From: a virus
Strand: one strand, 5' to 3'
Length of the DNA: 25,259 nucleotides
IMG/VR virus record: IMGVR_UViG_3300030098_007100
Span: 53,050 to 78,308 of that record
Positions within the stretch are counted from its first letter, which is position 1. Every line of letters starts with the position of its first letter. Shown here piece by piece: positions 1-25,259 of this stretch. A program made the translations under genes and the position numbers. The notes beneath the pieces are model-generated. The model ran no database searches and was not told the DNA's origin. It saw nothing but the letters and a program-made list of their open reading frames with translations.

Positions 1-635
1 CCTTCTGTATAACAAAATTCTGGATCATTACATTTGCCTTCTGGTAGCGGCTTTCTCCACCAGCCCCCCTTTAGAGATTTTAAGCCAGTAATGTTTTTAA
101 CTGCGCTAGCAACTTCTCTATATCCAGAACCAACCCAATCATTAGGTTCGGGCATCCAGTCTACTTCGATGTCCCCCTCCTCAACTTTGCCCTCTTTCCA
201 GTCGCCACCAGAAAATTGTTTCAATAGTGCCGCCTTTGTCCTCTCTTTCCAATCTTCCGGCACTGGAGTGTCTGGAGGACAATCTTTCCCACACCAATAT
301 TCCATTGCCTCTTGTGGCGTGTCCATGGTTGATAGAGCATCTTGTCGACGAGCCTTCATCGCTTCCTTCGCGGCAGCTTTCTTCTTCGCAGCTGCGGCCT
401 TCTTCGCGGCTTTAATATTTGTAATTTGTGCCAAATAGTGCTGCATCTGCATTCTGGAGTCATCCCACATCTGGCCGTTTTTATCACTGGTATTATTATG
501 TATATTTTTCCAATGCTCATACCAATGCTCCGCATGCTGCAGATCTGAGTCGAGATCGTCGCCCACCTTTTCTTTTAAAACTGCTTCTAATTCTTCCTTA
601 ATGAGCCTTTTAAGTTCAGTTTTTGTGACGCGCAT
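1..635 (-). CDS. Tag-B protein with Ala/Lys-rich helix, 3' end outside window
   Basis: An open frame starts at ATG 635 and runs off the left edge without a stop (about 211 codons seen). AAGGAG lies 9 bases upstream of the start. The N-terminus (MRVTKTELKRLIKEELEAVL) is the tag-B sequence shared with six other genes here and carries I-K-E, a possible prohead protease site. Residues about 75-100 are an Ala/Lys-rich stretch (AAKKAAAAKKKAAAKEA) expected to be a basic helix. The rest is rich in Trp, Pro and acidic residues with a WCGKDCPPDTP segment. No enzyme family recognised. By analogy with T4 internal proteins it may be a basic, DNA-associated head protein; that is inference. Confidence 0.8.
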   Translation of the reverse strand, partial: MRVTKTELKRLIKEELEAVLKEKVGDDLDSDLQHAEHWYEHWKNIHNNTSDKNGQMWDDSRMQMQHYLAQITNIKAAKKAAAAKKKAAAKEAMKARRQDALSTMDTPQEAMEYWCGKDCPPDTPVPEDWKERTKAALLKQFSGGDWKEGKVEEGDIEVDWMPEPNDWVGSGYREVASAVKNITGLKSLKGGWWRKPLPEGKCNDPEFCYTE

Positions 636-689
636 ATGAAATGTCTCCTTTTTACCTCATAAATAGTCTTAAAATTCTTAAAACACACA

Positions 690-893
690 CTATAAATCTA
701 TAATTATAGCCCCTTGATTATCGTCATTTTGGTCATTTTGGGGGTTTTTTTGGCTATTTTGGCCCTCAATTTCGGGCATATATGGCACTGGAAGCTGTAA
801 AAAAGGCATTTCATGGCCCTTTTCTTGCTCTTTTTTCTCTTTTTCAATCAAAAAATCGATCAATTCTGGGGGAATATCGGTTAGAAATGGCAA
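690..893 (-). CDS. Small acidic protein of unknown function, TTG start
   Basis: 67 codons starting with TTG at 893, preceded by a purine-rich AGGAGAGGAG ribosome site, which is why this start is chosen. The N-terminal half (PPELIDFLIEKEKKEQEKG) should be helical; the C-terminal half is Asn/Gln/Asp-rich low-complexity sequence ending in a hydrophobic IIIDL tail. It has no signal peptide or membrane segment. It sits between the tag-B gene and the large kinase-like/Nudix gene, in the same direction. I do not recognise the family; a small head-core or scaffold-like protein is possible but not shown. Confidence 0.65.
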   Translation of the reverse strand: MPFLTDIPPELIDFLIEKEKKEQEKGHEMPFLQLPVPYMPEIEGQNSQKNPQNDQNDDNQGAIIIDL

Positions 894-925
894 TTTAAGC
901 TTCTCCTCTCCTAAATAACTAGTGT

Positions 926-3031
926 TTAGCCTCCCGGTGGGCCACTTTTGAGGTGTTTTGCAGCTGCTTTTTTCATTTTCCCACCTATACTATACTTATT
1001 TGGGCCTTGTTTGGCCAATTTTGTTATAAATTTCTTGTATGTACCCCTAGAAAACCTCTGATATGGCTCATTTTGTTCCTCTAAAGGCTCAAATGCACCT
1101 AAAATAGCTTCTTTTTGGTGGTTTTTCATGTCGTATTGGTCAATTTCCTTCGGATTTACCCACATAAAGTCAGTATGCTCCTCTGGTTGGAGTGATATAT
1201 CTCCTTTTGGTGCTCCACATTTGAAAAAATGAACGTTTTCATGCGTATTTAAGGCACTTAAATCCGAAATATCAAGATTTGTCTCTTCTTTTGTCTCTCT
1301 GTGGGCCCCATCAAGCGGATTTTCACCTTTTTTTAGGTGTCCTCCGGGCAAATCCCACATATTTCCCTTATCTGAGCGCTTTAAAATCAATATTTTGCCG
1401 CTATCATCGGCAATAATCACCTTTGAGACCATATCTGTGTCATTATCTCTGGTTAAGCGCTCATATAGTTCGTCAATATCGTCTAAATCTTCCCAATTAA
1501 ACTGTTCTGGGTCGAAATATTCGACTTTTTCCTCTTTTTCGGGGTCAAAACCCGCTTTTTCGTCACTTTTTGCCTCTTTTTCGTTAATTTGGTGCTGATA
1601 TTGGCCTAAAATGCCACTTTTTGGCTTAAAAAACACAAAATTGAAGGGATCTGACTCATCTTGACCCTCATGACCGTCTTTTAACTGCTTTTCAACCCCA
1701 AATTCATTGTTTTTCATGAATATGTGCCAAATTTTAAGTGCATCTGGGCTAGTTTCGTAAGAATCGGGCGCTAATCCCTCTTCAGCTAGCTCTAGAGCCA
1801 TTAAATACATGGTTTTGCCCACTTCTTTGCTGTTTTCGGGCGAAGATGACCAGGAAACTTCCCAATTTGGCACATCTGTGCGTTTTTCCATTGAAATAAA
1901 GGATTTTGTGTCTTTTTTCTTGCTATCAACGGGGTTTTTATCCATATCAAGCACATTAATAGTGATTTTGTTCGGAGATTTCGAAATATCGTAGAAAAAG
2001 TCGTCCGGACCCTTTACATTTTCTTCATTTTCTTCATTTTCTTCATTTTCTAAGAAAAGTTGCCAATTTTTATTTAAATTCTCTTTTACGACTGTGGTCT
2101 TACGAGCTTCTGGACTCCAGGTCTTAACATATTTCTTATCATCGTCAAAGATAGCTGATATTCCCCTTCCTGGATCCACAGCTTGGCCTTTAATAGTGCC
2201 GACATCTTTCCCCAATTCAAAGCCTGGGTCTAATATAACAAACTGTTTTTGACCATTTCTAACAGCATAACCAACATTATGTGGTCTAATGTCCCATGCA
2301 GGTAAATCAAATTGTGCTAGAAGGTCACGAATGTTTAATATGAGAGGATCGTTGACCAATTCTTCACCGTCGCCATAACTTACTGTATATTCTGCTCGTT
2401 TATTTATTCGCTCCGCAGCAATTTTAGGTATTGTTCTAGAATCAATTAATTTTTGGAACCAATATTGAAATTCTTCAAGAGGCTCCTCTTTCCATATGGG
2501 GAAAAACTCCTGCATCGCCTTCCAATCCTCTATTGGAGTCACTTTTTCGGATATAATCCAAAAATAATCTTTAGCACTATTGTAAACTTTAGGAATTAAT
2601 TCAGACGCGGTTTGATAAGAGGCTTTAGCCTCCTCTTTGTTCATCTCTCTGCTTCTTATTTGTTCTGGATAGCTATTTGCAGGGCCGACAATCTTTAAAA
2701 CTAGCTCAGGATTTTCTGGAACATCGAAAGTTGCTCTAAAAGAGCCTGCTCCAAGTTTAGTATAGCCTGCAGCCTCCATACATTTATAAAAATCTGGAGG
2801 AAAAACATCTTTTGATTGATCTCTAAGATCTCTTACGCACGGAAGATTGTCAGGACTTTTGCCAAAATATGTTTCTGCTGATTTTTCGGGTGAATCATCA
2901 TATTCATAGGGCGCATCATACTCATCAGTTTCTATTTCCTGACCTTTGGGCTTTTGTAGTTTGGTTTTTGCATAAACGTCTACATCTTCGGACTCATTTA
3001 AGAACCGATTCCAACCTTCAAAAAACTTCAT
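926..3031 (-). CDS. Tag-A fusion protein: kinase-like domain plus Nudix hydrolase
   Basis: I start at ATG 3031, not the upstream in-frame ATG 3058, because TAATG overlaps the stop of the preceding gene and the protein then begins with tag A (MKFFEGWNRFLNE, cleavage motif L-N-E). 701 residues. Residues 90-285 look like a protein-kinase fold: a Gly-rich LGAGSFRA loop, a Lys in VLKIVG, then WDIRPHNVGY and ILDPG in place of HRDxxxxN and DFG, so the catalytic Lys after the Asp is an Arg-Pro variant and activity is uncertain. Residues 317-331 (NKNWQLFLENE) resemble a second, internal tag, followed by three NEE repeats. A middle region (350-490) is unassigned. Residues 533-650 are a Nudix domain with a Nudix box (GHLKKGE, RETKEETNL) differing from consensus only near its end. 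A basic, Gly-rich tail follows. Likely a packaged phosphate-handling enzyme. Confidence 0.85.
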   Translation of the reverse strand: MKFFEGWNRFLNESEDVDVYAKTKLQKPKGQEIETDEYDAPYEYDDSPEKSAETYFGKSPDNLPCVRDLRDQSKDVFPPDFYKCMEAAGYTKLGAGSFRATFDVPENPELVLKIVGPANSYPEQIRSREMNKEEAKASYQTASELIPKVYNSAKDYFWIISEKVTPIEDWKAMQEFFPIWKEEPLEEFQYWFQKLIDSRTIPKIAAERINKRAEYTVSYGDGEELVNDPLILNIRDLLAQFDLPAWDIRPHNVGYAVRNGQKQFVILDPGFELGKDVGTIKGQAVDPGRGISAIFDDDKKYVKTWSPEARKTTVVKENLNKNWQLFLENEENEENEENVKGPDDFFYDISKSPNKITINVLDMDKNPVDSKKKDTKSFISMEKRTDVPNWEVSWSSSPENSKEVGKTMYLMALELAEEGLAPDSYETSPDALKIWHIFMKNNEFGVEKQLKDGHEGQDESDPFNFVFFKPKSGILGQYQHQINEKEAKSDEKAGFDPEKEEKVEYFDPEQFNWEDLDDIDELYERLTRDNDTDMVSKVIIADDSGKILILKRSDKGNMWDLPGGHLKKGENPLDGAHRETKEETNLDISDLSALNTHENVHFFKCGAPKGDISLQPEEHTDFMWVNPKEIDQYDMKNHQKEAILGAFEPLEEQNEPYQRFSRGTYKKFITKLAKQGPNKYSIGGKMKKAAAKHLKSGPPGG
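2026..2056. repeat. 9-bp tandem repeat inside the kinase/Nudix gene
   Basis: On the plus strand the unit ATTTTCTTC repeats three times and a partial fourth copy follows. On the coding strand it encodes repeated Glu-Asn-Glu triplets at the junction between the kinase-like part and the rest of the protein. In-frame units of 9 bp can expand or contract without breaking the gene, so this is a likely hypervariable linker. Confidence 0.8.
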
Positions 3032-3285
3032 TAGTCCCCGAACCCTGTTTCTTCCCATGGGTCGTCATCATCGCCACTATGAAAATCATATTCAAAGAGA
3101 CTATCTTCGATGTCACGACCGAAATCATATTCACTCCATTGTTCTTTTAACAATTCTTGAGTGAGAAATGCCATAGTTTCATCATAATGTTCTTGACCAA
3201 CAACTTCTTTCATTTCTTCTATGTTTCTGAGGGCCTCATTAATTTTTAATTTGCCCTTTTCATATTCAATACAAACTAAACACAT
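3031..3285 (-). CDS. Small acidic phage protein, unknown function
   Basis: 84 residues from ATG 3285. A GAAGAGGT-type ribosome site lies in the end of the upstream 41-codon frame. The protein starts MCLVCIEYEKGKL with a Cys-x-x-Cys pair, continues as a predicted helical segment (residues 12-50), and ends in an Asp/Glu-rich tail (GDDDDPWEETGFGD). Its stop overlaps the start of the kinase/Nudix gene by one base (TAATG), so the two are probably translationally coupled. No enzymatic motif is visible. The early Cys pair could bind metal only with a partner, since no second pair exists. Confidence 0.75.
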   Translation of the reverse strand: MCLVCIEYEKGKLKINEALRNIEEMKEVVGQEHYDETMAFLTQELLKEQWSEYDFGRDIEDSLFEYDFHSGDDDDPWEETGFGD

Positions 3286-3287
3286 AG

Positions 3288-3410
3288 TTATACCTCTTCT
3301 TCGTCTTCGTCTTCATCTTCGGCAATCATAACAACACTTTCCTCTGGAGACCCCAAAGGATTTTCAGGTCATTCATAAAGAGTTGCAAGCTCTTCTTTAA
3401 TTAGTTTCAT
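3288..3410 (-). pseudogene. Tag-B 41-codon frame interrupted by an in-frame UGA
   Basis: Starting at ATG 3410 the frame encodes MKLIKEELATLYE, then TGA (3369-3371), then continues open for 26 more codons (PENPLGSPEESVV...) into an acidic Asp/Glu tail and TAA at 3288. The start is a shortened tag-B motif (L-I-K-E-E-L) and overlaps the last codons of the nucleotidyltransferase gene. The acidic tail after the UGA has normal coding character, and a UGG-to-UGA change would explain the break. It could be a nonsense mutation, a sequence error, a readthrough site, or a 13-residue peptide that is functional as it stands. Confidence 0.5.
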
Positions 3411-4200
3411 TAAGACTGATTTTGATAATTTCACTTCCTATTCCTCCATTGACAGTCATCATATTATCATACGATACAATTCTTAAATTAGAGAGTCTCT
3501 GTAAATAGTCATTACGTCTTAGAACTTTAAAAACTAAATTTTCAATTGAATGCTCTCCACCTTTTTCTAATCCACCTTGTCTATATTTTTTTAATTTTTT
3601 CATAAGACGCTCAGATTGTTCATTTGCGGTTTTATAATCTTTTACTGCAAGCAGTTCATATACCTCATCAATATCGTTCATCCATTTTGCAGACTTCTTC
3701 TTTAATGATTCTTTATCTATTTGTGGATCATATTTTGTTGGAGTGTTATTCCATCTATCATACTTTATAGAATACACTCCTGTTGAATGGTGTGGCTCTT
3801 TTGAGTCCTGGACATACAATTCCACATCATGACCCTTCACTGTTATTTTATGAGTACGATTCCACATTGCGCTAGCGTTTCTGAAAAAATCTTTAACAAG
3901 CTTTTCATTTTCATCTACTTCTGCATAATCAACGATCAAATGTAAATCCACATCAGAATATTTAGACCAATTGTAGTTTGCTAGAGATCCAGTTAGAGTT
4001 ACATCTTCAACTAAGTTCCAATCTAAATCCAATGTTTTAAAAAAATCTTTGGCTATTTTATATAAATGTTCCGCAAGATAATTCTTTAAATTTAATCGAT
4101 CATCCCATATTACAGGATCTAAATTATCTTTGACCGCGACATTTTTAATATCTACGTCATCCGGATCAATATTTTCCTCTAAATAATCTTTCCATTTCAT
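3397..4200 (-). CDS. Tagged nucleotidyltransferase (Pol beta-type fold)
   Basis: 267 residues from ATG 4200, which overlaps the stop of the HAD gene as ATGA. Residues 69-85 carry the signature of the Pol beta-like nucleotidyltransferase superfamily: TGSLANYNWS followed by SDVDLHLIVD, with the metal-binding Asp pair at 83 and 85; a third acidic residue is probably in HDVELYV (about 125-127). Such enzymes transfer NMP groups to proteins, RNA or small molecules; substrate cannot be read here. The N-terminus MKWKDYLEE is a short tag-A-like sequence with L-E-E. A Lys/Arg-rich helical C-terminal half (180-240) could bind nucleic acid. It is in a row with a HAD phosphatase and a kinase. Confidence 0.85.
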   Translation of the reverse strand: MKWKDYLEENIDPDDVDIKNVAVKDNLDPVIWDDRLNLKNYLAEHLYKIAKDFFKTLDLDWNLVEDVTLTGSLANYNWSKYSDVDLHLIVDYAEVDENEKLVKDFFRNASAMWNRTHKITVKGHDVELYVQDSKEPHHSTGVYSIKYDRWNNTPTKYDPQIDKESLKKKSAKWMNDIDEVYELLAVKDYKTANEQSERLMKKLKKYRQGGLEKGGEHSIENLVFKVLRRNDYLQRLSNLRIVSYDNMMTVNGGIGSEIIKISLNETN

Positions 4201-4745
4201 TTTACAAAACCCTTTTCAAGTCTTTTATAATCTCCATATGGATCGGAGACAATAGCTTTAATTCCAGCCTCTTCAGCTGCTCTTATTTCCTCTGGATCAT
4301 CATCATGATGTACATCCGAACCTATTTCAATTAAGCCATCTTCAGCTTTTGCTTTTACCTCTCCGTTAGTAAATATGACATCTTGAATTGGCAATCCATG
4401 TTTTTTAACAAATTTCCAAACTGGCATTTGGAATTCTTCAAAGTACTTTCTAGGGGGATTGGTGTTTGGAAGATGTTTAAACCATTTCCCCTCCTCGTCT
4501 TGAAGTTCTTTGTGTCTTGAGGTAACAATAAATATTTTAGAGCCTTTCCTGTGATAATCCATTAGTATATCCATCATTTCTTGATGAGGCCCGTCGTAGA
4601 CCCAATCATCTTCTTCTTCACCCCAGTGAGATAATGACAAAGTGTCATCAAAATCGAAGGTGACAATTGCTGGAAATTTTGTTGCCTTGTTCTCTTCTTG
4701 ATTTTCAGTTAAATACTGTCGCCAATTTTCAAATAATAATTTCAT
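4197..4745 (-). CDS. Tag-A HAD-superfamily phosphatase
   Basis: 182 residues from ATG 4745. Tag A (MKLLFENWRQYLTE) occupies residues 1-14 with an L-T-E cleavage motif. The HAD core follows: motif I DFDDTLSLS (nucleophile and acid Asp at about 31 and 33), motif II VTSRH (about 74-78), a Lys in the KAKAEDG region as probable motif III, and an acidic motif IV near SDVHHDDD (143-150). The length suits a small cap-less or minimally capped HAD hydrolase. The substrate is unknown; phage HAD proteins include nucleotidases and polynucleotide phosphatases. Start directly abuts the kinase gene stop, and the end overlaps the nucleotidyltransferase start. Confidence 0.88.
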   Translation of the reverse strand: MKLLFENWRQYLTENQEENKATKFPAIVTFDFDDTLSLSHWGEEEDDWVYDGPHQEMMDILMDYHRKGSKIFIVTSRHKELQDEEGKWFKHLPNTNPPRKYFEEFQMPVWKFVKKHGLPIQDVIFTNGEVKAKAEDGLIEIGSDVHHDDDPEEIRAAEEAGIKAIVSDPYGDYKRLEKGFVK

Positions 4746-5690
4746 TTATAGTTCCCCAATCGTTGGAATATTTTTCTTCTCTCTTACCTGTGAATAACCA
4801 ATGTCAATGATAGCTATTTGACCATCTTTTTCCATTACATTGGAAGTTTTTAAATCAGGAAATTTAATACCATTCTTATTTAACCAGGTCAAACCTAAAG
4901 CTAATTGGTTTAAATAATTAGTTTTAACGCTTCCAAATATTTCTCTTACATGTTCCAACGCTTTAAGTGGGCTATCTAAAGTATCGTTGTATGCACCGCG
5001 GCTAAAAATCCACAAAGTGATTAATAATTTTGTCTCAAGTTTATCTAATCCAATCTGAGCAGCTAAATTTTCAAGAGTAGGTCTTATGTCGGATCCTTTT
5101 TTCTCTTCGCGTTCTAAAGATTCTGGATGTTTGTTAATATATTGCAACAAAGCACTCATCGAACCTTTTGCTTTCTCTAAATAATTTTCATCCCAATTAT
5201 AAAAAATATTATTTGTTTTAAGCTTGTGATATAAATTATTTGTAGTATCTACCATGGCGTTGTTTGGATAATCTAATAATTCATAAACAACAATATATGG
5301 CGCATGCCTTAACGTTTCAAGGTGCTTTGGGTCTCTTTGCACAACTAAAAATATTTTATATACATTTGGATGCTCTTTGTCAATTAATAAATTAGCAGCA
5401 CGCGCTTCAGAACTGTCCGCTGTGATTTTTAAAACCTTATCACCAAATTGCCATGCAGATCCTCTTGAGCCGGATCCTAAAAAATCTGGATCTCCATCAA
5501 GGCCCGCAACACTTTTTATTTTTTCTAGTTCTTCGTCTGAAAGTGGAAATTGGCGTCTAGGATCTTCTGATGCAATTTCTTCTAAGGTATCGTTAACAAA
5601 TCTTTTATTACTAGAGAGTAAATTAATCCTCTCGTAAAGAATTTCTTCCTCTTTCAAGTATTTCCTCCAATTTTCAAATAATAATTTCAT
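4746..5690 (-). CDS. Tag-A protein kinase
   Basis: 314 residues from ATG 5690. Residues 1-14 are tag A (MKLLFENWRKYLKE, L-K-E). A protein-kinase domain spans about 65-310: Gly-rich loop LGSGSRGSAW (71-80), ATP-binding Lys in VLKIT (88), hinge-like IVVYELLD (133-140), catalytic loop FPDLKTSN (277-284, with Asp 279, Lys 281 and Asn 284) and DIG (296-298) for DFG. All key catalytic residues appear present, so it is probably active, unlike the variant domain in the kinase/Nudix fusion. A long helical insertion (150-250) separates hinge and catalytic loop. If injected, it could phosphorylate host proteins at the start of infection, as known for phage kinases; the target is not known. Confidence 0.85.
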   Translation of the reverse strand: MKLLFENWRKYLKEEEILYERINLLSSNKRFVNDTLEEIASEDPRRQFPLSDEELEKIKSVAGLDGDPDFLGSGSRGSAWQFGDKVLKITADSSEARAANLLIDKEHPNVYKIFLVVQRDPKHLETLRHAPYIVVYELLDYPNNAMVDTTNNLYHKLKTNNIFYNWDENYLEKAKGSMSALLQYINKHPESLEREEKKGSDIRPTLENLAAQIGLDKLETKLLITLWIFSRGAYNDTLDSPLKALEHVREIFGSVKTNYLNQLALGLTWLNKNGIKFPDLKTSNVMEKDGQIAIIDIGYSQVREKKNIPTIGEL

Positions 5691-5693
5691 TTT

Positions 5694-6140
5694 TTATCCC
5701 TGTTGCCACTGAGTAAAACGTATTAACCTTTCACAGAACATGATTCTTTGTTTTACTTTATGGTCTAATTTAAATTGCATAACAATTTTATAATCTTCAT
5801 AGTTGTTTAACTTAGCTCTTTCAATTCTTATTTCCGCTTCAGAAAGTCTTGTGAGAGCTTGCATAAATTCAACCCTTGCAGATAAGTATAGCTTTTTAGC
5901 AATTAATTTTTCACCTTCCTTCACAAAACGCTCAGAATCGTGATATAGTGCAACAGCACATTCTGCCTCTGATTTCCCTGTACAATCTAACTGAGGCTTA
6001 CAATCATCGTCGAGCCTAATTCTCTCAGGCCCATCTTCGTATTGAATTGTAACTAATACATTAGCATTCGGGTCTTTTGCATATTGAGGCCCACACCCAA
6101 TAAAAAACACACTTAACATTATTATAGTTAAGCGTCTCAT
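5694..6140 (-). CDS. Lipoprotein of unknown function
   Basis: Starts at ATG 6140, where ATGA overlaps the upstream stop; an earlier in-frame start at 6173 would place charged residues before the signal. 148 residues. The N-terminus MRRLTIIMLSVFFIGCGPQ is a typical lipoprotein signal with the lipobox F-I-G-C, so Cys 16 should be lipidated and the protein membrane-anchored. The mature part has two further Cys (CKPQLDC, ECAV) and a long Arg/Lys/Glu-rich helical region with YLSARVEFMQALTRLSEAE suggestive of a helical hairpin. Could take part in lysis or membrane modification; no family recognised. Confidence 0.8.
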   Translation of the reverse strand: MRRLTIIMLSVFFIGCGPQYAKDPNANVLVTIQYEDGPERIRLDDDCKPQLDCTGKSEAECAVALYHDSERFVKEGEKLIAKKLYLSARVEFMQALTRLSEAEIRIERAKLNNYEDYKIVMQFKLDHKVKQRIMFCERLIRFTQWQQG

Positions 6141-6346
6141 TTTCTTTTCCTCTTTATTGTGTGTACATACCAATCATATAGTTTGTCGACAGTATTTTCA
6201 AGATTAAACCGCGCAGGAATTTTGCATATTGGAAAAACAGCATGCAATAAAAAAATAGCACCACGAAACATTAAAGTAATTCCAATCTTTCCAGCAAACA
6301 AAAAGTGGCTTATATACGTTTCATTGTTTTCCTCAAGATGTTTCAC
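6137..6346 (-). CDS. Small membrane protein, DUF6356-like
   Basis: 69 residues from GTG 6346, with GGAG about 10 bases upstream. The sequence pattern HLEENNETYISHFLFAGKIG, then MFRGAIFLLHAVFP, matches what I remember of the DUF6356 family (a His/Glu helix followed by one or two hydrophobic segments and a His-Ala-x-x-Pro turn). One clear hydrophobic segment covers residues 20-42. The C-terminus is basic (TIKRKRK). The gene overlaps the following lipoprotein start by four bases, so the two membrane proteins are co-translated. Function unknown. Confidence 0.7.
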   Translation of the reverse strand: MKHLEENNETYISHFLFAGKIGITLMFRGAIFLLHAVFPICKIPARFNLENTVDKLYDWYVHTIKRKRK

Positions 6347-6351
6347 TATTC

Positions 6352-6993
6352 TTATTCTCCTACTTTAACTAGTTCCTTCCTTTCTGCATCTAATTTATAT
6401 CCTGTAATTTCTGGATCTACTTCACCAACGTTGAAAAAATCAAACCCCGGTAAAATAGCTATTTTTTGTGGAGGGAAATATCCTCTATCAAGGAAAAATG
6501 CTGCCTGACCTACAACTTCTGTAAATAAAGCTCCTGCTGCTGAAGGAGGAACGGTCTTCATATGCCGATTATAAGAGGCAATTTCGCCCTGCAGGTCAAA
6601 ACTAGTTCCACCCTGACAATGTGTCATATAATCATGCACAGCCCGTAATTTTAAATTTGTTTTCGCGTCAAATATTTGATGATCTGTGCCTCCTTTCCAT
6701 ATTCTTAATATCTTGTTTTCAGACACATCTCTACACATCTCTTCGGAACTCTCATAAGGATTATCATCAACAAAATCAATATCAATTCCAAAACCAATTA
6801 TACGATCAAACATTTTATGCACAAATGGCTCTATTGCTTCAAATGCGCCTACGGCGCCCTCATCAAATATAGGAGCCTCATCATAAGCTTTTGCTACTAA
6901 TTCTTTATACTTGTCCCACCCATCAGGCCCAGGCTTAAGCATTAGCTTTTCTGTTAATAAGAATTTTCGCCAATTTTCAAATAGTAATCTCAT
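6352..6993 (-). CDS. Tag-A protein of unknown function with conserved His/Glu motif
   Basis: 213 residues from ATG 6993 (ATGA overlap with the upstream gene). Tag A is MRLLFENWRKFLLTE with L-T-E. The mature part contains LRAVHDYMTHCQGGTSF followed by GEIASYNRHM and a small-residue helix PPSAAGALFTEVVGQAAFFL. The arrangement H-D-x3-H, Glu and H could form a metal site, but I cannot place it in a named enzyme family. No membrane signal. Transcribed with the other tag-A genes, so probably also a packaged protein. Confidence 0.75.
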   Translation of the reverse strand: MRLLFENWRKFLLTEKLMLKPGPDGWDKYKELVAKAYDEAPIFDEGAVGAFEAIEPFVHKMFDRIIGFGIDIDFVDDNPYESSEEMCRDVSENKILRIWKGGTDHQIFDAKTNLKLRAVHDYMTHCQGGTSFDLQGEIASYNRHMKTVPPSAAGALFTEVVGQAAFFLDRGYFPPQKIAILPGFDFFNVGEVDPEITGYKLDAERKELVKVGE

Positions 6994-7244
6994 TCGTAAC
7001 CCTCCATATCGTATTTTAGCGTTTCGTCATCTCGCAACTGTATAAGATTTTCTTTAATCTCAACTAAATCTTCTGTGGTTGAACCTTGTCTCTCAAAAAT
7101 CTCTTCTAGAGAGATTATTTGTTCAATTGCTAAATTTATATACTCTATATAATTAGCATAGCGCTCGACGGCTGTAATTTCACTTGGAAAATCAACAACT
7201 TCTTCATTTATAATCTTTCGCCATTTTTCAAGTAGGAGTTTCAT
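6990..7244 (-). CDS. Short tag-A helical protein
   Basis: 84 residues from ATG 7244, overlapping the previous gene by ATGA and the next by ATGA. Tag A is a diverged copy, MKLLLEKWRKIINEEV, with I-I-N-E as possible cleavage site. The remainder is predicted almost wholly helical and acidic (YINLAIEQIISLEEIFER, VEIKENLIQLRDDE). No catalytic motif. This is the most diverged tag-A copy in DNA too. Confidence 0.75.
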   Translation of the reverse strand: MKLLLEKWRKIINEEVVDFPSEITAVERYANYIEYINLAIEQIISLEEIFERQGSTTEDLVEIKENLIQLRDDETLKYDMEGYE

Positions 7245-7675
7245 CGTTCATTTTTTTCCTGCCATTCTGCAGATTTAATATCTTCAGTGATCGGACCACC
7301 TTTGGCCCACGTTCTGCATGATCTAGCAGAATGACACTTAAAGTGGTGCATCCAACAATATCCAAGTTCCCCATCTTTGTCTGAGGTTTCTCCGGGCATA
7401 CAATCTTTCATGCGAGGAGAAATATCAAAAGCGACACAATTACCACACAAAGACTTTTGCGCAGCCTTTTCTGAGGTGTTCCATGCCTCGGCAATTTTTT
7501 GCCAATAGTCTCCAGGCTCATCAACGTTTAGAGGTCCATACTGAATGTGCTCTGCTTGAACTGCAGCGTCTCTGTTTCTAGTATTAAGCTCCAGATCCTG
7601 AGTTGCTGCAGGGCATAGAAGATTCTCTATAGTTTCTTTCAAATATTCTCGCCAATTTTCAAATAGGAGTTTCAT
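7241..7675 (-). CDS. Tag-A Cys-rich, probably metal-binding protein
   Basis: Start taken at ATG 7675 so that the protein begins with tag A (MKLLFENWREYLKE, L-K-E); an in-frame start at 7690 adds only five residues. 144 residues. The C-terminal half has many Cys and His: CGNCVAFD, MKDCMPG, then GYCWMHHFKCHSARSC and TWAKGG. This spacing suggests a Zn or Fe-S site with two or more CxxC-type ligands, similar to small high-potential iron-sulfur-like phage proteins, but the cofactor cannot be decided from sequence. It overlaps the upstream gene end by 17 bases. Confidence 0.78.
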   Translation of the reverse strand: MKLLFENWREYLKETIENLLCPAATQDLELNTRNRDAAVQAEHIQYGPLNVDEPGDYWQKIAEAWNTSEKAAQKSLCGNCVAFDISPRMKDCMPGETSDKDGELGYCWMHHFKCHSARSCRTWAKGGPITEDIKSAEWQEKNER

Positions 7676-8279
7676 CGACAACTTCCCCATCGCTCTCTAT
7701 AGCTCGATCTGGAATAATAACAGCCCAATCATCGCCCCATTGAGAGGCCGGTGGTACATCTCCTCTTCCTGGCCATGCAGAAAGAACGGAATATAAATTT
7801 CCTTGATCAAGCGCCTGTGTAACCGCTGGATCTTGTTGAAGATCCTCTGGAACATATTGTAATTCACTTGTTGGTCTAATAACAACAGATAATTCATCCG
7901 TTTTAAAGCTCTCTAGTGGTTGAGAAGTCGTATATGCATTAACTGTGATTGGTCCCTGTCTTTCTTCCTTTTCTACTTCTGTTTTTTGAGCACCTTCCAA
8001 TTGTGATGCCTCGTTGTCTGGAAGAACTAGGTTATAACCGACACTTGGAACACTAATGGTATATACTGCTTTGTTTGGATTTATTTCAATTTGTTCTAGA
8101 GCAGAATTAACCAAAGAAAGATCAAAGTCTGCAAATATTGAACCCTTTCCCGGCTCTTTGTGTCCCTTTTCAATATGACCCTTCGCCCAATCAGAAAAAA
8201 TAACCACCGCGTTATTTGTCTTCACAATTTCATTTTCTTCTTTTAAGAATTCTCGCCAATTTTCAAATAGTAGTTTCAT
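7659..8279 (-). CDS. Tag-A protein of unknown function
   Basis: 206 residues from ATG 8279; GAGGATAAACA precedes the start. Tag A is MKLLFENWREFLKE (L-K-E). The next part, VVIFSDWAKGHIEKGHKEPGKG, has two His and several Gly/Lys, followed by a region rich in beta-type residues (NKAVYTISVPSVGYNLVLP; ELSVVIRPTSELQYVP). The C-terminal WAVIIPDRAIESDGEVVDETPI is acidic. I recognise no family. It heads the run of tag-A genes reading towards position 3.4 kb. Confidence 0.75.
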   Translation of the reverse strand: MKLLFENWREFLKEENEIVKTNNAVVIFSDWAKGHIEKGHKEPGKGSIFADFDLSLVNSALEQIEINPNKAVYTISVPSVGYNLVLPDNEASQLEGAQKTEVEKEERQGPITVNAYTTSQPLESFKTDELSVVIRPTSELQYVPEDLQQDPAVTQALDQGNLYSVLSAWPGRGDVPPASQWGDDWAVIIPDRAIESDGEVVDETPI

Positions 8280-8303
8280 TGTTTATCCTCACTTTAATTT
8301 TAT

Positions 8304-8741
8304 TTATTTTTGTCCCTTTTGGGGATCTGCTTTCTTATAAGTTAGGTCAAAAAAGTGAGTAATAACACCTTTATCTATCTCTGTTTTAAGTCTTTTAAGA
8401 TACCACTTTACTTTTCCAGGCCCTAACTCAACGTCTTCAAAATAGCCCCTACTATCAACAAAATGTATAAAATGCGCTTTTAGCACTTCTATGGTGGAAT
8501 TTCGAATCTCTTCTGTGTATGATTCGTTATCCATTCGTATAATAAAGAGCCTCTCAAAACTCAGACAACCTTGACTTAGAACAACATATGATCTCAGTCC
8601 CAGTATACTCATATTCCACGACTGATCTGGTTTACACTTATCTTCAACCTCACCCATTGTTAGATAGGAATATTTTTTAGCGCTTGTTGTAGCACACGAT
8701 GCAAGCAAAAGCATGAGCGCCATTAATAATAATTTTTTCAT
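8304..8741 (-). CDS. Lipoprotein of unknown function
   Basis: 145 residues from ATG 8741, with AAGGAT upstream. The N-terminus MKKLLLMALMLLLASCATT is a lipoprotein signal peptide with lipobox L-A-S-C, lipidation at Cys 16. The mature protein has two more Cys (DKCKPD, SQGCLSF) that could pair and a mixed charged C-terminus. Its start overlaps the stop of a small TM/coiled-coil protein. A TM-coiled-coil protein followed by an overlapping outer-membrane lipoprotein is the layout of two-component spanins, but this lipoprotein is long for an o-spanin and no Pro-rich linker is seen. Confidence 0.78.
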   Translation of the reverse strand: MKKLLLMALMLLLASCATTSAKKYSYLTMGEVEDKCKPDQSWNMSILGLRSYVVLSQGCLSFERLFIIRMDNESYTEEIRNSTIEVLKAHFIHFVDSRGYFEDVELGPGKVKWYLKRLKTEIDKGVITHFFDLTYKKADPQKGQK

Positions 8742-8950
8742 TTTTTCAAATCCTTGAGTTGTTTATTCAACCGGTTTGTTTTTTTATCTAGTGAATCTAA
8801 TCTTTTTTGTTGCATGCGATTTTCGCTCTCAAGCGCTTGAATCTTTAATGATAGCACATTAATATCACTTATGGTTGTATAATAAAAGCCAGACACTGTG
8901 AATAATAAAGTGCTTATCATTATTGCTGTTTTTAAATCAAGTTTCATCAC
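8738..8950 (-). CDS. Small inner-membrane protein with coiled coil
   Basis: 69-70 residues; translation may begin at GTG 8950 or the following ATG 8947. Residues 8-28 (AIMISTLLFTVSGFYYTT) form one membrane segment near the N-terminus; residues 32-70 are a heptad-patterned helix (LKIQALESENRMQQKRL..L..NRLNKQLKDL). N-in, C-out topology with a periplasmic coiled coil resembles an i-spanin, and the overlapping downstream lipoprotein fits that idea, though no lysis genes are nearby. A membrane-tethered structural peptide is the alternative. Confidence 0.7.
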   Translation of the reverse strand: MMKLDLKTAIMISTLLFTVSGFYYTTISDINVLSLKIQALESENRMQQKRLDSLDKKTNRLNKQLKDLKK

Positions 8951-8955
8951 TAGTA

Positions 8956-9186
8956 TTAATTAGTTTTATATTTCGAAACAATCACTAAACAAAAGTCCAG
9001 ACACCAGAATTCTATGCCATCAGACCAATATACCAATACATCAGCTATTTTTTCAGGGGGATCAAAGCTAGGAGAGTTTTTTACATCAGTTACAATGCCT
9101 ATGGTATGACCAAAGGAATCAAACTGGACTAAATCGCCAACGTTAAAGCGTGGTGAAGGCATATTATATATAGACCAGCGCACCAC
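8956..9186 (-). CDS. GDLV-family small SH3/KOW-like protein
   Basis: 76 residues from GTG 9186, or 68 from ATG 9162 (MPSPRFNVGDLVQF); no good ribosome site decides. The N-terminal VGDLVQFDSFGHTIGIVTDV is the signature shared with over a dozen early genes at 15.5-21.7 kb: a turn-strand-turn followed by an [IV]-G-[IV]-[IV] strand, as in SH3-like or KOW beta barrels. It is the only clear member located among the left-half genes. Function unknown; binding of nucleic acid or protein is possible for such folds. Confidence 0.7.
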   Translation of the reverse strand: MVRWSIYNMPSPRFNVGDLVQFDSFGHTIGIVTDVKNSPSFDPPEKIADVLVYWSDGIEFWCLDFCLVIVSKYKTN

Positions 9187-9188
9187 AC

Positions 9189-9220
9189 TTAACGTTAACG
9201 TATTAAAATTAATTAATTTT
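9189..9220. other. AT-rich palindromes between genes
   Basis: A perfect 10-bp palindrome TTAACGTTAA (9189-9198), overlapping ACGTTAACGT (9192-9201), is followed by a perfect 16-bp palindrome AAAATTAATTAATTTT (9205-9220) next to the zinc-ribbon gene stop. On the coding strand the second could form a weak hairpin; it lacks the GC stem of a standard terminator. Confidence 0.45.
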
Positions 9221-9427
9221 TTATTGAGGGGTTGGTGGCTCTAAAACATGACCACATTCGACACATTGGAAGCATTGAACTGGAAATTTAAGTTCTTGTC
9301 CGGTTGGAGATACAAGAGCAGAAAGCCTTTTCATCATCGCTACGGGGGTGAAATATAAATGGCCACACTCTTCGCATCCAACATTTTCCGCTTGTTTTAA
9401 GTCGATGCTCATTTGTTGTTGTTGCAT
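9221..9427 (-). CDS. Zinc-ribbon protein
   Basis: 68 residues from ATG 9427, with TAAGGA upstream. Two Cys pairs, CEECG (residues 18-22) and CVECG (55-59), with QCF just before the second, frame a 35-residue loop containing SALVSPTGQELKFPVQCFQC. This is the layout of a zinc ribbon; similar single zinc-ribbon proteins occur widely in T4-like phages of marine bacteria. It has a Gln-rich start and a Pro-rich end. It probably binds DNA, RNA or RNA polymerase, as zinc ribbons often do; partner unknown. Confidence 0.8.
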   Translation of the reverse strand: MQQQQMSIDLKQAENVGCEECGHLYFTPVAMMKRLSALVSPTGQELKFPVQCFQCVECGHVLEPPTPQ

Positions 9428-9500
9428 AATTTTTCCTTATTTTATTAATAGAAACATTTTTATTGTATCTATGATTTTTCTTATTCTTGAGGGTTCTTTT

Positions 9501-9683
9501 TTATTTACGAAAAATTTTGTTATGTACTACCTCAAGACGAGCATTCATGTCTTCAACTAAGTTACTATAGTTGCTCTTGAGCGCTGCCATCTCATCAAAT
9601 AGTCGAGAATTGCTGGATTGTAAGCTTGCAAGACGATTTTTAAGATCTTCAACTTCTCTTTTGATTTCTGCATTTGTAGCCAT
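9501..9683 (-). CDS. Short coiled-coil protein
   Basis: 60 residues from ATG 9683, behind a near-perfect ribosome site (TAAGGAGGT, 8 bases upstream). The whole chain is a heptad-patterned helix (EIKREVEDLKNRLASLQ, LFDEMAALKSNYSNLVEDM) with no Pro or Gly, so it should form a coiled-coil oligomer. The strong ribosome site suggests high expression. No family recognised. Confidence 0.78.
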   Translation of the reverse strand: MATNAEIKREVEDLKNRLASLQSSNSRLFDEMAALKSNYSNLVEDMNARLEVVHNKIFRK

Positions 9684-9695
9684 ATGTACACCTCC

Positions 9696-9709
9696 TTATA
9701 ACGTTATAA
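9696..9709. promoter_or_regulatory. 14-bp perfect palindrome upstream of coiled-coil gene
   Basis: TTATAACGTTATAA reads the same on both strands and touches the ribosome site of the coiled-coil gene. It may be an operator or a hairpin that masks the ribosome site. No promoter elements around it are clear. Confidence 0.4.
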
Positions 9710-9762
9710 TACTAAGGCCTGAGATCATATTAACATAATAAACACTAATTTTTAATAAAAAT

Positions 9763-9957
9763 TTAAAAAGAGTCCGATTCTACTAAATCTAATAATTGCT
9801 CTTCCAAATCTAATATTCTATTTTCCAATTCATACGCTTCATCAACCATTTCATGCTTTCCATAGGATATTAAAGTTCGAACCTCTTTCAGTTTTGTATA
9901 AGCGTTTTTTATATCTCGTTTTATTCGACTTTCTTGTAGACTTATCACATTCTTCAT
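9763..9957 (-). CDS. Short helical acidic protein
   Basis: 64 residues from ATG 9957. Predicted all-helical with alternating charge (ESRIKRDIKNAYTKLKEV, ELENRILDLEEQLLDLVE), probably a two-helix hairpin. No ribosome site is visible; the start codon lies inside an 18-bp palindrome. This is the first minus-strand gene next to the only divergent intergenic region of the window. Function unknown. Confidence 0.7.
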   Translation of the reverse strand: MKNVISLQESRIKRDIKNAYTKLKEVRTLISYGKHEMVDEAYELENRILDLEEQLLDLVESDSF

Positions 9958-9973
9958 GATATAATTATATCAT
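9956..9973. promoter_or_regulatory. 18-bp perfect palindrome in divergent intergenic region
   Basis: ATGATATAATTATATCAT is a perfect inverted repeat overlapping the start codon of the helical protein at 9957 and containing a TATAAT on each strand. It lies about 50 bp upstream of the predicted start of the sigma-54 transcript. It could be an operator for a dimeric regulator, or an activator site for the divergent gene. Confidence 0.45.
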
Positions 9974-9993
9974 AATTATGTATATTTTAAAAC

Positions 9994-10010
9994 TTGGCAC
10001 GTAGTTTGCA
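9994..10010 (+). promoter_or_regulatory. Predicted sigma-54 (RpoN) promoter
   Basis: TTGGCACG, four bases, then TTGCA matches the sigma-54 consensus YTGGCACG-N4-TTGCW at every defined position. The invariant GG and GC are at the right spacing. A transcript would start near 10021, giving a leader of about 20 bases that contains the AAAGGAG ribosome site of the gene at 10041. No other equally good match was seen in the window. Confidence 0.7.
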
Positions 10011-10040
10011 TTTTAAAGTAGTAACATAAAGGAGAAAATC

Positions 10041-10478
10041 ATGGGAACATGTTTAATATTTATATTATCAAGCGGTTTAACGCTTGGTACGTTTGAATGT
10101 CAGCCTCAATTGTTTTATGGCGATGGGTTGGTTACACCACACGAAGTTGTATATACTTCACACATCGATGATTGCTGGGATGGTTATTTAGTACAAATTC
10201 CAAGCTATCGAGTATCTCTCAGGCCATCAGTCAGAGAGGTAAGATATCACACCATACGACGTCGACATATTAATAGAATCAGATATCGAGGAAAAGTATA
10301 TCGTCATAAAAAACATCGTATATATCGTAAAAGACCAATTGTAAGAAAAAGACATCCGAGGCTTAAGCCGATTGTAAGAAATAGGACTGTTATTAAAAAT
10401 AGAAGAGTTATAAACAATCACTATTATAATAATAAAAAGAAAAGAAGAGGAAAGAAGGGCAAAAAGCACAAAAAGTAA
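10041..10478 (+). CDS. Exported or membrane-linked very basic protein
   Basis: 145 residues from ATG 10041; AAAGGAG lies 6 bases upstream. It is one of only two plus-strand genes. The first 19 residues (MGTCLIFILSSGLTLGTFE) are hydrophobic like a signal peptide or anchor. Residues 20-65 contain two Cys (ECQP, DDCWDGYLVQIP). From about residue 66 it is extremely basic, with many R-x-R and KK pairs, ending KKKRRGKKGKKHKK. Such a tail suggests binding to nucleic acid, lipopolysaccharide or another polyanion. With its own sigma-54 type promoter it may be expressed under a different control from the phage around it, a lysogenic-conversion or host-response style of gene. Family not recognised. Confidence 0.75.
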   Translation: MGTCLIFILSSGLTLGTFECQPQLFYGDGLVTPHEVVYTSHIDDCWDGYLVQIPSYRVSLRPSVREVRYHTIRRRHINRIRYRGKVYRHKKHRIYRKRPIVRKRHPRLKPIVRNRTVIKNRRVINNHYYNNKKKRRGKKGKKHKK

Positions 10479-10766
10479 TTAATCAAACTGTCGCTTCTTT
10501 TGTTTAGGTCTGATCCAAGTATCTTCAGGATCCCAGTCTAGATTAATAATTAAATCTATGAATTTTTCATATTCATCTGGTCCTGATATTATAATTTCTT
10601 TGTCACCACCAAAACTAATGACGTAATATACTTTATTTTCGATTCTATGGACCTCTCCAATGGCGACTTCAATATTGTTAGGTTGGTTTTTGTTCAGTAC
10701 GACCTTTTCTTGCTTGATTCTAGTTTTTTTCGAGAGGGCCATATAATAAGTATGGCCAAAAACCAA
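10479..10766 (-). CDS. Small protein of unknown function
   Basis: 95 residues from TTG 10766, or 87 from ATG 10742 (MALSKKTRIKQ). The ATG lies in a hairpin and has no ribosome site; the TTG has TAGGA some 11 bases upstream. The core alternates hydrophobic and charged residues like a small beta sheet (NIEVAIGEVHRIENKVYYVISF, KEIIIS), followed by a helix (EYEKFIDLIINL) and a basic tail. It ends head-to-tail against the plus-strand basic gene. No family recognised. Confidence 0.65.
   Translation of the reverse strand: MVFGHTYYMALSKKTRIKQEKVVLNKNQPNNIEVAIGEVHRIENKVYYVISFGGDKEIIISGPDEYEKFIDLIINLDWDPEDTWIRPKQKKRQFD
10737..10757. promoter_or_regulatory. Inverted repeat covering a start codon
   Basis: GGCCATA and TATGGCC form a perfect 7-bp stem with a 7-base loop; the ATG at 10742 is inside the stem. 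In RNA this would hide that start codon, and in DNA it could be an operator. Confidence 0.4.
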
Positions 10767-10778
10767 AAATTTTTTTTC

Positions 10779-11027
10779 CTACATGTCAGACCATTTGTTA
10801 GAATAGTTCTCAATAAGCTGTAATAAGGAAAGTAAATCAAGTAAAATATTTTTTTTCAACTCTAAAGATGAATTAATATATAGGTCACTAGATTCGGCTA
10901 AGAAATTTTGTATTTCAGTTATGCACTCTTGTACGGCATCTATGTCGCCGGTATAATTTACGTCTTTAGTTGCGCGGTCTAGTTCCTCGTTGATGATGTT
11001 TTTAAGGTTCGCTATGTTTAAGCTCAT
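10779..11027 (-). CDS. Tag-B-like short helical protein
   Basis: 82 residues from ATG 11027, chosen because GGAGG lies 7 bases upstream; an in-frame start at 11045 lacks a site. The N-terminus MSLNIANLKNIINEELDRA follows the tag-B pattern (L-K-x-x-I-x-E-E-L) with I-N-E. The rest is helical (AVQECITEIQNFLAE, LELKKNILLDLLSLLQLIE). No catalytic motif. Probably a packaged small protein if the tag is a capsid signal. Confidence 0.72.
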   Translation of the reverse strand: MSLNIANLKNIINEELDRATKDVNYTGDIDAVQECITEIQNFLAESSDLYINSSLELKKNILLDLLSLLQLIENYSNKWSDM

Positions 11028-11084
11028 GTGGGCCTCCAGAAGCAATAATAAATAGAATATTCAAAATTTTTTTTCACTTTATTC

Positions 11085-11113
11085 TTTACAAACGCAAATA
11101 ACTCATGTATACT
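11085..11113 (+). promoter_or_regulatory. Sigma-70 promoter of the HNH gene, leaderless
   Basis: TTTACA (11085-11090), 17 bp, TATACT (11108-11113). Six bases separate the -10 box from ATG 11120, so the expected first transcribed base is the A of that ATG. There is no ribosome site in front of the start. Confidence 0.7.
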
Positions 11114-11119
11114 AGATCT

Positions 11120-11731
11120 ATGGAAACAAAAACTTGCACTAGTTGCAACACCACACTACCGAAAACTACCGAACATTTCGAACTTCGTCGAAAAAAACGG
11201 AAATCCGGAAACGGCTATTGTAAATATTTTAGGGCTATCTGCAAACCTTGCAAATATGCACAAAAACAAGAGTGGCGTAAAACCCCAGCCGGTAAACTTT
11301 CCAGGCGAATGCAGCGTCGACGGAGAAGAAAACTGCCACATGTCAAAATACGAAAAAATTGTACGAAAAGATTAAAAGAGTTTTTAAACACGCAGGGTGT
11401 ACAGAAAGACCGGTCAAGCAGTAAGTACTTCGATTTCAACCCTAGACAGCTTCAGGAGCATCTAGAATCGCAATTTACGCCAGAAATGAATTGGGATAAC
11501 TATGGTACGTATTGGCATATTGATCATATTATACCTTTGGCGTATTATGGTATTAGTGATGGCGATGATCCAAAAATTAGGGAAGCGTGGAGTTTAAAGA
11601 ATTTAAGACCGCTTGAGGCATCAAAGAATATTGCGAAAGGGTCTTATTATAATGGAAAAAGACACTCTTACTCAAATGTAAGTAATTCTTTAATAGCGTC
11701 GACAGTAGCCCATGGATCGCTTTCATCATAA
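11120..11731 (+). CDS. HNH endonuclease, probably a homing enzyme
   Basis: 203 residues from ATG 11120 (an upstream ATG at 11105 overlaps the promoter). An N-terminal zinc finger with CTSC and CKPC pairs (residues 6-46) is followed by a very basic region and then the HNH domain: WHIDHIIPL supplies the first His and the catalytic H, and WSLKNLRPLEASKNIAKG is the typical Asn-containing end. Free-standing HNH enzymes cut DNA at a site near their own gene and spread by repair. It interrupts a run of minus-strand tag-B genes, and its last 21 codons are antisense to the end of the next gene, so its stop is likely secondary to insertion. Confidence 0.85.
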   Translation: METKTCTSCNTTLPKTTEHFELRRKKRKSGNGYCKYFRAICKPCKYAQKQEWRKTPAGKLSRRMQRRRRRKLPHVKIRKNCTKRLKEFLNTQGVQKDRSSSKYFDFNPRQLQEHLESQFTPEMNWDNYGTYWHIDHIIPLAYYGISDGDDPKIREAWSLKNLRPLEASKNIAKGSYYNGKRHSYSNVSNSLIASTVAHGSLSS

Positions 11732-11880
11732 TCTGCCATGGCCGCCTTAATATTGTTTATTATTTCATAGCCATCTTCATTATGTAGAAAATCTTTATCA
11801 CCACTAGGTGTGTTTGTAAGATACATTTCTTGTAGGGTTTCTTTGATTAATTGTTTAAGTTTCACATTAGTTAGTTTCAC
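11668..11880 (-). CDS. Short tag-B protein
   Basis: Starts at GTG 11880, where AAGGAGAGG lies 9 bases upstream; the longer in-frame extension to 11961 would run through an intergenic space and lacks a site. 70 residues. Tag B: VKLTNVKLKQLIKETLQEM with I-K-E. The remaining 50 residues are acidic (DKDFLHNEDGYEIINNIKAAM, DESDPWATVDAIKELL), helical, without catalytic motif. Its 3' 64 bases overlap the end of the HNH gene on the other strand. Confidence 0.75.
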   Translation of the reverse strand: MKLTNVKLKQLIKETLQEMYLTNTPSGDKDFLHNEDGYEIINNIKAAMADYDESDPWATVDAIKELLTFE

Positions 11881-11920
11881 TTGTATATACCTCTCCTTAA
11901 TAAATACTATTATTTTCAGG

Positions 11921-13174
11921 TTAACCAGCAGCTGTCGCGCTAGCTTTTGCACCAATACCAATTGCTTTATTTCCAGGCATTGCCTCTATAGCGATATTTT
12001 TTAAAGCCGCTTTGGCCGCTTCGAAGCGCTGCTTGCCAACAGGTTTTTTTCCAGCTTTTTGCATTGCTAGTTGATAGGAAGCATAAGTACTAGCAGCAAT
12101 TGCAGGTGCATCGATAGCTTTATCCGTTAGGTATTGTTTTAGTGCTGTTTGCCCTGCAGCCTTTTTCGCTGCGCCACCACCTGCAGCTGCAGCGCCAAGA
12201 CCTAGGCTTAACAATCCAGCTATAGCCATGGCTACATCAAATTTAGTTTTTTCATCTTGTGTAGCTTCTTCATATTCCCATGGTTGTTCCATTTTAGAAA
12301 CTTTGTCTGCCGGTCCAGTCGTCATGGTAGGCACGTCTTTCGATGCAGTCATATCATATATTTTATTGGCAGCTTTATTTGCTAGCCTTCCGGGCGCATT
12401 ATACGCTATCTTCGCACGTTTCTTAATACTATCCCACAGCCCCTCTTCAATCATGACGGATCTAAGCTCTTCTTTGATTAAGTCTTTAATATTAGATTTG
12501 GTTAGCTTGCTTTCTTTATAATATTTAGAAACTCTTTTTCGATGTCGTGCTGCACCACCAACCAATCCAGGTTGATGATGGTATGGTTCATCATGATATC
12601 GATCTTCAGATTTAGAGCTACTTTTTTCAACTGGCTGCGCGGAGAGGCTTTGAAGCCAAGAAAGTGTATCGGAAACTTTTTTCTTAGATTTTACTACTAG
12701 CATATCTTCATTTTGCAAATTATCTAGATCTTCTAAGGTGGTATTCATGACAGCATTCTTTGCAACCTCATCGTCGACAAATTTTTCCGCATGATCTTTA
12801 AACATCTGTAGCGCCTTTTCAGCTGAAGTATATCTTGAATCGACATGGCCAACACTACGCACTTCATTGGGCCCATGCGGCTCGCTTAAGCCAAGCATAA
12901 TAAAAACGTATTTGCTACCACTTTTTGCAATTGCAATTGCGCCTTCATCAGCTTCAAGATGCCGCTTAATATCCCCAAATGCGGGTTCGGCTTCGGCCTT
13001 TTGATCAAAATTTGGATCTTCTGGAATATAACCAAAATCTCTAATATTGAGCAGCGTGGCGTTTTGCATAAGATCAGCATTCTCATGCAATGCTACAGCA
13101 TTCTCATGCAATGCTATAGCAATTCGCATTTCTTCTTTAATGATTCGCTTAAGTTTTGTTTTAGAAAGACGCAC
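11921..13174 (-). CDS. Long tag-B protein with a second, internal tag
   Basis: 417 residues from GTG 13174, four bases after the upstream stop. It begins with tag B (MRLSKTKLKRIIKEEMR, I-K-E). Residues 60-200 form an unassigned domain. At about residue 224 a second full tag-B sequence appears (SKLTKSNIKDLIKEELRSV), followed by EGLWDSIKKRAKIAYNAPG and an Ala/Gly-rich region with a hydrophobic stretch (VAMAIAGLLSLGLGAAAAGG, about 322-342), then further Ala/Lys-rich helix. Looks like a fusion of two tagged genes. If the tag is a protease site, two products would form in the head. The Ala/Gly segment might insert into or cross a membrane during injection. No enzyme recognised. Confidence 0.8.
   Translation of the reverse strand: MRLSKTKLKRIIKEEMRIAIALHENAVALHENADLMQNATLLNIRDFGYIPEDPNFDQKAEAEPAFGDIKRHLEADEGAIAIAKSGSKYVFIMLGLSEPHGPNEVRSVGHVDSRYTSAEKALQMFKDHAEKFVDDEVAKNAVMNTTLEDLDNLQNEDMLVVKSKKKVSDTLSWLQSLSAQPVEKSSSKSEDRYHDEPYHHQPGLVGGAARHRKRVSKYYKESKLTKSNIKDLIKEELRSVMIEEGLWDSIKKRAKIAYNAPGRLANKAANKIYDMTASKDVPTMTTGPADKVSKMEQPWEYEEATQDEKTKFDVAMAIAGLLSLGLGAAAAGGGAAKKAAGQTALKQYLTDKAIDAPAIAASTYASYQLAMQKAGKKPVGKQRFEAAKAALKNIAIEAMPGNKAIGIGAKASATAAG
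13079..13120. repeat. 21-bp direct repeat in the tag-B fusion gene
   Basis: ATTCTCATGCAATGCTACAGC is followed at once by a copy with one change. On the coding strand it encodes a duplicated seven-residue unit (IALHENA then VALHENA) directly behind the N-terminal tag. An in-frame slippage duplication. Confidence 0.85.
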
Positions 13175-13177
13175 TAG

Positions 13178-13723
13178 CTAGCACCATTCCCCACGAATTC
13201 TTTTTTCATTATCCATTATTTCAGCTTCAGTCATCTGAGATGAATGTTTTTTCTGTCCGTTAATTACCCATACGCCAACGCGTTGACCGCCAGAATCATA
13301 ATATTCGTCTTTTACATCATCAAATGTATAATGGCAACTTTTATCCCATTTGCCACCAAAAAATTCATTAATGACGCCTGCACGTGCAGGATCATCAGCT
13401 TCATCAAACTCTTGATCTAGAATGGTTTCTAAGCCAGGAGACATTGTTAAAGCGTCTTCTAGAAAGTTAACTAGCGTTGCTTCTAGAACTTCGGTTATTT
13501 CTTTCCGCGCTGCCTCTTTTGTAAATTCGCCATATTTTTCTGAATCAGCTGAGTATTGATCAATTACTGAAAGTGCTACGTTTTGCATTGCCTCTCTCAT
13601 ATGGTCTAAGTCCTCATCGAAATCTTTTTTCATTTCGTCTGTTGCATCGAATTCTGCTTCATTGAGTACTGCCTTAAATTCTTCTCTAATAATTTTTTGT
13701 AACTGTGATTGTTTAAGTTTCAT
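13178..13723 (-). CDS. Tag-B acidic protein
   Basis: 181 residues from ATG 13723 behind GAGGATTAAAT. Tag B: MKLKQSQLQKIIREEFKAVL with I-R-E. The next 100 residues are acidic and helical (MKKDFDEDLDHMREAMQNV, RKEITEVLEATLVNFLEDAL). The C-terminal 45 residues contain KWDKSCHYTFDDVKDEYYD and RVGVWVINGQKK, which look like a small beta domain, and the chain ends in EWC. No known family. Sits in a row of three tag-B genes with 0-3 base spacing. Confidence 0.77.
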   Translation of the reverse strand: MKLKQSQLQKIIREEFKAVLNEAEFDATDEMKKDFDEDLDHMREAMQNVALSVIDQYSADSEKYGEFTKEAARKEITEVLEATLVNFLEDALTMSPGLETILDQEFDEADDPARAGVINEFFGGKWDKSCHYTFDDVKDEYYDSGGQRVGVWVINGQKKHSSQMTEAEIMDNEKRIRGEWC

Positions 13724-13725
13724 AT

Positions 13726-13995
13726 TTAATCCTCGTACTTTCGTTTAGATACTTGTACAATTTTAGCTAAGAATTTTTCAGATGTGTATCTTCCATGAGT
13801 CGGCGTAAATGCGGCTGGGTTTTCAAGTTTTTCTATATTCTTTTCATACCCATCATCATATATCTCTACCTCAACAAAATCTCCCGCTTTAAATTCGCCT
13901 TCATCCTCCCACTCTCCCGATTGGCCTTCTTCTCCAATCTCGTTAAGTAATTCTTCTTTAATAAATTGTTTTAATTGTGATTTAGTAAGTTTCAT
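13726..13995 (-). CDS. Tag-B protein with GDFV SH3-like segment
   Basis: 89 residues from ATG 13995, AAAGGAA upstream. Tag B: MKLTKSQLKQFIKEELLNE with I-K-E. After an acidic linker (EEGQSGEWEDEGEFK) comes KAGDFVEVEIYDDGYEKNIEKL, which resembles the GDLV signature of the early small proteins, then HGRYTSEKFLAKIVQVSKRKYED. A tag joined to an SH3/KOW-like domain, linking the two themes of the window. First of three consecutive tag-B genes. Confidence 0.77.
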   Translation of the reverse strand: MKLTKSQLKQFIKEELLNEIGEEGQSGEWEDEGEFKAGDFVEVEIYDDGYEKNIEKLENPAAFTPTHGRYTSEKFLAKIVQVSKRKYED

Positions 13996-14009
13996 TTGTA
14001 TAAATTCCT

Positions 14010-14090
14010 TTATTTACATTTACAACAGCCACATTCGCAACAGCAATGTAGCGGGTTAAGCCAGTTAACTAGTCTGTGTAGTGTTTTCAT
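14010..14090 (-). CDS. 26-residue Cys-rich micropeptide
   Basis: ATG 14090 to TAA 14010, with a very good ribosome site (AAAGGAGAGC, 5 bases upstream). The peptide MKTLHRLVNWLNPL is followed by CCCECGCCKCK: seven Cys among eleven residues, one after another like the end of a metallothionein. An amphipathic N-terminal helix (HRLVNWLNPL) could bind a membrane. Metal binding or palmitoyl-like modification are both possible; no family known to me. The strong ribosome site and clean frame argue that it is real. Confidence 0.65.
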   Translation of the reverse strand: MKTLHRLVNWLNPLHCCCECGCCKCK

Positions 14091-14154
14091 AGTGTGCTCT
14101 CCTTTAATATGCCTTAATCGGCTGTATTATAAGTAGTTAGTAAAGTCTCAAAAA

Positions 14155-14253
14155 TTATTGTGGGGATTTTTTTAATTCTGGAAAATTGGGCTGCGTTATG
14201 CATGTGTATATAGTCGTCCCAAATCGCGCATATTTTCCTACTAGGACATACAT
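14155..14253 (-). CDS. Possible 32-residue protein
   Basis: ATG 14253 to TAA 14155, MYVLVGKYARFGTTIYTCIT followed by QPNFPELKKSPQ. Amino-acid use looks natural, and it is the only sensible frame between the promoter at 14308-14336 and the Cys-rich micropeptide. No ribosome site is visible, so the call is weak. Confidence 0.35.
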   Translation of the reverse strand: MYVLVGKYARFGTTIYTCITQPNFPELKKSPQ

Positions 14254-14307
14254 TCGGGTATATCCGGTGGGGTAGTGGTGGTGTCTTTATTCTTACTTCA
14301 TGCTTTT

Positions 14308-14336
14308 ATTATAACACAAGCTATTTCATTTGTCAA
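14308..14336 (-). promoter_or_regulatory. Early promoter, TTGACA-17-TATAAT
   Basis: Minus-strand TTGACA (14336-14331), 17 bp, TATAAT (14313-14308) with TG one base before the -10. The TGA stop of the upstream 37-residue gene is inside the -35 box. It would transcribe the genes at 14253 and 14090 and possibly onward. Confidence 0.8.
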
Positions 14337-14446
14337 GCCTTTTTCTTTACTTTTTTTACCACTGTCACTACTGTTGGCGCAATGTCCATACCTACTATCG
14401 TTGATTCTATCTGTGAGGCTAACTTCTTTATCAGTTCCTTATTCAT
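14333..14446 (-). CDS. Small basic protein, 37 residues
   Basis: ATG 14446 to TGA 14333, with AGGAGAG 7 bases upstream. MNKELIKKLASQIESTIVG then MDIAPTVVTVVKKVKKKA: an amphipathic helix followed by a Val/Lys strand and a basic tail. The start overlaps the stop of the preceding membrane-protein frame (ATGAATAA), and the stop lies in the next promoter's -35 box. No family known. Confidence 0.65.
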   Translation of the reverse strand: MNKELIKKLASQIESTIVGMDIAPTVVTVVKKVKKKA

Positions 14447-14666
14447 CTGTGTTCTCTCCTAAGCCTTTAAGCCATGTCCAGCTTACTATACCCATAGATA
14501 TTCCTAACACAACTTGCGCTACGCTACTGACCATAGGCAGTATGTAAAGCGTACCTGTATAGATGTCTTATATCATGCCACATAAGTCGAATGCTCCTAT
14601 TATCATTGTAGCAACTAATACGCTTAGTACTGTCAACAATTCGATAGTTTCTTTATTATTATTCAT
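14439..14666 (-). pseudogene. Two-helix membrane protein interrupted by an in-frame UAA
   Basis: ATG 14666 (ribosome site CGGAGAG) reads 32 codons (MNNNKETIELLTVLSVLVA, then TMIIGAFDLCGMI), meets TAA at 14568-14570, and stays open for 42 more codons (DIYTGTLYILPMVSSVAQVV... WTWLKGLGENTDE) to TAA at 14439. Each half has one membrane segment; together they form a 75-residue two-TM protein with short loop, the size of a small holin-like protein. The stop that ends the second half overlaps the next gene's start as expected of a real gene end. Either one broken gene or two single-TM peptides; the second half would then need an internal ATG (MVSSVAQ). Confidence 0.55.
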
Positions 14667-14728
14667 TACTCTCCGATCTTTTTCTATCTCCACCTAGAGA
14701 AAGTTAAACTAAGTGGTTGTAATCATTA

Positions 14729-14911
14729 CTAATTAATTTCTACCTTTTTTGCGTCATGCGGGTTAGTCAATACAAATATTGATTGTAACATTAGCGTAAC
14801 CTTTAGTGAGTCTTCGCATGGCTCACCCTCGTCATCGCACAAGTAACCGCTACCAAAAGGTAATATTAACAACAACATATCGTGCGTTATTGTACCTAGT
14901 GTTTGAAACAT
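14729..14911 (-). CDS. Small early protein of unknown function
   Basis: 60 residues from ATG 14911 (GGAGAAAAA in front); a further upstream in-frame start at 14935 falls within the promoter. MFQTLGTITHDMLLLILPFG is followed by GYLCDDEGEPCEDSLKV, with two Cys in an acidic loop, then VTLMLQSIFVLTNPHDAKKVEIN. Driven by a consensus promoter whose -10 ends 9 bases from the ATG, so the leader would be only about 3 bases and much of the GGAG would not be in the mRNA. No family recognised. Confidence 0.7.
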   Translation of the reverse strand: MFQTLGTITHDMLLLILPFGSGYLCDDEGEPCEDSLKVTLMLQSIFVLTNPHDAKKVEIN

Positions 14912-14920
14912 TTTTTCTCC

Positions 14921-14949
14921 ATTATAACATATCACCTAGCGACTGTCAA
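14921..14949 (-). promoter_or_regulatory. Early promoter, full consensus TTGACA-17-TATAAT
   Basis: TTGACA (14949-14944), 17 bp, TG-extended TATAAT (14926-14921). It matches the sigma-70 consensus in all 12 positions. It drives the 60-residue gene at 14911 with an extremely short leader. Confidence 0.88.
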
Positions 14950-15119
14950 CAAATATATGTGTAGAATTAATGCACAGCTAAGTGTAGAATGTTTTCACTT
15001 GACAGGGTTGTATATATAGACTTTATACTACTAACCCTAATCCCACTTTCTACACCTAGCTTATTTATGTACCTTTAAAAATACATTGATTGTGCTAACC
15101 TCCCAACCTCTAAAGATAA
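14950..15119. other. Noncoding stretch with GTGTAGAA repeats
   Basis: About 170 bp without a convincing gene. It holds TGTGTAGAAT (near 14958), AGTGTAGAAT (near 14980) and the inverted form TTCTACACC (near 15048), plus a plus-strand TTGACA (14999-15004) with TTTATA 17 bp on, which faces no gene. Spaced copies of an 8-mer next to a strong promoter may be regulator sites. Confidence 0.35.
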
Positions 15120-15290
15120 TTACAGAATATCAACAACACGTCCACATCCTGTAGCAATACGAATTCGCTTACCATAAACAGAATTGTTTGTACAACTCCT
15201 AGCGTACATGCGAGCTTCACCTTCTGAGCCAAATGGACCACAGATGTTTACCCAGTGATCATGATTAATTCTTTGTACGAAATATTCCAT
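15120..15290 (-). CDS. 56-residue early protein
   Basis: ATG 15290 to TAA 15120, one base after the stop of the preceding membrane peptide, so probably coupled to it. MEYFVQRINHDHWVNICGPF then GSEGEARMYARSCTNNSV and RIRIATGCGRVVDIL: a compact alpha/beta pattern (strand, 'GPF' turn, Ala-rich helix, strand) with three Cys. It resembles small phage proteins that carry a WV-x-[VI]-CGPF-S motif, but I know no function. Confidence 0.7.
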   Translation of the reverse strand: MEYFVQRINHDHWVNICGPFGSEGEARMYARSCTNNSVYGKRIRIATGCGRVVDIL

Positions 15291-15291
15291 T

Positions 15292-15390
15292 CTATAAACC
15301 TTCTACTGTTACGAGATACCAATGAGCAAAGAGAAATGCTGCTATTACTAACAGCACTGAATATAACAATTGTTTCCAATTACTTTTCAT
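15292..15390 (-). CDS. 32-residue single-pass membrane peptide
   Basis: ATG 15390 to TAG 15292. MKSNWKQLLYSVLLVIAAFL then FAHWYLVTVEGL: a short basic N-terminus followed by one membrane helix (residues 8-27). It overlaps the end of the 52-residue gene by 11 bases and is followed one base later by the next start. No strong ribosome site of its own (GGAGAG lies about 13 bases upstream), suggesting coupling. Confidence 0.65.
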   Translation of the reverse strand: MKSNWKQLLYSVLLVIAAFLFAHWYLVTVEGL

Positions 15391-15538
15391 TATATTCTTT
15401 TGTGCTCTCCGAATCTTTTCCTTTCCCTAGTTGAAAACTTGCGCTTACCGCAGTTTGACACGTGCGATTACCTGTTTGCCACCAATTGGCTTTAACACGT
15501 TTGTAATTCGCATCCATTTCTTTTTTCCAGTCGTACAT
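15380..15538 (-). CDS. 52-residue early protein
   Basis: ATG 15538 to TAA 15380, with GGAGGAAC right upstream. MYDWKKEMDANYKRVKANWW then QTGNRTCQTAVSASFQLGKG: an aromatic, basic helix with one Cys, followed by a Ser/Gly stretch and a charged tail. First gene after the promoter at 15562-15590, heading a three-gene unit with the membrane peptide and the 56-residue protein. Not recognised. Confidence 0.72.
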   Translation of the reverse strand: MYDWKKEMDANYKRVKANWWQTGNRTCQTAVSASFQLGKGKDSESTKEYNEK

Positions 15539-15561
15539 GTTCCTCCAACCTTTCTATATAC

Positions 15562-15590
15562 ATTATCTCATAGAAATTATAATTTGTCAA
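15562..15590 (-). promoter_or_regulatory. Early promoter, TTGACA-17-GATAAT
   Basis: TTGACA (15590-15585), 17 bp, GATAAT (15567-15562) preceded by TGA. The upstream GDLV gene's TGA stop is inside the -35. Start of the three-gene unit 15538-15120. Confidence 0.85.
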
Positions 15591-15751
15591 GTACTTTCTT
15601 GAACTAATTTCATCCAACGTTTATTCCAATACCCTTTCATGCCATAACTGTAATATACCTCATGATCACCATTGCCTGTTTCTTCTGGTGTCCTCAACAC
15701 AATTCCAAGGCGTTCAATCAATGTGTGTTTTACTAAATCACCTACTTGCAC
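15587..15751 (-). CDS. GDLV-family protein 1
   Basis: GTG 15751 to TGA 15587, 54 residues, GGAGGTCATCA upstream. VQVGDLVKHTLIERLGIVLR is the family signature: a GDLV turn, a strand, then an [IL]-G-[IV]-[VL] strand, followed by a Tyr/Trp-rich end (YYSYGMKGYWNKRWMKLV). Its start overlaps the end of the upstream paralogue by 14 bases. Predicted SH3/KOW-like beta barrel. Last in a three-gene GDLV run. Confidence 0.78.
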   Translation of the reverse strand: MQVGDLVKHTLIERLGIVLRTPEETGNGDHEVYYSYGMKGYWNKRWMKLVQEST

Positions 15752-15953
15752 TGATGACCTCCAAATCCTTTTCTAAATATTGTCGTTCATACGGTCCAGT
15801 GCGCCAAGGCTTCACGCTCATTGACACCATATACAAGGGGAATGGCTCATTGTTCAAGTCTTTGGCAGTCTGAACCTTAATAATAAGTGCCGACGTGCCA
15901 CGTGGTACGCCATTAGTGGCGCGTTTAATCTTTACTAAATCACCTACTTGCAT
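15738..15953 (-). CDS. GDLV-family protein 2
   Basis: Start set at ATG 15953, where the family signature MQVGDLVKIKRATNG begins; 71 residues, longer than most because of an insertion (VQTAKDLNNEPFPLYMVSM). The C-terminus EVISASR is encoded by the same bases that start the next gene. GAGGGTAGTAGA precedes the start. Overlaps the upstream paralogue by 10 bases. Confidence 0.8.
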   Translation of the reverse strand: MQVGDLVKIKRATNGVPRGTSALIIKVQTAKDLNNEPFPLYMVSMSVKPWRTGPYERQYLEKDLEVISASR

Positions 15954-16156
15954 TCTACTACCCTCAACCAACGCATCATTGAACCATCACACAATCTTGG
16001 GGTTGTTTCTCCAAGAAGCTGAATCATGAAGTTGTTAATTATTTTTCCGTCCTCGCGCTTCAAAGGCTTTGGACCTAAGTACAATCCCATCTTGTTGTTG
16101 ACTTCGCTAGTGTGACCATTGACATAATCAAATTGTACTAAATCACCGACTTTCAC
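15944..16156 (-). CDS. GDLV-family protein 3
   Basis: GTG 16156, 70 residues, GGAGGTAATCA upstream. MKVGDLVQFDYVNGHTSEVN opens the chain, then MGLYLGPKPLKREDGKIINN and MRWLRVVECK. It is closest in style to the copy at 8956 (VGDLVQFD). The start overlaps the preceding paralogue's stop. Confidence 0.8.
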   Translation of the reverse strand: MKVGDLVQFDYVNGHTSEVNNKMGLYLGPKPLKREDGKIINNFMIQLLGETTPRLCDGSMMRWLRVVECK

Positions 16157-16307
16157 TGATTACCTCCAGTTCCCCCGAAAGATGCTTTTGTCTTCTGGGC
16201 TTTTCTCCAGTCCAGCAAACTTCTATCATAGAAGGCATTGGAGGTACACAGACTACTATGCCCAACTCTTCCCATAGTTTACCCTTCACCAAATCACCGA
16301 CTTGCAC
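16143..16307 (-). CDS. GDLV-family protein 4
   Basis: GTG 16307 to TGA 16143, 54 residues, GGAGGTAATCA upstream. VQVGDLVKGKLWEELGIVVC, then MIEVCWTGEKPRRQKHL and the junction tail ELEVISESR. Two Cys. Overlaps both neighbours by about 14 bases. Too short for many gene finders, but all family landmarks are in place. Confidence 0.75.
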   Translation of the reverse strand: MQVGDLVKGKLWEELGIVVCVPPMPSMIEVCWTGEKPRRQKHLSGELEVISESR

Positions 16308-16470
16308 TGATTACCTCCACTTTGCTCGCTTTGTACGGCACAGGTTGACCATCCAAGATCACCCACGTTGTAGGTGGCAGGCTCTCATAGAAATTAGCGA
16401 CAGATTCGACCCGCTTAACAAGGTGAACCATACTAGCGCCTTTAATCCGTACCAAATCACCGACTTGCAC
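16294..16470 (-). CDS. GDLV-family protein 5
   Basis: GTG 16470, 58 residues. The in-frame region upstream to 16572 belongs to another gene's antisense frame, and the family start (VQVGDLVRIKGASMVHLVKR) decides. The usual GGAGGTAATCA is degraded to CGAGGGCAATCA here. Ends with PYKASKVEVISASR. Overlaps neighbours at both ends. Confidence 0.75.
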   Translation of the reverse strand: MQVGDLVRIKGASMVHLVKRVESVANFYESLPPTTWVILDGQPVPYKASKVEVISASR

Positions 16471-16690
16471 TGATTGCCCTCGCAACTTTTCTGTCTGTTC
16501 TGTAATATGCGACGAATTTATCGCTATTCCAACCAGTGCGACCATAAACTTCGCCATCGTATTCAATGGCATGCGGTGTGCGGATAAAATCCATGTAGTC
16601 TGCTACATCGATTGTGACCACTTTTGCGCCATCGGGCAAAGTTTCTGCGTTACGCACTGTGAGAGCATTTTGAATTGGTGTTGCTTGCAT
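16457..16690 (-). CDS. 77-residue early protein, operon leader gene
   Basis: ATG 16690 with AAAGG upstream; first gene behind the promoter at 16721-16749. It does not start with GDLV: MQATPIQNALTVRNAETLPD, then GAKVVTIDVADYMDFIRTPH and EYDGEVYGRTGWNSDKFVAY. The pattern suggests a small beta-rich domain. It ends AISASR because its 3' end overlaps the next GDLV start. Heads the five-gene unit reading to 15587. Function unknown. Confidence 0.75.
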   Translation of the reverse strand: MQATPIQNALTVRNAETLPDGAKVVTIDVADYMDFIRTPHAIEYDGEVYGRTGWNSDKFVAYYRTDRKVARAISASR

Positions 16691-16720
16691 GTTTTGCCTT
16701 TCTCGACTGTTTCTATAGGT

Positions 16721-16749
16721 ATTATCTCATGAATTGAAGTAATTGTCAA
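16721..16749 (-). promoter_or_regulatory. Early promoter, TTGACA-17-GATAAT
   Basis: TTGACA (16749-16744), 17 bp, GATAAT (16726-16721) preceded by TGA. The TGA stop of the upstream GDLV gene falls inside the -35. Drives the unit starting at 16690. Confidence 0.85.
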
Positions 16750-16910
16750 GAACTTTTATTAATAATTTCTACTTTTTTTCGCCATGATGCGGCGATAACA
16801 CCGCTACGATTGTCTCTGACTATTGGGTCATCGTCTTCATCAAAGCCCACAATTATGCCTGTACCCACTTTTTTGTGGTAAGAGTATTTCACTAAATCAC
16901 CTACTTGCAT
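16746..16910 (-). CDS. GDLV-family protein 6
   Basis: ATG 16910 to TGA 16746, 54 residues, GGAGGTAATCA upstream. MQVGDLVKYSYHKKVGTGII, then GFDEDDDPIVRDNRSG and WRKKVEIINKSS. The acidic DEDDD loop is distinctive. Stop lies in the next promoter's -35 box. Overlaps the upstream paralogue by 14 bases. Confidence 0.78.
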   Translation of the reverse strand: MQVGDLVKYSYHKKVGTGIIVGFDEDDDPIVRDNRSGVIAASWRKKVEIINKSS

Positions 16911-17058
16911 TGATTACCTCCAAGCACCGATGGCGACAAAGGGATTTGGTGCCGTCAACAAACTGCACCCAATAATCGCCATGACATCTCTGTCCTGTGA
17001 TGATGCCCACCATGTCCAACGAGCCTTGTTTATACCTAACCAAATCACCTACTTGCAT
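16897..17058 (-). CDS. GDLV-family protein 7
   Basis: ATG 17058 to TGA 16897, 53 residues. MQVGDLVRYKQGSLDMVGII, TGQRCHGDYWVQFVDGTKSL, then CRHRCLEVINASR. Cys and His residues (CHGD, CRHRC) are enriched over its paralogues, so metal binding is possible. Tail overlaps the next start as in the rest of the array. Confidence 0.78.
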   Translation of the reverse strand: MQVGDLVRYKQGSLDMVGIITGQRCHGDYWVQFVDGTKSLCRHRCLEVINASR

Positions 17059-17218
17059 TGACTAGCTCCAAATTGCGCCGTTGAAACCACATGCTATAGT
17101 TTTCGCCCTGAAGTATCGCTAACACTGGACCATAAGTTCGTTCATCCACCTCAATCACAACCCCATAATGAACAGTATCATCTCTTCCGGTATATTTTAC
17201 TAAATCGCCTCTTTTCAT
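17045..17218 (-). CDS. GDLV-family protein 8
   Basis: ATG 17218 to TGA 17045, 57 residues. MKRGDLVKYTGRDDTVHYGV, then VIEVDERTYGPVLAILQGEN and RRNLELVNASR. Spaced one base from the stop of the lipoprotein gene upstream. No clear ribosome site; probably translated with the lipoprotein. First of three consecutive GDLV genes. Confidence 0.78.
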   Translation of the reverse strand: MKRGDLVKYTGRDDTVHYGVVIEVDERTYGPVLAILQGENYSMWFQRRNLELVNASR

Positions 17219-17219
17219 G

Positions 17220-17447
17220 TTATTTGCTATTTTTTGGGTTTATTGTTTTGCTTGCCCTCGACCATTCTTTTGGCCAATTGAGGTCTGTGCGATTGCATTG
17301 CCATCCTACATCATTTGTTTTCCAACAAACAAACCTAACATTTCCTCTGTTTTCATCATGAAAGAATCTCAACTCTTCTTTTGGTGCCTGAACGGTTATG
17401 GCACATCCTGTAAGCATCAACAGTGCTAGACTAATCAATATTCTCAT
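17220..17447 (-). CDS. Small early lipoprotein
   Basis: 75 residues from ATG 17447 (a TTG two codons earlier is possible). MRILISLALLMLTGCAITVQ has a lipobox L-T-G-C with lipidation at Cys 15. The mature part is about 60 residues with two Cys (RFVCWKTNDVGWQCNRTDLN) that could pair, and several Trp. Small phage lipoproteins made early can block the phage receptor or superinfection (such as T5 Llp or Cor-type proteins); that role is a suggestion based on size, timing and lipobox only. Overlaps the start of the GDLV gene upstream by 17 bases. Confidence 0.75.
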   Translation of the reverse strand: MRILISLALLMLTGCAITVQAPKEELRFFHDENRGNVRFVCWKTNDVGWQCNRTDLNWPKEWSRASKTINPKNSK

Positions 17448-17616
17448 TAACAACTATCTCCAAGTCTGTTTTTAAAAATGGGTATGTATCTTTATGTGTG
17501 TGTACCCAATACAATTCATATGTTCCCGATGCTCCCGGCAATATATGAGTTACGATGCCAATTTGTCCTTTATATCGAGCGTGACCTGTTACGCGCACTA
17601 AGTCACCAACCTTCAT
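17431..17616 (-). CDS. GDLV-family protein 9
   Basis: ATG 17616, 61 residues. MKVGDLVRVTGHARYKGQIG, then IVTHILPGASGTYELYWVHT and LKTDLEIVVNENID. This is the most canonical KOW-like copy: Arg/Lys, Gly-Gln-Ile-Gly-Ile-Val at the right distance. Starts one base after the preceding stop and overlaps the lipoprotein start. Confidence 0.8.
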   Translation of the reverse strand: MKVGDLVRVTGHARYKGQIGIVTHILPGASGTYELYWVHTHKDTYPFLKTDLEIVVNENID

Positions 17617-17617
17617 T

Positions 17618-17803
17618 TTATACCACTTTTACACGGCTGGGACGTATAGCCCTGACTATTTTGCCTGTGGATAAACAAAGGAGATCGAGCCTTAAACCTC
17701 CGGTGTGGTCAATTCCGTGCCGATATTTTTGAAGCACTTGATAATATCCACGATACAAACTGCGCTGCACTAAGGCTCCTGCTTCCAATGGGTGTTTAGT
17801 CAA
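17618..17803 (-). CDS. GDLV-related small protein, TTG start
   Basis: TTG 17803, 61 residues; GAGGAG lies 7 bases upstream, inside the end of the membrane-peptide gene. LEAGALVQRSLYRGYYQVLQ corresponds to the family signature with GALV for GDLV, and the C-terminal RAIRPSRVKVV is strand-like. A diverged family member. Directly before the canonical copy 9. Confidence 0.7.
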   Translation of the reverse strand: MTKHPLEAGALVQRSLYRGYYQVLQKYRHGIDHTGGLRLDLLCLSTGKIVRAIRPSRVKVV

Positions 17804-17903
17804 AGTATTTCTCCTCTATGAATTCAATTAGAAAGCCCAATGGTATAACTATTGCTGCCCACCATAGAAGGGCATATATTGCGTCCCAATCCGCATATTG
17901 CAT
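17796..17903 (-). CDS. 35-residue single-pass membrane peptide
   Basis: ATG 17903 to TAA 17796, GAAGG upstream. MQYADWDAIYALLWWAAIVI then PLGFLIEFIEEKYFD: one membrane helix (residues 9-27) with acidic ends. It contains in its last codons the ribosome site of the next gene and overlaps that gene's TTG start by 8 bases. Confidence 0.65.
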   Translation of the reverse strand: MQYADWDAIYALLWWAAIVIPLGFLIEFIEEKYFD

Positions 17904-17906
17904 GGT

Positions 17907-18113
17907 TTACTTGCCTTCGATGATGTGAAGCTCTCGACCATTTCCTAAACGTACATATTCAAGACCACAAGCATCAAGAAACCGTTTCTTATCAAAACGA
18001 GGATTTGTCTTTTGAAATGCCTGTGCGAAGTCTAAGGCCAATGCTTGTGCAGTATGGCTAGTGGTGTGCAATTTGAGGATGTCTGCAATCATTTTAAAGT
18101 CTTTTCTGGTCAT
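17907..18113 (-). CDS. Small conserved phage protein (RKDF...NPRFD...ACG type)
   Basis: 68 residues from ATG 18113, AAAAGGA upstream. MTRKDFKMIADILKLHTTSH, FAQAFQKTNPRFDKKRFLDA, CGLEYVRLGNGRELHIIEG. The pattern (a charged 'RKDF-x-x-IA' helix, then NPRFD-x-x-RFL-x-ACG) is a very common small phage protein. Its function has not been assigned as far as I know. First gene behind the promoter at 18146-18174. Confidence 0.78.
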   Translation of the reverse strand: MTRKDFKMIADILKLHTTSHTAQALALDFAQAFQKTNPRFDKKRFLDACGLEYVRLGNGRELHIIEGK

Positions 18114-18145
18114 TTTTCAATCCTTTTCCAGTTGTTGATGTATAC

Positions 18146-18174
18146 ATTATCTCATAAAATGTGTTGTTTGTCAA
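18146..18174 (-). promoter_or_regulatory. Early promoter, TTGACA-17-GATAAT
   Basis: TTGACA (18174-18169), 17 bp, GATAAT (18151-18146) preceded by TGA. About 40 bp downstream of the end of the gene at 18217. Drives the unit beginning at 18113. Confidence 0.85.
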
Positions 18175-18216
18175 GTATATTTTGAATAAAAGGGAAAAAA
18201 ATTTCCGATACGAGTT

Positions 18217-18384
18217 TTACCCTTTCTCGCCCTCGAACATCAAGTCATCGACGTGCTCGCGAACGTTGACACCATCTGACCATTCAACTGTGAGCCATTT
18301 TCGACCATGAATTGTTTTGACCCTTCCTGTAAGATGTCCATATTCTTTGCTTTCTCTGTATCTAACAATCTCGTTTAATTTCAT
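18217..18384 (-). CDS. 55-residue SH3/KOW-like early protein
   Basis: ATG 18384 to TAA 18217. MKLNEIVRYRESKEYGHLTG, RVKTIHGRKWLTVEWSDG, then VREHVDDLMFEGEKG. The layout (N-terminal [KL]-x-[DE]-[IL]-V-x-Y, a 'G-x-[VL]-T-G-R-V' strand, a W-x-x-V-x-W strand) follows the GDLV family with NEIV for GDLV. No ribosome site: the start codon is buried in an 11-bp hairpin. Last of three genes after the 122-residue early protein. Confidence 0.7.
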   Translation of the reverse strand: MKLNEIVRYRESKEYGHLTGRVKTIHGRKWLTVEWSDGVNVREHVDDLMFEGEKG

Positions 18385-18409
18385 GTAGATATATAGTTTC
18401 TACATGAAA
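18379..18409. promoter_or_regulatory. 11-bp perfect inverted repeat covering a start codon
   Basis: TTTCATGTAGA and TCTACATGAAA are exact reverse complements around a 9-base loop. The ATG at 18384 sits in the stem, so the mRNA hairpin would hide that start. It could be a protein-binding translational operator or a DNA operator. Confidence 0.6.
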
Positions 18410-18419
18410 AAACTTCATT

Positions 18420-18617
18420 TTACCCTTTAGCAACCATTTTGACGTAACTACGATGAATCCATACACTTCCAGCGTTCATGAAGACAACTTTAACTGTGTG
18501 AAGCCTTTGGTTCTGTGCTGCAACATCCACTACAATTCCCGTTCTATCTCTGTATCGCCTACACCAAAGAATCCCCCTTCCTTTGCTGGATAGTTCTACT
18601 AGGTCGCCAATTTTCAT
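18420..18617 (-). CDS. GDLV-family protein 10
   Basis: ATG 18617, chosen over the in-frame 18635 because the family start MKIGDLVELSSKGRG begins there and AAAAGAGAA lies upstream. 65 residues: ILWCRRYRDRTGIVVDVAAQ and VKVVFMNAGSVWIHRSYVKM follow. A basic patch (CRRYRDR) precedes the G-I-V-V strand, as in nucleic-acid-binding KOW domains. Starts one base after the stop of the membrane peptide. Confidence 0.78.
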   Translation of the reverse strand: MKIGDLVELSSKGRGILWCRRYRDRTGIVVDVAAQNQRLHTVKVVFMNAGSVWIHRSYVKMVAKG

Positions 18618-18618
18618 T

Positions 18619-18711
18619 CTATTCTCTTTTCTCAAAGAATGTCGGTACCATTGTAATTACAGCAATTAATACAAACGACAAGACAAAATAGCCTATTTCT
18701 TCACTGTTCAA
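18619..18711 (-). CDS. 30-residue single-pass membrane peptide, TTG start
   Basis: TTG 18711 overlaps the upstream stop (TTGA), with AAGGGA about 10 bases before it. MNSEEIGYFVLSFVLIAVIT then MVPTFFEKRE: one membrane helix (residues 7-24). Stop is one base from the next start. The tight overlap on both sides supports it despite the rare start codon. Confidence 0.55.
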   Translation of the reverse strand: MNSEEIGYFVLSFVLIAVITMVPTFFEKRE

Positions 18712-19076
18712 AACGTCAATTCCCTTCTAAAGTTAATGTCCCAAGAGCACAGGTCGCCCATTATTTCAACGTCGTCGTGCTCTTCGCCTAAACGTACAAA
18801 ACGATAATGTTCATATGAATTTGCTAAATCCTCAAAGTCATCAAGTTCGCACTCTGCAAGAAATTTCTCAATAGCGCTTACCTCTGGAAAGCTCTCGTAC
18901 CACTTGATGCCACTCCAATAAACAAAAAATGTGCCTTCACCATCATAATCCTCATCCATTTTATCATGATCCTTGAAGACCATCACCTGAGCCTCTGGAC
19001 ATTTTGCAAAGACTGTCAAGAAACGTGGCATTAATTCTTTACTTACTGCTAAAGCAACTTCTGAACGATAACCCAT
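18708..19076 (-). CDS. 122-residue conserved early phage protein
   Basis: Start set at ATG 19076 because GGAGG lies 7 bases upstream and TAATG overlaps the previous stop. MGYRSEVALAVSKELMPRFL opens the chain, then FVYWSGIKWYESFPEVSAIE and a mostly acidic end (LGEEHDDVEIMGDLC). Proteins starting MGYRS[ED]V occur in many phages and prophages; to my knowledge their function is undetermined. Second gene behind the promoter at 19281-19309. Confidence 0.78.
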   Translation of the reverse strand: MGYRSEVALAVSKELMPRFLTVFAKCPEAQVMVFKDHDKMDEDYDGEGTFFVYWSGIKWYESFPEVSAIEKFLAECELDDFEDLANSYEHYRFVRLGEEHDDVEIMGDLCSWDINFRRELTF

Positions 19077-19249
19077 TATTTTTCCTCCGAGTGAGCGCAA
19101 AGGCCAAGATCGATCAACTGAGAGGCTGTTCGACCATAGTGTCCTTGAAGGCTCCAAGCTAAACCATTGTTAATTAGTTCCTGAAAGAATTCAACCACTT
19201 CTGTGGTGTTCATTTCTCCATTCTCGTAACGAATAATCTTATCAACCAT
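19076..19249 (-). CDS. Small conserved phage protein, DUF7417-like
   Basis: 57 residues from ATG 19249, with GGAG 6 bases upstream (an in-frame ATG at 19279 overlaps the -10 box). MVDKIIRYENGEMNTTEVVE, FFQELINNGLAWSLQGHYGR, then TASQLIDLGLC. The 'YENGE...E-x-x-x-FF-Q-x-L-[IV]-x-x-GLAWSLQGHYGR' pattern is that of the widespread small phage family I know as DUF7417. First gene of its unit. Function unassigned. Confidence 0.8.
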   Translation of the reverse strand: MVDKIIRYENGEMNTTEVVEFFQELINNGLAWSLQGHYGRTASQLIDLGLCAHSEEK

Positions 19250-19280
19250 ACTGTTCTCCGAATCGTTTGTTGGTGTCATT

Positions 19281-19309
19281 ATTATACCATGTGGAATTCA
19301 GCTTGTCAA
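19281..19309 (-). promoter_or_regulatory. Early promoter, TTGACA-17-TATAAT
   Basis: TTGACA (19309-19304), 17 bp, TATAAT (19286-19281) with TG just before. The last codons of the nuclease-like gene (Leu-Thr-Ser-stop) are written by the -35 box. Drives the unit from 19249. Confidence 0.88.
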
Positions 19310-19783
19310 GCCTTTTGTGATAAAAACTGACCATGTTGGGTAAGTGTTCGCTACACCAGAAGAAAAGAATTCATCCAGCCTACATTCACGCAAAGCACCA
19401 TTCTTCAAATTGAGAAAGATAAACCTAAACTTATCTTTCAGCACTTCTGCGTTGTGCTTCTCTGCGCCTGTCAAGGTGAATCCCAATCCAGACCAATTCT
19501 CCTCTACAGGCGACTTCCTTTCCCTACCAGCAGTTTTCAGTTCAAAAAGTGTAATGTTTTCGACTGCTTCTGCCAATTGGTCTGGATTATTAATTGTCTC
19601 TGTATCGGATTCTTTAATCAAATCAAAGCCTTTCGCTCGTATTTCTTTTCCTACTTGTGCGTAGGCTTTGACAAGATTCTTTCTTTGCTGCGACGTTGGG
19701 CGAACAAAACCATGCTGACGCATCGTTGTCCATGAGTCTGCTTCGTTCTGCTTTCCCGTATTATAGCTTTTAGCGTTGTTCAT
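19298..19783 (-). CDS. Possible PD-(D/E)xK-type nuclease
   Basis: 161 residues from ATG 19783. Residues 60-85 contain ENITLFELKTAGRERK, where E-L-K sits at the end of a hydrophobic strand, as in the catalytic E-x-K of PD-(D/E)xK nucleases; an Asp/Glu upstream (DTETINNPDQL) could be the other ligand. Downstream, ENWSGLGFTLTGAEKHNAEV and KFRFIFLNLKNG look like the remaining sheet/helix. A role in degrading host DNA or defending against plasmids would fit an early gene, but the match rests on the short motif. Overlaps the AT-hook gene by 14 bases. Confidence 0.6.
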   Translation of the reverse strand: MNNAKSYNTGKQNEADSWTTMRQHGFVRPTSQQRKNLVKAYAQVGKEIRAKGFDLIKESDTETINNPDQLAEAVENITLFELKTAGRERKSPVEENWSGLGFTLTGAEKHNAEVLKDKFRFIFLNLKNGALRECRLDEFFSSGVANTYPTWSVFITKGLTS

Positions 19784-20135
19784 GGCTTGTCCAAGTCTCC
19801 GTCAAAACACCATTTTCATACGTGTAGAAACGCTCTGGAGCAATCTCTACGCCAATTGGAACCATTACCTCGACTCTTACCTCGCCTTTCTTTGGGCGGC
19901 CTCTGGGAGCCTTTTTAAGCCATCCTGAAGCCTCCATCTCAACGAATGTCACTGTCTTGGTGAAGTGTTTTCTTGGTCTGCCACGTCCACTTTGATGGAT
20001 GCGAACAGACTCTTTTTTCTTTGTTTCCTCTGAAATGAATTTTTCAATCATCTCGTGTACTTTATCTTCATCACTCTCAAAGAACATTTCTTCGTCAGTA
20101 TCAAAAGAGTAGTCGTCGTAAGCTAAATCAAACAT
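19770..20135 (-). CDS. Protein with two AT-hook motifs
   Basis: 121 residues from ATG 20135. Acidic N-terminus (YDDYSFDTDEEMFFESDED) followed by two AT-hooks: GRGRPRKHF (about residues 50-58) and PRGRPKKGE (about 77-85). The R-G-R-P core binds the minor groove of AT-rich DNA. Between and after them are short strand-like pieces (VTFVEMEASGWLKK; VRVEVMVPIGVEIAPERFYT). It probably binds the phage's or host's AT-rich DNA as a small regulator, or positions the adjacent nuclease-like protein. Starts two bases after the upstream gene's stop. Confidence 0.75.
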   Translation of the reverse strand: MFDLAYDDYSFDTDEEMFFESDEDKVHEMIEKFISEETKKKESVRIHQSGRGRPRKHFTKTVTFVEMEASGWLKKAPRGRPKKGEVRVEVMVPIGVEIAPERFYTYENGVLTETWTSHEQR

Positions 20136-20136
20136 A

Positions 20137-20634
20137 TTATTTCACCGCATTTGCTAGAATTTTGTCAGAATGCCACTTGATTGTACCGGGACGACAAGTG
20201 ATCGTCTGAATTTTGTTGTTGACAAACACAGTCAACTCATTGCGCCCCACTGCCGTAACAATGGCATGCTTCTTGTTGACAGTAATGAGACTTCCAACAG
20301 GTGGTAAGCCATCTTCTGTCAATAGGCCCGGATTCTGAATCTTGAGAAACGGGCGTTTCTGGTTTGGAACATAGAGCAGACCATTCTTTTCGTTCAACAC
20401 AAGTTTAGTTGTCTTTGGCTTACCGTTCAAAGAAGAATACTGCTTTCCCTCGACAGTCCATTGTTTACCCTTCTTGGTAGCCTTCTCCACCTTGAAGATA
20501 ATCGTCCTGTACTTGGGGTAGGTTCGGTAGGTTTGGAGTTCTCCGTTTACCTGCACTGCCTCTTCACGAGCCTTCACTCGACCTCGACCAGTCCCAAAAC
20601 ACCACTTTTTCATTAAAATATCGTCTGCTTTCAT
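20137..20634 (-). CDS. Early protein with SH3-like segment
   Basis: 165 residues from ATG 20634, chosen because AAAGGGG is 8 bases upstream; an in-frame start at 20658 adds eight residues. N-terminal KWCFGTGRGRVKAREEAV, then a beta-rich middle (YRTIIFKVEKATKKGKQWTV), and a C-terminal VGSLITVNKKHAIVTAVGRN that resembles the GDLV signature. Many Lys/Thr/Val and several short 'GKQYSSLNGK' turns. GKQYSSL also occurs in the 108-residue protein at 22250. Function unknown. Confidence 0.72.
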   Translation of the reverse strand: MKADDILMKKWCFGTGRGRVKAREEAVQVNGELQTYRTYPKYRTIIFKVEKATKKGKQWTVEGKQYSSLNGKPKTTKLVLNEKNGLLYVPNQKRPFLKIQNPGLLTEDGLPPVGSLITVNKKHAIVTAVGRNELTVFVNNKIQTITCRPGTIKWHSDKILANAVK

Positions 20635-20635
20635 A

Positions 20636-20713
20636 TTAGCACCCCTTTGGAGCGACAAATACGCTGGTTAGAATTGAAGCGACGGCGAACATAGATAGAG
20701 CAATTACAATCAT
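20636..20713 (-). CDS. 25-residue membrane peptide
   Basis: ATG 20713 to TAA 20636, AAGGAAAT upstream. MIVIALSMFAVASILTSVFV then APKGC: nearly all hydrophobic, one membrane helix, single C-terminal Cys. First gene behind the promoter at 20748-20776. Its stop is one base from the start of the next gene (TAATATG). Confidence 0.65.
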   Translation of the reverse strand: MIVIALSMFAVASILTSVFVAPKGC

Positions 20714-20747
20714 TTTATTTCCTTTTTTTTCGATTGTTTCTGAATGT

Positions 20748-20776
20748 ATTATCTCACATTAAATGAGATTTGTCAA
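20748..20776 (-). promoter_or_regulatory. Early promoter, TTGACA-17-GATAAT
   Basis: TTGACA (20776-20771), 17 bp, GATAAT (20753-20748) preceded by TGA. An A-tract lies just upstream of the -35, like an UP element. Drives the four-gene unit 20713-19298. Confidence 0.85.
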
Positions 20777-20791
20777 GTACTTTTTTGAAAT

Positions 20792-21232
20792 TTATTTGCA
20801 CCCATCGATGCAATTTTGAAAAACAAGAGTAGGAAAGCCCATTCCGTCTGGTGCATAGTGATTACGCACCGATGCACCAACAAGGCCACAACTGTCACAG
20901 ACACCTATTCCAACCTCTGAAGGCTGGTCCTCTGCCATGAAAGCCTGAAAACGCTCAGAGCGCAGCTTGTCAGCTTCGATAGCAGCATTCACGCGAAAAG
21001 CGTACTGCCACTCGCCATCTTGTACGGCAACATCGACGGCTGGCATACCATCGACAATTGACTTCATGACATTCATAGCCAAGCGAGTCGAAGGAGCAAC
21101 AACAGAACCATCGGCCAACGTAGCGCGAGCCTCATTAATCCACTGACGAGCGGCACGAAGGCGAGCGCGTTTTCCGGTCGCCATCTCAACAACAGAAGCA
21201 GAAGGAGCAGGGAAAGTAGGAATGTTTGTCAT
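20792..21232 (-). CDS. 146-residue early protein with Cys-rich end
   Basis: ATG 21232, chosen because AAGGA is about 10 bases upstream; the longer frame to 21295 runs through the promoter. MTNIPTFPAPSASVVEMATG starts the chain, then KRARLRAARQWINEARATLA (basic helix). The C-terminal 35 residues hold CDSCGLVGAS, then FQNCIDGCK: two Cys pairs that could bind zinc. Single-gene unit with its own promoter. Codon use is somewhat more GC-rich than its neighbours. Not recognised. Confidence 0.72.
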   Translation of the reverse strand: MTNIPTFPAPSASVVEMATGKRARLRAARQWINEARATLADGSVVAPSTRLAMNVMKSIVDGMPAVDVAVQDGEWQYAFRVNAAIEADKLRSERFQAFMAEDQPSEVGIGVCDSCGLVGASVRNHYAPDGMGFPTLVFQNCIDGCK

Positions 21233-21266
21233 GTTCTTGAATCCTTTCTCGATTGTTTCTATAAGT

Positions 21267-21295
21267 ATTATCTCATATAAAACAAGGTTTGTCAA
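21267..21295 (-). promoter_or_regulatory. Early promoter, TTGACA-17-GATAAT
   Basis: TTGACA (21295-21290), 17 bp, GATAAT (21272-21267) preceded by TGA. The stop codon of the gene at 21292 is inside the -35. Drives 21232. Confidence 0.85.
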
Positions 21296-21498
21296 GAGTT
21301 TTTTTCACGCCGTTTAACTTTTTTTTCATCTTGAATACAAAAGAAAAACGGGCCGCTGTCCTCGTCGCGCCACTTTACCAGACTCCTTTTATTTGTTGCC
21401 TTCAAGAGAGTCATTGAAGGTTTGTTTATGTGATCATATATCCACTTGGCCGCTTTTCTTTTCGATATTTTTATTGTCACATGAGTTTCATTTGTCAC
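21292..21498 (-). CDS. 68-residue basic early protein
   Basis: GTG 21498 with GGAGG four bases upstream. VTIKISKRKAAKWIYDHINK, then KRSLVKWRDEDSGPFFFCIQ and a basic end (KKVKRREKNS). Overlaps the membrane peptide by 11 bases. Strongly basic, one Cys. Last gene in the unit starting at 21710. Not recognised. Confidence 0.7.
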   Translation of the reverse strand: MTNETHVTIKISKRKAAKWIYDHINKPSMTLLKATNKRSLVKWRDEDSGPFFFCIQDEKKVKRREKNS

Positions 21499-21550
21499 GT
21501 ACCTCCGCTATTAGGAATAACACCATCCATGCCAAGATGACCAAAGCCAT
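21488..21550 (-). CDS. 20-residue membrane peptide
   Basis: ATG 21550 to TGA 21488; AAGG lies 7 bases upstream, in the end of the GDLV gene. MALVILAWMVLFLIAEVRDK is one membrane helix followed by a charged end. Overlaps the next start by 11 bases. The shortest gene I am prepared to call here. Confidence 0.5.
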   Translation of the reverse strand: MALVILAWMVLFLIAEVRDK

Positions 21551-21554
21551 TAAT

Positions 21555-21710
21555 TTACCTTGCTGCACTGATTACCTCACAGTCAGAAGTGACTAGCCAA
21601 GCTATCCTTCCGTTGTCATTGACAACTTTTACTGTGCCGCCAGCATGATTCACCCATAAGACTATGGCAGTGCAGCCTGTTATATATTTTACTAAATCCC
21701 CAACTCTCAT
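21555..21710 (-). CDS. GDLV-family protein 11, leaderless
   Basis: ATG 21710 to TAA 21555, 51 residues. MRVGDLVKYITGCTAIVLWV, then NHAGGTVKVVNDNGRIAWLV and DCEVISAAR. The -10 of its promoter ends six bases before the ATG, and no ribosome site exists, so the mRNA should begin at the AUG. The C-terminal EVISAAR is the mark of a former overlap with a further GDLV gene that is now gone. Confidence 0.78.
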   Translation of the reverse strand: MRVGDLVKYITGCTAIVLWVNHAGGTVKVVNDNGRIAWLVTSDCEVISAAR

Positions 21711-21716
21711 TTGTAC

Positions 21717-21745
21717 AGTATATCAAACCTCACTGCATCTGTCAA
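21717..21745 (-). promoter_or_regulatory. Early promoter, TTGACA-17-TATACT, leaderless
   Basis: TTGACA (21745-21740), 17 bp, TATACT (21722-21717) preceded by TGA. Expected transcript start is the A of ATG 21710. Confidence 0.82.
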
Positions 21746-21746
21746 G

Positions 21747-21908
21747 TTATTTCTTAGCTTTTTTTGCCTTTTTCGCCTTTTTTCTACGTGGCTTGCCCCA
21801 TGCACTGATAGCTACAAAGTCCGGTCCACGCTCATCCTTTGGCAACTTTGTTACCCCATTTTTCTTAACAAATTCAGCAAGTTGTCTTAATTCTTCTTCT
21901 CTAGTCAT
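21747..21908 (-). CDS. 53-residue protein with Lys/Ala tail
   Basis: ATG 21908 (the ATG one codon earlier is nearer the GGAG and less likely). MTREEELRQLAEFVKKNGVT, KLPKDERGPDFVAISAWGKP, then a tail of K-K-A-K repeats. The acidic helix, 'KLPKDERGP' loop and basic tail suggest a small DNA- or RNA-associated protein, the tail being histone H1-like. Stop is one base before the -35 box of the next promoter. Confidence 0.7.
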   Translation of the reverse strand: MTREEELRQLAEFVKKNGVTKLPKDERGPDFVAISAWGKPRRKKAKKAKKAKK

Positions 21909-21916
21909 CATTTCTC

Positions 21917-21994
21917 CTATTTTTTTGATGATTCTTCTCTCCAGATGAACAGCACAATTGCTGCCACTGGTATCAATAAGCCCAATAATTCCAC
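21917..21994 (-). CDS. 25-residue membrane peptide, GTG start
   Basis: GTG 21994, sharing its first G with the upstream stop (TAGTG), with GAGG 7 bases upstream. MELLGLLIPVAAIVLFIWRE then ESSKK: one membrane helix and a charged end. Ends six bases before the next ATG. Confidence 0.6.
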   Translation of the reverse strand: MELLGLLIPVAAIVLFIWREESSKK

Positions 21995-22248
21995 TAATCT
22001 TCCTCGCATGCGCCGCAATGACAACCGGGATTAGGGCAATTTTCTTTCACACTTTCGCGCAGTTCCTGTGACCACTCGAATGAATCTTTGAAGTCGTCCC
22101 ATGTTTCGTCAAAGATGTCCGGTGCATGCCGATAATCATCGACAAACTGAGTGGTGACGTATACTTCCAAGTCCTCACGGCTCCAGCCGCTAAGAATTTT
22201 AGATGCTAGTTCAAGTCTGTTCTTTTCATTGTTTTCAGGATATGCCAT
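21994..22248 (-). CDS. 84-residue acidic protein with Cys-rich end
   Basis: ATG 22248, six bases behind GGAG; an in-frame start at 22260 adds four residues. MAYPENNEKNRLELASKILS, then GWSREDLEVYVTTQFVDDYR and an acidic helix; the last 12 residues CPNPGCHCGACEED hold four Cys and one His, a compact metal-binding end. The 3' end overlaps the membrane peptide start. Not recognised. Confidence 0.72.
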   Translation of the reverse strand: MAYPENNEKNRLELASKILSGWSREDLEVYVTTQFVDDYRHAPDIFDETWDDFKDSFEWSQELRESVKENCPNPGCHCGACEED

Positions 22249-22249
22249 T

Positions 22250-22576
22250 TTAAGCTCCAATATGGGAAGTGTCAGCAGTCCAATTTTCTTTCTCGCTCGG
22301 CTCGTCGTGATGCAGATGCAGCATCTCCACCCGCAGAAACTCAGTTTCGCCTGTCAATTCGGGCCATGCTTCGATGAGAGCGTCATCTTCGAAGGTTGGA
22401 TGCTCTTCACCACAAACGTCCAACGAAGAATACTGTTTGCCGTCGATATGCCAATCGTCAAGCGTTTCACGCGCCCATGCCGCAAGTTGCTTTTTTGCAC
22501 CAGTCTCAGTTGTGTGAGCAGAGTTATCAACACCGTGCTTATGTTCCCGGACTGCAAGATAAATTGTTTTTACCAT
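22250..22576 (-). CDS. 108-residue early protein
   Basis: ATG 22576, seven bases behind GGGAG; an in-frame start at 22591 is less well placed. MVKTIYLAVREHKHGVDNSA, then GAKKQLAAWARETLDDWHID, GKQYSSLDVCGEEHPTFEDD and EFLRVEMLHLHHDEPSEKEN. His-rich. GKQYSSL is shared with the protein at 20137, hinting at a common domain. Overlaps the next gene's start region by ATG spacing only. Function unknown. Confidence 0.72.
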   Translation of the reverse strand: MVKTIYLAVREHKHGVDNSAHTTETGAKKQLAAWARETLDDWHIDGKQYSSLDVCGEEHPTFEDDALIEAWPELTGETEFLRVEMLHLHHDEPSEKENWTADTSHIGA

Positions 22577-23163
22577 GTGTTTTCTCCCCATAGGAAAGGC
22601 TTACGACGTTGACCCTTTTCAAAGAAGTGGTTCTCATCGTAAAGTAGGCCGCTTCTCCATTCTTGCGGCATGCCTCTTTCAATACTGTGAGATGACACAG
22701 GCCCAAGCACTTTAAGGCTATCTCGCTCTAAATTGACGCAATACCATCGTGTTCTATCTGTTGCGCTCATGAGTGTGAACTTGAAAGTCTGCAACTCGTT
22801 GATGTTTTTCCACTCAATCTCTTTTACGATTCCCACGCGGTTGTTGTGCCAATCGACAACGCTAACCAAGCTGCCAATTCCCAGACCTTCAGCAATCAAG
22901 CGGTGTCTAATCTCACGACGACTGATTTGTAAAGCGTTTGCAACTTTAATTCTGTCCTCTTTCATTATAGGGCATGTTCGACGAGTGTGTCCTGTTCCAC
23001 TACAGTAGGAACATCGACGGTTTCGAGATTTACGTGTTTGTTCCCGTTTTGCTTCATAAGAATCTGGGTTATCAGCAATATACTTCTTTCTTTCTTCGCA
23101 CCCATTACGATTGTGGCCTTTGCTGTAGCACCAACTACATCTTACTGTGCCGTCAAAACTCAT
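22570..23163 (-). CDS. Zinc-knuckle protein with SH3-like segment
   Basis: 197 residues from ATG 23163, AAAAGGAGAA upstream. Two exact CCHC zinc knuckles: CSWCYSKGHNRNGC (9-22) and CSYCSGTGHTRRTC (51-64), each C-x2-C-x4-H-x4-C as in retroviral nucleocapsid and RNA-binding proteins. A basic linker joins them. Residues 94-118 (GIGSLVSVVDWHNNRVGIVK) fit the GDLV/KOW signature. Two knuckles and an SH3-like barrel suggest binding of single-stranded nucleic acid, perhaps early mRNA. First gene behind the promoter at 23197-23225. Confidence 0.8.
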   Translation of the reverse strand: MSFDGTVRCSWCYSKGHNRNGCEERKKYIADNPDSYEAKREQTRKSRNRRCSYCSGTGHTRRTCPIMKEDRIKVANALQISRREIRHRLIAEGLGIGSLVSVVDWHNNRVGIVKEIEWKNINELQTFKFTLMSATDRTRWYCVNLERDSLKVLGPVSSHSIERGMPQEWRSGLLYDENHFFEKGQRRKPFLWGENTW

Positions 23164-23196
23164 GTATTTTTCTCCTTTTCCTACGAGTTCTTGTAT

Positions 23197-23225
23197 ATTA
23201 TCTCACAAGTTCGCGAGAAAGTCAA
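23197..23225 (-). promoter_or_regulatory. Early promoter, TTGACT-17-GATAAT
   Basis: TTGACT (23225-23220), 17 bp, GATAAT (23202-23197) preceded by TGA. The one copy with a changed -35. Drives the unit from 23163 to about 21747. Confidence 0.8.
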
Positions 23226-23237
23226 GTATTTTTTTGA

Positions 23238-24482
23238 TTAATTTTCAACGTCAATTGCGAGCACTCGCTCGTTAGTTTTAAAGTACGGATGTCGAGCGTA
23301 GTATTCTGTGGTCATCCACATGCGTTGACATTTTGAAGCCTTTGGTTTTGGTGCCATCAAGTCAGTCAGAACGATGTGACCATCAAAGCCATGCTTGTTG
23401 ACATATTCAGTCGGTGCATCAAAGTTGGTGCCACCGCACAATACACGTTCCCACTTTCTATTCTCGCCTTTCTTCCAAACGTACACCTTTTCCTCGAACA
23501 CTTCATCATCAAAGGGTATAACAGTAAACTCTGCTAGTTTAGCTAACTTGTTGAGTTCACTAAAGAAAGCAGCCAACATATTGTCACTAACAGAGCCACT
23601 TTGATCGATGCTGATAGCGATGTTGGCACGTCGAGTAACCTTCTTGCCAGCATGAATGTATGCGTAACGCTTGTTGAGGCGTTTGACAGTGCTTCTTTGA
23701 CTTGCACGACGAGAAGTCTTTACGAAGTAACGAAGAACCTTCTTCCAATCAACCTTTGTGGTCAGACGCTCCAGAATCTCTTTTTGCATCTGAGAAGTGA
23801 CACTGCCCCAACCTTGCCCAGAATTCTGTGCGTCTTTCGCAGCTTCCTTCAGATACTCTTTGACGCGCTCTTTCGCAATCTCATTTGCAGTTGACTCGCC
23901 TTCGCCCCAGCCGTCATGACAGTCGAAAGAATCTTCAGGCATTTCAGAACCACTGCCAGACCCATCACCAGAACCGTTGCCTTCGCCCTCTTCGCCTTTG
24001 TCATCATCTTCTTGTTCTTTATCCTCTTGACCCTTCTTCAACATCTCGAAGTAAGCCTCCGCAGAGAGATAGCGAGAGTATTCAGCAAAAGGACCAACTC
24101 CCGGTACGCATGCTGCTTCAGGTAAGTTATTGATATGACAGTTAATTGCCAAATCACAGGCGATGTTCCAGAGGCGAGCCTCTTTTGGTTTCACATCTTG
24201 GCCTGTCCACGGTTTGCGGTCTGTAACATGCTGAAAGATAAGATGATAAAACTCATGAATGAGTACAGCAGTGCGCTCTTCGTCAGTCAACGTCGCGAAA
24301 AAACTGGGATTGTACACCATCTCGAATCGAGCAGTGTCAGGATTGACACGTACACCAGCAGTTGGAATGGCAGTACTCGCAGCCTTAGAAACTCTACGGC
24401 TGAGAGAGGCGAAGAACGGCTCCTGCATCAAAAGTCGTGCAGTGTGCCGATTCAAGTCAAACGTTTGATTTGTCTCATTCAT
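23238..24482 (-). CDS. Putative metallopeptidase with VWA domain (ViaA/DUF2201-like)
   Basis: 414 residues from ATG 24482. The N-terminal half has a zinc-protease motif HEFYH (76-80) within VLIHEFYHLIFQH. A Gly/Ser/Asp/Glu-rich linker covers about 150-187. The C-terminal half is a von Willebrand A domain with a complete MIDAS: DQSGS (293-297), GGTNF (350-354) and LTD (372-374). This is the architecture of predicted metal-dependent peptidases of the DUF2201/COG3864 type, which work with MoxR ATPases. Gene lies directly after a MoxR ATPase, separated by a terminator and promoter. The -10 box ends six bases before the ATG, so it is probably leaderless. Confidence 0.88.
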   Translation of the reverse strand: MNETNQTFDLNRHTARLLMQEPFFASLSRRVSKAASTAIPTAGVRVNPDTARFEMVYNPSFFATLTDEERTAVLIHEFYHLIFQHVTDRKPWTGQDVKPKEARLWNIACDLAINCHINNLPEAACVPGVGPFAEYSRYLSAEAYFEMLKKGQEDKEQEDDDKGEEGEGNGSGDGSGSGSEMPEDSFDCHDGWGEGESTANEIAKERVKEYLKEAAKDAQNSGQGWGSVTSQMQKEILERLTTKVDWKKVLRYFVKTSRRASQRSTVKRLNKRYAYIHAGKKVTRRANIAISIDQSGSVSDNMLAAFFSELNKLAKLAEFTVIPFDDEVFEEKVYVWKKGENRKWERVLCGGTNFDAPTEYVNKHGFDGHIVLTDLMAPKPKASKCQRMWMTTEYYARHPYFKTNERVLAIDVEN

Positions 24483-24488
24483 GTATAC

Positions 24489-24517
24489 ATTATCTCACAG
24501 AAGTGATGATTTGTCAA
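24489..24517 (-). promoter_or_regulatory. Early promoter, TTGACA-17-GATAAT, leaderless
   Basis: TTGACA (24517-24512), 17 bp, GATAAT (24494-24489) preceded by TGA. The VWA gene's ATG starts seven bases after the -10 box and lacks a ribosome site. Confidence 0.85.
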
Positions 24518-24523
24518 GGAAAA

Positions 24524-24556
24524 AAGTGAAACCCCACCAACTTTTTTTGGTGGGGC
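24524..24556. terminator. Rho-independent terminator after the MoxR gene
   Basis: CCCCACCAA (24532-24540) and TTGGTGGGG (24547-24555) form a 9-bp GC-rich stem with a 6-base loop. On the minus strand it is followed by TTTCACTTTTTT, ending the MoxR transcript; the plus-strand side also has a T run (CTTTTTAG), so it could act both ways. The promoter for the next gene begins right behind it. Confidence 0.85.
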
Positions 24557-24564
24557 TTTTTAGT

Positions 24565-25259
24565 TTATTCAGTTTTGTTACCAGTGAGAATTTCAACGAT
24601 GTAGGAAGAAACGCGAACACCGTTGGAAGCAGTAGCCATGTGAAGTCGTTTGGTGTTTTCCAACACGTCACCTGCTCCAATTAGTTGCCATAGCTTCATG
24701 AATGCCTCTGACGGAATCGTCACGGCATAGTCTGCCAAGTGCTGGACTTCATTATCCAAAAGTGCCTTCTTGAAGGTATCTTTTGCATCCATCTTCTCAA
24801 TCAAGGCGCAATGCTCATTGATGTCGAAAGTGCTTGTTGCGTCAATCTTGCCGTCCACAAGAACATCTTCGACGGTAACAACTCTTTCGTAATTCTTTAC
24901 GAAGTCGTTGAAACTAACAGCAGCCTCGAAGCCAACAAAGCCAGTTGCAAGGTTGAATAGAAGCGGTGAAGCCTCTTCAAGCAACCCACCTTTATCAAGG
25001 CAGTCGTTCAGTCGTTTCCAAGAGCGACGAGAGGGATAAACCTTGTTAGGCTCATAATCGTCTGTATGCTCCAAGTGCTGACGGTTCTGATTAATAAAGT
25101 CCCAAACAATGCCAGCAACATTGTTTTTACCCCAATCAAGCCAGTCTTCAACAGAAGGCTCAACATCGAAAACTGTGTAACGGTCCAACTCCGCAGGGTC
25201 CATCTCGTTCACTTGATACTGTGAACCGTGCTCACCACCGTTTACAGCGGCGATGACGA
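24565..25259 (-). CDS. MoxR-type AAA+ ATPase, 5' end outside window
   Basis: Open frame continues past the ATG at 25212 to the right window edge, about 231 codons seen. The visible start VIAAVNGGEHGSQYQVNEMD followed by PAELDRY is the sensor-1 strand (with its Asn) and arginine-finger region of MoxR/RavA-type AAA+ proteins. Then VEPSVEDWLDWGKNN and YPSRRSWKRLNDCLDKGG, the typical helical lid with sensor-2 Arg. The Walker boxes must lie beyond the edge. The C-terminal 120 residues are an unassigned helical domain. MoxR ATPases act as chaperones that load or activate VWA partners, as the next gene encodes. Confidence 0.85.
   Translation of the reverse strand, partial: VIAAVNGGEHGSQYQVNEMDPAELDRYTVFDVEPSVEDWLDWGKNNVAGIVWDFINQNRQHLEHTDDYEPNKVYPSRRSWKRLNDCLDKGGLLEEASPLLFNLATGFVGFEAAVSFNDFVKNYERVVTVEDVLVDGKIDATSTFDINEHCALIEKMDAKDTFKKALLDNEVQHLADYAVTIPSEAFMKLWQLIGAGDVLENTKRLHMATASNGVRVSSYIVEILTGNKTE

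Follow-up and report, generated by a model that had tools for sequence, protein, structure and literature searches.

Phage genes are usually transcribed in early, middle and late programmes, through sigma-70-type promoters or phage factors. In the window analysed here, the whole stretch of 25,259 nucleotides at positions 53,050 to 78,308 of the IMG/VR virus record IMGVR_UViG_3300030098_007100, a gene for a small basic protein is preceded by an element that a preliminary description had read as a sigma-54 promoter. Does this element work as such a promoter and, if it does, what reads it? The comparisons below support the earlier reading. Judged from the sequences of this virus and its relatives, positions 9994–10010 very probably constitute a working sigma-54 (−24/−12) promoter of the downstream gene, one that would be read by host polymerase, activated by a host protein and carried between genomes as part of a moving cassette.

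The element reads TTGGCACGTAGTTTGCA on the plus strand, that is, TTGGCACG-TAGT-TTGCA, and all conserved positions are matched, as had been claimed. Within TGGCAC-N5-TTGC, the invariant GG and GC dinucleotides are separated by 10 nt, the spacing of sigma-54 promoters. In homologs, the counterpart of the −24 box at the same place is TGGCA, and that of the −12 box, at the same spacing, is TGCA. The −12 box and the ATG (10041) are separated by 30 nt in the window, in keeping with the placement of sigma-54 promoters, and by 23–39 nt in the other parsed family members; the correct position relative to the ribosome-binding site and the start codon, also asserted previously, is thus confirmed by direct reading (Table 1). 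The driven gene had further been called the lone basic plus-strand gene, of which ‘basic’ stands and ‘lone’ does not, because the endonuclease-VII-like gene is encoded on the plus strand as well.

Table 1. Features of the window and upstream boxes of the protein-selected homologs
Feature	Position	Strand	Sequence or remark
−24 box	9994–10001	+	TTGGCACG; invariant GG at 9996–9997; direct reading
−12 box	10006–10010	+	TTGCA; invariant GC at 10008–10009; direct reading
Predicted transcription start	10019–10023	+	~10021, 12 nt past the −12 C; inferred from sigma-54 promoter geometry
Ribosome-binding site	10028–10034	+	AAAGGAG; direct reading
Gene for 145-aa basic protein	10041–10478	+	ORF; Cys4 and Cys20, PHEVVYTSH motif, Lys/Arg/His-rich tail
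Small gene, divergent, upstream	9763–9957	−	Cluster 8; three further phages have relatives next to or close to the family gene
Small gene, convergent, downstream	10479–10766	−	Cluster 13; two further phages have relatives close to the family gene
Endonuclease-VII-like gene	11105–11731	+	Another plus-strand gene of the window
Tagged proteins	3–635, 3397–8279, 10779–11045, 11921–13995		
Upstream boxes, G007			ATGGCATTGATATTGCA
Upstream boxes, G003			TTGGCATACAATATGCA
Upstream boxes, G080			TTGGCATGGCTGGTGCA
Upstream boxes, G025			TTGGCACAACATATGCA
Upstream boxes, L251			TTGGCACGGGAGTTGCA

A search with TGGCACGNNNNTTGCW at 0 mismatches returned one site in the window, at 9994–10010, and the same single perfect match across the entire virus record of 85,395 bp. 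On a sigma-54 matrix built from approximate frequencies, the site reached 21.4, compared to 15.1 for the runner-up in the window and 14.6 for the best position in 26 kb of neighbouring sequence, so that on this approximate matrix it stands about six bits above every other position in 51 kb. None of 120 shuffled 25-kb sequences attained the score of the site (best shuffle, 20.5), in line with the previous assertion that a chance match of this quality is unlikely in 25 kb. The bare core TGG-N9-TGC is common, with 20 occurrences in the window vs. 10 expected, and the evidence therefore rests on the full boxes, their position and their conservation. For sigma-70, the best match to TTGACA-N16–18-TATAAT in the window agreed in 8 of 12 positions, a value that 86% of the shuffles reached, and no sigma-70-like match above chance was found at the tested sites.

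Apart from a second assembly of this virus, 100% identical over 6.4 kb, the initial virus scan returned nothing; related viruses were therefore gathered via other genes of the record and then searched whole. This yielded seven non-self homologs (G007 and G003, then by profile G080, G025, G057, L251 and G022), all of which were chosen by protein similarity and none by upstream DNA. TGG-N9-TGC was found 39–55 nt ahead of the gene (T of TGG to start) in five of the seven (Table 1), so that the conservation of the element where the gene is present, proposed earlier as a check, is borne out in most of these homologs; in L251, where the first ATG directly precedes the conserved Cys codon, the start is uncertain. 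The G057 homolog has no boxes; a recA-like gene precedes it in the same orientation. The G022 homolog (L275, from a 185-kb phage record) has none either and carries TTGAAA-17-TATAAT instead, as read from the printed sequence; compared to the boxed homologs, it presents the same gene with a different class of promoter, a natural switch. By resampling (4 of the 5 positives tested), the chance of finding TGG-N9-TGC in a 55-nt upstream window is 0.003–0.008, which gives ~1 × 10−9 for five of seven (binomial, with 0.0081 used throughout). The fuller pattern TGGCAN6DTGCA occurs six times in the ~389 kb of five records (G000, G003, G007, G025 and G080), and five of these occurrences lie ahead of the family gene. 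The regions compared contain 177 ORFs that are 80 aa or longer. Five of these have TGG-N9-TGC at −75 to −15, four of them family members; the member in G007 escapes this count on account of an ATG further upstream in its frame.

The family can also be retrieved from DNA. All IMG/VR contigs were scanned with a pattern consisting of the boxes, GGAG, ATG and a Cys codon at position 4, in which protein information was otherwise restricted to two T positions after the Cys codon. The scan produced 22 stretches, 19 of them distinct; 15 of the 19 encode the same family (ten new members) and four encode something else. Because loci selected in this manner carry TGGCA/TGCA by construction, they count for specificity only. 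The positions that the pattern leaves free were inspected in 16 sequences (the 15 scan-derived members and L251): T precedes TGG in 15 of 16, C or T follows TGGCA in 16 of 16, and T precedes TGC in 12 of 16, so these positions also agree with the sigma-54 consensus. Computation shows a canonical sigma-54 promoter architecture that selection has kept together with a single phage gene family, and a family defined jointly by promoter and sequence is new. Outside the family, the contigs L257 and L265 share GTGGCACATAGCGTGCA ahead of a small gene that starts MDNCFICGR and has zinc-finger-like cysteines; the boxes at these two loci either are chance matches or mark a further phage gene that has sigma-54-like boxes.

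The conserved boxes could, in principle, bind some other host- or phage-encoded regulator that recognises TGGCA-N7-TGCA, and a frequency of about one site per genome would suit a single-gene operator. This is unlikely, however, given that both sigma-54 boxes are present with the exact spacing and at the right distance from the start, that the unconstrained positions track the sigma-54 consensus, that TGGCA-N7-TGCA is no inverted repeat, and that no competing promoter rises above chance at the tested sites. It is very unlikely that the sigma-54 holoenzyme binds mainly to silence the gene, with a closed complex that blocks until it is removed and with expression from read-through or another promoter. 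Closed sigma-54 complexes are indeed inert without an activator (PMC7057263), and same-strand genes precede the family gene in several phages, but a ribosome-binding site and a start codon follow the boxes at a normal distance, and in the window and several relatives the gene lies opposite to its neighbours, so that read-through from them cannot express it. A fortuitous match can be rejected, and a conventional sigma-70 promoter with a TTGGCA-like −35 box is extremely unlikely. The abundance of the bare core speaks in their favour; against them stand the shuffle tests, the sole perfect site in 85 kb, the conservation of the boxes in diverged homologs, the retrieval of the family by the promoter pattern, and a best sigma-70 match in the window that does not exceed shuffles, TTGGCA as −35 included.

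Family genes were found in two genome contexts, and sigma-54 boxes occur in both. In the first, the gene is located downstream of a recA-like gene in a same-strand replication cluster; in the second, it lies, often on the opposite strand, among genes whose products bear the N-terminal tags MKLLFENWR or MKLTKSxLKQIIKEEL. The window protein forms a supported clade (99/99) with L266, from the tag context, and L263, from the recA context; the window and L263 thus differ in context and both have boxes. A clade that spans the two contexts implies that the gene was relocated with its promoter retained. Near-identical starts, MKLLFENWRxYL or MKLTKSxLKQIIKEEL, are present on many unrelated proteins, in related phages too, and recall the capsid-targeting sequences of T4 internal proteins; by this analogy, the tags may label proteins that are packaged into the head.

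The 15 aligned members have in common Cys4, Cys20, Pro33 and a hydrophobic stretch between the cysteines, as well as a PHxVVYTSH motif and a Lys/Arg/His-rich tail. Cys4 is imposed by the search pattern in the DNA-selected members and is equally present in all protein-selected members, allowing for the start of L251. The window gene product has no match in Pfam, PHROGs or PDB; no family member matches PHROGs, and the family profile is without a PDB match. No relatives were found in cultured phages, nor, by an exact-peptide scan, in bacterial genomes, nor with the family profile in 49 mostly Myxococcota/delta genomes, a scan that had no positive control. A weak AF2 model (mean pLDDT 64, with ten-residue blocks at 67–85 across residues 1–70) contains strands and one short helix and gave no fold match. 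The N-terminus might anchor the protein in the membrane, be cleaved off as a signal or form a hairpin closed by the cysteines, and the protein may act on nucleic acid or at the envelope. Small cationic phage proteins include lysis or envelope-active peptides and DNA-binding proteins. The family protein resembles these in being small and basic and in having an amidase gene nearby in G080 and G025, and differs from them in that it has no sequence or fold match and that no amidase relative adjoins the family gene in the remaining contexts compared. The hydrophobic N-terminus, together with the cationic tail and the nearby amidase gene in those two phages, hints at an envelope role.

With regard to what reads the promoter, no sigma-54 DNA-binding domain was detected in 16 phage records, and a phage-encoded sigma-54 was accordingly rejected for these. 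Searches with PF00158 revealed no clear phage-encoded activator in the phage records examined, several of which are fragments. The match in G007 is ClpX; the match in G003, a 436-aa frame with 22.8 bits, is just over the cut-off and equals the G007 ClpX frame in length; other records have AAA-type frames of ~361–366 aa that fall below the threshold. Given neither a phage sigma-54 nor a clear phage activator, the simplest reading, and the most likely one on this genomic evidence, is that host sigma-54 RNA polymerase and a host enhancer-binding protein would serve the promoter. Sigma-54 activators have binding sites ~100–150 bp upstream (PMC7057263); no upstream motif of the NtrC, NorR or ZraR type was recognised, just a stray TGT-N10-ACA. 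Over 0.9 Mb of related phage DNA, TGGCA-N7-TGCA occurs at background level compared to other spacings, and this lack of enrichment indicates one gene rather than a phage-wide promoter class, so that a phage-wide sigma-54 regulon was discarded. Sigma-54 has been connected with how cells control their exterior, and Cyanobacteria lack it (PMC3162934); under the host-polymerase reading, the hosts must possess it, which would exclude Cyanobacteria, for example. The virus also encodes a 710-aa lipoprotein-like protein (L003:15415-17547) with repeated CNGxDxDCDGxxDE and a VWA-like C-terminus, which is unusual for a phage. The proteins that this MopE-type VWA lipoprotein resembles are mostly from Myxococcota and deltaproteobacteria, and the likeness lies largely in its Asp/Cys-rich repeats, which gives a weak hint that the host may belong to Myxococcota or other deltaproteobacteria.

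Under the sigma-54 promoter reading, host RNA polymerase with host sigma-54 would bind the boxes and wait as a closed complex. An AAA+ enhancer-binding protein of the host, itself switched on by a signal of stress or nutrient state, would then open this complex. Transcription would begin near 10021 and yield a short leader with a good ribosome-binding site, and the product would be a small protein in which two conserved cysteines flank a short hydrophobic N-terminal segment, followed by a tail of strongly cationic character. The gene would travel between phage genomes together with its promoter, as one cassette. We infer the RpoN dependence, the use of a host activator and the kind of signal, which by analogy could be, for example, damage to RNA or stress at the envelope. 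On balance, we favour the broader proposal that the gene and its host-type sigma-54 promoter form a portable viral cassette among diverse uncultured phages, one that would read the stress or nutrient state of the host outside the phage temporal programme and amount to a single-gene viral sigma-54 regulon. If this is true, highly diverged phages wire one function to the host sensory system, and a single RpoN-dependent viral transcript is the testable prediction.

The site is like bacterial −24/−12 sigma-54 (RpoN) promoters in its TGGCAY and TTGCA boxes, their spacing and their place before the ribosome-binding site (PMC7057263, PMC3162934), and in the linkage of one strong site with one gene; unlike these, it is phage-borne, tied to a gene family that has been seen in phages alone and without a recognised activator site. 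In enterobacteria, envelope and RNA damage act via sigma-54 activators, namely PspF for Psp and RtcR for the RNA-repair operon (PMC3844500, PMC9879122). Similarly, sigma-54 with a damage-sensing activator could fire during infection, although Psp and RtcR drive host genes, whereas the gene driven here is viral, and PspF and RtcR serve here as analogies. The Xp10 protein P7 inhibits both the sigma-70 and the sigma-54 forms of the host polymerase (PMC5053324); in both cases a phage meets sigma-54 polymerase, which P7 inhibits, whereas the phage of the window appears to use it. A putative phage-encoded sigma-54-like factor has also been reported (PMC7693777). Our search, largely confined to the open-access literature, also turned up work on host sigma-54 regulons, but no phage gene controlled by a conserved sigma-54 promoter.

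Several other features of the virus were observed. An adenylosuccinate-synthetase-like gene (phrog_1211; L003:12096-13091, G000 ~46.1–47.1 kb) has an active-site loop that reads GDCGKGK, with the Asp retained, and has relatives on more than 300 IMG/VR stretches; it might belong to a modified-base pathway. By eye, L004:2666-4202 and 6421-6996 encode a PAP2-like phosphatase and a fatty-acid-hydroxylase-like protein, and a C-terminal part of GroEL (phrog_5725) is situated close to the end of the record. The second assembly (L007) is 100% identical to the window until 16168, and its last 311 bases differ; the divergence point at ~16168, which adjoins similar short MKVGDLV genes, is either a variant junction or a misassembly. 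Finally, window positions 926–3058 encode another 710-aa protein, with a C-terminal NUDIX domain and a long N-terminal part that weakly matches YrbL-PhoP_reg.
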